NCBI GenBank assembly: GCA_013387205.1
Contig: WARV01000023.1
Span: forward strand, 1 to 41,617
Source of the DNA: Patescibacteria group bacterium
GTDB lineage: Bacteria > Patescibacteriota > Doudnabacteria > UBA920
DNA: 41,617 bases
Direction of reading: 5' to 3'
This document shows, one piece after another, positions 1 to 41,617 of this stretch. The notes beneath the pieces were generated by a model. That model had not been told where the DNA came from. It ran no database searches and worked only from the letters and a program-made list of their open reading frames with translations. The position numbers were made by a program, and so were the translations under genes. The stretch's first letter is position 1, and each line of letters starts with the position of its first letter.

Positions 1-21
1 TATATTACTATAAACTAGCAT

Positions 22-50
22 TTGAAATCAATACTTTTAAATGCTACAAT
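22..50 (+). promoter_or_regulatory. sigma70-type promoter
   Basis: TTGAAA (22-27), a 17-nt spacer and TACAAT (45-50) lie 38 nt before the ATG of the DUF4446 gene. A GAGGAT Shine-Dalgarno-like stretch lies close to that ATG. Confidence 0.6.
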
Positions 51-87
51 ACCTTCGCTGAATTAGCCTTAAAATTCGTGAGGATTA

Positions 88-600
88 ATGACAAGCTCTT
101 CTTTAAACTATATAAGCATTGGAGTTGCAGCGCTTTCCGTATCAGTTTCCCTGTTCGCCGTCTGGCAAAACAGATCTTTAAACAGGCTTAAAAAAACCTT
201 CTTTGCCGGAAAAAGCGGTACGGATTTGGAAAGCATTATTTATTCCCTGTCCAGCAACTTAAATGACGCGAGGGAAGAGCAGTTTATTTTGGAAAAAAAC
301 TTTTTCGATTTGAAAAACAATTTCGGCTTTGCCATACAGAAAATCGGCATGGTTAGGTTTAACCCGTTTGCAGATGGCGGAGGAAATTTCAGTTTTTGCC
401 TGGCGCTGCTGGACGGACACAACAGCGGCATAGTACTGACTTCCATGCATGGCAGGGAACAAAACCGGATTTACGCCAAGCATATCCAAAAAGGCAAGTG
501 CGAAATACAACTGACCGAAGAAGAAGAAAAAGCCATTATAACGGCAAATTCCAAAATCCAAGAGCCAAATACCAAACAAATTCCAAAAAACAACATCTAA
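88..600 (+). CDS. DUF4446 family protein, one N-terminal membrane helix
   Basis: 170-aa protein of unknown function. Residues 5-27 form one hydrophobic helix, followed by a basic/coiled segment (about 30-75). The conserved DUF4446 core follows: a VRFNPF-type motif, a GGNFSFCLALLD stretch, and LTSMHGREQNRIYAKHI before an acidic LTEEEE segment. The family is found in Firmicutes and CPR; its role is unknown, probably as a membrane-anchored cytoplasmic protein. The last ~17 residues (NSKIQEPNTKQIPKNNI) are encoded by a low-complexity attccaaa repeat and look like a tail added when the repeat invaded the 3' end. The ATG at 88 has an SD and a promoter upstream. The next gene is a bactofilin 136 nt downstream on the same strand. 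Confidence 0.85.
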   Translation: MTSSSLNYISIGVAALSVSVSLFAVWQNRSLNRLKKTFFAGKSGTDLESIIYSLSSNLNDAREEQFILEKNFFDLKNNFGFAIQKIGMVRFNPFADGGGNFSFCLALLDGHNSGIVLTSMHGREQNRIYAKHIQKGKCEIQLTEEEEKAIITANSKIQEPNTKQIPKNNI

Positions 601-664
601 ACCTAAATTTGATTTTTTGCAGTTTGTCATTTGTTTGGCACATGGAATTCGGTTTCTGGTTCTT
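548..664. repeat. degenerate attccaaa-type repeat at a gene end
   Basis: Positions 548-586 are a string of aattccaaaa/ccaaatacc units and 640-664 carry an inverse version (ggaattcgg, ctggttctt). The left part lies inside the end of the DUF4446 gene, the right part in the spacer. The two halves could pair imperfectly. Confidence 0.45.
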
Positions 665-736
665 ATAAAAATAAAACGTAAAATCGGATAATTTGTAATC
701 CAGATTACTAATAACCTAAAGAAAGGTAAAAAAAAT

Positions 737-1144
737 ATGGAGAAAATTTTAGATGACAATATCGGAGGACAGGCAGCGGAAACCGTTGTTGGTCCTTCTG
801 TTAAAATCCAGGGAGACCTGAATTCCGAAGGAAACATAAGGATAGAGGGGCAGGTAACCGGAAAAATAAAAACCAGCCAGAGCGTTTTAGTCAATCAGGG
901 AGCAAAAATCGCGGCTGATGTTTTTGCCGGAAACGCGGTAATTGGCGGCGAAATCCAGGGAAACATGAAAATTACCGGACACTTAATCCTTCAAGCCACA
1001 GCTAAAATTTCCGGCGACATCACTTGCCAGATACTGAGGGTGGAAGACGGCGCGCAATTTTCCGGCAAATGCGCCATGAACGGCGCTATTGCGGAAAACG
1101 GGAAAAAATCCAGCCACTCCAAAGACCTGGAACCGGAAGAATAA
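737..1144 (+). CDS. bactofilin (polymer-forming cytoskeletal protein)
   Basis: 135-aa protein matching the bactofilin/DUF583 family. Residues ~20-118 form the beta-helix core with short repeating units (VGPSVKIQGDLNSEGNIRIEG, then GKI, VLVNQGAKIAADVFAGNAVIGGEIQGNMKITGHL). N- and C-terminal tails are short and charged, as usual. Bactofilins self-assemble without nucleotide into membrane-associated filaments that position cell-wall and envelope proteins. A purine-rich AAAGAAAGG upstream is a plausible SD. The gene follows the DUF4446 gene on the same strand with no terminator evident, so the two may be co-transcribed. The filament role is known for the family; the specific role here is inference. 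Confidence 0.9.
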   Translation: MEKILDDNIGGQAAETVVGPSVKIQGDLNSEGNIRIEGQVTGKIKTSQSVLVNQGAKIAADVFAGNAVIGGEIQGNMKITGHLILQATAKISGDITCQILRVEDGAQFSGKCAMNGAIAENGKKSSHSKDLEPEE

Positions 1145-1149
1145 ATTAA

Positions 1150-1342
1150 TTGAGCAAAAATGACATAAATGACAAAAATGAGCAAAAATTATTTGTTTCA
1201 TTATTTATGTCAATTTTGTCCCGCCTGCCTAAGCCTGTTAAGGACATTTTGATAGATAAAGAAGCATAGATAATCATCCAAGATTATCTTATTTGCTAGA
1301 AAAGGCTATGGCGGGCAGGCATTTTTTTAATTTTTGTCATTA
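1150..1342. repeat. tgacaaaaatga repeat and palindrome in spacer
   Basis: The spacer holds tandem tgacataaatgacaaaaatgagc units (1160-1190), an inverted gtcaattttgtc (1208-1219), and gcctgcctaagcct against aggctatggcgggcaggc (1303-1320). The 23 nt at 1320-1342 are identical to 5780-5802, which also sits just before a gene start. I see no gene here. Confidence 0.6.
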
Positions 1343-1348
1343 CTTTTC

Positions 1349-2191
1349 GTGTACTACTACATCCTCGACCAAAATGGTTTGCCAATAGACAAATTCGAAA
1401 GGCTCCAGACCAGCCTGTCAGGCCTTTTGACTGAGTTTAAAATTGCCGGCGAACTGGCCAGGGTGACCCCCTTAAGGTCCGTATCCGATTTGGTCGAGAT
1501 TGCCAGCCAGAGGGGAGCAAAAACCTTAATAGCTTGCGGCTCAGACGACACTTTTAACCAAATGCTGGCCGCGCTAAAGGGGCGGGATTTTACCGTGGGT
1601 TTTATCCCATTTTCCGAAGATTCTTTTTTGGCAAAAATTTTAGGCATAGACAGCGTCTTTACCGCGGTCAAAACCATTGCCGCCAGAAGGATAGAAAAAA
1701 TCGATTTGGCGAAAATCGGCAGCAGTTTTTTCATTAGCTTCCTGGAATTCGGCGTAACCAGCCAGAATTTAAAATCGGCTAATTGGTTCACCAGCTTGAA
1801 ACTTCTTTCCACGGACCCAAAAACTTTTACCATCAGGATCGATAATTCTTACAACATCAACATAACCTGCCTTGGGGGATTAGCCGTCAACTCCAGGTCA
1901 ACTTCCAGCAAAAAAGAAATGGTGGCCAACCCGACAGACGGCAATTTGGATTTGCTGATTTTAGAAGAACTGAACAAAGCGCAAATTTTGCGCTATCGCA
2001 AGGATATTGCCGAAGGGATCCTGGAAGCCATTCCAAAAACTACCGTCATCAAGTGCAAAAAAATCCAGTTTTTGGAGCCGCGCGGCTATAATTTAACCAT
2101 GCTCGGGCGCCTGGTTGCCAAGTTCCCGGCTACGGTTGAAATTATCCCGCACCGCTTAAAAATGATAGTCGGCAAAAACAGGACGTTTTAG
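1349..2191 (+). CDS. diacylglycerol/lipid kinase-like protein with diverged nucleotide motif
   Basis: About 280 aa. The fold resembles the DAGK catalytic/YegS lipid-kinase superfamily: an early Rossmann-like half, then TLIACGSDDTFNQML where the family has GGDGT followed by a helix, then GFIPFSEDSFLAKILGI where it has GIIPLGTGNDFARALGI. The C-terminal half (SFFISFLEFGVTS, NPTDGNLDLLILEE, PRGYNLTMLGR) corresponds to the beta-sandwich lid. The GGDGT motif has become GSDDT, so kinase activity is uncertain. GTG 1349 gives the usual YYYILD start; TTG 1334 is in frame, but the bases before 1343 belong to a repeat shared with 5780-5802. A terminator follows the stop. Confidence 0.65.
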   Translation: MYYYILDQNGLPIDKFERLQTSLSGLLTEFKIAGELARVTPLRSVSDLVEIASQRGAKTLIACGSDDTFNQMLAALKGRDFTVGFIPFSEDSFLAKILGIDSVFTAVKTIAARRIEKIDLAKIGSSFFISFLEFGVTSQNLKSANWFTSLKLLSTDPKTFTIRIDNSYNINITCLGGLAVNSRSTSSKKEMVANPTDGNLDLLILEELNKAQILRYRKDIAEGILEAIPKTTVIKCKKIQFLEPRGYNLTMLGRLVAKFPATVEIIPHRLKMIVGKNRTF

Positions 2192-2203
2192 AATATTTTT
2201 ATA

Positions 2204-2647
2204 TCAAATTAAATCCGCCCTGAGCTTGTGTAAAGGGCGGTTTTGTTTAGATAGGGAGGGAGACTGCAGTCTCCCTCCGCCGCTTTGATTGCGCTGGCGT
2301 TCTCTTGCCAGCACTCTTGAACCAAGAACGCTTCCCGGAATCAAGATTACGTCTCCTAATTCACAGGTGCGACATTTCCGATGCTTATACGCCATAATAA
2401 GCTTGCATCGGAATTTGATATCAAGACGTTTTTCACCTGGCTCTAAGCTTGCTACTCCAAAGCACTCTTCTGACGGGCCAAGAATTTCATATCCTTCGAA
2501 TCCTAATCCCGGCACAGCGCCGAAAAAAACAAGCTGGCCGGTATAAAAAGTTGCCTGGCCAGAAAGAGTGAAGACCTCGAATTGTTTAGCCTGTACCACA
2601 GGCTTATCGAGATCTGCTTCCTTAGATCCGATTATTGTAAACTTCAT
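2204..2647 (-). CDS. hypothetical soluble protein
   Basis: 147 aa, not recognised. The N-terminal two thirds alternate beta-like stretches (FEVFTLSGQATFYTGQLVFFG, GYEILGPSEECFG, KRLDIKFRCKLIMAY). A basic KHRKCRTCELGDVILIPGS segment carries a CxxC pair. The C-terminal ~35 residues are low in hydrophobics and partly encoded by the terminator stem of the converging gene, so the C-terminus may be fortuitous. The start is well supported by a TAGGAGGG Shine-Dalgarno immediately upstream of the ATG. It is divergent from the cysteine-rich microprotein at 2729 and may share its promoter region. Confidence 0.6.
   Translation of the reverse strand: MKFTIIGSKEADLDKPVVQAKQFEVFTLSGQATFYTGQLVFFGAVPGLGFEGYEILGPSEECFGVASLEPGEKRLDIKFRCKLIMAYKHRKCRTCELGDVILIPGSVLGSRVLARERQRNQSGGGRLQSPSLSKQNRPLHKLRADLI
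2215..2246 (+). terminator. terminator of the lipid-kinase-like gene
   Basis: CCGCCCT (2215-2221) pairs with AGGGCGG (2234-2240), followed by TTTTGTTT. It lies inside the 3' end of the opposing gene. Confidence 0.75.
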
Positions 2648-2668
2648 TGCACCCTCCTAGAAAAAAAT

Positions 2669-2711
2669 AGTATAGCATTTTTAAACAATATTTTACAGAG
2701 TTTGTTATAAT
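2669..2711. promoter_or_regulatory. divergent promoter region
   Basis: The minus strand has TATACT (2674-2669) before the 2647 gene. The plus strand has TGTTATAAT with TATAAT at 2706-2711 before the 2729 gene. The -35 boxes are weak on both strands. Confidence 0.45.
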
Positions 2712-2728
2712 TACTTTAAGGAGGCTGT

Positions 2729-2902
2729 ATGGATATCTGCTGTTTTTGCAATAAGGAATTACCACCAAAGCCGGAACCGGACAGGGGTGATTGGGGAGAT
2801 TGGAGATGCACCAGTTGCGGCGCTGCTTTTTGTCAGGCCTGCAAAAGCCCGCTAAATGAAAATGATGAATGCGAAACCTGCTTGGAAATCACTAACTCTT
2901 AG
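2729..2902 (+). CDS. cysteine-rich zinc-ribbon-like microprotein
   Basis: 57-aa protein. It has nine cysteines arranged as CCFC near the N-terminus, CTSC (27-30), CQAC (35-38), and a final CETC (48-51). CxxC knuckles like these typically bind zinc. The Trp-rich GDWGDW insert between knuckles is unusual. The start is strongly supported by AAGGAGG five nt before the ATG, a -10 box upstream, and an ideal terminator one base after the stop, so this is very likely a real monocistronic gene. It could be a small regulator or RNA/protein-binding ribbon; no specific function is claimed. Confidence 0.8.
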   Translation: MDICCFCNKELPPKPEPDRGDWGDWRCTSCGAAFCQACKSPLNENDECETCLEITNS

Positions 2903-2945
2903 AAGCCGCTTTTTGATAAGCTTATCAAAAAGCGGCTTTCTCTTT
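2903..2945 (+). terminator. strong terminator after microprotein
   Basis: A near-perfect 36-nt palindrome (2903-2938: aagccgcttt... against ...aaagcggctt, centred on aagctt) directly follows the stop, then tctcttt. Confidence 0.8.
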
Positions 2946-2946
2946 G

Positions 2947-3061
2947 ACCCAGTATATCAACATTTGATTTTGTAGCTTAACTAGACTTTGATAACAGCCA
3001 AGATTTCGATATAATTCAATATATTGATTGGCTTATAATATCAAATGTTGTATTACTGGGT
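2947..3061. repeat. 115-bp MITE-like inverted-repeat element
   Basis: Left arm 2947-2968 begins acccagtatatcaaca; right arm 3040-3061 is its inverse with about three mismatches. Inside, agccaa (2997-3002) pairs with ttggct (3028-3033), giving a nested hairpin. No ORF is present. Confidence 0.65.
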
Positions 3062-3223
3062 TGATTTTAATTATTTTTCCTGTTATACTTTGACAGACAA
3101 GAAAAAATATTCCCGAATTAGTGTCGCTTTGAGGTTTGTCCAAAACCCGTAGCCATTCGTCATATACACAATTAGATTCCGGCCCCCGAGCCGGAATGAC
3201 ATCGTTAATTGCTAACTTAACTT
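3062..3223. other. infB upstream spacer with small hairpin
   Basis: I see no gene. A hairpin ATTCCGGC (3176-3183) / GCCGGAAT (3190-3197) resembles a common dispersed palindrome. The infB start lacks an obvious SD, and I found no clear promoter. Confidence 0.4.
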
Positions 3224-5155
3224 ATGAATCTTTCGTCTCTATCTAGCCAACTGAATATGTCCATCCAAGAACTTCGCCTGCAAGCCAGAGAGAAGGGTTT
3301 TTATATTTCCGAAAAAGCCAACAAAATAGACAATCTTTTGGCCAAAAAGATTTTGGACGCCTTAGCCCAACCAAGCAGCAAAGCACAAGCCGCGGCTCCA
3401 GTTACAACCAAAGCCAAAATCAAATTGCCGAACTTTATTAAAGTCCGCGACTTTGCCGATACGCTAAAACTTCCTGTGACTGCTGTAATTAAAGTCCTTA
3501 TCAGGAACGGAGTTATGGCCACCATTAACGAGGAAATAGATTTTGAAACTGCCAGCATTGTGGCGCAGGATTTGGGTTTTGAAGTTGAAACAGAAGCCGA
3601 AACCGGCAAGACTGAATTCGGCTTGGGATTTTTGCAGGAAGTGCTGTCCAGCGAAAAAGAGGAAAACTTAAAACCCCGCCCGCCGATTGTCACGATTATG
3701 GGACACGTTGACCACGGAAAAACCACCTTGCTCGACACCATCAGAAAAACCAAAGTGGCCGAAGGCGAGAGCGGAGGCATTACCCAACACATCGGTGCTT
3801 ATAAAGTAAAGAAAAATGGAAAAGTCGTTACGTTTTTGGATACTCCGGGCCACGAAGCCTTTACGGAAATGAGGGCCCGCGGAGCCAATGTCACGGACAT
3901 GATTATTTTGGTTGTGGCAGCCGATGACGGAGTCAGGCCGCAGACTTTGGAAGTCATCAACCGCGCCAAGTTCACCAACACGCCAATGATTGTGGCTATC
4001 AACAAAATAGACAAACCCGAAGCTAATGTAATGAAAGCCAAGCAGGAACTGGCTGGACACGGGGTTTTAACCGAAGAATGGGGAGGCAAAACCATTGCCG
4101 TAGAAATTAGCGCCAAACAGGGCATTGGCATAGATAATTTATTGGAAATGATTTTGCTGACCGCGGAACTGGAAAATTTCCGCGCTAACCCCAACGGAAA
4201 AACAGTTGGCACAATTATTGAATCTAAAGTCACACATGGCAAAGGCTCAACCGCCACTGCCATTATCCAAAATGGTTGTTTGAAAGTCGGCGACGTTATT
4301 GTTGCAGGCGCCGCTTTTGGCCGCGTCAGGAGTCTTGATGACGAAGGCGGCAGGAAACTGAAAGAAGCCGGACCTTCTACTCCAGTGCAAATTTCGGGAT
4401 TTTCTGAAGTGCCTCAAGCCGGAGACATTCTCCAAAGCGTGGAAACAATTGACGAAGCCAGGCATTTGGCTTTGGCTGCCAAAAAGAAAAACCAGACCCA
4501 CAGGCTGTCTGCCAACGCCGGTATCCAGGCTGATGTAGAAAACAAAACTTTGAATTTGGTTATTAAGACTGATGTGGCCGGATCTCTGGAAGCCATCACC
4601 CAATCTATTGCCAAACTGAAAAACGATGAAGTCAAAATAAATATTTTGAACGAAGGCGTCGGCGAAGTTAACGAATCAGATGTGCTTATGGGCTCTAACT
4701 CCAAAGCAACGGTTATCGCTTTTAGGACCAAAGTTAACCCGAAAGCCTTGGCCCTGGCCAAGCAAAAACAGGTCACAGTGGATTCTTATGACGTTATTTA
4801 TGAACTTATCGAAGACGTGACCAACGCGGTTATTAAAATGTTCACGCCGGAACTGGAAAAAGTTACAACCGGCAAAGCGGAAATTTTGGCAATTTTCAGG
4901 ACTGAAAAAGGCCAGATGATTATTGGCGGCAAGGTTACGGATGGCCAAATTAAGAAGAGCAACCAGCTGGGCATTATCCGGGACGGCGTGGAAGTCGGCA
5001 GGGGAGAAATACTAGAACTGCAACAAAACAAATCTGCAGCTAAGAGCGTGCCGCAAGGCAACGAATTCGGCGTGAAGATTAAAACTTCCGTCAAGCTAAA
5101 AGAAGGCGATATTTTGGAAAGCTTCGAAGAGAACATCAAAAAGAAAACATTATAG
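3224..5155 (+). CDS. infB: translation initiation factor IF-2
   Basis: 643 aa, a short bacterial IF-2. Two IF2_N-like helical modules occur at residues ~1-47 and ~66-122, then a GTPase domain with G1 GHVDHGKT (160-167), the switch region [11 protein letters not shown]3 DTPGHEAF, G4 NKID and G5 SAK, then domains II, III (SLEAITQSI...) and IV ([22 protein letters not shown]). It delivers initiator tRNA to the 30S P site and promotes subunit joining. The family size is usually 700-900 aa; here only the N-terminal linker is reduced, which is typical of small genomes. The next gene is rbfA, the classic nusA-infB-rbfA neighbourhood, although nusA is not in the window. All core motifs are intact. 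Confidence 0.97.
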
Positions 5156-5160
5156 CTCCT

Positions 5161-5271
5161 CTACTAAATACTAATTAGTACTAAACATACTAAATCTCAT
5201 CGAGTAAGCTTAATTAATATCGTTGTTGGTATGAAACTTTAGTACCTTTCGTATTCTTTAGTATTTAGTAG
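5161..5271. repeat. inverted repeat of actaaata units between infB and rbfA
   Basis: CTACTAAATACTA (5161-5173) and its perfect inverse (5259-5271) bound a 111-bp element rich in tagtact/actaaac units. A related actaat-rich stretch lies upstream of rpsE at the right edge of the window. Confidence 0.6.
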
Positions 5272-5339
5272 AAAAATTAGTATTTTAGCAGAACTATTTA
5301 CAAGAACAATAAAATAATATATACTCAAAAGTTCTAACA

Positions 5340-5750
5340 ATGAAGTTAGGCTATTTTATGCATCAACAACCCAAAAGAGACACTAATCGCATAGATAAAG
5401 TAAATTCCAAAATCCAGCACGAGCTGGGGCCGATTTTAAAGGAGCATTTAGAAGGCTTGGATGGTTTAGTTACCATTTCTAAAGTGGAGACAAGCAAGGA
5501 CATGAAGTGGGCTAAGATTTGGATTTCCATTTTCGGCGGGAATGACGACCTTATTTTCAAGCGCATAAATTCGGAAATATACGACATCCAAGGCGAGCTT
5601 AACCACAGCTTTACCACCAAAATCGTGCCGCGCTTGCAGTTCTTTTTGGACACCAGCCCGCGTTACGTTGAACACATTGAAGAAGTGATAAAGAAAATAC
5701 ATAGTGAAAATGACATAAATGACAAAAACGACGGAAATGACAAAAATTAG
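5340..5750 (+). CDS. rbfA: ribosome-binding factor A
   Basis: 136 aa. RbfA is a KH-fold factor that binds the 30S subunit and helps mature the 16S rRNA 5' end. The RIDKVNSKIQHELGPIL start, VTISKVETSKDMKWAKIWISIFG centre and LNHSFTTKIVPRLQFFLDTSPRYVEHIEEVI end match the family. The position after infB supports the call. The ATG at 5358 (MHQQPKR) is an alternative start; neither has a strong SD. The last ~15 residues (SENDINDKNDGNDKN) are encoded by the tgacataaatgacaaaaa repeat and are probably a repeat-derived tail rather than part of the fold. Confidence 0.93.
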   Translation: MKLGYFMHQQPKRDTNRIDKVNSKIQHELGPILKEHLEGLDGLVTISKVETSKDMKWAKIWISIFGGNDDLIFKRINSEIYDIQGELNHSFTTKIVPRLQFFLDTSPRYVEHIEEVIKKIHSENDINDKNDGNDKN

Positions 5751-5802
5751 AACTTGCACCTATTTTTGTCATTTTTGTTCATTTTTTTAATTTTTGTCAT
5801 TA
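5704..5802. repeat. tgacaaaaatga inverted-repeat element
   Basis: Units aatgacataaatgac / aaaaacgacggaaatgac (5708-5745) are followed by inverse units tttttgtcatttttgttc (5763-5780). The last 23 nt are identical to 1320-1342. The element supplies the 3' end of rbfA and abuts the next gene's start. Confidence 0.65.
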
Positions 5803-5813
5803 TAAGAATAATA

Positions 5814-6770
5814 ATGTTGATGATTGAAAATTTTCTAGCAGCAAAAAAACTTATTGAACAATCGCAAAACATTCTCCTTACAATGCACGAGCGCATGGAT
5901 GGCGATGACGGCGGCAGCGTTTTGGCTATGGCCGGCTTATTGGAATCTTTAGGAAAAACTGTAACCTGCGCCATAAAGCGGGGAGTGCCGCCATCTTTGT
6001 CCTTTTTGCCCGGCATTGAAAAAATTTCTGACGATATTATTTATGACCAGTTCGACTTGGCGATTTTTTTTGGCTGCGCGACCAAAGGCCGCACGGGCAG
6101 CGAAAAAATCCAAAACTTAAACACCGTTACCATCAACATTGACCATCATCCGGACAATTCCTTTTTCGGCCACATAAATATTGTTGACCATAACAAGTCT
6201 TCCGTTGCGGAGCTGGTTTACGACATGTTCATTGCCAACAAATGGGACATTAACAAAGACACGGCCACATGTTTATTGACCGGACTAATAACTGACACGG
6301 GTTCTTTTATGCACAGCAATACCAAAAGCTCGACTTTAAAAACCGCCGGCGAGCTGATGAAAAAAGGCGCGCGCTCCAGCAAAATTATCAAGCATACGTT
6401 CAAGAACAAAAACTTAAATTCCTTAAAAGCCTGGGGCAGAGCCATAGAGAATTCCTATTACGACGGCAAGCGCAAAATTATTTTTTCCATGATGACAGAA
6501 AAAGATTTCAGCGACATAGGGCTTCTGCCGCCAGCCACCTTTGAAGGCTTTGTGGAGACTTTAAACACCATACCCGAAGCCAAGTTCGCCTTATTCCTCA
6601 GGCAGGAAGGAGAACTGATTAAAGGAAGCCTAAGAAGCAGGGTAGAAAAAAATACAGATGTCGCCAAAATCGCCAAGATTTTCGGCGGCGGCGGCCACAG
6701 GCAGGCGGCCGGCTTTGCTGTTTTGGGAAAACTGGAAAAAGACGAGCAGGGAAAATGGAAAGTTGCGTAA
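5814..6770 (+). CDS. DHH/DHHA1 phosphoesterase (NrnA-like)
   Basis: 318 aa from ATG 5814. The reading frame is open back to 5754, but that extension translates the repeat and is rejected. Order: motif I MHERMDGDDGGS (family HxxPDGDAxGS), motif III IDHHPDN, motif IV LITDTGSF, then DHHA1 with the RSR...FGGGGHRQAAGF glycine loop. NrnA-type enzymes degrade nanoRNA and dephosphorylate pAp using two Mn ions. Motif II, normally a metal-binding Asp followed by Arg, reads FFGCATKGR, with Gly at residue 87 where Asp is expected; activity may therefore be altered. The rbfA-nrnA order is common in bacteria, which supports the family call. Confidence 0.85.
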   Translation: MLMIENFLAAKKLIEQSQNILLTMHERMDGDDGGSVLAMAGLLESLGKTVTCAIKRGVPPSLSFLPGIEKISDDIIYDQFDLAIFFGCATKGRTGSEKIQNLNTVTINIDHHPDNSFFGHINIVDHNKSSVAELVYDMFIANKWDINKDTATCLLTGLITDTGSFMHSNTKSSTLKTAGELMKKGARSSKIIKHTFKNKNLNSLKAWGRAIENSYYDGKRKIIFSMMTEKDFSDIGLLPPATFEGFVETLNTIPEAKFALFLRQEGELIKGSLRSRVEKNTDVAKIAKIFGGGGHRQAAGFAVLGKLEKDEQGKWKVA

Positions 6771-6837
6771 TAGGCTTGCGTTCGAGCTTTTGCATCTACG
6801 CGTTTGGATTTAAAAGCTTCTGCGGAAGGGAGAAAAA

Positions 6838-6981
6838 ATGGCTGATACAGTAATGGTAGCTGTAATTATCATTGGAGGATTTATTATCTGGAAACGGCGT
6901 AAAAGCAAAAAGGGAGAAAAAAGCCTGCGCTTTACGCCTGAAGAAGTATTTAAACTTGAAAGGCTCGCGGAAAAGCAATGA
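6838..6981 (+). CDS. single-helix membrane microprotein
   Basis: 47 aa. Residues 5-18 (VMVAVIIIGGFIIW) form a membrane helix, followed by a basic cluster KRRKSKKGEKS and a short acidic/basic helix ending ERLAEKQ. The layout predicts Nin-Cout-like insertion or a membrane-tethered basic tail. AAGGGAGA lies about six nt before the ATG, and a strong terminator follows, so the gene is probably real. Not recognised; function unknown. Confidence 0.6.
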   Translation: MADTVMVAVIIIGGFIIWKRRKSKKGEKSLRFTPEEVFKLERLAEKQ

Positions 6982-7013
6982 GGAAATAGCACCTTGCTTC
7001 CCGCAGACATCTA

Positions 7014-7047
7014 AAGCGGCCATGCCTGAGGCATGGCCGCTTATTGT
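7014..7047. terminator. bidirectional terminator
   Basis: AAGCGGCCATGCC (7014-7026) pairs perfectly with 7030-7042, then ttattgtttt. It sits between the converging microprotein and FMN-reductase genes. Confidence 0.8.
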
Positions 7048-7057
7048 TTTAATATCC

Positions 7058-7630
7058 TTAAGAATTTTTCTTTGCCGTCTTCATTGCCTCAGCGGAAAAA
7101 ACCAGGCTCTTAATAAGGCCGTCAATCTTTTTGTCGTAAGACGCATCGAGCAGCGCCCCGTTTTCATCAAATGCATCCTGCGCCCTGGCAAACATCACTG
7201 TTTCCCTGATTGCGAACATGGAAAAATTTTCCATTATCGGCCTTAGGTGTTCAATTATCCTGGCTCCGCCAACCGCACCGTCAGAAACCCCGACCAATCC
7301 GACCGGCTTATGGTCGAATTCCGGATACAGCCAATCAAGCGCGTTCTTTAAAACCGCAGGGTAGCCGTGGTTGTATTCTGGAGAGACAATAACGAACGCG
7401 TCCGCGGCTTTGGCAATCGCACTCCACTTTTGCACGTTAGGGTATGGATATTTTTCCTTTAGAACCGAAGGCGGCAGGGGGCTGTCAAAAAACGGCAAAG
7501 GCAGTTCCTTAAAATCCACCAAAACACTTTCGATATTTTTTTCGATCAGTTTCTGCAAAACGTATCTAGCAGGCTTTATACTTTTCCGCCCTTCCCGGAT
7601 TGTGCCTAACACCACAGGAATATTTAACAT
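7058..7630 (-). CDS. NADPH-dependent FMN reductase
   Basis: 190 aa of the flavodoxin-like NADPH_dep_FMN_red family (azoreductase/ChrR-like). The N-terminal phosphate loop region is VVLGTIREGRKS. The hallmark SPEYNHGYPAVLKNALDWLYPEF binds the flavin, and VGVSDGAVGGARIIEHLRPI is the third flavin-contact loop. Such enzymes transfer electrons from NAD(P)H through FMN to quinones, azo compounds or metals; the substrate cannot be read from the sequence. Full length for the family. Single gene, convergent with the preceding microprotein. Confidence 0.9.
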   Translation of the reverse strand: MLNIPVVLGTIREGRKSIKPARYVLQKLIEKNIESVLVDFKELPLPFFDSPLPPSVLKEKYPYPNVQKWSAIAKAADAFVIVSPEYNHGYPAVLKNALDWLYPEFDHKPVGLVGVSDGAVGGARIIEHLRPIMENFSMFAIRETVMFARAQDAFDENGALLDASYDKKIDGLIKSLVFSAEAMKTAKKNS

Positions 7631-7692
7631 AAAATAAAGTGATAATAATTATATTTTTATCTTATCTGAATTAATAGCTGCTGACAAATTTA

Positions 7693-7719
7693 AAAAACTT
7701 CCCTGCTCGGGAAGTTTTT
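7693..7719 (-). terminator. terminator of tRNA-Leu
   Basis: AAAAACTTCCC (7693-7703) pairs with GGGAAGTTTTT (7709-7719), immediately downstream of the minus-strand tRNA. Read on the minus strand the stem ends in a T run. Confidence 0.75.
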
Positions 7720-7725
7720 ATATTT

Positions 7726-7812
7726 TGGTGCCCGAGGGGAGATTCGAACTCCCACAGCCTTGCGGCCGCTACCACCTCAAGGTAGTGCGTCTGCCAGTTT
7801 CGCCACCCGGGC
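7726..7812 (-). tRNA. tRNA-Leu (GAG)
   Basis: 87 nt including encoded CCA. The 7-bp acceptor stem is GCCCGGG/CTCGGGC, with discriminator A. A long class II variable arm is present. The anticodon loop TTGAGGT on a CTACC/GGTAG stem reads GAG. Confidence 0.95.
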
Positions 7813-7869
7813 AAAGAATTAGCTGATTAATTGATTATCAGATTATTTAATTTTGATTTCCGCTTGAAT

Positions 7870-7878
7870 ATTATACCA
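7870..7878 (-). promoter_or_regulatory. extended -10 promoter of tRNA-Leu
   Basis: TGGTATAAT on the minus strand, about 58 nt upstream of the tRNA; there is no good -35. The same TGGTATAAT occurs at 12044 and 14653. Confidence 0.55.
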
Positions 7879-7918
7879 AAACAGCCAAAACAAATCTAGC
7901 CCCCTCGCCAAACCTACA

Positions 7919-7960
7919 AAACAACATCCCAACATTCTCAAGTTTGTTGGGATGTTGTTT
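7919..7960. other. perfect 16-bp hairpin, orphan
   Basis: AAACAACATCCCAACA (7919-7934) pairs perfectly with 7945-7960 across a 10-nt loop. It lies between the divergent tRNA-Leu and pyrF promoters and terminates no gene I can see. It could be an insulator or a transcription-factor site. Confidence 0.6.
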
Positions 7961-7974
7961 AATAAAATTCATAC

Positions 7975-8003
7975 TTGCCATTTCCCGCTTATTCTTGTAA
8001 AAT
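7975..8003 (+). promoter_or_regulatory. pyrFE promoter
   Basis: TTGCCA (7975-7980), 17-nt spacer, TAAAAT (7998-8003) preceded by TG. Just downstream, cccaaga recurs after the pyrC promoter too. Confidence 0.7.
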
Positions 8004-8015
8004 ATGCCCAAGACC

Positions 8016-8060
8016 AAAGGAGGCCTAATGCGCGAAGAAATAAGCAAAGGCCTTCTTTAA
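8016..8060 (+). promoter_or_regulatory. leader peptide and SD-sequestering hairpin before pyrF
   Basis: AAAGGAGG (8016-8023) precedes ATG 8028, which opens a 10-codon ORF, MREEISKGLL, ending at 8060. AAAGGAGGCC (8016-8025) can pair with GGCCTTCTTT (8049-8058) with one G-U. The leader's own SD therefore lies in the 5' arm and its last codons in the 3' arm. This suggests a translation-coupled control of pyrF; it is inferred from layout only. Confidence 0.5.
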
Positions 8061-8089
8061 ATTTCTACTAGATTAGGAGAAAATTTCAG

Positions 8090-8902
8090 ATGTCATCCAT
8101 TTCACGGGAAAGTTTAAGAAAGAACATCATTGTCGCGCTCGATGTCAGCAGCGTGGACGCGGCTTTCGACTACTACGAATCCCTGAACGGCAAGGTAGGT
8201 GGTTTTAAGCTTGGGTTCGAGTTCTTCTACTCAACCCTAGTCAACCTCGTCACCAACCCGGACAGCAAAAAGGCGCACGAAGACCTCGATCTAACACGCC
8301 ACTTCTTCAAGACCCTGGCAGGTACGCCGTTCGGGGACGTAAAACTCTGCGACATCCCTGAAACAGTCAAAAAAGCGTTGCAAAATCTGCTGAAGCTGAA
8401 CCTGTTGATGTTCAACGTCCATGCGTGGGGCGGTAAACCCATGATGAAAGCGGCTCGGGCTGTGGTGGATGAATTCGCATCCGCCAATCCCGAAAAACCC
8501 AAGCCCCTGCTTTTGGCCGTCACCGTTCTGACCAGTATGGACAACAACGACCTGGAAGACATCGGCCTGCCCGAAGAATACCGGGTACCCATGGTCCAAA
8601 GCTTGGCCAAAGCAGCCTACGAATGCAATTGCGACGGCGTTATCGCTTCGGCTAAAGACACCAAGGCCATCCGAGAAGTTGTTCCTGACACCAAATTCAA
8701 AATATTCACCCCTGGCGTCCGCCTGCCCGGCTCAGCAAAACATGACCAGAAGGCCGTAACAACACCTGGCGAAGCCATCCGCAACGGCGCTGCCGGTGTT
8801 ATTATCGGCCGCGACATCACCGGTGCTGAAGACCCTGTGGCTGCTGTCGAAAAAATCATCGACAACATCATCGAAGCTGTAAACAATCCTGCCACCGCCT
8901 AA
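8090..8902 (+). CDS. pyrF: orotidine 5'-phosphate decarboxylase
   Basis: 270 aa, TIM barrel. It decarboxylates OMP to UMP, the last step of de novo UMP synthesis. Motifs: ALDVS (Asp18), GGFKLGFE (Lys40), and the catalytic D-x-K-x-x-D array as DVKLCDIP (Asp83, Lys85, Asp88). The phosphate-binding end is TPGVRLPG...VIIGRDITGAEDP. It is longer than the usual ~235 aa, mainly through the segment at 52-80 before the catalytic loop. SD TAGGAGA lies before ATG 8090. It overlaps nothing and is followed 14 nt later by pyrE, a two-gene operon with its own promoter and a strong terminator. Confidence 0.93.
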   Translation: MSSISRESLRKNIIVALDVSSVDAAFDYYESLNGKVGGFKLGFEFFYSTLVNLVTNPDSKKAHEDLDLTRHFFKTLAGTPFGDVKLCDIPETVKKALQNLLKLNLLMFNVHAWGGKPMMKAARAVVDEFASANPEKPKPLLLAVTVLTSMDNNDLEDIGLPEEYRVPMVQSLAKAAYECNCDGVIASAKDTKAIREVVPDTKFKIFTPGVRLPGSAKHDQKAVTTPGEAIRNGAAGVIIGRDITGAEDPVAAVEKIIDNIIEAVNNPATA

Positions 8903-8916
8903 ACAAGGAGCGCAAA

Positions 8917-9684
8917 ATGCACAGAAAAGCATCATTAGCAGTTTTACTCGAACCCGAAGATTCATTGGCAACACTCAAAAATTGCGACGGCTATTACGAC
9001 TGTCCTTTAGGGACGAACGGCGAACTACTCGGCCCCTTAGTCGGCTACGCTGGCCGCTACGACGACGGAAACGGCAACAAGCTTCAGTTTGTGGGTTTTA
9101 AGTACTACAATTTTGCCCGCGCTGAACGCTTCCCCCATGTCTGCGAAATGTTCGCTGAAGGAATTTGCAGCCGGCTCGCCGGAGAAGGCATTGACTTCGA
9201 TGTTATTGTCGGCGCGCCAATGGGCGGCATTATCCTTTCCAGCGACATTGCCCGCTTAGCCAATCGCCGGCGCGGATTCATGGAGAAAAAAGTCACCAAG
9301 GTGGCCACTCCGACCAGCAAAGAAGAATCTGTCCTAGTTATGGACCGGCACGAACTGTATCTAGGAGAAGATGTAATCCTAGGCGAAGACGTGGTTAACA
9401 ACATGTCGACCACGGACAAAGCCTGGAAAATCATCACCGAACGCAGAGCGCGGCTGATAGCGATTACCTGCGCTTTCAACCGCAGCGGTAAAACTTTTTT
9501 CCAAGCTCCGGACGGCAGCAAGATTCCGATTGTCTGCGACTTGGACATACCCACCAAGCAGTTCCGGCAAGACGACCCCATAGTGGCCGAATATGTGGCT
9601 AAAAATCAGGTCGTCTGGCATCCCAAGGACGACTGGAACATTCTCAAGGCAGCCATGGCTTCCGCCACGGCCCAAATCGGCTAG
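8917..9684 (+). CDS. pyrE: orotate phosphoribosyltransferase-like protein
   Basis: 255 aa type I PRTase fold. It would join orotate and PRPP to give OMP. FDVIVGAPMGGIILSSDIARL corresponds to the family's first PPi loop region, FMEKKV to the Lys-rich loop, and LGEDVVNNMSTTDKA (about 154-168) to the PRPP loop. That loop is normally VVEDVVTTGGS; the paired Gly is replaced by Met-Ser. The context, directly after pyrF (SD AAGGAGC) and beside pyrD/pyrC, strongly supports OPRTase. It is longer than usual (~210 aa), with an extra C-terminal part. A sister PRTase role is possible but less likely. Confidence 0.8.
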   Translation: MHRKASLAVLLEPEDSLATLKNCDGYYDCPLGTNGELLGPLVGYAGRYDDGNGNKLQFVGFKYYNFARAERFPHVCEMFAEGICSRLAGEGIDFDVIVGAPMGGIILSSDIARLANRRRGFMEKKVTKVATPTSKEESVLVMDRHELYLGEDVILGEDVVNNMSTTDKAWKIITERRARLIAITCAFNRSGKTFFQAPDGSKIPIVCDLDIPTKQFRQDDPIVAEYVAKNQVVWHPKDDWNILKAAMASATAQIG

Positions 9685-9709
9685 CATTATTCTTCGCTCA
9701 ACCAACCCT

Positions 9710-9746
9710 TCCGGGGCGCTTTTATATACAGCGCCCCGGATTTTTT
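9710..9746 (+). terminator. pyrFE terminator
   Basis: TCCGGGGCGCT (9710-9720) pairs with AGCGCCCCGGA (9730-9740), then TTTTTT. Confidence 0.9.
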
Positions 9747-9754
9747 ATTTATAA

Positions 9755-9785
9755 AAACGCCAGGGATAACATCTCCCTGGCGTTT
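9755..9785 (-). terminator. pyrD terminator
   Basis: AAACGCCAGGGA (9755-9766) pairs perfectly with 9774-9785; on the minus strand it is followed by TTTTATAAAT. With the preceding hairpin it insulates converging pyrE and pyrD. Confidence 0.8.
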
Positions 9786-9804
9786 GTCATATTTCATTGC
9801 GAGC

Positions 9805-10806
9805 TCATCCTCCTACAACTTTTTCGCGTACTGGCTGGTTGCTTACAGCCTTAATTGCTTCGCTGATGACCCCTTGGGTTCGCCAGCCGCGCAAGATGGT
9901 CACGCTGCCAATGCAAATTGCCTGCACTAGCTCTTGCCCGGCCTCCAGAACCCTATGGACATCTTTTTTCTGCAAAATACCGCCGCCGGCAGCAATGGGT
10001 TTTTCCAGCCCGCACTTGGCCGCATCATTTAACCAGTCTTCCAGCAAGGGAAGCAGAACAAAGCCCGACAACCCGCCGCCGCCAAACTTGGCCAAAGGCG
10101 ATTCCTTACTGCCGAACAAACCTTCCCAGTCAATCTTGTCAGGAAACTTGCCCCACGGAACCGTATTTGAAACACAAGTGGCGTCGTAAGCCGAATGCAG
10201 CTCCAGCTTTTTAACAACTTCTGGCCTGGTGGTAAGAGAAAACTTCATCACGATCGGAACACGCAGCCCAGATAGGATATCTAGCACGTTCCATATTTCG
10301 CTTATAAAGTCGTTTTCCGTACCATACGACACGCCAGCGTTCGGGCAGGAGACGTTTATCATAACCCCGATACGGGCGTTAAAAACAGGCAGGAACATTC
10401 TCAAAATGCGGGCAAATTCCCTTACCTCAAGCAGCCGTTCGTCCCGGGTTTTTTTCACGGCCATGAAAGAAATAAAAAACGGCTCAGTGCGTATTTGCCA
10501 TTTTCTAAACCTTAATAACCCTCTCAGGCCAGGACCGCTCAAACCTACGGCATTAAGCACCGCCCCCTTCCGCAACCTAACCACCACGCACTTGGGAAAT
10601 AAGCGGAGAGAGGTAATGCCGTCTTCCTTCATTGGCATATTCCCATCCCGTTGTTCCAAAGTCGTGGTCTTGGCCACGAACGTCATGCCTTTAAAGCGCA
10701 AGCCGAACCACCATAAAATCTTGTGGTACCAGTAGCCTTCGCCGAAAAATCCCTGGACGCCGGAGTGGCCCCAAACAGAACCGAAATCAATCCCTCGCAG
10801 TACCAT
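9805..10806 (-). CDS. pyrD: dihydroorotate dehydrogenase
   Basis: 333 aa FMN barrel, close to class 2 length. It oxidises dihydroorotate to orotate. Motifs: NAVGLSGPGLRGLL, INVSCPNAG (substrate/FMN contact), IVMKFSL (Lys), a CVSNTVPW loop, FGGGGLSG, and the phosphate site IAAGGGILQKKDVHRVLEAGQ with a following IGSV. SD AAAGGAGA lies before ATG 10806. The sequence diverges considerably from model enzymes, so the electron acceptor (quinone, NAD or fumarate) cannot be assigned. It faces pyrC from a shared divergent promoter region, and the neighbours make the pathway role convincing. Confidence 0.88.
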   Translation of the reverse strand: MVLRGIDFGSVWGHSGVQGFFGEGYWYHKILWWFGLRFKGMTFVAKTTTLEQRDGNMPMKEDGITSLRLFPKCVVVRLRKGAVLNAVGLSGPGLRGLLRFRKWQIRTEPFFISFMAVKKTRDERLLEVREFARILRMFLPVFNARIGVMINVSCPNAGVSYGTENDFISEIWNVLDILSGLRVPIVMKFSLTTRPEVVKKLELHSAYDATCVSNTVPWGKFPDKIDWEGLFGSKESPLAKFGGGGLSGFVLLPLLEDWLNDAAKCGLEKPIAAGGGILQKKDVHRVLEAGQELVQAICIGSVTILRGWRTQGVISEAIKAVSNQPVREKVVGG

Positions 10807-10861
10807 TGTATCTCCTTTGGGTTTTTTATTCTCGGATAATCCTAAAATTCAAAGCACCTGA

Positions 10862-10890
10862 ATTTTACTTATCAGACCTAAAATTGTCAA
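10862..10890 (-). promoter_or_regulatory. pyrD promoter
   Basis: On the minus strand TTGACA (10890-10885), 17-nt spacer, TAAAAT (10867-10862). Confidence 0.75.
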
Positions 10891-10901
10891 TTATTTTCTC
10901 C

Positions 10902-10929
10902 TTGCTTTTTCCGCCGGTTCCCGTATAAT
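10902..10929 (+). promoter_or_regulatory. pyrC promoter
   Basis: TTGCTT (10902-10907), 16-nt spacer, TATAAT (10924-10929). It is back-to-back with the pyrD promoter: the two -35 boxes are 11 nt apart, so one regulator could cover both. Confidence 0.7.
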
Positions 10930-10971
10930 GTCCCAAGAACCGTTATTCCAAAATGGAGGAACCTTAAGACT

Positions 10972-11991
10972 GTGACCAGATTAAAAATCCGCATGCCGGA
11001 TGATTTTCACCGCCACCTGCGAAGATACGAATTGTTGCCAACCCTGCTGCGCCACCTTGGACCGTTTGCCAGGGCTGTCGTGATGCCTAATGTAAAAAAC
11101 GACATCTTAGACAGCCGCGACATTGAAGGGTACCGCTTCGAAATTACGTCCTCCTTACCGGCAGGAGTCGATTTTAAACCGCTCATGACCGTTAAGATCA
11201 CCACGGAAACAAAACCGGATACCATCTTGCAAGCCGCAAAGGTTGGCGCTGTTGCCGCCAAGTATTATCCGCCGCAACTGACTACCAATTCCGGCAACGG
11301 CATCCCGGCTGACGATTTTGCCGAGCGCGGCGACCTGTTCGAAGCTTTGCAGCAAGCGAACATGCTTCTGCTTCTGCACGGGGAGCACGACAAATCAGCG
11401 CGCTGCATTGACCGGGAAGAAGACTTCCTGAAAGTCGTCCTCCAAATTGCGCAGAGATTCTCCAAACTGCGCGTCGTCCTGGAGCATGTCACTACCGCCA
11501 AAGCCATCACCGCTGTAACTTACGAATTTCCAAATAATGTGGCCGCGACCATCACTCCGCACCACCTCAAGCTGACACTGAACGATATCATCGGCGACAA
11601 CCTTCACCCCCACAACTTTTGCAAGCCTGTTGCCAAATGGGAAGAAGACCGTCTGGCTTTAATCGAAGCGGCGACCAGCGGCAACCCCAAATTCTTTGCC
11701 GGCACTGACTGTGCCGCACACCTCAAAGGAAACAAGGAGTGTGCGGAAGGCTGCGCCGGAGTTTTCACCGGCGAATGGGGCGCGTTGCACTACGCTGACA
11801 TCTTTGACCAAGCAGGCAAACTCGACCGCCTCGAAGGCTTCCTCTGTAAATTCGGCGCGGACTTTTACGGGCTACCTACGAACTCCGGAGAAGTCGAGCT
11901 GGTGAAACAGGCAACAATAATCCCTAAAGAAACGGATGGCATTGTACCGTTTCAGGCAGGATTATCGCTTCCCTGGTCATATGAATCATAA
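10972..11991 (+). CDS. pyrC: dihydroorotase
   Basis: 339 aa, class II (E. coli type) amidohydrolase. It cyclises carbamoyl-aspartate to dihydroorotate. Zinc ligands are visible: HRH (His13, His15), the carboxylated Lys in AAKYYP (Lys97), LHGEH (His136), LEHVTT (His172), and catalytic Asp246 in FAGTDCAAH. TPHHL and KPV also match. The start GTG 10972 is preceded by GGAGGA 11 nt away; the first ATG inside would remove six residues. Normal length. The gene is single, with its own promoter and a strong terminator. Confidence 0.93.
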   Translation: MTRLKIRMPDDFHRHLRRYELLPTLLRHLGPFARAVVMPNVKNDILDSRDIEGYRFEITSSLPAGVDFKPLMTVKITTETKPDTILQAAKVGAVAAKYYPPQLTTNSGNGIPADDFAERGDLFEALQQANMLLLLHGEHDKSARCIDREEDFLKVVLQIAQRFSKLRVVLEHVTTAKAITAVTYEFPNNVAATITPHHLKLTLNDIIGDNLHPHNFCKPVAKWEEDRLALIEAATSGNPKFFAGTDCAAHLKGNKECAEGCAGVFTGEWGALHYADIFDQAGKLDRLEGFLCKFGADFYGLPTNSGEVELVKQATIIPKETDGIVPFQAGLSLPWSYES

Positions 11992-12000
11992 GATGCCTTG

Positions 12001-12044
12001 GAGCGCCGAAAACCTCATAAAGGTTTTCGGCGCTCGTTCTTTTT
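12001..12044 (+). terminator. pyrC terminator
   Basis: GAGCGCCGAAAACCT (12001-12015) pairs perfectly with 12021-12035; the T-rich tail runs straight into the next promoter. Confidence 0.9.
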
Positions 12045-12052
12045 GGTATAAT
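12044..12052 (+). promoter_or_regulatory. extended -10 of a leaderless gene
   Basis: TGGTATAAT ends seven nt before ATG 12059, so transcription should start at or next to the ATG. No -35 is needed in this type. Confidence 0.65.
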
Positions 12053-12058
12053 TTTTTT

Positions 12059-12367
12059 ATGTCACGACATTTCCAAAGAAAAATTGAAGATTTTATATGC
12101 GAACATTGCGGCAAAAAGGTTAAGGGCGACGGATTCACCAACCACTGCCCGAATTGCTTATACAGCAAACATGTCGATATTAATCCTGGAGACAGGGCCA
12201 ACGCTTGCGGCGGCTTAATGAAACCTGTTGCGGTAGAAATAAAATCTGGTGATTACATTTTAACCCACAAATGCGAGATCTGCGGCTTTGAAAAGAAAAA
12301 CAAAACCGCCAAAGATGATAACTTTGAGGAAATTTTAAAGCTTTCCCAAAGCATTGCAAATTTTTAA
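12059..12367 (+). CDS. RNHCP domain zinc-ribbon protein
   Basis: 102 aa. Two CxxC ribbons flank the core: CEHCGKKVKGDGFTNHCPNCLYSKHVD at 16-42 and CEICGF near 79. DINPGDRANACGGLMKPVAVE is the RNHCP-family signature. The family is small, with unknown function; nucleic-acid binding is plausible from the ribbons. The reading frame is open further upstream (to 11936), but that extension crosses the pyrC end and terminator. The ATG at 12059 lies exactly at the expected transcription start after TGGTATAAT, implying a leaderless mRNA. Confidence 0.88.
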   Translation: MSRHFQRKIEDFICEHCGKKVKGDGFTNHCPNCLYSKHVDINPGDRANACGGLMKPVAVEIKSGDYILTHKCEICGFEKKNKTAKDDNFEEILKLSQSIANF

Positions 12368-12382
12368 GTTTTTTGGTATAGT
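12354..12382 (+). promoter_or_regulatory. tRNA-Val promoter
   Basis: TTGCAA (12354-12359), 17-nt spacer, TGG-TATAGT (-10 at 12377-12382). The box overlaps the end of the RNHCP gene. The present tRNA begins ~125 nt further on; a partial tRNA copy begins at 12406. Confidence 0.65.
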
Positions 12383-12405
12383 ATCTAGGAAGTTCTTTAA
12401 TTTTC

Positions 12406-12417
12406 GGGCGGTTAGCT
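12406..12417 (+). repeat. duplicated 5' end of tRNA-Val
   Basis: GGGCGGTTAGCT is identical to the first 12 nt of tRNA-Val (12508-12519). The ~90 nt between them are made of palindromic repeats. Confidence 0.7.
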
Positions 12418-12420
12418 TCC

Positions 12421-12443
12421 TCCTTCGCTAAAGCTTCGAAGGA
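12421..12443. repeat. palindromic repeat, copy 1
   Basis: TCCTTCG (12421-12427) and CGAAGGA (12437-12443) enclose the core gctaaagctt type. Confidence 0.65.
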
Positions 12444-12483
12444 CAAGCTTCTAAGATGTCAGCCAAGTAAAATATCAGGTTTA

Positions 12484-12509
12484 CCCTGCGAAGCCTTGGC
12501 GAAGTAGGG
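12484..12509. repeat. palindromic repeat, copy 2
   Basis: CCCT / AGGG arms around GCGAAGCCTTGGCGAAG. The right arm includes the first two G of tRNA-Val. Confidence 0.65.
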
Positions 12510-12584
12510 GCGGTTAGCTCAGCTGGTTAGAGCGCCTCGTTTACACCGAGGAGGTCACAGGTTCGACTCCTGTATCGCCCACCA
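12508..12584 (+). tRNA. tRNA-Val (TAC)
   Basis: 77 nt including encoded CCA. Acceptor GGGCGGT/ATCGCCC (one G-U), anticodon loop TTTACAC on a CCTCG/CGAGG stem, T arm ACAGG-TTCGACT-CCTGT. Confidence 0.96.
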
Positions 12585-12607
12585 GCCTACGCTAAAGCTT
12601 CGGCTGG
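12582..12607. repeat. palindromic repeat, copy 3
   Basis: CCAGCC / GGCTGG arms around tacgctaaagcttc. The left arm starts with the CCA of tRNA-Val. Confidence 0.65.
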
Positions 12608-12635
12608 CCTTTGGCCAGATGAAATAATAGAAGGC

Positions 12636-12665
12636 TGTCCGACGAAGCCTTGGCGAAGTCGGACA
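12636..12665. repeat. palindromic repeat, copy 4
   Basis: TGTCCGA (12636-12642) / TCGGACA (12659-12665), perfect 7-bp arms around CGAAGCCTTGGCGAAG. Confidence 0.7.
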
Positions 12666-12683
12666 TTCAAAAATAAAAATTTT

Positions 12684-12758
12684 GCCTCGGTAGCTCAGTG
12701 GTAGAGCAGACGCCTGAAGAGCGTCGTGTCGTCAGTTCGATTCTGACCCGGGGCACCA
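12684..12758 (+). tRNA. tRNA-Phe (GAA)
   Basis: 75 nt including encoded CCA. Acceptor GCCTCGG/CCGGGGC (one U-G), anticodon loop CTGAAGA on GACGC/GCGTC, T arm GTCAG/CTGAC. Confidence 0.95.
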
Positions 12759-12824
12759 CGTACCATTCGCTGCGCTCAGGTGCATGGCGAGGCCACAAAA
12801 CAAAATCCATTTGGAAATCAAATT

Positions 12825-13340
12825 ATGAATGCCAGGCAGGGTTTTACCCTAATAGAGCTTTTGGTGGTAATTTCAATTATCGGATTACTGTCGTCCGTAG
12901 TTCTTGTTGCGGTAAACAATTCGCGGGAAAAAGCGAAAATGACAAAAGCCTTGGCAGATTTGTCCCAATTTTCCAAAGTCTCCCAAATTGCCCAGACAGA
13001 ATCCAGCAAGCGCCTGATGGACATAACAGGGAGCAACTGCAGCGATTGCATCTGCAGGGGAATGGACATTAGGAATATTTCGATTTCCAGCAGCTGCTTT
13101 ATCCAGTGGCAAAACGCCTTAACGGCAATTGTAACTGCTGCCGGTCCAATCGGCAAAGGTGCTGGCGCATTACTCCGCGACCCGTGGGGAAGCCCTTACA
13201 ACCTGGATGAGAACGAGCGCGAGGGTGGATCTAACGATTGCCGGACGGACACAGCAAGATCCGTGGGACCTGACGGGGTATGGGGAACATCTGACGACAT
13301 AAGTATAGATATTCCTTTAAGCAAAATTCCCTGCCCTTGA
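12825..13340 (+). CDS. type IV prepilin-like protein
   Basis: 171 aa from ATG 12825 (MNARQGFTLIELL). It has a short basic leader, a prepilin peptidase site between Gly6 and Phe7 with Glu at +5, and the hydrophobic N-terminal helix VVISIIGLLSSVVLVAVN. A KAKMTKALADLSQFSK helix continues it. The C-terminal globular part has Cys pairs (NCSDCICRG, SSCF) and ends near GVWGTSDDISIDIPLSK, typical of type II secretion/pilus pseudopilins. It would be processed, N-methylated and assembled at the inner membrane. The longer frame from 12780 is unlikely, because a prepilin leader should be short. It sits alone between tRNAs, unusual for a pilin, and may use the tRNA-Phe transcript or repeats upstream. Confidence 0.88.
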   Translation: MNARQGFTLIELLVVISIIGLLSSVVLVAVNNSREKAKMTKALADLSQFSKVSQIAQTESSKRLMDITGSNCSDCICRGMDIRNISISSSCFIQWQNALTAIVTAAGPIGKGAGALLRDPWGSPYNLDENEREGGSNDCRTDTARSVGPDGVWGTSDDISIDIPLSKIPCP

Positions 13341-13365
13341 AAAAGAAAAAGGATCTTAGTATAAT
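13337..13365 (+). promoter_or_regulatory. tRNA-Gly promoter
   Basis: TTGAAA (13337-13342, overlapping the pilin stop), 17-nt spacer, TATAAT (13360-13365), ten nt before the tRNA. Confidence 0.8.
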
Positions 13366-13374
13366 TGAATAAAT

Positions 13375-13448
13375 GCGGCTATGGTTCAATGGTAGAACTT
13401 CTCCTTGCCATGGAGAGGATAGGGGTTCGATTCCCCTTAGCCGCTCCA
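13375..13448 (+). tRNA. tRNA-Gly (GCC)
   Basis: 74 nt including encoded CCA. Acceptor GCGGCTA/TAGCCGC, discriminator T, anticodon loop TTGCCAT on TCTCC/GGAGA, T arm GGGG-TTCGATT-CCCC. Confidence 0.96.
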
Positions 13449-13457
13449 AAAGAAAAC

Positions 13458-13487
13458 GTCTCACCCTTGCGGTGGGACTTTTTCTTT
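13458..13487 (+). terminator. tRNA-Gly terminator
   Basis: GTCTCACC (13458-13465) pairs with GGTGGGAC (13471-13478), then tttttctttt. Confidence 0.85.
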
Positions 13488-13499
13488 TTAAGAAGGCGC

Positions 13500-13649
13500 A
13501 AGGGGAATCGAACGGGTTGAAACGAGGTTAGACCGCTTCAGCAGAAGCGGGTCGCGACCGAGTGATCAGATGATCCGAGCGGGCGCAGGATTATCTGCAA
13601 CCCAGGACTACGAGTGAGCCTGCAGGCAAACGAGGACGAAATTCCCCTT
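13500..13649. other. GC-rich structured region closed by tRNA-like arms
   Basis: AAGGGGAAT (13500-13508) is the inverse of the duplicated tRNA-Gly T-arm ATTCCCCTT (13641-13649). Inside are CCGCTTC/GAAGCGG, gtcgcgac, gatcagatgatc and gcctgcaggc. No ORF is convincing. It could be a structured RNA or a decayed insertion. Confidence 0.45.
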
Positions 13650-13659
13650 AGCCGCTCCA
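13641..13659 (+). repeat. duplicated 3' end of tRNA-Gly, copy 2
   Basis: ATTCCCCTTAGCCGCTCCA is identical to 13430-13448, the last 19 nt of tRNA-Gly. There is no tRNA body before it. Confidence 0.85.
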
Positions 13660-13682
13660 GACTTCGCTAAAGCTTCGTCTGG
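13657..13682. repeat. palindromic repeat, copy 5
   Basis: CCAGAC / GTCTGG arms around ttcgctaaagcttc. The left arm again begins with the CCA of the tRNA copy. Confidence 0.65.
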
Positions 13683-13746
13683 CTTACGCCAGCAGCAAGG
13701 TTTGTCGAAGATTGGATATAAAATAACAAGTATATATTTAAACGAA

Positions 13747-13780
13747 GTCTGCGCGCCGAAACTTTAGTGAAGGCGGGCTT
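13747..13780. repeat. diverged palindromic repeat before GIY-YIG gene
   Basis: GCGCGCC and GGCGGGC arms enclose gaaactttagtgaag, a variant of the core, followed by TTTTT and then the ATG of the next gene. Confidence 0.5.
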
Positions 13781-13783
13781 TTT

Positions 13784-14029
13784 ATGTATTATGCATACAT
13801 TCTCCAAAGTATAAACTACCCCAAAGAGCACTACGTAGGTTATTCGACAGATTTAAAATCCCGAGTCAAAGCCCACGACTGGGGAGACTCTGTGCATACT
13901 AGTAAATTTAAGCCTTGGAAATTGGTATGCTATCTTGGATTTGACAACGAGCGCTCGGCTAGGGAATTTGAATATTATCTTAAAACCGGATCAGGAAGGG
14001 CTTTTCTTAAAAGACATCTTTTAAAATAA
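13784..14029 (+). CDS. GIY-YIG domain mini-endonuclease
   Basis: 81 aa, essentially one GIY-YIG domain of the UPF0213/URI type. YYAYILQS carries the first motif (AYI for GIY), HYVGYST the second (YVG for YIG), DLKSRVKAHD supplies the conserved Arg, TSKFKPWKLVCYLGF follows, and AREFEYYLKTGSGRAFLKRHL carries the metal-binding Glu. Stand-alone proteins of this kind are common and mostly uncharacterised; repair or phage/mobile DNA cleavage are proposed roles. It lies between copies 2 and 3 of the duplicated tRNA-Gly 3' end, so the gene may be cargo of a decayed tRNA-targeting element. No SD; a hairpin plus T run lies directly upstream of the ATG. Confidence 0.88.
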   Translation: MYYAYILQSINYPKEHYVGYSTDLKSRVKAHDWGDSVHTSKFKPWKLVCYLGFDNERSAREFEYYLKTGSGRAFLKRHLLK

Positions 14030-14032
14030 TAT

Positions 14033-14060
14033 CCGACCCTTGTGGTGGGGCTTTTTCTTT
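14033..14060 (+). terminator. degenerate copy of the tRNA-Gly terminator
   Basis: TCCGACC/GGTGGGG (one mismatch) with cttgt loop and ctttttcttttt tail. The sequence closely parallels 13458-13487. Confidence 0.55.
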
Positions 14061-14199
14061 TTGGAAAGGTTAAAGATTGATGAGAATACCTTTGGGTTCG
14101 ACTATTAGTCCTCCGAAGCTTTTCGAAGATCCGACGTAGCCTTGCCTTGCCCGCCATAGCTTTACGCGAAGGCTGGGACGAAGTTGGAAGCGAAGGAGG

Positions 14200-14218
14200 A
14201 TTCCTCTTAGCCGCTCCA
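14200..14218 (+). repeat. duplicated 3' end of tRNA-Gly, copy 3
   Basis: ATTCCTCTTAGCCGCTCCA matches the tRNA-Gly 3' end in 18 of 19 positions; a short ACATCTG/CAGGTGT hairpin and T6 follow (14227-14252). Confidence 0.75.
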
Positions 14219-14280
14219 CAAAGAACATCTGTTAATTGCAGGTGTTTTTTGTTTGCTAGAAAGACTGTAATTGCAATAAT

Positions 14281-14570
14281 TGTACCTGACACCTTTTCAC
14301 CTTCCCTTCGGAACAGCCGCATATACCAGACCGCGATGCGTTCTACCAGCAGGTTTTCCATAAACCCGACTGGCTGATATTGGTCTTTAGTTTTTCCAAT
14401 AACTGCCCATAGAGCGGCTTTTCGTAGTCGCTTGGCATTTGTTTTAACACCTCGTGCGTTAAGGTATTATAGCGTGTTACGGCCTTGCCTTCGGCTGTTT
14501 TGACGCCGCCAAGCTGACCGTTTTGGCGGCTGGCTTCGGCTTGCGTGCTTTCAGAGTTGATTGGTTCCAT
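14281..14570 (-). pseudogene. frameshifted, truncated remnant of an 'AEGKxxxxxNxxxH' family gene
   Basis: On the minus strand the first frame (14570 to about 14360) reads EASRQNGQLGGVKTAEGKAV then YNTLTHEVLKQMPSDYEKPLYGQLLEKL. A second frame (14361 to about 14281) continues ENLLVERIAVWYMRLFRREGEKV. Together they match a family often found in mobile and plasmid DNA (motifs TPEGKARVxxNALKHGL and LVERIAxAYWRL). A frameshift near 14355 and loss of the 3' half make it a remnant. The break coincides with ggtgtcaggtac on the minus strand, an oligomer often seen at REP/IS200-type ends. Function of the family is unclear. Confidence 0.6.
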
Positions 14571-14652
14571 AGGGTAAATGTTGAATGGTCGGATTTAGAC
14601 CAATGGTCCAATGGTCGGCGTCCGACCAGTTGTGGCTCGCAGGGCTTAAAAA

Positions 14653-14661
14653 TGGTATAAT
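14653..14661 (+). promoter_or_regulatory. extended -10 promoter
   Basis: TGGTATAAT, 39 nt before the next ATG; no clear -35. Confidence 0.6.
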
Positions 14662-14700
14662 ATTCTCACATTCTAAAACATTAAACTTATAAATAATTTT

Positions 14701-15147
14701 ATGTTCGGTTATTTGCTAAGTGTATTATTCGGAATAGGCATTGGCTACTTCGTCTATGGTCTTTTATTCGGTAAAATGTCTGTATTGGGCAGAATTCCTG
14801 GCGGAACCCAAAACGTTGCTCTAACAGGAAACAATACGGTTAATCCTTATTACCTGACTGGTTTAAGGGCACGCTTTACATCTCTTGGCCTAACTCTTGT
14901 AATTTCATTATTTGGAATTTTGGCCGTTGGGAGCACGTCCTTTGAAAATTTTCATTTGAGCGAAATCACCAACATTGTCGCAAATAACCCCATTAAATCT
15001 TTAACACTTCTGATTGTTACAGTTTTAAGCGCTTGCTTAGGGTTGTACATTAAATCTAGAACTATCACAGGTGATAAAGCGACTGCCGATTCTTTACAAT
15101 ATATGCAGGGCTCAAACCAAAGCGGCGGCACGACTAGGATACTGTAG
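14701..15147 (+). CDS. membrane protein with three predicted helices
   Basis: 148 aa, not recognised. Hydrophobic segments: 1-22 (LLSVLFGIGIGYFVYGLLFG), about 62-80 (LGLTLVISLFGILAVG) and about 98-115 (LTLLIVTVLSACLGLYI). The loop after the first helix carries a GGTQNVALTGNNTVNPYYLTG stretch, and the C-terminal ~30 residues are polar. It has an extended -10 promoter and a 39-nt leader without an evident SD. It is flanked by the gene remnant and a terminator-like module, so the gene stands alone. No function is proposed. Confidence 0.65.
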   Translation: MFGYLLSVLFGIGIGYFVYGLLFGKMSVLGRIPGGTQNVALTGNNTVNPYYLTGLRARFTSLGLTLVISLFGILAVGSTSFENFHLSEITNIVANNPIKSLTLLIVTVLSACLGLYIKSRTITGDKATADSLQYMQGSNQSGGTTRIL

Positions 15148-15250
15148 TTAACAGTTGAACATAACAGGGTAACGCAGGTATATGGAATCGCTTGGACGTA
15201 GTTGTCCAATAGGTTCTAATAGCATCAACAATCCCACTCCAAAGAAAAAT

Positions 15251-15280
15251 GCTTCACCTTCATGGTGGAGCTTTTTTCTT
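15251..15280 (+). terminator. terminator-like module resembling the tRNA-Gly terminator
   Basis: GCTTCACC (15251-15258) pairs with GGTGGAGC (15264-15271), then tttttctttgg. An actcca before it and ggttcgac after it echo tRNA-Gly's 3' end. The rest of 15148-15446 holds no gene I can support. Confidence 0.6.
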
Positions 15281-15413
15281 TGGAGATGGGTTAGGATAGG
15301 AAAACCCCTCAGGTTCGACTGCGCCTCCCGAAGCTTTCTTAATCCTCCCCAGCCTTATGCGAAGGGAAACCAAACAAGCCAAACGTGACGTATGGCTAGA
15401 CAAAGGCAAAAAG

Positions 15414-15422
15414 TGTTATAAT
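15414..15422 (+). promoter_or_regulatory. extended -10 promoter of prepilin gene
   Basis: TGTTATAAT ends 24 nt before the ATG at 15447. Confidence 0.55.
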
Positions 15423-15446
15423 TAAAACAGGTTTAAAACCGCTAAA

Positions 15447-15998
15447 ATGAAACAAAAAGGTTTTACTTTAATAGAGTTATTAGTAGTCATTTCCATTATT
15501 GGATTGTTGTCCACGGTGATTTCTATAGCATTAGCCAACGCGCGCCAAAGAGCGCGCGACACGAAAAGACTGGCCGATGTGCGCCAACTGCGCCTCGCTT
15601 TAGATATTTATTACAACCAAAACAACAGCACTTATCCTGATCCCGATCCCAATACGGGAGGTATGTGCGGGGGCTGGAACACATCCAGCTACGACCCGTT
15701 CATCACTGCCCTAAAAAATACGGGAGTTACATCTAAAGTTCCGGTCGACCCATTAAACACCGGATCTAACGGATGCGGCATTTATGCTTATCGTTATTAT
15801 CGCTACTCGCCTGACCCGGGCAACAATTGCGATCCCTGCAAGGGGAAAAGTTATTATGTGTTAGGGATAAATTCCTTTGAAGCCGCGCCTTACCCTCATC
15901 CCACCAGCCCGGGATGGAAATGCATCAACCCTTCCAACGGCCAAGTGACCAGGGACTGGCAGCAAGAATTTTCCTGGGTTGTCGGGAAATGCGAATAA
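15447..15998 (+). CDS. type IV prepilin / pseudopilin (PulG-like)
   Basis: 183 aa. Prepilin leader MKQKG, then FTLIELLVVISIIGLLSTVISIALANARQRARDTKRLADVRQLRLALDIYY: the cleavage site after Gly5, Glu5 of the mature chain, and the long N-terminal helix are all present. The globular domain is Cys-rich (MCGGW, NGCGIY, NNCDPCKG, WKC, GKC), suggesting disulfides in the exported form. DPLNTGSNGCGIYAYRYYRYSPD and YYVLGINSFE resemble the family's calcium/beta region. It is distinct from the prepilin at 12825. It would be assembled into a pilus or secretion pseudopilus; no assembly ATPase or PilD is in the window. Confidence 0.92.
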   Translation: MKQKGFTLIELLVVISIIGLLSTVISIALANARQRARDTKRLADVRQLRLALDIYYNQNNSTYPDPDPNTGGMCGGWNTSSYDPFITALKNTGVTSKVPVDPLNTGSNGCGIYAYRYYRYSPDPGNNCDPCKGKSYYVLGINSFEAAPYPHPTSPGWKCINPSNGQVTRDWQQEFSWVVGKCE

Positions 15999-16014
15999 TC
16001 AAATATTTAAACTT

Positions 16015-16284
16015 ATGGATATTTCCGAACAATTAGATGAACAAGCGGCTGACTTCCGCGAGTTCAATACCCAACCCGAAACAAAGAGAAACGAAAAACC
16101 CCTGCCACCTCTTCCGGTAAAGCAACCTAGGCGCGCTGTTTCACCAGCAACTGCTGTTATTGCGTCTATTATTACCATTATTGTGGTTGTGGCAACACTT
16201 TTGTTCTTACAAAACCGCAAAACCCCTCCTCCTTCCAACCTTCCTCCCCACCAAAATTACCCGGCAAACCTCTCTTCCCGGTGA
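16015..16284 (+). CDS. small single-helix membrane protein with Pro-rich ends
   Basis: 89 aa from ATG 16015. An acidic cytoplasmic segment (MDISEQLDEQAADFREF), a basic Pro stretch (KPLPPLPVKQPRRAVSP), one membrane helix (TAVIASIITIIVVVATLLFLQ, about 42-63) and a Pro-rich exterior tail. The frame is open from 15979, but that overlaps the prepilin end. It follows the prepilin by 16 nt and precedes a terminator, so the two genes likely form an operon. Not recognised; it might be a pilin-associated anchor, which is inference. Confidence 0.6.
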   Translation: MDISEQLDEQAADFREFNTQPETKRNEKPLPPLPVKQPRRAVSPATAVIASIITIIVVVATLLFLQNRKTPPPSNLPPHQNYPANLSSR

Positions 16285-16316
16285 AAAATACCCCATCTGT
16301 TTGATGGGGTATTTTT
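16284..16316 (+). terminator. terminator of prepilin operon
   Basis: AAAAATACCCCATC (16284-16297) pairs with its inverse at 16303-16316, ending in TTTTT. Confidence 0.9.
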
Positions 16317-16370
16317 ATAGGATACGGCAAATCTGATTGCAATAAAAATTTATTTCCCTTAAACTTAAGC

Positions 16371-16580
16371 TAGGAAGCGGTCTCAAAACTTGCTTTTCAG
16401 GCGATATTTTAGAATTTCGAGACAGTCGGGCATAATAAATTTTGATGTTTAGCCGTAATCATGCCTCATTGGGCTTAGCCCAATGAGGAGACTGACCGGA
16501 AGCTAAGCAGAGAAATTTTTATGGCCGAATGACCGAAATTCTAAAATTGCAGCCAAAATGAAGTTTTGAGACAGCTTCTA
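16371..16580. repeat. ~210-bp long inverted-repeat element (MITE or structured RNA)
   Basis: Arms of about 80 nt (16374-16453 and 16502-16578) are imperfect inverses: both contain gtctcaaaactt, attttagaatttcg, a cgggc/cggcc block and gcttagc-like ends. A perfect apical hairpin CCTCATTGGG/CCCAATGAGG (16464-16488) caps it. It fills most of the 320-bp gap between the terminator and the next gene, and carries no ORF. Confidence 0.7.
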
Positions 16581-16604
16581 AAATAAATCTTAAACGAAAC
16601 AAAC

Positions 16605-17483
16605 ATGACCAACCAACAAGCGCTTGATTTAATTAAGCAGCACCTAGCTTCCGGCAAAACGCCTGATGAAGTCAAGCAAACCATGCTGGCCGCAGGTTTT
16701 ACCGCGGCCGACATTGAAGAAGGCTTAAAAATCGCCGCGGAACCGCAAATCCCTGGCTCAACACCGCACACTGCGCTTCCTTCCGCTCAAGGACAACTGC
16801 CGAGCGCCCAAGAGCTCTTGCGCCAAGCTTGGGAATTCTACAAAAAATATTTTTCGCTTTTAGTGCCAATTTACGCCATACCCTATGCCGTAACCTTAGT
16901 TTTCGTTCTGCTCTCCAGCGGAATTAAACATGGCGGAAGCTTAGCAGCAGGCTTAATTGGTTTAAGCGTAATTGTTTGGGTTTTAATGGTTATAATGTGG
17001 ATTTGGGCAGAAGCCGCCATTCTGTTCGCCATAAAAGACCCGGAACCCAACATGAACGTTTCTGCCGCTTTAACCAAAGGCCGCGCCAAAATATGGCCAA
17101 TGTTCATAACTGGCCTATTATCCGGTTTGGCAGTTTTGGGAGGTTTTATCCTTCTTATTATTCCTGGGATAATTTTTGCCCTTTGGTTCAGCCAATCCGC
17201 ATATATAGTAGTATCCGAAGATTTAGAAGGCACCAAAGCCTTAAGCCAAAGCAAAAAATACGTTAGCGGCCGCCTGGGAGCCGTGTTTTGGAGAGGTTTT
17301 GTCCTGGTTGTAATCTCCATTATCATTTCCGCAGTGATTAACTCTATAGCGGGTGCCATTTTTGGCAGCCAAGGCACCCAAAGCGAGGTTGAAAGGGCGC
17401 TGGTTAATGGAATAGTCACGGTTTTTTGGGCGCCGTTTGCCACGGTTTACGGCTACAAGCTTTACACTTACCTAAAAAGATAA
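16605..17483 (+). CDS. multi-pass membrane protein, DUF975-like
   Basis: 292 aa. An N-terminal helical module, QQALDLIKQHLASGKTPDEVKQTMLAAGFTAADIEEGL (3-41), recurs in CPR membrane proteins. A Pro-rich linker leads to about five or six helices starting near residue 80. Between helices is IIPGIIFALWFSQSAYIVVSEDLEGTKALSQSKKYVSGR, the conserved stretch of DUF975/GlpM-domain-like proteins. Function unknown; a membrane-organising role is only a guess. No clear SD; the start lies 25 nt after the inverted-repeat element, which may influence its expression. A terminator follows. Confidence 0.75.
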   Translation: MTNQQALDLIKQHLASGKTPDEVKQTMLAAGFTAADIEEGLKIAAEPQIPGSTPHTALPSAQGQLPSAQELLRQAWEFYKKYFSLLVPIYAIPYAVTLVFVLLSSGIKHGGSLAAGLIGLSVIVWVLMVIMWIWAEAAILFAIKDPEPNMNVSAALTKGRAKIWPMFITGLLSGLAVLGGFILLIIPGIIFALWFSQSAYIVVSEDLEGTKALSQSKKYVSGRLGAVFWRGFVLVVISIIISAVINSIAGAIFGSQGTQSEVERALVNGIVTVFWAPFATVYGYKLYTYLKR

Positions 17484-17502
17484 CAAGACTTGTTGCTATA
17501 AC

Positions 17503-17530
17503 AACCCCGCCCTTTAAAAAGGCGGGGTTT
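17503..17530 (+). terminator. terminator
   Basis: AACCCCGCC (17503-17511) pairs with GGCGGGGTT (17521-17529), then TAAATTTTT. Confidence 0.8.
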
Positions 17531-17620
17531 AAATTTTTGGCTTACTTGTCAGATTTGTCTATTTTCTTGAGCAAAAATTTGTTTTATGGCTTATACAAGC
17601 GATATTTTGGCAAAAAACCG

Positions 17621-17649
17621 TTGACTTAAAGGGAAAAAGAGCGTATAAT
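17621..17649 (+). promoter_or_regulatory. strong sigma70-type promoter
   Basis: TTGACT (17621-17626), 17-nt spacer, TATAAT (17644-17649). It implies a ~270-nt leader before ATG 17927. Confidence 0.85.
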
Positions 17650-17655
17650 GATTCC

Positions 17656-17926
17656 AGAAAGTGCTAATTGGCACTCTTTTTTAATAACACGAAATAAGCC
17701 AATCTAAGCCAACTTTCGCTAGGTACCATAATTAAAGCTAGTTTCTTTAGTCTAAAGCTTATGGTACCGCGGCTGTTGTATCCACTTCTCACCATTTCAC
17801 CCTAGCCTTAAAAAAGCTAGGCGAGAAGCCTTGGATGCAGGTCCACAGTCGTTCCTTAAAAACCAGATGGTTTGTTCCGCTTGAAGCGGGATAAACATTA
17901 GGGGAGAAAGGAGTTTGATTTTAAAA
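17656..17926 (+). promoter_or_regulatory. long structured 5' leader of unknown class
   Basis: Order by eye: (a) AGTGC/GCACT hairpin plus T7 at 17660-17682; (b) GGTACCATA (17722-17730) / TATGGTACC (17760-17768); (c) a four-step stem: CGGCTGT (17770-17776)/ACAGTCG (17845-17851), ATCCA (17780-17784)/TGGAT (17832-17836), CTTCTC (17785-17790)/GAGAAG (17823-17828), CCTAGC (17801-17806)/GCTAGG (17816-17821); (d) small AACC/GGTT and CCGCTT/AAGCGG hairpins. AAAGGAG (17907-17913) then precedes the ATG by 13 nt. It does not match riboswitch consensus sequences I recall. Confidence 0.6.
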
Positions 17927-18622
17927 ATGAAAGCTCTTTTTAACCTTGAACCTGCATTAGAAAAAAGCTTTGTCACAATGGCTTTGCTCTGCTTAGTGTT
18001 AATAGCCTATCCGCAGCATTTGTTGATGGCCGCTAACGTGCAGGAAAAAGGAAGTAATCAGGCTTTAGTCTTTGAAATCAAAGATCCAAGCTTAATAGCA
18101 AGTATAACGAACCCTAGCTCTTTAACATACGACCAAATCGTTGAAAACGATCCATTAGTTCCTAAACTCCAAGATTATTTGGTAAAGTATAATTCTCCGC
18201 TGGCGCCTTACGCTGCGGAAATTATCAAACAGCCCCAATGGCAGAGAGCCTTAGCCATTTCCTGGGTGGAAAGCAACTTCGGCCAGCACTGTTACGATAA
18301 CAATTGTAGCGGTATTGGCGTAGAACCGGGACATCCGTCCTGGCGCAAATATGCCACCAAACTGGACTGGTTTAAGGACATGAGCCAATTATTGGAAAAG
18401 CCGATATACAAGGAACGCTATACCACCTTCGAAAAGATGAGAGGTATTTACGTTTATCCGGGAAGCTCTTCCTGGGTGTATGGGGCCAAAACCAAATACG
18501 CCGAATTAATGGCTTTGGAAAAAGAAGCTAATGAAGAAAGGCAGCTGGCTGCTGAAAACTCAACCACGGTAATTACCGCGGCTTCCCAGAATCCGGAATT
18601 AGCCAGCTTAACCAGAAAATAA
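17927..18622 (+). CDS. secreted lysozyme-like (glucosaminidase-type) protein
   Basis: 231 aa. A membrane helix or signal segment (residues ~14-36, VTMALLCLVLIAYPQHLLMAA) precedes a polar region and a lysozyme-like domain at about 90-185. It includes ALAISWVESNFGQHCYDNNCSGIGVEPG, with a candidate catalytic Glu in SWVESNFG, then WFKDMSQLLEKPIYKERYTTFEKMRGIYVYPGSSSWVYG, which parallels the GH73/Rpf-type helical core. It would cleave peptidoglycan outside the membrane. The Cys pair (HCYDNNCSG) may form a disulfide. The start ATG 17927 uses AAAGGAG; TTG 17915 is too close to that SD. The promoter and long folded leader suggest tight regulation. Confidence 0.72.
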   Translation: MKALFNLEPALEKSFVTMALLCLVLIAYPQHLLMAANVQEKGSNQALVFEIKDPSLIASITNPSSLTYDQIVENDPLVPKLQDYLVKYNSPLAPYAAEIIKQPQWQRALAISWVESNFGQHCYDNNCSGIGVEPGHPSWRKYATKLDWFKDMSQLLEKPIYKERYTTFEKMRGIYVYPGSSSWVYGAKTKYAELMALEKEANEERQLAAENSTTVITAASQNPELASLTRK

Positions 18623-18633
18623 TTGTAAAATGA

Positions 18634-18667
18634 AACCCCGCCTCTCGTGAGAGGCGGGGTTGTTTTG
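18634..18667 (+). terminator. terminator
   Basis: AACCCCGCCTCTC pairs across GT with GAGAGGCGGGGTT (to 18661), followed by gttttg. Confidence 0.85.
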
Positions 18668-18671
18668 TAGA

Positions 18672-18758
18672 TGGTGCCCAGGGAGGGAATCGAACCCTCA
18701 ATCCCTTGCGGGCGACAGATTTTAAGTCTGTAGCGTATACCAGTTCCGCCACCTGGGC
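18672..18758 (-). tRNA. tRNA-Leu (TAA)
   Basis: 87 nt including encoded CCA. Acceptor GCCCAGG/CCTGGGC, long variable arm, anticodon loop CTTAAAA on ACAGA/TCTGT. Confidence 0.95.
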
Positions 18759-18778
18759 ATTTATTATATTTTACCCTT

Positions 18779-18906
18779 CGACTTCATTCCGATAAATCGG
18801 AATTCCGCTCAGGGCACTCGACTCGTTTCGAAACGCGGCTGGTTGAGGCCGTAACACGGCAGAAATCACGAGCGAGCTTTGACTTAATGTCAAAGCGAGT
18901 CGAGTG
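18779..18906. repeat. palindromic repeat cluster between two tRNAs
   Basis: CACTCGACTCG (18815-18825) is inversely repeated at 18896-18906, the latter overlapping the CCA end of tRNA-Cys. Inside are GCTTTGAC/GTCAAAGC (18877-18897 region) and ccgataaatcgg. Confidence 0.6.
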
Positions 18907-18979
18907 GAGGCCGAGACGGGAATCGAACCCGTGAGTGGGAGTTTTGCAGACTCCTGCCTTACCACTTGGCTACCCGGCC
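18905..18979 (-). tRNA. tRNA-Cys (GCA)
   Basis: 75 nt including encoded CCA. Acceptor GGCCGGG/CTCGGCC, discriminator T, anticodon loop CTGCAAA on GGAGT/ACTCC. Confidence 0.95.
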
Positions 18980-19012
18980 AAAAATTGATCAAAAAGCAAC
19001 TAAGGCTACTTA

Positions 19013-19041
19013 ATTCTAATTGAATTTTGCAAATTTATCAA
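19013..19041 (-). promoter_or_regulatory. tRNA-Cys promoter
   Basis: Minus strand TTGATA (19041-19036), 17-nt spacer, TAGAAT (19018-19013). Confidence 0.6.
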
Positions 19042-19050
19042 GAGATATGG

Positions 19051-19079
19051 TTGACAAGCAAAATAATTCTTGGTACATT
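19051..19079 (+). promoter_or_regulatory. promoter of the speA leader
   Basis: TTGACA (19051-19056), 17-nt spacer, TGG-TACATT (19074-19079). The leader is ~275 nt. Inside it GAGAGGTGA (19101-19109) is a near-ideal SD with no good ATG after it. Confidence 0.6.
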
Positions 19080-19177
19080 AGTTTTGTTATTATTTTTTGA
19101 GAGAGGTGAAATATTTAAGCAACCACCCCAACACCATCCATTACCAATCAAGTCAACCCAATGGCTTAATTAATTGT

Positions 19178-19210
19178 AAACGGATTCCTTAAAGAATGCG
19201 TTTTTATTTT
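19178..19210 (+). terminator. attenuator-like terminator in the speA leader
   Basis: AAACG-G-ATTC (19178-19187) pairs with GAAT-G-CGTTT (19194-19203), then ttattttt. It lies ~100 nt after the promoter and before the gene. Confidence 0.55.
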
Positions 19211-19266
19211 TACTCAAAGTAAGCATTGACAATTTCATCCGCCTCATATGAAGGTATTAAACCTGC

Positions 19267-19323
19267 ATTTGCTCCTCGGCTCGCTTATCCCGCTGGCGGG
19301 ATAGACTCGCCTACGTCGCAAAT
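19267..19323. repeat. imperfect palindrome upstream of speA
   Basis: ATTTGC / GCAAAT ends and a TATCCCGC/GCGGGATA core, with imperfect pairing between. Confidence 0.55.
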
Positions 19324-19363
19324 AAAATAAACGGTTATTAATTAATTTTTTTAACAATTGCCT

Positions 19364-20749
19364 ATGACCACCAAAAGCGCGGCAAAAAAGAAAAATGGAT
19401 TCAGGAAATTCTGGAAACTTGGGATTGAAGAATACAACACCCAAAATTTTGACATTGGCCCGGACGGCGAGCTGATCGTCAGGGAAGGAAATTACCAGTA
19501 CAATATTTTTGACATCATCAAAAAATACGGCACATCCACGGAAATAGTTTTCCCGACAGTGATAGAAAACCGCGTGCGCGACCTGATTGAAACGTTCAAC
19601 GCCTACATTAAAGTTTTGGGCTACAAAGGCAAGTTCTTTTACCATTACGCCATGAAGGCCAACCAGACCAAGGAGTTTGTGTTGCCGGCAGTAGCCGAAG
19701 GCGCCAACTTGGACGTGGCCAGCGCCAACGAATTGTTTTTGGTCAAAAGGATGATTGAGCAGGACAAATTCAACGCCAAAATCCGGGTTATCTGCAACGG
19801 CCCGAAAACCGAAAAATACATCAGCCTGATTGAAGAGCTGAAAACCAAAGGGTTGGTGGTTATTCCGATCATCGAAGACTACAAAGAACTGGAACGCATG
19901 GACAAATTCAAAGGCGAAGTCGGCATTAGGGTCAACTTGGACATAAAAGTACAGGCGCACTGGGACAAAAAATTCAACCGCTACGGGTTTACCGAAGAGG
20001 AATTGCTGAAAATCGGCAAGGTCAGGAACTTGTCCACTTTGCATTACCATATTTCCAAGCAGATAGAAAGCGTCCAGGGTTTTGTAAAGCCTTTAAAGCG
20101 CGCTTTGGCGCTTTACGCCAAGATGAAAGAGAAAAATCCGCAGCTGGATACTTTGGACATTGGCGGCGGGGCAGGCGTGCCGTTTGAAAAGAAAAAACAT
20201 TTTTATACCGGCCGAAGCCTGGTGCAGCAAATTGTCAAAACCGCCAAGAAAGAATGCGACAAGCTGCAAATCAGGCACCCCAACTTAATTGTGGAATGGG
20301 GGAGCTACGTGGCAGCGCCGGCGCAAGTTACCATCTATAAAATTTTGACCCAAAAAGACGTGGGCAACAAAGGCAATGTGAAATGGTATGTTGTTGACGG
20401 CAGCTTTATGAACGACTTGATTGACACCTGGGCCATCCACCAAAAATGGCATGTTATTCCCATTAACCACATGAACACCAAAAAGCTCGACAAGGTTTGG
20501 CTGGCCGGATCTTCCTGCGACAGCGACGATAAATATACGGCTGGCGGCGACTCTATTCTTTTACCAAGATTGGATGAGCTGGATGAATTATATATCGCCT
20601 TGCTTGATACCGGCGCCTACCAGGATTCCCTGGCTTCCCACCACTGCTTGCTTTCATCTCCGGCTAAATTAATTGCCCAAAACGGGGAAATTAAAGTGGC
20701 CCGCAAGCGCGAAGCTCCGGAAGAAGTCGGAAAATTATTTGGATGGTAG
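19364..20749 (+). CDS. speA: PLP-dependent (fold III) decarboxylase, SpeA-type arginine decarboxylase
   Basis: 461 aa. The alanine-racemase-like barrel has the PLP Lys98 in YAMKAN, LDVAS and NG strands, HYHIS (His229), GGGAG (267-271, phosphate loop), EWGSY and a C-terminal beta domain with GSSCDSDD (Cys385-Asp386) and DTGAYQDSLASHHCL. The layout matches biosynthetic arginine decarboxylase (arginine to agmatine, polyamine route) rather than DapF/LysA enzymes, but it is shorter than the ~630-aa SpeA because the inserted and C-terminal domains are reduced. Substrate could also be a related amino acid. TTG 19358 is an upstream alternative; ATG 19364 is preferred. No SD. The leader carries a terminator-like hairpin. 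Single gene, terminated convergently with rpsA. Confidence 0.82.
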   Translation: MTTKSAAKKKNGFRKFWKLGIEEYNTQNFDIGPDGELIVREGNYQYNIFDIIKKYGTSTEIVFPTVIENRVRDLIETFNAYIKVLGYKGKFFYHYAMKANQTKEFVLPAVAEGANLDVASANELFLVKRMIEQDKFNAKIRVICNGPKTEKYISLIEELKTKGLVVIPIIEDYKELERMDKFKGEVGIRVNLDIKVQAHWDKKFNRYGFTEEELLKIGKVRNLSTLHYHISKQIESVQGFVKPLKRALALYAKMKEKNPQLDTLDIGGGAGVPFEKKKHFYTGRSLVQQIVKTAKKECDKLQIRHPNLIVEWGSYVAAPAQVTIYKILTQKDVGNKGNVKWYVVDGSFMNDLIDTWAIHQKWHVIPINHMNTKKLDKVWLAGSSCDSDDKYTAGGDSILLPRLDELDELYIALLDTGAYQDSLASHHCLLSSPAKLIAQNGEIKVARKREAPEEVGKLFGW

Positions 20750-20792
20750 GAGAAATGGCAAAAACGACGGAAATTAAAAAAATGACAAAATT

Positions 20793-20828
20793 AAACTGCC
20801 CGAAACCTTAGGTTTCGGGCAGTTTTTA
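20793..20828. terminator. bidirectional terminator between speA and rpsA
   Basis: AAACTGCCCGAAACC (20793-20807) pairs perfectly with 20811-20825; T runs on both strands. A few tgacaaaat units precede it. Confidence 0.9.
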
Positions 20829-20841
20829 TTTTAAATAAAAC

Positions 20842-22044
20842 TTACTTTGTTTCTTCAGAAGAAGGAGCAGCTTGTGCAGCCTCTTCTTTTGGAGCTTCTT
20901 CGGCCTCTGTTTTCTTCTTTGGCGCTTCAGTCAAAGCCTTCAAAGATAATCCCAAGCGGTGTTCTGCCGGTTCAATGGAAATTATCTTGAATTCTTTTTC
21001 ATCGCCAGGCTTTAAGAACTCTTCCGGATTCTTTACGGTCTCATGGGATAATTCCATAATGTGGGCCAAGCCCTGGATGTCTTTATCCAATTCCACGAAA
21101 ACGCCGAACGGCATAATCTTGGTAATTTTTCCAGTAACCTTCTGGCCGATTTGATAGCGCTTTACGGCTTCCAGCCAAGGATCCTGCTGGAGCTGTTTGA
21201 TAGACAGGGACACGCGGCCTTTATCAATGGAAATAATTTTGGCGGTGACTTTCTGGCCGACTTTGACAATATCTTTTGGATTTTCAATTCTCTGCCAGGC
21301 TAATTCGGAAATGTGGACCAAGCCTTCCAATTCGCCGAATTTCACGAACGCGCCAAAATCCACTACGCCGGTAACAGTACCTTCCACAACTTCGCCAATC
21401 TTAAGTTCGCCGAGCCTGTTTTCCATTTCTTTTTCAAAAACTGCTTTTTCGGAAACAATGAGTTTTTCTTCGTTGGAGTCAGCGGTTATAATTTGTACAT
21501 CGAACGGCTGGCCGACATAGCTCTGTAATACGCCCAAAATCTTGTTCTTGTCGCCATCTTCCACGCGCGGATAATGTTCCAGAGACAGCTGCGACACCGG
21601 CAAGAAACCGACCACGTTGTTGATTTCCACCATCAATCCGCCTTTGTTGGCTTCCAAAATCTTGGTGCGGATGACTTCTTTGCTGTCGAGCTTGGCCTTT
21701 AAGGTCTGCCAGACTCTTTCCTGGCCGGCCTGGCGCAGGGACAACTCGACAATACCTTCTTTGTTTTCCGGTTCAACCACGGAAACAAAAATCTTGTCGC
21801 CGGGCTTTAAGGAATTCAAAGTCGCTTCGTCGTCGTAAAGTTCGCGGCCGCGGACCACGCCAACGCCGTAACCTTCCAAGTCAACGTAGACTTCGCTTTT
21901 GCCAACGGAAATTAAAGTCCCTTCCACCATGTCGCCGGGCTTTAAAACTTTTATCTCCACGCCGCTGGAAATCAGCTCAGTCATGGTCTGGGCTTTTTGC
22001 GCGGCAGGGGAGATAACCGGAGCTGCTTGTGTATTTTCTTCCAT
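20842..22044 (-). CDS. rpsA: 30S ribosomal protein S1 (four S1 domains)
   Basis: 400 aa from ATG 22044. Four S1 OB-folds: about 36-105 (VEGTLISVGKSEVYVDLEGYGVG), 120-190 (RTKILEANKGGLMVEINNVVGFLP), 210-280 (VEGTVTGVVDFGAFVKFGELEGLVHISELAW) and 295-365 (VTGKITKIMPFGVFVELDKDIQGLAHIMELS). The tail is Glu/Ala/Lys-rich. The protein binds mRNA leader and helps docking on the 30S. Gram-negative S1 has six domains; four is the pattern in many other phyla. The open frame to 22155 translates repeat DNA and is rejected. Confidence 0.92.
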   Translation of the reverse strand: MEENTQAAPVISPAAQKAQTMTELISSGVEIKVLKPGDMVEGTLISVGKSEVYVDLEGYGVGVVRGRELYDDEATLNSLKPGDKIFVSVVEPENKEGIVELSLRQAGQERVWQTLKAKLDSKEVIRTKILEANKGGLMVEINNVVGFLPVSQLSLEHYPRVEDGDKNKILGVLQSYVGQPFDVQIITADSNEEKLIVSEKAVFEKEMENRLGELKIGEVVEGTVTGVVDFGAFVKFGELEGLVHISELAWQRIENPKDIVKVGQKVTAKIISIDKGRVSLSIKQLQQDPWLEAVKRYQIGQKVTGKITKIMPFGVFVELDKDIQGLAHIMELSHETVKNPEEFLKPGDEKEFKIISIEPAEHRLGLSLKALTEAPKKKTEAEEAPKEEAAQAAPSSEETK

Positions 22045-22077
22045 ATAATTAATACTCTTTTCTTTAACCAAAAAAGT

Positions 22078-22235
22078 AATTGACAAAAATGACATAACTG
22101 ACAAAACGGCTTTAGCCGTCCCGAACGAAGTGAGGGATCTATCAGAGCCTTGCACAGAAATCCTTCGCTCGGATGCACTCGCTCAGGATGACGCCCAAGG
22201 CGTCAATTTTGTCAATTATTTAAATTTTTTAAATC
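22078..22235. repeat. tgacaaaaatga repeats and nested palindromes upstream of rpsA
   Basis: Units ttgacaaaaatgacataactgac (22080-22103) and inverse gtcaattttgtcaatt (22203-22218) bound a block with ggctttagccgtc and cttcgctcggatgcactcgctcag. No gene. Confidence 0.6.
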
Positions 22236-22266
22236 ATGTCAATCGGCAATGTTATTATAACCAAAT

Positions 22267-22291
22267 AAAAAACAACGGCTAATCGTTGTTT
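22267..22291 (-). terminator. terminator-like hairpin in rpsA upstream region
   Basis: AAACAACG (22270-22277) pairs with CGTTGTTT (22284-22291); on the minus strand a T6 run follows. It lies ~225 nt upstream of rpsA and could attenuate it. Confidence 0.5.
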
Positions 22292-22332
22292 AAATAACAG
22301 ATTATAAATACCGATTTTTTGGTTAATTGTTA

Positions 22333-22406
22333 AAAAGTGCTTGTTCTAAGGCTTATTTAGGGATTAATATTAATTGATATTTCTAAAGCACTTTTGCCAA
22401 ATAAGC
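22333..22406. other. interleaved inverted repeats (pseudoknot-type)
   Basis: Arm A AAAAGTGCTT (22333-22342) pairs perfectly with 22386-22395; arm B GCTTATTT (22351-22358) pairs perfectly with 22399-22406. The order A-B-A'-B' is that of an H-type pseudoknot. A small attaatattaat palindrome lies between. The flanking 22410-22535 is very AT-rich, with no gene. Confidence 0.55.
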
Positions 22407-22537
22407 ATTAAGATTATAGCATTTCTAATAAATATTGTCTATAAAAATTTTTTAAAATAATTTTTAAAAAATCTGTTATAAACATGGGGCATATTTCTAA
22501 AAAACCTTTTTATCGTGTAAATATTAGCGATTTTTCA

Positions 22538-22566
22538 TTGACAGTTTAAAAAAAATATGCTATTAT
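22538..22566 (+). promoter_or_regulatory. promoter of surface-protein genes
   Basis: TTGACA (22538-22543), 17-nt spacer, TATTAT (22561-22566), after a very A/T-rich upstream stretch. Confidence 0.75.
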
Positions 22567-22621
22567 AAATACAAAGCTACAAAGTTTCCGAAACAAAAAT
22601 TAAAACAAATTTTTAAAAACT

Positions 22622-22663
22622 AGCCATATGGCTGTGAGCCTATAAGGACAATTGTCCTTTTTA
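22622..22663 (+). promoter_or_regulatory. attenuator-like leader hairpins
   Basis: AGCC at 22622-22625 and AGCC at 22637-22640 can each pair with GGCT (22630-22633), so the two stems exclude each other. A perfect 16-bp palindrome AAGGACAATTGTCCTT (22644-22659) with a T-rich tail follows. Confidence 0.45.
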
Positions 22664-22713
22664 TTTTATGCCGCAGCGGTATTATTTTAAGTTTTGGCTG
22701 AGTTTGCTTGCCT

Positions 22714-24201
22714 ATGAAATCTGTACAAAATTTTAAAAAAATTTTGGCTGTTTCCGCAATACTGGCCTGGGTATTTTGCAATCAATCCGGCTCTGCAAGA
22801 GCATCTGGCAATCAGTTGACCCAGGGACAAGGAGGCGTAATTCAGTATAATAGCAATTCTTCTAATTACCAGCTTAAATCGGAAGTCGGCAATCCAGCCA
22901 GCGGGAACTCGACTAGTACGAATTATATTGTTAATCATGGGATGTATTGGGAAACCGCGCAAAATACTACAGGCACCCAAGAGAACCCGGTAAGCGCCGG
23001 GGGCGGCAGTGTACCGACAAATCCCGAACCAAATCCCATTATCCCGTCTGAACCCGAAAAAAATAACGGATCTCCAAGCAATACTAACAAAGAAAATCCT
23101 CCAGCGTCTCCTTTAGGGCCTCCTGTTCCTGGTTTTCCGGCACAAAATGGCATAGCACCAACACCGGTTGAGGCAAATAAATGGCCCGAAGCGTCCTCCA
23201 ACGTTAAACCATCTTCTGGCAACCTTATTTCCCAGCTAGTTACAAAAAAGGATTTGCTTAAGAATACAGTAAAGAGCATGGCAAACATATTAAATTCTGT
23301 TTTGTTGCCGGTTGTGGTTGTTGGGCAATATTCGATTTTTGCAGGTTTTGCTGGGGGTTTAGGTGAGGGATGGCTGTCTGCCCTCAGGCTTTGGCAAGCT
23401 TTTGCCGGTTGGTTCGGCTTGCGCCGCAAGCCGAAGTATTGGGGCACGGTTTATGACAGTAAGACCAAACAGCCGTTGGATCCTGTGATTATGCATCTTG
23501 TTGATGCGGAAACTGGTGCCAGCGCAGGCCAGATGATTACAGATATGGCTGGACGGTATGGTTTTATGGCTAAACCCGGACGTTATAAAATCCTGGCAAA
23601 AAAAACCAATTATGCGTTTCCCTCAACAAGGATAACCGGGCAAAACGATGAAATTTTTGACCACTTATACCATGGAGAAATAATAACCGTACAGGACGAA
23701 TCAGATGTAGTAGCGCCAAATATTCCAATGGATGCCTTGGCCTACGATTGGAACCAGGAAGATAAGCAAAAATACATTAAACTGCATCCTTTGTGGGATC
23801 TGGCGGTTAACGCCGCTTTCAACACAGTATTTTGGGCCGGATTTTCATTTACTGCGTTTACTGCCTGCTTTGCGCCCGCTACGGTGTATTGGATATTTTT
23901 ATCCATTTATTTGCTCATCTTAGTCTTACGGCAAATGGCGCGCCGAGACCGTCTATGGGGAAGGGCGTACGACTCCAAAACACACCTTATAATTTCCGGG
24001 TTGGTTTTTGAACTCAGTTTTCCCAACATGCCATTTGTGGTTTCCAAAGCGCGCAGCTCTTCGGAAGGAAAATTTTTCCTTAAAGCAACGCCGGGAGTAT
24101 ACAAATTAACCGTAAAAGATGAAAAAACCAAGACAGTGGTTAGCGTGTCAGATGTGGTGATTGGGAAAAAGGGTATGTTAACAGCAAACTTGGCAATTTA
24201 G
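22714..24201 (+). CDS. secreted/membrane protein with two carboxypeptidase-regulatory-like domains
   Basis: 495 aa from ATG 22714. Signal segment 8-30 (ILAVSAILAWVFCNQSGSARA), then a YQLKSEVGNPASGNSTSTNYIVNHGMYW motif that recurs in CPR exoproteins. A long Pro/Asn-rich linker (80-150) leads to a membrane segment (about 195-225). Two beta-sandwich domains follow: WGTVYDSKTKQPLDPVIMHLVDAETG...TDMAGRYGFMAKPGRYKI (245-300) and WGRAYDSKTHLIISGLVFELS...SEGKFFLKATPGVYKLTV (420-475), separated by two helices (363-405). The repeated V/AYDSKT indicates duplication of the unit. It precedes the giant gene by 46 nt with the same promoter; the two may be one unit on the cell surface. Confidence 0.75.
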   Translation: MKSVQNFKKILAVSAILAWVFCNQSGSARASGNQLTQGQGGVIQYNSNSSNYQLKSEVGNPASGNSTSTNYIVNHGMYWETAQNTTGTQENPVSAGGGSVPTNPEPNPIIPSEPEKNNGSPSNTNKENPPASPLGPPVPGFPAQNGIAPTPVEANKWPEASSNVKPSSGNLISQLVTKKDLLKNTVKSMANILNSVLLPVVVVGQYSIFAGFAGGLGEGWLSALRLWQAFAGWFGLRRKPKYWGTVYDSKTKQPLDPVIMHLVDAETGASAGQMITDMAGRYGFMAKPGRYKILAKKTNYAFPSTRITGQNDEIFDHLYHGEIITVQDESDVVAPNIPMDALAYDWNQEDKQKYIKLHPLWDLAVNAAFNTVFWAGFSFTAFTACFAPATVYWIFLSIYLLILVLRQMARRDRLWGRAYDSKTHLIISGLVFELSFPNMPFVVSKARSSSEGKFFLKATPGVYKLTVKDEKTKTVVSVSDVVIGKKGMLTANLAI

Positions 24202-24247
24202 CCACAAAAATGCAAAAATCAAAAACAAAAATAAGAAATAAGAATAG

Positions 24248-27200
24248 ATGAAATTTAAGGTTACAAAATTCACAACATTGCCGTTTCATAGCGGAAAAGC
24301 TTTGCTGATGCGCGTTGCTTTGGGTTTGGCGGCTCTGATGGCGGTGGGAGTTTTGGCATACGGAAGCGCTCCCACCCCCCTGCAGGCGGCCGTTCCAAAC
24401 TATGTCAATTATCACGGCCGTTTGCGGGACTCTTCCGGCAAGCCGGTAAGCACTGCTGTCACTATCCAATTCGCGCTTTATAATAGCGGAGAGTCAGGGT
24501 CGGTTGCTGACAGCCCATCCAAGACAGGACCTTTGTTGTGGACTGAAATTTACGACGGCTTGTCCGAAGCCTGTCCAAAAGTAATTCCTGACAGCGAAGG
24601 GTATTTTTCTGTTGAACTGGGATCTTGTATAAGCTTGCCTAGATATCTTAATTTTTCCAAGCCTTTATATTTGGGGCTCAAAGTGGAGTCTGATGACGAA
24701 ACCACCCCCCGCCTGCTGATGACCACTTTTCCATATGCGTTTAATGCGGCAACCGTGGGTGATAATATTATGGCCACTACTACGCCTACGGCCGGGCAAC
24801 TGCTTGCCTTGGATTCGGGTTTGAACTTTAACATAAACACCGGCTCGTTTTACGGAGCTTCGCTAACCCTTGCCAGCACTACGGCAACCTCTGCCATTGC
24901 AGGCAACTTGCAGGTAGGCAACCTTTCGCAGGTTAACGGGGTAACCTACAACTGGCCTGCAGTGCAGGGCGGAACCGGATCGGTTTTAACCAATGACGGA
25001 TCGGGTAATCTTTCCTGGTCTGTTCTCGATTCGTCGGGTTCCTTGCTGCCGGCAGGCGGCAATGGCGGATCAGTAATGTACTATACAGGCAGAGGATACA
25101 ACCTAACCAGCAGCGGCCTAATGGGGCAAGTTCTGACATCTTCCGGCTCTTCCACCGCTCCCACATTCTTAGATTTGCGCTCCCTATTGACCAACGGGGG
25201 CAATATTGTCATTACCGGAACCACCACGCCTACGATTGCCGTAACTAATGCGCCAAGCTTCAGTTCGGTAAACGGGCTTGGCATTACTTCGCTGTCGGAT
25301 GGTTTTACTCTTTCAGGCGGGGCTGCGTCTCGCACGTTTACGGTAACTGGCGGCAGTGTAACTATTATTGGCCACGGCCATGTGCTGACTTTAAACAGCG
25401 ATATCACTCTTGATCAGGACTTAAACGCAACTTCCACGCCAGGTTTTTCTTCCCTTAGGTTAAATAATCCTTTGGCTATGCTTTATGGCGGCACCGGGTC
25501 CTCTCAATTTTCCAAAGGGGCGGTGCTTTATGGCAACAACACCGGATCGCTGCTGTCAACACTTCCTCCTTCTCCGGGGCAGGTGCTGATTGGTGATAAT
25601 TCCGGCTTGCCGGTATTTATGACTATTAAGGGTGACGGTACGGTTGATACTGCCGGAACCTTTACGCTTGCGAACACATCAGTGACTTCAGGTACTTACG
25701 GAAGCCCTTCAAGCGTGCCAGTCTTTACCGTGGACAGCAAGGGCAGGTTAACCTCGGCGGCTAACGTGCCTATTTCTGGCGTGGCTCCCGGGGGAGCTGC
25801 GGGCGGGGATTTGGCGGGCAATTTCCCTAATCCGACAGTGGCCAAGATAAACGGCGTCGGCTTGAGCGATGTTACTGCGGGTAATGGATATTTGTTGATT
25901 GGCGGCGGAACAGTATGGGAATCTCACTTGCTATTTGGCGACGCTTCGGTGGACGCCAATGGCCGTTTGGATTTAACCCTTACCGGGGCTACCGCAGGGA
26001 CATTTGGCGGAGCTGCATCGATTCCGGTAATCTCCGTCGATGCCAAGGGTAGGATTATTTCGTCTTCCCAGGTACCGCTGCTGGTTTCTCCTGAACAGTT
26101 CAGCTCTATAGTTCCAGTAGCTAAAGGCGGGACCGGGGCGACGAGCCTTACAGGAATTTTAAAGGGTAATGGCACTTCCTCCGTAACCTCAATTACCGCG
26201 CCGACTTCAACCGTACCCCGCTTTATTGATTCTGCCACGCTTGGTGCAGGGTCCATTTACGATACGGGAAGCAAAGTGGGTATTGGGACCACTATGCCGA
26301 ATAATTTTCAGCTGCAAATTGTCGGCAATGCGGGACCGGATATAGATAATGCTTATAACTTAGGTTCTGCCGGCATCCGCTGGTCCGGCGTGTATGCAGC
26401 GAATGTGGATGCCCTGACAATATCGCCGGTCTCCATCACGACACGAGACAACAGCTTTAACTGGAGCGGCACAACGCACCGCCTTGGCATTGGCACCACG
26501 ACCCCCCAAGGAGTTTTGGGTGTGGTCGGAGATGTTGTTATTGATGGCAGGTTGGTATTAAATAATGCGCTGACTCCGGGAGGCGATGCCGGTACTGCAG
26601 GTTACGCTCTGGTTTCCCGCGGTTCGGGCCTGGCCCCAGTATGGCAGAGCCTGAACGCGGCTTTGAATTCCAACGCAATTTTGCAGGGCGGTAATAGCTT
26701 TGCTGCCACCACAACCATTGGTACTACCGACAACTATCCGCTGGCCTTTGAAACCAACGGCAGCGAAAAATTAAGAATTACCCAGGCTGGCAATGTAGGC
26801 GTAGGAACTATCAATCCGGCTGGATTTAAACTGCAGATTGCCGGAGATGTTGGCCCTGACAGTAACGGAGTTTACAATATTGGTTCTCCTGCCCTCCGTT
26901 ATAACAATGTTTATGCAAATAATTTTGCCGGAGCGATTACTCCGACCGGGTTTACCGCCGGTTCGGTGGCTTTTGGCGGAGTGTCCGGAATTTTATCACA
27001 AGACAATAACCTGTTTTGGGAAAACTCGACTAAACGGCTGGGGGTTGGAACTTCCACGCCCCAACAGACTTTGAGCGTGGGCGGTAATATTTACTTGTCC
27101 GGCGCCTTTATGCCGGGCAATAATGCCGGTACCTCGGGGCAGCTTTTGGTATCCCAAGGTCCGGGCGCTGCTCCGGTTTGGCAGGGGATCGACATGGTTA

Positions 27201-30200
27201 CGGGCGGTATGATTCTACAAAACGGCAATAGTTTTGCCACGACTACTTCAATCGGCACCAATGACAATTACCCGTTAACTTTTAAAACCAATGGTAACGA
27301 GAAGATAAGAATAACTCCATCCGGTTCAATGGGAGTTGGCACCGCGAGTCCTACGGTTTTTAAATTACAAGTTGCCGGAAATATAGGGCCTGATGCAGAT
27401 GCCGCCTATAGTTTGGGTTCTAGCGCGTATCGGTGGACAGATGTGTACGGACAAAATTTACGCGGCGATATCTACCCGACCGGTTTTACTTCAGGATTCT
27501 TGGCGTTCGGCGGCGCTACCGGCAAGTTAAGCCAGAGTAATGATTTGTACTGGGACAATGCGGCCGGCCGCTTCGGAATCGGCACCTCAACGCCGCAACA
27601 AAGTTTGTCCGTAAATGGCAGCATCTCTTTAACCGGGGCGCTAATGCCGGACAATAATGCCGGTGCCTCCGGTTCGCTGCTGGTTTCCCGCGGTCCTGGT
27701 TTGACTCCGGTATGGCAAAATGTCAATACGGCCATCAATAGCGCTGCGCTGATGCAGGGCGGTAATAGTTTTGGTGATACTTTGTCTCTTGGTACGAAAG
27801 ATAATTATCCGCTGGCATTTATCGTTAATGGCATCGAACAGGCAAGGGTGAGCAGCGCAGGAATAGGAATTGGTACTACCAGTCCTGCTTATCCTCTTGA
27901 TATCAATACGGGCAGTTGGGGCGTGCGCGTGGGAAGCGTGAATGATATCAGAATTTCCCCGACTACAATTACTGCATTTACTAACAACACGCCGACCACC
28001 CTGACTTTGGGAGGGCCGGTGCAGATTTCAGGCAACACGACCATTTCAGGTCTGGGAAACGGCGTTGTACATTCTGATATTTCCGGGAAACTTTCCACCT
28101 CGCTTTTGAATATGTCAACTGAAGTTACAAGCATGCTGTCTGTAGGAAACGGAGGCACTGGTGCCACATCTTTCGCTTCAAACGGCGTGATATACGGTAA
28201 CAGCTCTTCGGCTTTACAGGCGACGCTGGCGCCGTTGCCCGGCCAACTGCTTATAGGCAATACCGGCGGCACTCCTTCTTTTACCACTATTTCCGGCGAC
28301 GCCACGATAACTCCGACGGGATTGTTCAGTCTGGCATCCACGGCAGTGGCGGCAGGCACGTATGGAAGCGGCGCATCTATCCCTACGTTTACGGTTGATA
28401 GCAAAGGCCGGATAACGTATGCCACTTCCACTTTGCTTTCCGGCATGCCGCCGGGAGGAACGGCAAGCGGTGATCTTTCCGGCAGCTATCCCGGTCCTAC
28501 TGTGACTCGAATTAACGGCGCGCTGTTGGGTGTCACTTCTCCGACTGCCGGAAATATCCTTATTGGCGATAGCTCAGCCTGGCAGACAAAATTTTTATCA
28601 GGTGACGCCACTCTTGATTTAAACGGAGTACTGACTCTCACCAATACAACAGTAGCCCCAGGGACATACGGCAGCGCTGTTAATGTCCCGGTGCTTGTCG
28701 TGGACAGTAAGGGAAGAATCACAAGCGCCAGCAGCACTAATCTGTCCGTACCGGCATCAGTCATTACATCAGGCGTGCTTCCGGTTATTTATGGAGGCAC
28801 CGGGGCCACTGGCCTGACAGGTATCTTAAAGGGTAACGGCACCTCTTCCGTAAGTTCGCTGACTGGCATAGCAAATTACACGGCCCGCTGGACAGATGCT
28901 TATACGTTGGGATCTGGCGCGGTATTCGATAACGGCACCAATATATCCGTTGGCACCAACACTGCCGCTTCGTTATTTAACGTCGGCACTAATAATGATT
29001 TCCAAATAAATTCGGCCGGCGACATAGTTCGCATTAACGGCGTAAGTTATAACTGGCCAACTGTACAAGGGTTAAACAGCACTTATTTAAGAAATGACGG
29101 GGCAGGGCACTTATCTTGGACCTCGGCAACTGGCGGTACTCCGCCGGTCAACAACGGTATTGCAGGCCGGTTTGCTTATTATGCTGCCGCCGGTGCCGTG
29201 GTAAGTGACCAACAGATTTTATACACCGACGGGACAAGTATTGGTATTAATACTACCACACCTAAAGCGGTCTTATCCGTAGTTGCCACCAGCACGCTTG
29301 ATGCATTTGATGTGGCTTCTGTTGCCGGAACTTCATTGCTGCGCGTCGCTGCCAATGGCAACGTGGGTATTGGGACAACCTCCCCAGTGGCCACCCTGGC
29401 CGTAAACGGTGGGGCATATCTGGGCGGCAACCTGTCTTTACAAGGAACAATCAACGGAAATACGATTTCTGCCGGCACGGGAGCGTTGAATTTAAATACC
29501 TATACATTAAATCTGGCGGGTAATACGGCTTTGAACCAAAACCTGACCACCACTTCCACTCCGACTTTTGCCGGCCTGACTCTTTCCACTCCGACTACCA
29601 CCATAAATTCCGTATTATACTCCTGGCCTTCTGCTCAGGGCTCTTCCGGCCAGGTCCTGACCAACAATGGCAGCGGCAGCCTGTCCTGGACCACTGTAAG
29701 CGGCAGTTCTTCAATCAACCCTTGGGTATCAAGCGGCACCATTGTGTCTTTGGCAACCTCTACCAACAGCGTCGGAATAGGTACATCCACCCCCACTGCC
29801 CGATTAAGCGTGTCCGGCAGTATCAGTAATGTGCTTGATGGAAATTCAGGCATAACACAGGTGGGTACATTAGGCGTTTACGGACGTTCCTTGTATGTTT
29901 CCGGTAAGTACGCTTATATTGCTGACGACAGTGCCAATGCTTTGCGCATAATCGATATCTCTAATCCTAAAAATCCGGTCGCGATATCTACCACCACGAT
30001 AGGGTCAACGCCTAGAGGTATTTACGTTTCGGGAAAATATGCCTATATACCGAGTTATACCAATAATACCATTAGTATTTTTGATGTTACCAACCCTAAA
30101 GCCCCTGTCCAGGTCGGTTCCGCAGGGATAACAAGCCCCTATACCGTGTTCGTATCCGGCCGCTATGCATACGCAAACAGTACTACCACTATGGCAGTGA

Positions 30201-31330
30201 TAGACGTTTCCAATCCATTGGCTCCTGTCCAGGTCGGTGCAGTTGGGGTAGGGTCCACTCCCATGTCTATATACGTATCCGGCCACTATGCTTATGTGGC
30301 CAATTACGGCTCAAATAATATTTCGGTGATTGATATATCGAACCCCGCCTCCCCGGTATCCGTGGCAACAGTTGGCGTAGGTTCTGGCCCTGAATCTGTC
30401 TTTGTCTCCGGCCACTATGCTTATACCGCAAATGCGAATAGCGGCAACATGTCGATTGTCGATATTTCCAACCCGACTTCCCCGACTTTCATCACTTCTA
30501 TCAACACAGGAACAAGTTCATTCGGCGTGTTCGTATCCGGCCGCTATGCCTACGTTGCCAATAATGGAAGCCAAACTATTTCTATCCTTGACGTATCTAA
30601 CCCCGCCTCCCCCGTACTTATTGGCAATAAATCTGCGAATGGTGCATTATGGGTATTTGTATCCGGCCGCTATGCCTATGTGGCCGGTGGGAGTTTAAGT
30701 GTTTTTGATATCTCCGGCGTTGAGACGACTTCCTTGCTCGCCCATAGCGCGGAAGTGGGAAACCTTCAGGTTACCAATGATATTTTGACCCAAGGCCAGC
30801 TGCAAGTTACGGGAGGATTACAGGTTGCCCAGGGTGCGGAATTCTTAGGGGCAACAGCGATTAATTCAACTACTACAAACAGTTCTGTTTTTAAAATTAG
30901 CGCGGGAAACAATGCTAATATTATGACCGTATCAGGTAACGGCAATGTGGGAATTGGAGCATCAACTCCTCTAGACAAACTACACGTATACAACGGCAAT
31001 ATCTTGCTGGAAGAAAATTATGGTGTTGCAGTTAACGATGCCCAAGCTGGCGTCATCCCAATGCTGCGCTATAATGCAGGTAATGACCAGTTACAGATTG
31101 GCACTACCACGGCCAACGGCTTAACCGGCGGCATCACCTTTGACACTGCCGGAGAATCAGCCACTGCGTTAATTATTACCAATGCCGGCAACGTCGGCAT
31201 CGGCACCACCACCCCCACCCTAGGCCCCTTGGTCATGAACAGTGGGGCTTACGTTACGGCCGGGGGAGTCTGGACCAATGCTTCGGATGTGAATTTGAAG
31301 GAGAACTTCGCTAGCGTGATAACTGCCTAA
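24248..31330 (+). CDS. giant modular surface protein with LVIVD propeller and S74-type tail fragment
   Basis: 2360 aa. A signal/anchor segment lies at 19-48. The N-terminal domain (NYHGRLRDSSGKPVSTAVTIQFALY to PYAFNAATVGD) ends near 175. Then comes about 1,700 aa of low-complexity, Gly/Thr/Asn-rich tail-fibre-like repeats: GGTGATSLTGILKGNGTSS, DAKGRI-type and GIGTTTPQ...-type units. A ~175-aa unit repeats three times (nt ~26306-27890), and a ~145-aa unit appears twice (nt ~25785-26215, 28440-28870). Seven LVIVD beta-propeller blades ([YF]VSG[KRH]YAY...) span residues ~1876-2157. The end, SDVNLKENFASVITA, is the first stretch of a peptidase S74 chaperone domain, and then it stops. A role in attachment to a host or partner cell is inference. 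Confidence 0.85.
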   Translation: MKFKVTKFTTLPFHSGKALLMRVALGLAALMAVGVLAYGSAPTPLQAAVPNYVNYHGRLRDSSGKPVSTAVTIQFALYNSGESGSVADSPSKTGPLLWTEIYDGLSEACPKVIPDSEGYFSVELGSCISLPRYLNFSKPLYLGLKVESDDETTPRLLMTTFPYAFNAATVGDNIMATTTPTAGQLLALDSGLNFNINTGSFYGASLTLASTTATSAIAGNLQVGNLSQVNGVTYNWPAVQGGTGSVLTNDGSGNLSWSVLDSSGSLLPAGGNGGSVMYYTGRGYNLTSSGLMGQVLTSSGSSTAPTFLDLRSLLTNGGNIVITGTTTPTIAVTNAPSFSSVNGLGITSLSDGFTLSGGAASRTFTVTGGSVTIIGHGHVLTLNSDITLDQDLNATSTPGFSSLRLNNPLAMLYGGTGSSQFSKGAVLYGNNTGSLLSTLPPSPGQVLIGDNSGLPVFMTIKGDGTVDTAGTFTLANTSVTSGTYGSPSSVPVFTVDSKGRLTSAANVPISGVAPGGAAGGDLAGNFPNPTVAKINGVGLSDVTAGNGYLLIGGGTVWESHLLFGDASVDANGRLDLTLTGATAGTFGGAASIPVISVDAKGRIISSSQVPLLVSPEQFSSIVPVAKGGTGATSLTGILKGNGTSSVTSITAPTSTVPRFIDSATLGAGSIYDTGSKVGIGTTMPNNFQLQIVGNAGPDIDNAYNLGSAGIRWSGVYAANVDALTISPVSITTRDNSFNWSGTTHRLGIGTTTPQGVLGVVGDVVIDGRLVLNNALTPGGDAGTAGYALVSRGSGLAPVWQSLNAALNSNAILQGGNSFAATTTIGTTDNYPLAFETNGSEKLRITQAGNVGVGTINPAGFKLQIAGDVGPDSNGVYNIGSPALRYNNVYANNFAGAITPTGFTAGSVAFGGVSGILSQDNNLFWENSTKRLGVGTSTPQQTLSVGGNIYLSGAFMPGNNAGTSGQLLVSQGPGAAPVWQGIDMVTGGMILQNGNSFATTTSIGTNDNYPLTFKTNGNEKIRITPSGSMGVGTASPTVFKLQVAGNIGPDADAAYSLGSSAYRWTDVYGQNLRGDIYPTGFTSGFLAFGGATGKLSQSNDLYWDNAAGRFGIGTSTPQQSLSVNGSISLTGALMPDNNAGASGSLLVSRGPGLTPVWQNVNTAINSAALMQGGNSFGDTLSLGTKDNYPLAFIVNGIEQARVSSAGIGIGTTSPAYPLDINTGSWGVRVGSVNDIRISPTTITAFTNNTPTTLTLGGPVQISGNTTISGLGNGVVHSDISGKLSTSLLNMSTEVTSMLSVGNGGTGATSFASNGVIYGNSSSALQATLAPLPGQLLIGNTGGTPSFTTISGDATITPTGLFSLASTAVAAGTYGSGASIPTFTVDSKGRITYATSTLLSGMPPGGTASGDLSGSYPGPTVTRINGALLGVTSPTAGNILIGDSSAWQTKFLSGDATLDLNGVLTLTNTTVAPGTYGSAVNVPVLVVDSKGRITSASSTNLSVPASVITSGVLPVIYGGTGATGLTGILKGNGTSSVSSLTGIANYTARWTDAYTLGSGAVFDNGTNISVGTNTAASLFNVGTNNDFQINSAGDIVRINGVSYNWPTVQGLNSTYLRNDGAGHLSWTSATGGTPPVNNGIAGRFAYYAAAGAVVSDQQILYTDGTSIGINTTTPKAVLSVVATSTLDAFDVASVAGTSLLRVAANGNVGIGTTSPVATLAVNGGAYLGGNLSLQGTINGNTISAGTGALNLNTYTLNLAGNTALNQNLTTTSTPTFAGLTLSTPTTTINSVLYSWPSAQGSSGQVLTNNGSGSLSWTTVSGSSSINPWVSSGTIVSLATSTNSVGIGTSTPTARLSVSGSISNVLDGNSGITQVGTLGVYGRSLYVSGKYAYIADDSANALRIIDISNPKNPVAISTTTIGSTPRGIYVSGKYAYIPSYTNNTISIFDVTNPKAPVQVGSAGITSPYTVFVSGRYAYANSTTTMAVIDVSNPLAPVQVGAVGVGSTPMSIYVSGHYAYVANYGSNNISVIDISNPASPVSVATVGVGSGPESVFVSGHYAYTANANSGNMSIVDISNPTSPTFITSINTGTSSFGVFVSGRYAYVANNGSQTISILDVSNPASPVLIGNKSANGALWVFVSGRYAYVAGGSLSVFDISGVETTSLLAHSAEVGNLQVTNDILTQGQLQVTGGLQVAQGAEFLGATAINSTTTNSSVFKISAGNNANIMTVSGNGNVGIGASTPLDKLHVYNGNILLEENYGVAVNDAQAGVIPMLRYNAGNDQLQIGTTTANGLTGGITFDTAGESATALIITNAGNVGIGTTTPTLGPLVMNSGAYVTAGGVWTNASDVNLKENFASVITA

Positions 31331-33749
31331 TGGCTTTAGCTAACTCTGGATTTTTCTCTTTTGGAAGCGGATAAGTTGCCATGTTAAACGGCTTGCTCGC
31401 AGTACCATTAATCATCAGTTTGGTATAAGTGACAAACCTATCTATATTAATCAAATCAAACTGGTTAAAGGTCGGGGCGTATTCTTTGGCCAAAACTTCC
31501 GCGTCCTCTGCTCCGGTCCTGAATGTTATCATTGTGCCGGCGTTGCCGAATACTGCATCCCGCAAATCCTTGCTTCCAGCGCCCTGCGCGCCTGCCTGCT
31601 GTTCTAACTGCCCCAAATACTGGTGTGCAATAACCAAATTCAGCCGGTATTTCCTGGCTTCGGACAAAATTGAAGAAAATGCGTCAGTGATAAAATTCTG
31701 GAACTCGTCCACATACAGGTAAAAATCGCGGCGCTCTTCTTCGGGGGTATCGGCGCGAGACAATGCCGCCATCTGGATTTTGGAGACAAGTATTAAACCC
31801 AAAAGCTTGGCGTTTATTTCCCCAGTCCTTCCCTTAGATAAGTTTACCAGCAAAACCTTGCCTTCGTCCATAACCTTGCGTATATTAAACCCGCTCTTGG
31901 GCTGCCCGACAATGTTGCGCATCATGGTATTTTCCACAAACCTGCCGACTTTGGAAATCAAATAGCCCAGCATTTCGCTTTTATGGAAATCACTCGTTTT
32001 GGCCATTTCTTTTTCCCAAAACAGCTTAACCACATGGTCTTTGACTTTGGACAGCTTGTATTTTTGGAATTGCGGATCAGTAAAAATCCTGGGGATGTCA
32101 GTAATAGTTCCAGGATGCTCGTCGTCTGCCATCAGCGTAAGCATGGCGTTTCTCATGTTGTGCTCGAACATGGGTCCGAGCATAGACGGATCGGTCACTA
32201 ATTTATAAAAGATAGATATCATTTCCTGGACTGCGAAATCTTTTTGTTCCTCACTGTCCACGTCAAGCATGTTAAGCCCTAAAGGCCTATCCATATCAAA
32301 AGGCTCAAATACGATAATATCTTCGGCCCGCTCTTTGGGAGCGCGCGACAAAATATCTTCCACCAAATCGCCGTGCGGGTCTATCACGCACAAACCTTCG
32401 CCGTTTTTTATGTCCTGAATGGCCATGTTAGCCAAAAGCACGGATTTTCCGCCGCCGGTGCGGCCCAAAACATACGTATGGCGGCGGCGGTCGTTGCGCT
32501 CAATATAAATTGGGGTTTCCACGCCGCGATAAATATTTTTGCCAATGAGCAGCCCTTCTTGGGGCGCATTAATCGGCGGCGGCGCTTTTTTGCTTTGCAG
32601 CCATTTGATGTTCGGCGTTTCAATAAAAGGCGTAGGCAGATGCCAAAGACTGGCCAGCTCTTCGGTGTTAAGCACGCCTTTCCTGCCCTCGTCGCGGAAT
32701 ACGCGGAAAATATAATCTTTCAAAATGTCATTTTTGCTTCTCTTCTTTGCCCTAAGCCCGTTAAACGGTGGCATATTGAATTGCAGGAATGATGACAATA
32801 AATTACGCATGTGAGTTGCGGCATTGCCCGGCACGGCTGATGAAGTAACCAGTCTGATATTAACTTTATATCCCGGCCGGCTGGCTTTTTCTTCCAGTTT
32901 TTTTACAATCTCCTGCTGCATCGGAGTAAGATGTATGGGCGAAGAGTAACCGGATAAATCTTTATGCACGTGCGTAGCCTGCTGGCCTTTTGTCGAACCG
33001 GCCAAACCTTTGCCCACGCCGCGGAAAAAACCAATCATCATCCTATACCAAAAACCCCGCTCCACCATCGCCGGATTTTTCCCCTGCTGAATTTCCAAAG
33101 CCATGTGGCGCGGGCGCTCCTGCCAGGCCGTGCCAGCCGGACAAATAACAAACTGCACTGCCGCGCCTTCGTTTTCCGACAACTTGCTCATGGCATTGGT
33201 AATGGAATTTAAAGGATCGGATTCCGTTGTCTTGTAAGTTCGGAATGGATAAACATATTGCTTATTTAATTGCAGCTCTTCGACTTCCAAAGTTCCCTGC
33301 TTCTGGAATGGGTTATAACCCTTAACCTGCTCAATAAAAGCATGCGGATATTGCGCCAAAACCTGCTTTTCCACCAGCTGCTGCAAATGCTTTGGGCAAT
33401 TGACAAAGAATGATATTTTTTTATCCACGCAAGCAATTTCAAAACTGTAATAATCCTTGCCTTGCAGCCAGCCCCTCTCCCCGCCGCTTTCTGAAAGCGT
33501 GGTAAACAGCTGCTCAGCCACGGCAATCATTAACTTCTTTTCATCTATAGTCTTCTGCTTCTCCTTTTCATCCACATTGTCCTTGGGCATCTGGATTTCC
33601 AAAAACACCCAATCCATAATCCTCGGGGCAACGTGTTTGGTATGGTAAATATGGCGCTTGTAGAAATAAAAAAAGACAGCAATAAAAATTGCTATCAAGC
33701 CGAGCAAAACTAAAACCGTTATGCTGATTGTATTTACTTCAAATCCCAT
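31311..33749 (-). CDS. VirD4/TraG-like type IV secretion ATPase
   Basis: 812 aa. A helix at 8-29 (ITVLVLLGLIAIFIAVFFYFY) anchors it in the membrane. A DUF-like N-terminal region precedes an HerA/VirD4 ATPase core with Walker A GRTGGGKS (429-436), CVIDPHGDLVEDIL after it, Walker B YLYVDEFQNF and a QYLGQL motif; the AAA-type TraG/TraM-recognition architecture is clear. The family moves DNA or protein through a membrane complex; in CPR its partners are uncertain. The end KNPELAKAIRQLSR seems abrupt: I would expect a further LKYG-type tail. The last 20 bases overlap the giant surface gene in the opposite direction. Genes at 34291 and 36273 lie upstream. Confidence 0.85.
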   Translation of the reverse strand: MGFEVNTISITVLVLLGLIAIFIAVFFYFYKRHIYHTKHVAPRIMDWVFLEIQMPKDNVDEKEKQKTIDEKKLMIAVAEQLFTTLSESGGERGWLQGKDYYSFEIACVDKKISFFVNCPKHLQQLVEKQVLAQYPHAFIEQVKGYNPFQKQGTLEVEELQLNKQYVYPFRTYKTTESDPLNSITNAMSKLSENEGAAVQFVICPAGTAWQERPRHMALEIQQGKNPAMVERGFWYRMMIGFFRGVGKGLAGSTKGQQATHVHKDLSGYSSPIHLTPMQQEIVKKLEEKASRPGYKVNIRLVTSSAVPGNAATHMRNLLSSFLQFNMPPFNGLRAKKRSKNDILKDYIFRVFRDEGRKGVLNTEELASLWHLPTPFIETPNIKWLQSKKAPPPINAPQEGLLIGKNIYRGVETPIYIERNDRRRHTYVLGRTGGGKSVLLANMAIQDIKNGEGLCVIDPHGDLVEDILSRAPKERAEDIIVFEPFDMDRPLGLNMLDVDSEEQKDFAVQEMISIFYKLVTDPSMLGPMFEHNMRNAMLTLMADDEHPGTITDIPRIFTDPQFQKYKLSKVKDHVVKLFWEKEMAKTSDFHKSEMLGYLISKVGRFVENTMMRNIVGQPKSGFNIRKVMDEGKVLLVNLSKGRTGEINAKLLGLILVSKIQMAALSRADTPEEERRDFYLYVDEFQNFITDAFSSILSEARKYRLNLVIAHQYLGQLEQQAGAQGAGSKDLRDAVFGNAGTMITFRTGAEDAEVLAKEYAPTFNQFDLINIDRFVTYTKLMINGTASKPFNMATYPLPKEKNPELAKAIRQLSR

Positions 33750-33877
33750 TTTTAAGTTTTTGTTTTAAGAGGTGTTTTTTATTATGAAAGGTCAAATCCT
33801 TCGCAGCTTGCTGCGGGGATGAGACCAGATAAAGTGAGGCGGCGGAGCCGCTACTTTGATAAGGAAACTACCCTGAT

Positions 33878-33899
33878 ACCCCGTTGCTAGCAACGGGGT
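33878..33899. terminator. perfect palindrome, weak terminator
   Basis: ACCCCGTTG-CTAG-CAACGGGGT lies six nt past the stop of the 33905-34291 gene, on the minus strand, but the T tract is weak. The spacer also holds gcagcttgctgc and ggcggagccgc palindromes. Confidence 0.5.
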
Positions 33900-33904
33900 T
33901 AGTT

Positions 33905-34291
33905 TCATTGTTTTTCCTCTTTCATTCTCTCTTCCGTGGCATTGTTCACTTCTGCCATTAAGTTAAACGGGCCGCCAAGTTCATCCAGATGCCTTGTATC
34001 ATTCAAGATGTCTTCTAGCGCCTGTTTACTTAACTGGTTTGGATGATTTACTGCCTGCTGCCCTGCCGTCCTGACGTTTTCTAAAGATTTAGATGAAGGC
34101 GTCAGGCTCCCATTCAAATCCAATTCTTGGTCAGGCTGTTGGTTTCTATTCTCCTGGTTAGGCAAAACATCTCTTAAGCCTTCTCTTTGGCCCACTTTCT
34201 GCTCATTACCATAATCACCAGAGATTCTACTCTCGTCTTCAATTAAATCGACATGCTCTTTCCTAAGATTATTTTGCTCGCTGGATAACAT
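33905..34291 (-). CDS. hydrophilic protein of unknown function
   Basis: 128 aa, not recognised. Very polar, rich in Asn, Gln, Glu and Leu, with no helix long enough for the membrane. Likely disordered or coiled: LRKEHVDLIEDESR at the start, a Gln/Asn-rich middle (NQENRNQQPDQ), and a compact C-terminal part (LSKQALEDILNDTRHLDELGGPFNLMAEVNNATEERMKEEKQ). It is the gene immediately upstream of the VirD4-like ATPase and may be a partner; this is context only. Confidence 0.6.
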   Translation of the reverse strand: MLSSEQNNLRKEHVDLIEDESRISGDYGNEQKVGQREGLRDVLPNQENRNQQPDQELDLNGSLTPSSKSLENVRTAGQQAVNHPNQLSKQALEDILNDTRHLDELGGPFNLMAEVNNATEERMKEEKQ

Positions 34292-34412
34292 AAAAAATAC
34301 TTAAAATTCCTATTAATAATTATACCATAAACAACAACCAACCCAAAATTATACATCTAAAACAACCTAATGTCAATATTTTGTCAACAAAATAATCTCA
34401 GTTTTCATTTAA

Positions 34413-34446
34413 ATAACCGCTGATTTCCTCTGAAATCAGCGGTTAT
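34413..34446 (-). terminator. terminator of the gene ending at 34462
   Basis: ATAACCGCTGATTT (34413-34426) pairs perfectly with 34433-34446. On the minus strand it follows that gene's stop and is followed by TATTTAAAT. Confidence 0.75.
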
Positions 34447-34461
34447 CGCGTTCTTGCATTG

Positions 34462-36273
34462 TTATTTCAGTACCCCACCCCATTCCACTACCGTAAAGCC
34501 TTTACGGACCGGTGTATGAATATTAAAACCATCAACAGTAATCGGCTGTTGCAAAGGCTTGTAATCCATCAAAATCCTGATCACTGTATCCGGCTTGGGA
34601 GTCACTGACAACGGAGCCAGTTGATCCATAACAGTATTACCATAAAAAGAAACGAAATAATAAGGCGATCCTTGCATCTTTGGTTCCCAATACTCCTGGA
34701 AGTCGGCTGTTTCTTTATCGTTAAGTCCAAGTTGGTGTAATTTATCGGTCAAAAATTGATGCACGTTTTTTTGCGCCACCACAAAACCCTTGTTCGGTGA
34801 CTGGTACATGCCTCCCCGTCCCTCCCAGAACAAATATGGATAAACTTTGTTATTAGAAAGATTGATTAATTGGCCATTAGGATTTGCTAATACGTTCCAA
34901 CCATTCTGGTAAGCTGGTTCCGTATAAGTGAACCCGCCGACCGGAGCCAGTTGCACATTCACTTCTTCCTGTTGCTGCGGGTACAGGTAAATTACCGGCT
35001 TTGCACATTCTGCCAAAGGCTGATACTTCATAATCTTAAACCGCACAAACTGGCCAAATGGATCTTGCCAAAAGAAAATAGGATGCTCGCCTACAAACGC
35101 TGAATATGGAGGTTTAGCTTGGTCATCGGGAATATAAATTTCATCATACATTGTTTTGAGTTCGCTGGCATTACTATCTTTGTAACCGTAAATTAGTTGG
35201 CCATCAGAAGTGGTGCCTATTTGAGTTAGATCCTGCGGAGTTACATCTTGCACGTCCAAAAATCGCGACGCCCCGCAACCGCCGATAAATTGGTAGGAAT
35301 AATCTTGGTTATTTTTTTGGCCGTTAGCCCAGGATACCAAAGGGATATGGTCGGCGCCGACGAAACTTACCTCTAACTCATAAGTTGCCTTGGTACCGTC
35401 TGGCGCCTTGACGTAAAACCCATGGGTAAAGATTTGGTTCTGGGTATCAGCCGGATCAGTATAAACATCTCCCACTACCGGATCAGTAAAAACTTTAATC
35501 AAACCATCTGCGCAAAAATCAATTAAACGATTCCGGAACGCGCCAAGGCTATTGGCCAAACTCAGATCAGCTTTGGGATTGGCGAAATGTAAAATTGCCG
35601 GCATATCCAAATCTGGCAAATCAAAATCCTTATCGATAGTAAAACTCACCTTACCTTTAATGTCTGAGGGTAAAGAGTCTGAATATTTACCGAGAATGGT
35701 ATATTTATTGCCCTGCCGGACGATATACATAAACTGCGGCAAGTCACCGCCTGGCCAGTCGTATTGTACCGAAATAGTGGTTATGAGTAAATCGCTGTCC
35801 TGGTACTTTCCACTGATAAAATGTCCAACTATAACAGACGAATCGTCAACATAGCCAACACCTTCCGTGTAATCAGGACTGGATGCATTGGCAGCAAATA
35901 GCGTCAACTCGCCCGCATACTGGCCATTCTGCCACAACACCAGACCTGACCGGCTAGCCATGACCGGACCGGGATTTTTACAGCTAAAAGTATTTTCAGC
36001 AGACGATGGCGTACTTGCAGGCGCATTACCAGGAGTTGACGTTGGCGGAATAAAAGAATTATCCGGATCGGTCGCGATGGATATTTGCCTATTTTCAGTA
36101 GTGGCATTTTTAACTTTTTGCTGTTGCTTTTGGTAAAAAAAGTAGCCAAAAACAGCGCTACCGCCTAAAAACATCACAATTACCGCCATCAGAATAATTT
36201 TGATGATTAACGATTTTTTTCCAGGCAGCACCGGCATTTGCGGTGAGGGCAGTGGAGGAATTAAATTTTCCAT
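34462..36273 (-). CDS. membrane-anchored exoprotein with 'CAKPVIYLYP' domain
   Basis: 603 aa. A Pro-rich cytoplasmic start is followed by a helix at about 24-46 (IIKIILMAVIVMFLGGSAVFGYFF), a Ser/Thr/Pro linker with Cys97, a beta-rich middle and a conserved C-terminal domain starting at AECAKPVIYLYPQ. That domain continues VQLAPVGGFTYTEPAYQNGWNVLANPNG, YPYLFWEGRG, a GLNDKETADFQEYWEPKM segment, then MDQLAPL, PDTVIRILMDYKPL and a GFTVVEWGGVL end. I recognise this domain from CPR and archaeal unknowns; no activity is assigned. It lies 13 nt downstream of the MEMO-CapA gene and is probably its operon partner. Confidence 0.65.
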   Translation of the reverse strand: MENLIPPLPSPQMPVLPGKKSLIIKIILMAVIVMFLGGSAVFGYFFYQKQQQKVKNATTENRQISIATDPDNSFIPPTSTPGNAPASTPSSAENTFSCKNPGPVMASRSGLVLWQNGQYAGELTLFAANASSPDYTEGVGYVDDSSVIVGHFISGKYQDSDLLITTISVQYDWPGGDLPQFMYIVRQGNKYTILGKYSDSLPSDIKGKVSFTIDKDFDLPDLDMPAILHFANPKADLSLANSLGAFRNRLIDFCADGLIKVFTDPVVGDVYTDPADTQNQIFTHGFYVKAPDGTKATYELEVSFVGADHIPLVSWANGQKNNQDYSYQFIGGCGASRFLDVQDVTPQDLTQIGTTSDGQLIYGYKDSNASELKTMYDEIYIPDDQAKPPYSAFVGEHPIFFWQDPFGQFVRFKIMKYQPLAECAKPVIYLYPQQQEEVNVQLAPVGGFTYTEPAYQNGWNVLANPNGQLINLSNNKVYPYLFWEGRGGMYQSPNKGFVVAQKNVHQFLTDKLHQLGLNDKETADFQEYWEPKMQGSPYYFVSFYGNTVMDQLAPLSVTPKPDTVIRILMDYKPLQQPITVDGFNIHTPVRKGFTVVEWGGVLK

Positions 36274-36286
36274 AAATTTGTCAATT

Positions 36287-37939
36287 TTATTTAATTTTAT
36301 TTAAATTTGTCAATTTTATCTGGCCATTTTTAATTTGCTGCTTTTGCTCTAAACTAACAGCAGATTTCTCCGCCAAGCCCGCTAATACTATACCACTTGC
36401 TGGCGGCAATATCAACTTGGCTTCCCCTGACTTAATTTCAATTGGGAACAAGTCGGCTGTAACTTGGCCGCTCTGATAAACCAATCCAACTATAAAACTT
36501 TTAGACCCACTTTTTAAAGAGTTGGCAGAGATGTTGTCGCCTTGACCGTAAACAATAAGCTTATTTTGATAAATTTCTAGCGGTTCAATCTTGTCATTTC
36601 CGCTAAAAAGCACTGTACCAGCCCCAGCAGCCACCAGTTTATGAGCCACTGAAACTTTTTGCAATTGCGATACCGCCTGGCCGTAAACTTGGACAACTAC
36701 AAAATCTGTCTGAAGTTTGGCTTGACGGACAGACTTTATTGATTGCTGGCCAAAATTAATATTTAATAAGCAGGAACCTATTTTCACGCTTCTGATAATT
36801 TGAACTTTACACACATTTTGCCCTTCATTCAAATTATTGTAGCCGTAGCGAGCTAGTTGGTTTCCAATCTCCTGATTTTGCCCCACGAATGTTCCAAAAG
36901 TTACATCTTGGCCAAAAAACATCCGCTCCAAGAATTCAAAGCCAAAATTCTTGTTATTTTTATTCAAGGCTTGGGCTACTTCGTTATCAGGATAAAAATT
37001 TCCGTAACTTAACATGGTCACTGTCTCGCTTTGACTGGAATAGCCTTTTGTAAAATAACCGGTCACATAGCTGGTCGTTTCTAAAATATCGTCTCGTTTA
37101 GCAATGCGCGCGGAATTATTCTGCTCCAATAGATCAAACTGTTGAAAATTTCTCTCTTGTAACAACTGTAACAATATGGCCAAACCCGGGTGCGAATCAA
37201 CATCCAAACGATCAATGTCACTAAAGGCTAAACTTTTAATTACTTCCCTGCTTTCAATGTCATGGAAATCTGCGGTCGGTAAAGTTAAATAGTGGGAAAA
37301 GTCAAATGAACCTATAAAAATGGGGTCTTCGGGCAAATCTTGATTAAATTGTTTGGCAAAATCCCTAGCTTGTTTAACAGTAACATTATCTTTTACAATA
37401 ATAGGAATTATTTTGGCATTCGGCAAAGATTTTTTTATAAACGCAACAATTCCGGAAATGCCGTGTTCCTGGTCAAAAGGGCGCTCTTCCACGCTGACCA
37501 AGTTATCATTTTTTAATTTACTGATAGTCTGCAAATCCGGCTCCAAAATGCCATAAGGTGTCTGCCAAGCCGCGACTGAAGTGATGATTTTGCTTTTCCC
37601 AACGGCATAATGATTCGGGCTTATCAATACAACAGTAACAGGCTTGACTGTGGCGATTATACCCATGGCTTGAGCGATCAACCGCGCGCCGATCAGATGA
37701 TGATTAACTATTATACCTTTTACCGGCTGCGATGGATTTGGAAATACGTGGGCAGAGGCATAAGCTTGCTCATAAAAATCCTTTTGGCTGAAATAAGAAT
37801 AATGCAAAACCTCCGACATGATTTGCGGATGACTAGCTTGTTCGCGCCCCTTTATTTTATTCCATGATAAAGAACCCGCTGCTGCCAGAATAAACAATAA
37901 TACCGAGGCAAATATGAATTTTGTGCGTTTTACGGACAT
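36287..37939 (-). CDS. MEMO domain fused to CapA-like domain, membrane-anchored
   Basis: 550 aa from ATG 37939 (MSVKRTKFIFAS); the frame is open to 37999. A signal helix (9-24) is followed by a MEMO/AmmeMemoRadiSam-B-type domain: IIVNHHLIGARLIAQAM, VVLISPNHYAVG, DQEHGISGIVAFIK, IGSFDFSHYL, with His positions of the family's metal pocket. The second half (from about 315) resembles CapA metallophosphatase-like domain: VTMLSYGNFYPD, FEFLERMFFGQDVTFGTFVGQN, LIVYGQGD. The usual GDVM Asp is replaced by Asn in YGNFY. MEMO proteins are nonheme dioxygenase-like; CapA acts in poly-glutamate capsule anchoring. An envelope role is inference. The C-terminal tail lies in tgacaaat repeat DNA. Confidence 0.75.
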   Translation of the reverse strand: MSVKRTKFIFASVLLFILAAAGSLSWNKIKGREQASHPQIMSEVLHYSYFSQKDFYEQAYASAHVFPNPSQPVKGIIVNHHLIGARLIAQAMGIIATVKPVTVVLISPNHYAVGKSKIITSVAAWQTPYGILEPDLQTISKLKNDNLVSVEERPFDQEHGISGIVAFIKKSLPNAKIIPIIVKDNVTVKQARDFAKQFNQDLPEDPIFIGSFDFSHYLTLPTADFHDIESREVIKSLAFSDIDRLDVDSHPGLAILLQLLQERNFQQFDLLEQNNSARIAKRDDILETTSYVTGYFTKGYSSQSETVTMLSYGNFYPDNEVAQALNKNNKNFGFEFLERMFFGQDVTFGTFVGQNQEIGNQLARYGYNNLNEGQNVCKVQIIRSVKIGSCLLNINFGQQSIKSVRQAKLQTDFVVVQVYGQAVSQLQKVSVAHKLVAAGAGTVLFSGNDKIEPLEIYQNKLIVYGQGDNISANSLKSGSKSFIVGLVYQSGQVTADLFPIEIKSGEAKLILPPASGIVLAGLAEKSAVSLEQKQQIKNGQIKLTNLNKIK

Positions 37940-37982
37940 TTTATAAAAATTTTGTATTATGGAATAATATACCATGGCCAAC

Positions 37983-38351
37983 CTAAATCTTGTTTTCATT
38001 TTGCCATTTCTCTTCCAATTTCCTTATTTCATCTTCATTAAATCCAAAATGGTGGCCGATTTCGTGCCAGACAACCCTCCGAACCAGCGAAGGAACTTGG
38101 TCTTCCGATGTTGCAAAACGTTCAATCGTCCCTTTCCAGATAGTAATTTTGTCAGGCAAAACCGAAGAGCCATAACCATAACCGGAGCCGCGGTCTTTTT
38201 GCGGCACTCCATGGTATAATCCGAACAGGCTATTGTTCGGCGACTCGCCGTCTTCCAAAACTATATCAACATTGTCTAGCTTCTTCTTGATGTTTTCCGG
38301 CAAGCTATCCACCGCTTCATTAATCAATTTTTCAAACTCTCCCCTATCCAT
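37983..38351 (-). CDS. zincin metallopeptidase (DUF1025/minigluzincin type)
   Basis: 122 aa from ATG 38351 (MDRGEFEKLI); an ATG at 38378 is in frame, but the GGGGGA before 38351 is the better SD. The fold is small: LINEAVDSLPENIKKKLDNVDIVLED, then LFGLYHGVP, PDKITIWKGTIERFA, then VRRVVWHEIGHHFGFNEDEIRKLEEKW with the HExxH zinc motif and the third ligand region. Usual family length is 110-130 aa. Substrate unknown. It follows the CYTH gene on the same strand by 64 nt, and the MEMO gene follows 43 nt later. Confidence 0.88.
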   Translation of the reverse strand: MDRGEFEKLINEAVDSLPENIKKKLDNVDIVLEDGESPNNSLFGLYHGVPQKDRGSGYGYGSSVLPDKITIWKGTIERFATSEDQVPSLVRRVVWHEIGHHFGFNEDEIRKLEEKWQNENKI

Positions 38352-38415
38352 ATTTCCCCCATCTCCAATTCCTGACAAAACTTCACTACTTCGAAGTAGT
38401 GAAGAAATGTTTAAA

Positions 38416-38958
38416 TTATAATTTTTGGATTTTTTGGAAGATTAATACATCATAACCCATTTTTTCCCGGGCGGATATGTTAATGTCTAAACCTGAAAGG
38501 AAATCCAACATTTCCTGCTGGGCAACTGCTGGGTCGCCTGCTGTCATTTTTTCCATTTCAAGATACGATCCTAAACCCTCTACTTCATCCAGACAAATTT
38601 CAAATTCTTTTATTTTTCCTTTTATCCTTTTCTTGTTTACCAAAGCGATTTCTTTAAATCCAAGGAGTTTGATAATATCATCCATTTGGACAGAATCTAA
38701 AATCTCCAGTTCCCTTTCCAGCTTGGCTAAATGATTACCGGGGTGGCCTTGTTTTAAAGTAAACAAGGTCTTGCCTTTTTGCTTCCTGATGCGCAGAACA
38801 TTTGTTCCCGGCGGAACCGGCACACCCGGTTCGCTATTTGGGATATAAACCATATCGCTTTGCTCTATGGCTTCAGAAAAAATACAACCTAAATCCTCGA
38901 ACTTTTTCTTGATATCATTAAAATCATTGACTTTAATTTTAATCTCAACTTCTTTCAT
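38416..38958 (-). CDS. CYTH domain protein (class IV adenylate cyclase / triphosphatase-like)
   Basis: 180 aa. The N-terminal EVEIK (ExExK) signature, KFEDLGCIFSEAIEQSDMVYIP, LRIRKQKGKTLFTLKQG, LERELEI, KKRIKGKIKEFEICLDEVEGLGSYLEMEKM and a C-terminal AREKMGYDVLIF match the CyaB/CYTH tunnel fold. The acidic and basic residues lining the tunnel look intact. CYTH enzymes hydrolyse inorganic or organic triphosphates or make cAMP; a triphosphatase is at least as likely as a cyclase. It lies downstream of secY, separated by a terminator, so it probably begins a separate unit. Confidence 0.9.
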   Translation of the reverse strand: MKEVEIKIKVNDFNDIKKKFEDLGCIFSEAIEQSDMVYIPNSEPGVPVPPGTNVLRIRKQKGKTLFTLKQGHPGNHLAKLERELEILDSVQMDDIIKLLGFKEIALVNKKRIKGKIKEFEICLDEVEGLGSYLEMEKMTAGDPAVAQQEMLDFLSGLDINISAREKMGYDVLIFQKIQKL

Positions 38959-38977
38959 GTATATTTTGCTTAAATTT

Positions 38978-39005
38978 AAAACCTGCCACTATTATGGCAG
39001 GTTTT
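38978..39005 (-). terminator. terminator after secY
   Basis: AAAACCTGCCA (38978-38988) pairs with 38995-39005 across a ctatta loop; on the minus strand followed by TTTAAATTT. It ends the ribosomal-protein/secY unit. Confidence 0.85.
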
Positions 39006-39031
39006 GTAGGAATTGTGAATTGGCTAGTTAT

Positions 39032-40312
39032 TTAGAAACCTTCATAGTCATGCATGGTCAGTTGGGCTTCAACTTTTTTAATGACTTCAATAACCACGGA
39101 TACGACGATTAAAAGTCCAGTGCCGCCAAAAGTCAAAGCCTGGGTGCCGGTAAACTTTTGGAGCAACAAAGGCAATATGGCAATAACTGCCAAAAAGAAC
39201 GCGCCAGCCAAAGTTATCCTGTTTAATACCAGAGTCAAGAAATCTGCGGTCTGGTTGCCCGGCCTCAAGCCTGGTACGAATCCACCGTTCTTTTGTACGT
39301 TTTCCGCAATCTCCTGCGGGTTAAACACAACGGCAGTGTAAAAATACGTGAAGGCCATTACCAGAATAAAATACAAGGTCGCATAAAACCATCCCTGGGA
39401 ATTAAACAAAGCTATGGTCTTTTGGGCGTAATTAGCAAGCACGGCAGATTTCGCATTGATAAAAAACTGCGCAATAAGAGCCGGGAACAGCATAACAGAT
39501 ATGGCAAAGATAATCGGGATAACACCTGCCTGGTTAAGGCGCAACGGCAAATGGGTATTAACCCCGCCAAACAACTTGTTGCCGCGAACTCTCTTGGCAT
39601 AAGCAATCGGAATATTCCTTTGCGCTTCGGTAACTAAGACAACGCCAGCAATGACAATTAGGATAACGGCAATGAATCCCAAAACTACTGGCAGTTTGGT
39701 CGGATCATACCATCCCTTTAAGAAACCTAAGGAGGCTGGCAAGCGGGCTACAATGCCTGCAAAAATAATCAAGGAAATGCCGTTGCCGATATCAAACTCG
39801 GACATGATTTCCCCAAGCCACATAACCATCATGGTTCCAGCAGTAACTGACACCAAGGTAATAAACCATTGGAAAGGCGTAAAGGCTCCTAAGATATTGG
39901 CTCCGCCCTGGGATTGCAGCAGCCTAATGGTTCCAAAAGCCTGCAAAGCCGTCAAAGGAATGGCCAGGTAGCGGGTGTACTGGTTTATCTGCGCGCGCCC
40001 TGCTTCCCCGCCTTCTTTCTGCATTTCGGCCAAAGACGGAACCACAATCGTCAAAAGCTGCATGATAATGGAGGCGGTAATGTACGGCCCCACCCCGAGC
40101 ATGGCCACCGAAAAATTAGTCAGGCCGCCGCCCGAAAAAATATCAAGCAAATTAAAGAACTGGCTTCTTTGGAAGAAAGCTTTCAGTCCGGAAACGTCTA
40201 TTCCGGGAACGGGAACATGCGCCAAAACCCTAGTTAACAATAAAAGACCCAGCACAATTAAAATTTTATTGCGCAGGTCCTTTGTTTTCCAAATTAAATA
40301 AATTTTGTTCAT
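39032..40312 (-). CDS. secY: preprotein translocase subunit SecY
   Basis: 426 aa with ten membrane helices. Family signatures include RVLAHVPVPGID near the start, NLLDIFSGGGLTNFSVAMLGVGPYITASIIMQLL (plug and second helix), EYxxR-type cytosolic loop GGEAGRAQINQYTRYL, RNIPIAYAKRVRG, LRLNQAGVIPIIFAISVMLFP and FGGTGLLIVVSVVIEVIKKVEAQL. It forms the SecYEG channel for exported proteins, including the exoproteins and pilins here. Full length. It follows rplO by 210 nt, more than the usual few bases; the spacer holds tacgaac repeats. Confidence 0.96.
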   Translation of the reverse strand: MNKIYLIWKTKDLRNKILIVLGLLLLTRVLAHVPVPGIDVSGLKAFFQRSQFFNLLDIFSGGGLTNFSVAMLGVGPYITASIIMQLLTIVVPSLAEMQKEGGEAGRAQINQYTRYLAIPLTALQAFGTIRLLQSQGGANILGAFTPFQWFITLVSVTAGTMMVMWLGEIMSEFDIGNGISLIIFAGIVARLPASLGFLKGWYDPTKLPVVLGFIAVILIVIAGVVLVTEAQRNIPIAYAKRVRGNKLFGGVNTHLPLRLNQAGVIPIIFAISVMLFPALIAQFFINAKSAVLANYAQKTIALFNSQGWFYATLYFILVMAFTYFYTAVVFNPQEIAENVQKNGGFVPGLRPGNQTADFLTLVLNRITLAGAFFLAVIAILPLLLQKFTGTQALTFGGTGLLIVVSVVIEVIKKVEAQLTMHDYEGF

Positions 40313-40424
40313 GAAAGTATTATAACAAATTCTTTACGAAGCATGAATTATTAGCCTACTCCGCCGAAGCTTCTTATAATCTTACCACTTGCTGACGGTT
40401 ATTGATTATTTGATGTTTTTCAAT

Positions 40425-40520
40425 AACATCTTTTGAAAAGCTGCGAAGGCCGGGCGAACTACGGACAGGAAACGAATATTCGTCAAATTTCGTACGTTCG
40501 TACCTGTTCGTACTTCGTAA
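40425..40520. repeat. tacgaac repeats between secY and rplO
   Basis: Short direct and inverted cgtac/ttcgtac units (40485-40518) and a gatgtt/aacatc hairpin (40431-40449, flanks). They recall the actaaata and tgacaaaa spacers elsewhere. No gene. Confidence 0.5.
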
Positions 40521-40522
40521 AA

Positions 40523-40957
40523 TTATAAAACTTTTCCGCCTGCTTTCTCAATCGCTTCTTTGGCGGAAGCGGAAACCGGCAATGTCACGGTGAGTTTCTT
40601 TTTGATTTCGCCTTGTAAAATTTTAGCTTTGGTAAAAGATGAATCTATAACTCCTTTTTCGAGCAAGGCTTTGAAGTTCACGGTGTCTCCGTCATTAAAA
40701 ACATTCAATTTGCTCAAAGAGATTGCGGCCGCTTTATCGTTTAAAGACCTAAAACCTCTGGCTTTAGGAAGCTGCCTGATAAGAGGCTGGCGTCCGCCTT
40801 CAAAACGGGCGGGCATTTTGGAATGTCCGGTCCTGGCTGTCTGGCCTTTTCCGCCGCGGGTGGAATATGTGCCATGGCCGCTGCCTATGCCGCGACCGAC
40901 AACTTTCTTGCGATGGACGGATTTCGGATGTTTTTTAATCGTGTGAAGTTTCAACAT
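40523..40957 (-). CDS. rplO: 50S ribosomal protein L15
   Basis: 144 aa. The start MLKLHTIKKHPKSVHRKKVVGRGIGSGHGTYSTRGGKGQTARTG is the L15 N-terminal extension that enters the ribosome core; RFEGGRQPLIRQLPKARGF and the C-terminal beta domain follow. rpsE lies 32 nt upstream with no rpmD between. In most bacteria L30 sits exactly there, so its absence is informative. Confidence 0.96.
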   Translation of the reverse strand: MLKLHTIKKHPKSVHRKKVVGRGIGSGHGTYSTRGGKGQTARTGHSKMPARFEGGRQPLIRQLPKARGFRSLNDKAAAISLSKLNVFNDGDTVNFKALLEKGVIDSSFTKAKILQGEIKKKLTVTLPVSASAKEAIEKAGGKVL

Positions 40958-40989
40958 AAATAATTGTTTTTAACTTGATGGACTATTTA

Positions 40990-41493
40990 TTACTTTCTCA
41001 GCTGCGCAAGCTGTTCCTTGCTTTTCATCAGCTTAAAAGCAGAGAAAACCGCTTTGACATTATTGACTTTATTATTACTGCCAAGCATTTTACTGACAAC
41101 ATTCTTGACTCCTGCCAATTCCATAACGCTGCGGATAGCTCCCCCGGCAATAACTCCAGTACCAGGCTTGGCCGGCCTCATTATAAGGCTGGAAGACTTA
41201 TACTTGATATCAACTTCATGAGGGATGGTTTCGTGGGTAAGCGGCAAGGATACCAAATTTTTCTTTGCCTGGTTTACGGCCTTATTAACGCTCTCGGCGA
41301 CATCGGATCCTTTTTTAAGGCCCATGCCGACTCTGCCTTTATGGTCGCCAATGACCACCAAAGCCCTAAAGCGCATGCGTTTACCACCGGCAACGACGCG
41401 GGTGACCCTTTTGACTTCAACGACTTTTTGGTCAAACTCGCTTCTCTCGCGGGCTTGGTCTTCGCTATTCGATTTTCTGCGTCTTTTTTCCAT
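40990..41493 (-). CDS. rpsE: 30S ribosomal protein S5
   Basis: 167 aa. The N-terminal dsRBD half VVEVKRVTRVVAGGKRMRFRALVVIGDHKGRVGMGLKKG and the C-terminal half LTHETIPHEVDIKYKSSSLIMRPAKPGTGVIAGGAIRSVMELAGVKNVVSKMLGS are intact. S5 is involved in decoding accuracy and interacts with S4/S8. The ATG at 41493 lacks a strong SD. The following spacer upstream has actaat repeats. Confidence 0.96.
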   Translation of the reverse strand: MEKRRRKSNSEDQARERSEFDQKVVEVKRVTRVVAGGKRMRFRALVVIGDHKGRVGMGLKKGSDVAESVNKAVNQAKKNLVSLPLTHETIPHEVDIKYKSSSLIMRPAKPGTGVIAGGAIRSVMELAGVKNVVSKMLGSNNKVNNVKAVFSAFKLMKSKEQLAQLRK

Positions 41494-41499
41494 ATACGA

Positions 41500-41610
41500 A
41501 TTTATTGATACTAATATACGAATTAATGCTAATGATACTAATGGCTACTAATGCGTACTAAGAAAGAATTAGTTATACATTCGTTTCATTAGTATTCATT
41601 GGTAGATTGG
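41500..41610. repeat. actaat repeat region upstream of rpsE
   Basis: Units gatactaatatacgaatt, ctaatgatactaatgg, ctactaatgcgtactaag fill the spacer to the window edge; related to 5161-5271. Confidence 0.55.
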
Positions 41611-41617
41611 TATCTTT

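Follow-up and report, generated by a model that had tools for sequence, protein, structure and literature searches.

The 3′ end of a Patescibacteria tRNA-Gly gene as a probable hotspot for the insertion of two types of miniature mobile element

The GIY-YIG endonuclease SegB of phage T4 is found in a tRNA region and acts on tRNA-containing sequence, and SegB homologues often lie near tRNA genes (PMC2988022, PMC13096335). Islands at tRNA genes use tyrosine integrases; the target tRNA or tmRNA gene is restored and a displaced 3′ fragment is left at the far end (PMC4383910). REPs are thought to depend on RAYTs (PMC3733652).

The locus described here resembles that of SegB in that a GIY-YIG nuclease gene lies within a tRNA region. 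SegB, however, is a phage protein in tRNA intergenic DNA, whereas the protein here is a single domain of ~80 aa encoded on bacterial chromosomes, and the elements lie at the CCA end of single tRNA or tmRNA genes and have a covarying leader. As in the islands, a regenerated tRNA is followed by a displaced 3′ fragment; in contrast to the islands, the elements are 0.13-0.5 kb long with no integrase inside, and one family uses many tRNA genes and carries a matching antisense stretch. The data are mostly metagenome-assembled genomes, and the window, the whole stretch of 41,617 nucleotides that was analysed, corresponds to contig C16 in a 1.3 Mb genome whose gene content and relatives suggest Patescibacteria. 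Its relevant features are as follows.

12585-12677, plus strand: solo class-1 leader without an ORF, abutting the CCA of tRNA-Val (model R1 match 12582-12677, E 1.1e-14)
13375-13448, plus strand: tRNA-Gly(gcc), the intact target gene, with the proximal repeat copy at 13430-13448
13449-13640, plus strand: element 1 ("type A"), 192 bp, no ORF, between two tRNA 3′-end copies
13450-13489, plus strand: terminator-like hairpin of element 1 (inverted repeat I2), replacing the displaced tRNA terminator
13500-13513, minus strand: guide-like stretch antisense to the tRNA-Gly T-arm (AAGGGGAATCGAAC; inverted repeat I3; family P<5e-5)
13641-13659, plus strand: copy 1, spanning T-loop to CCA of the tRNA-Gly 3′ end, a duplication due to element 1
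13657-13783, plus strand: class-1 leader, starting at the CCA (NNCTTCGC...GCTTCGN'N'TGG...GCGAAGN'N'TG..., then a palindrome)
13784-14029, plus strand: single-domain GIY-YIG nuclease gene, 81 aa, with Y5, Y17, G19, R27 and E63 conserved
14030-14199, plus strand: degenerate block from an older insertion, containing a terminator of its own (14033-14062) and the T-arm-like sequence GGTTCGACT; the same block occurs in G017 (L054)
14200-14218, plus strand: copy 2, the original tRNA-Gly 3′ end, displaced and with one mismatch (from comparison with relatives)
14219-14255, plus strand: ancestral tRNA-Gly terminator (CAAAGAACATCTG...CAGGTGTTTTTTG); a similar terminator directly follows tRNA-Gly in G005 and G009 (L052, L056)

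A preliminary description of this DNA had noted three copies of the tRNA-Gly 3′ end around a GIY-YIG gene, and this holds: the last 19 nt of the gene, ATTCCCCTTAGCCGCTCCA, have an exact copy at 13641-13659 and a copy with a single change at 14200-14218. A chance repeat was rejected, since the 1.3 Mb genome contains just three occurrences of the 12-mer TTAGCCGCTCCA, all at the tRNA-Gly locus, with no match on the opposite strand, and only ~1e-5 exact 19-mer matches are expected by chance. Using the tRNA-Gly as a query in 40 relatives, we found the same tRNA cluster in many of them. A tRNA-Gly 3′-end copy lies 150-195 nt downstream of the tRNA in G003, G006, G008, G011 and G038, and G005, G007, G009 and others have no such copy. 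The empty sites that the preliminary description proposed to look for thus exist alongside filled ones, and its reading of the repeats as insertion scars at a tRNA gene is borne out. The terminator behind the distal copy resembles the one directly behind tRNA-Gly in G005 and G009, and G017 has the distal block, copy and terminator and lacks both element 1 and the GIY-YIG gene; the distal copy is therefore the original 3′ end. By this comparison, the locus holds at least three nested insertions. Going by the nesting, the oldest would have left the block at 14030-14199, the GIY-YIG element would then have inserted against the CCA, and element 1 would have arrived last, displacing copy 1 together with the GIY-YIG element. 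Taken as a whole, we find it probable that this tRNA-Gly 3′ end is a hotspot at which miniature mobile elements of two kinds insert. Degenerate copies of the terminator are real (14023-14069, 77% identity; 15243-15289, 66% identity), but they come with individual insertions and not, as had been proposed, through duplication of whole tRNA-terminator modules.

The structured block noticed earlier between the first two copies was recovered as well: 13490-13665 folds better than all but one of 200 shuffles (z -3.3). The inverted T-arm copy at 13500-13513, absent from the preliminary description, lies within this interval. The core of element 1 is also found behind tRNA-Tyr in the same genome, and homologues lie at many tRNAs in relatives. 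Covariance models were needed because the exact word pattern of the Gly/Tyr core had no match outside its own genome, either in the contig collection or among the relatives; model R3 matches element 1 at 13506-13641 (E 2.1e-38, with this sequence in the training set). The type A model, built from four cores with no tRNA-end letters included, gave 50 matches in 16 of 48 relatives. Of these matches, 30 were read together with their surroundings: 27 are found immediately behind a tRNA or tmRNA gene, and in 23 of the 27 the element is followed directly by the last ~19-26 nt of that same gene (Gly, Tyr, Ser, Glu, Met, Pro, Gln, Trp, tmRNA). For the related type B there were 21 matches, 19 of them downstream of a tRNA or tmRNA gene and 14 of those 19 with a 3′-end copy behind them. 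In the 36 loci examined, duplicated 3′ ends belong to Gly, Tyr, Ser, Glu, Met, Pro, Gln, Trp, Leu, Asp, Ala and tmRNA. Tandem units are present at some of these loci, and the antisense T-arm stretch lies near the 5′ end of the element and fits the element's own tRNA. The mean fit is 10.2 against 7.4 for shuffled targets, with a maximum of 8.7 in 20,000 permutations (P<5e-5), which suggests target recognition by base pairing. Rfam searches at gathering and permissive thresholds returned tRNAs alone above threshold.

Larger islands that entered tRNA genes through a tyrosine integrase could have left such remnants, with a regenerated tRNA and a displaced 3′ fragment, and the layout, from T-loop to 3′ end plus a displaced fragment, is indeed that of tRNA-targeting islands (PMC4383910). 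Yet the inserts, 130-210 bp long and with covarying structure, fall into conserved families that recur at a dozen different tRNAs and at tmRNA, sometimes in tandem. Furthermore, their internal antisense stretch matches each target, and no tyrosine integrase is encoded within the elements, element 1 being ORF-less and the second element encoding the GIY-YIG protein only. We therefore regard ordinary integrase scars as unlikely. SINE-like retrotransposition, in which reverse transcription of a structured RNA with tRNA sequence at its end is followed by insertion and a target duplication of ~20 nt, would account for a fixed target sequence that is duplicated up to the CCA of the mature tRNA, for the structured core and for the target complementarity; exact duplications of 19-26 nt, mostly 19-22 nt and running from T-loop to CCA, are present in 30 of the 36 ORF-less loci examined. 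It is nevertheless very unlikely, as G.U pairs are rare (1-4% of pairs; 5% in tRNAs), which does not clearly favour RNA, and as no reverse transcriptase match was found in G006 and G038, the richest genomes with 10 and 8 type A copies, respectively. A reverse transcriptase as a necessary mover was rejected on the same ground, the lack of an in-genome supply in G006 and G038.

REP-like palindromes are present in the leaders described below, and RAYTs have been hypothesised to move REPs in other bacteria (PMC3733652), so that Y1 (RAYT/IS200-type) transposases with a chance preference for tRNA ends might be responsible. The elements resemble REPs in being short palindromes in many copies, some possibly non-autonomous, but their precise CCA boundary and isotype-specific matches are foreign to REPs, as are the exact tRNA target, the target duplication and a stem sequence that follows the target. 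No Y1 transposase genes were found in G006, G038, G042 and G043, all of which have type A elements; a Y1 transposase as a necessary mover was rejected for lack of this in-genome supply, and we consider a REP-like origin very unlikely.

The second kind of element contains the GIY-YIG gene, whose identity, as proposed earlier, was established by a Pfam match to ORF 13784-14029 (E 1.4e-12). AlphaFold2 predicts a confident single GIY-YIG domain (pLDDT 95) with At-HIGLE, UPF0213 and SLX1 as the nearest PDB folds; UPF0213 and SLX1 (PDB 1zg2, 7wme, 7cq3) share the fold, and UPF0213 is likewise a single small domain. No DNA-binding domain accompanies the nuclease fold, and the catalytic-type residues Y5, Y17, G19, R27 and E63 are invariant in 43 sequences, so that the protein is a nuclease of a homing family with intact catalytic residues. 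SLX1 cuts branched DNA, and we know of no UPF0213 or SLX1 protein in any mobile element at tRNA genes. The nearest relatives of the window protein, in other genomes, are 86% identical behind tRNA-Gly(ccc) and 79% identical behind tRNA-Gly(tcc). Searches of phages, plasmids, PHROGs and NCBIfam gave no match. A group I intron containing the GIY-YIG gene was rejected: the upstream tRNA is complete, and no Rfam intron match was obtained at gathering threshold or at E<=1.

The GIY-YIG element (13660-14029) begins exactly at the CCA, and a conserved structured leader fills the gap between the CCA and the GIY-YIG start codon. Model R1 matches this leader at 13657-13791 (sequence in training set), and in G028 the same leader also starts at the CCA of tRNA-Gly. 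In the class-1 alignment (A3; 22 sequences), two helices that share the CCA-adjacent strand, together with the palindrome, covary strongly; the covariation collapses in slid controls and is also strong against shuffled controls. An exact reverse complement of the six nucleotides at the junction is found within the leader of the same locus in 33 of 54 cases, compared with 3.2% for the junctions of other loci. The leader model matches 36 of 48 relatives, and when the best match per genome was taken (30 loci), the CCA of a tRNA is the exact starting point of 17; the tRNA is on the strand of the match for 16 of these and is recorded on the opposite strand for one. Several leader matches precede GIY-YIG genes and the rest are solo. 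The GIY-YIG element is a CCA-abutting structured leader plus a single-domain GIY-YIG nuclease, 0.35-0.5 kb in all.

Relatives of the GIY-YIG gene were fetched from the contig collection by protein alone. Among the best 80 of 153, 66 lie directly downstream of a tRNA or tmRNA gene on the same strand, mostly at 70-350 nt, whereas a tRNA is found within 500 nt for 10.5% of random intervals taken from these loci (binomial 8e-51); hosts among the best 80 of 153 belong to Pseudomonadota, Bacteroidota, Planctomycetota, Verrucomicrobiota, Saccharimonadota, TM6 and many Patescibacteria groups. In the genome of the window, five of 13 small GIY-YIG genes adjoin a tRNA (P 4e-5). Occurrence of the gene away from tRNA ends, which would have spoken for a chance association, is not seen for the subfamily as a whole. 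The preliminary description had proposed a minimal tRNA-targeting element with the GIY-YIG gene as cargo between two tRNA-end copies. The tRNA association largely bears out such an element, but the cargo arrangement does not stand as proposed: copy 1 comes from the separate ORF-less element at 13449-13640, and copy 2 represents the ancestral end of the tRNA, which an older insertion had displaced. A copy of the 3′ end of the gene's own tRNA lies within 150 nt after the GIY-YIG gene in nine of 66 loci, compared with four of 2352 mismatched pairs; duplication is therefore detectable in only a minority of GIY-YIG elements.

Alleles of tRNA-Gly with and without the GIY-YIG element are both found in relatives. 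In one TM6 assembly, two copies at tmRNA and tRNA-Arg align from CACCA to ~27 nt past the stop codon, and because they are 85% identical between unrelated flanks, they show movement of the element within one genome. The GIY-YIG tree, which has few columns, needs at least 19 changes of tRNA identity. The elements might instead be conserved tRNA 3′ trailers, or processing or termination signals, evolving in place, and leaders do abut the CCA, end in terminator-like hairpins and often have no ORF. Such a reading is highly improbable, given that tRNA ends are duplicated, that orthologous tRNA-Gly genes of several relatives have no elements and that similar copies occur at unrelated genes in one genome (TM6); for the GIY-YIG element it is already contradicted.

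In the mechanism that we favour, an ORF-less element enters a tRNA gene such that the stretch from T-loop to CCA (about 19-26 nt) then lies on both sides. The tRNA stays whole through the proximal copy, the element often supplies a new terminator, and the displaced original 3′ end and old terminator remain downstream. The GIY-YIG protein would cut or nick tRNA genes near the T-loop/CCA end, and its element would spread by break repair in a homing-like manner. The most economical reading, and in our view probably the correct one, is that the protein opens tRNA genes and propagates the element that encodes it. That it also moves ORF-less elements in trans is a weaker proposition, possible but doubtful. 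GIY-YIG genes are present in all 16 of the 16 type A genomes, but since they are found in 44 of 48 relatives overall, this co-occurrence is uninformative on the mover. More speculatively, and rather unlikely, the leader or core with its target-complementary stretch could be a guide (RNA or single-stranded DNA) directing the GIY-YIG nuclease to the matching tRNA gene, with GIY-YIG elements autonomous, ORF-less elements their satellites, and the system unrelated to CRISPR, TnpB and bridge-RNA.

Allomyces-type mitochondrial endonuclease elements insert at a gene, supply a new 3′ end and displace the old one. The elements here are similar in that an endonuclease element brings a replacement gene end, but the Allomyces-type target is a protein gene in mitochondria and not a tRNA gene, and we know of no structured target-matching leader in those elements. 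Taken alone, the GIY-YIG element would be a variant of free-standing homing endonuclease elements. The ORF-less elements failed on defining features of islands, REPs and SINE-like elements and, on the features tested, fit none of the three. No description of the ORF-less or the GIY-YIG element was found in the open-licence literature, which is not proof of absence, and the protein and RNA libraries searched had no entry for these elements beyond the bare GIY-YIG domain. To our knowledge, they are among the smallest mobile elements. They occupy essential genes (tRNA, tmRNA) in many phyla, with no sign of damage to the target, as the insertion rebuilds the tRNA. Should the nuclease or a guide address tRNA genes, this would be a new way to target insertion in a simple testable system. 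The elements would further account for many of the tRNA fragments and structured repeats seen in Patescibacteria genomes.

Several further observations were made nearby and in relatives. In the window, 15243-15330 holds a third degenerate terminator and then a T-arm-like GGTTCGACT, near a pilin-like gene and without a tRNA-end copy, and is possibly a decayed older unit; a 75-aa ORF (MEPINSESTQAEASRQNGQLGGVKTAEGKAV...) lies at 14343-14570 on the minus strand, just past the insertion nest. A leader-like motif, GTACCATTCGC..GCTCAGGT.CATGGCG, occurs at 12759-12800 after tRNA-Phe and also in L006 and L208, CCA-adjacent in two of these. A partial copy of the own leader directly follows the GIY-YIG gene in L091, L092, L094 and L098, as if elements were in tandem. 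At tRNA-Lys(ctt) in the genome of the window (L026), a 3′-end copy lies 154 nt downstream with two similar terminators, the second unit beginning where the contig stops; this tandem belongs to a different type of element that the models do not cover. The mirror case is found in the same genome at tRNA-Pro(cgg) (L030) and tRNA-Gly(ccc) (L036), where the 5′ end of the tRNA, as far as the D-loop GTAG, is present a second time ~100 nt upstream of the intact gene, with a GC-rich double hairpin behind this copy. In G008 (L053/L203), a class-1 leader abuts tRNA-Val just ahead of a tRNA-Phe 5′-end copy with a 36-nt hairpin in the D-loop, and this copy is followed by a GIY-YIG gene with an internal stop and then by the intact tRNA-Phe.

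Follow-up and report, generated by a model that had tools for sequence, protein, structure and literature searches.

A conserved structured leader before a putative GH73-like hydrolase gene in Doudnabacteria, with a clade-specific match to the mraZ promoter

The 5'-UTR of rpfB in Mycobacterium tuberculosis contains an RNA switch that is reported to act by transcriptional attenuation (PMC6009663). It shares with the locus presented here a structured, lineage-restricted leader on the gene of a cell-wall-degrading enzyme, whereas the present leader has no terminator before the gene. The ydaO/kimA riboswitch on nlpC of Corynebacterium glutamicum (PMC9960051) is likewise a leader before a wall hydrolase gene, possibly with translational control; the present leader differs in having no match to ydaO and in belonging to a host for which no diadenylate cyclase domain was found.

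Binding sites of MraZ are described as AAAGTG[T/G] direct repeats in Mollicutes (PMC8475190); in Burkholderia, the start is reported to be overlapped by four repeats of 7 nt that are separated by 3-nt spacers (PMC7761207). Part of the leader resembles these operators in its AAAGTGG-type 7-nt boxes and 3-nt spacers, present in two copies. Unlike such operators, the leader copy is reversed, has two boxes only, and lies inside a leader, within an RNA hairpin. Loop-initiated antisense RNAs expose a hairpin loop that is complementary to the 5' part of the target RNA; the same exposed-loop complementarity is found here, with two mRNA leaders as the candidate partners and the pairing predicted. Among the papers listed for riboswitches in Candidate Phyla Radiation bacteria and for Doudnabacteria, and in passages of PMC11665869, none was found that describes a structured mRNA leader native to these bacteria.

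Locus, promoter and layout of the leader

The window, by which is meant the whole stretch of 41,617 nucleotides that was analysed, is contig 16 of a 1.30-Mb genome that is 98.3% complete. A leader of approximately 270 nt (17650-17926) lies in it between a near-consensus promoter and the ATG of the hydrolase gene, with H1, H2, the P1/P2 domain, the tail, H3, the Shine-Dalgarno (SD) block, a 13-nt spacer and the ATG in 5' to 3' order:

17621-17649, plus strand: promoter, TTGACT-N17-TATAAT (-35 box TTGACT at 17621-17626, 17-nt spacer, -10 box TATAAT at 17644-17649), kept ahead of the leader in orthologues
17660-17682, plus strand: H1, a hairpin immediately behind the predicted start of transcription, with a U-run after it
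17722-17768, plus strand: H2, a predicted hairpin adjoining P1, with a hairpin in the same place in other module carriers
17770-17851, plus strand: P1/P2 domain, with a sequence module found in 10 of 15 same-family leaders
17779-17798, minus strand: mraZ-matched 20 nt, identical to the first two boxes of the putative mraZ operator of the host and to the predicted 5' end of its mraZ mRNA
17852-17859, plus strand: conserved single-stranded tail UUCCUUAA after P1, consensus NN-CYUUAA in the leader alignment
17868-17897, plus strand: H3, a predicted hairpin just 5' of the SD block
17905-17941, plus strand: extended SD AGAAAGGAG (17905-17913) complementary to 16S rRNA, then a long spacer and the ATG, with CUCUUU spanning codons 3-5
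17927-18622, plus strand: gene for a secreted-looking GH73-like glucosaminidase, named from a predicted model (LytB Z 11.0) and an invariant Glu115

A sequence-only reading of the locus had proposed a TTGACT/TATAAT promoter ~270 nt upstream of the ATG, and this was borne out, with 11 of 12 consensus positions and the ATG at 17927. The pattern TTGACN-N16-18-TATAAT occurs 44 times in the host genome, compared with 6 occurrences of its reversed control, and the promoter consensus is therefore meaningful in this genome. Just upstream of the -35 box (17583-17620), orthologues of the same family have a conserved block of roughly TTATnTAAGCCAnnnnnTGGCAAAAA (TTATACAAGCGATATTTTGGCAAAAA in the window), which has the look of an activator site. 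Thirty of the 44 strong-promoter loci were read (L138 and L139 being the same promoter). Other strong promoters (L141, L129, L134, L151) seem to have long leaders as well, a few of them with start-proximal hairpins; L141 has such a hairpin near a U-rich stretch, and L129 also has one. One frame, ~298 nt after such a start, presumably encodes a protein resembling ribosomal protein S12, and another, at ~214 nt, one resembling L27. The window also contains a 2360-aa open reading frame at 24248-31330.

The predicted fold of the leader (275 nt) has a free energy of -85.4 kcal/mol, compared with a mean of -63.5 (sd 4.8) for shuffled sequences (z -4.57; equalled by 0 of 200 shuffles). The structural outline in the sequence-only reading was confirmed: the terminator-like hairpin at the start (AGTGC TAATTG GCACT followed by CTTTTTT, the whole of H1), the long multi-step stem (the P1/P2 domain) and the SD were all found at the positions listed above. 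The 9-bp 'GGTACCATA' stem that it had noted is present as the H2 arms GGTACCATAA and TTATGGTACC, at the two ends of the H2 interval, with a length of 10 bp. P1, the closing helix, joins CGGCUG (17770-17775) to CAGUCG (17846-17851) around P2, a variable apical stem, and GGUCCA (17840-17845) lies on the 3' side of the domain.

The hydrolase matched neither GH73 nor any other Pfam or NCBIfam family at E values up to 0.1 (14 members searched), and a sequence search of the PDB gave chance-level matches only (E 0.11 or worse). A predicted model of the protein (mean pLDDT 75, above 90 for most of the domain) aligned with pneumococcal LytB (Z 11.0, rmsd 3.1 over 124 residues), with peptidoglycan hydrolases occupying the first 17 rows; the best Foldseek row for the same model had an E value of 0.19. 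Glu115, within 'VES', is invariant across orthologues, and the protein has an N-terminal hydrophobic segment. GH73-like wall hydrolase is thus used as a fair working name drawn from the model, in the sense of a protein that would work like this family rather than belong to it. Most genomes of the family also encode a second, longer protein (~300 aa) with the same domain (for example L056, G000:C3:23076-23420); no copy of the hydrolase leader was seen before this paralogue at L056 and similar loci.

Conservation and distribution among related genomes

Searches with the hydrolase protein gave matches in 20 of 22 genomes of the same family, paralogues included; across the order, 22 of 49 genomes had a match at E 1e-25. 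Readable orthologue leaders numbered 19, of which 15 are from the same family and 4 from a sister family; in G001 the contig begins inside the gene, leaving no leader. The leader structure is kept across orthologues beyond the level of shuffled sequences: the whole leader was more stable than 95% of its own shuffles in 18 of the 19, as was H1 (13 of the 19 leaders were tallied by eye and the other 6 by script). The hairpin directly 3' of the -10 box was found in 19 of 19, with its sequence replaced in G005 and G044-G047 and partly so in G004. Throughout the leader, hairpin sequences vary between genomes while hairpin positions are constant, and the P2 apical stem ranges from ~26 to ~108 nt with unrelated sequences.

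The complete module CGRCUG...GGUCMA-ACAGUCG-NN-CYUUAA is present in full or nearly so in 10 of the 15 same-family leaders (two of the carriers, G010 and G011, are near copies), and the same number keep the full succession of elements, which runs from the 5' hairpin through a second hairpin, the CGRCUG/CAGUCG helix with its GGUCMA and CUUUAA, and a further hairpin to the extended SD. Among the ten module carriers, 95% of shuffles were exceeded in stability by the P1/P2 domain in nine, by H3 in seven and by H2 in four. No recognisable P1 module was found in the leaders of G002, G017, G004 and G005.

Covariation, which the sequence-only reading had named as a check, gave a divided result in nine aligned sequences: P1 is 100% paired, with one pair changed on both sides, and sliding of the partner strands lowers pairing from 96% to 41-50%; yet with this single two-sided change, 240 of 500 letter shuffles scored as high, so that the structure was not singled out. 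The sequences being few and the pair counts modest, the structural claim rests on stability and hairpin position.

A covariance model built from nine leaders matched 12 of 49 genomes of the class, at one place each and always at the hydrolase leader; the 12 comprise the nine training sequences, G011 (the near copy of G010), G006, and G017, where the SD block only was matched. When 379 sampled genomes of the phylum were scanned, the model matched 11 that are known members of the family, plus one spurious site inside a reading frame of G309 (E 0.0097). Rfam 15 gave no match at the gathering score in the leader; with the E limit relaxed to 10 for the leader of the window and to 5 for 10 orthologue loci, nothing credible emerged. 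The lack of an Rfam match, together with the conserved hairpin order, supports the suggestion of a possible new regulatory RNA, and the leader is judged to be real, new, structured and lineage-specific, outside the catalogued families.

The c-di-AMP riboswitch raised as a candidate in the sequence-only reading found no support: there was no ydaO covariance match, and the diadenylate cyclase domain (PF02457) had 0 matches in the 98.3%-complete host genome, while 11 of 14 control genomes were positive. A c-di-AMP riboswitch is improbable for these two reasons, although c-di-AMP may be imported. A metabolite riboswitch of a new class, with GGUCMA and CUUUAA as the binding residues of the P1/P2 domain, would account for conserved unpaired residues beside a conserved helix in the nine aligned sequences; it is nevertheless decidedly improbable, as such residues are few, the leader is confined to one gene in one family of genomes, and the gene context suggests no ligand. 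Rather unlikely, too, is a passive 5' UTR in which hairpins would protect an abundant mRNA with no regulation. A hairpin at the extreme 5' end as the most conserved structural feature, and hairpin sequences that are free to vary, would be expected of such a UTR, but the conserved letters of P1, GGUCMA and CUUUAA are not needed for mere protection.

Start-proximal hairpin and translation start

With its GC-rich stem and U-run, H1 is terminator-like in sequence, and its pattern AGTGC-N2-7-GCACTNTTTT has a single occurrence in the host genome, at the hydrolase leader. A U-run of at least five follows the hairpin in 15 of the 19 leaders, which is consistent with a start-proximal attenuator, as is the ability of the H1 5' arm to pair with a later strand in some leaders (G019, G005, G020). 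Against this, there is no U-run in G004 and G045-G047, and the competing pairing, convincing by eye, exceeded shuffles (fraction <=0.02) in only 4 of 15 leaders (G019, G005, G020, G013). No antiterminator able to form before H1 was found; the competing strands are all downstream and inconsistent between genomes, and would form too late to prevent termination at H1. Attenuation is thus fairly improbable. A role of H1 as the operator of a DNA-binding protein is also unlikely, given the genomes in which its sequence is replaced and the hairpin kept.

The unusually complete SD block AGAAAGGAG is exactly complementary to CUCCUUUCU, which lies at the 3' end of the host 16S rRNA; a resemblance of the block to the 5' end of the 16S rRNA was dropped, the block being the complement of the 3' tail. 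The gap between SD and ATG (17914-17926) is unusually long at 13 nt, and is ~11-13 nt in orthologues. The SD could be masked by a hairpin (H4) in which AAAG[G]AG pairs with CUCUUU of codons 3-5, an arrangement paired in 93.8% of alignment cells and maintained with changed letters in the sister-family genomes (AAAGGAA with UUCUUU) and in G004 and G005 (GGAGTT with AACTCC). H4 is weak, being stabler than 95% of its shuffles in no more than 3 of 13 leaders, so that sequestration of the SD by codons 3-5 is no more than plausible. Pairing of GGUCMA with the spacer between SD and AUG, judged by eye, fits some leaders and not others, and was rejected.

Control of the wall hydrolase in cis by its leader is likely, as is translation or mRNA stability as the level of control. 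H1 would protect the 5' end of the mRNA or slow early transcription. Since the SD can be hidden in H4 and one hairpin follows another along the leader, translation or mRNA stability would be the main determinant of hydrolase output. The leader would in this way keep a potentially self-damaging enzyme under control.

Match to the mraZ promoter

Upstream of mraZ in the host genome (L027), a DNA search with the leader found a stretch of 23 nt that matches at 96%, a feature absent from the sequence-only reading. The 15-nt pattern ATGGTRARAAGYGGA occurs at 14 places in 22 genomes, namely nine mraZ promoters and five hydrolase leaders (G000, G008, G009, G010 and G011, the window genome among them), and nowhere else in these genomes; its reversed control occurs nowhere in them. 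MraZ is encoded in 21 of the 22 family genomes. The comparison of leader and mraZ covered 14 of 20 mraZ loci, with G003, G004, G005, G006, G014 and G021 left out because an ATGG-type first box or a clear array was missing; the region upstream of mraZ in G011 is cut by the end of the contig.

At mraZ, the matched stretch covers the two leading boxes of a series that continues at 10-bp steps 3' of the -10 box, and it coincides with the predicted initial 20 nt of the transcript. More generally, mraZ promoters of the family (L082, L080, L071, L079 and others) have well-kept AAGTGG-type boxes at 10-bp steps from the predicted +1, and the mraZ start lies ~95 to 360 nt 3' of this point. The box series, which is like the MraZ sites of the reports cited above (PMC8475190, PMC7761207), and the confinement of the pattern to mraZ and the hydrolase leader argue for a MraZ DNA operator in the transcribed leader, consisting of two reversed 7-nt boxes with a 3-nt spacer; this is a serious possibility, held with somewhat less than even confidence. 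By means of a roadblock ~120 bp past the start, MraZ might then, with equal reserve, repress the hydrolase together with its own operon. Less easily reconciled with an operator are the number of boxes (two in the leader, four or more at mraZ), the broken GTGG core of box 2 in the G008 leader copy, and a spacer-base change common to both loci in G000, which would be needless for a box-reading protein.

The same 20 nt could serve instead as RNA, the P2 loop and its 5' strand pairing with the mraZ mRNA over its first 20 nt so that the two leaders regulate each other. The element is antisense to mraZ in five of five leaders, each of which exposes the loop ACCAUUUC (ACCAUUAC in G009), and the complement starts at the predicted mraZ +1, as G(N)AATGG begins 6 nt after TATAAT in eight of eight mraZ promoters tested. 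Substitutions are common to both loci in G000 (TGAG) and G009 (GTAATGG), and a leader change in each of G008 and G009 still permits a G.U pair with mraZ. The changed stem strand of G000 also has its match within the leader, CUUCUC/GAGAAG standing where the others have U-A pairs. Co-folding of leader and mraZ predicted a net gain of -20 to -26 kcal/mol for cognates, compared with -0.3 to -7.1 for two leaders that lack the element. Direct pairing is nonetheless doubtful, if possible: an operator copied on the reverse strand yields the same complementarity for free, the cognate assignment of leaders to mraZ is equalled by 2 of 24 permutations, G010 has a mismatch to the mraZ of its own genome, and in longer contexts part of the mraZ 5' end is folded. 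Of the two readings, the operator within the leader ranks as somewhat likelier than pairing of the two RNAs.

In genus g9 the P1/P2 module is present but the mraZ element is absent, so that the link to mraZ is a clade-specific addition to a more widespread leader. With confidence a little above even, we favour a lineage-specific structured mRNA leader that would act in cis on a secreted GH73-like hydrolase and, in one clade, carry a tie through mraZ to division. This reading is favoured because the leader folds beyond its shuffles, with its order kept in 10 of 15 and H1 in 19 of 19; because it has one copy per genome, at the hydrolase, and no Rfam family; and because the SD is a 16S complement, its pairing with the codons is kept with changed letters, and the mraZ element is found at two loci only. 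It is weakened by the small number of sequences, by the weak formal covariation, by H4 being no stabler than shuffles in 10 of 13 leaders and by the absence of the P1 module from four leaders.

In the clade of the window, the mraZ-matched element in P2 would tie the hydrolase to the division (dcw) programme, either through MraZ acting on DNA or through pairing with the mraZ mRNA. If the pairing is real, wall cutting and the division programme would be cross-regulated by RNA, with the MraZ operator doubling as an RNA target. A conserved hydrolase leader matched to the mraZ transcript start in one clade offers a concrete and testable connection between division and the remodelling of the wall in genome-reduced cells.
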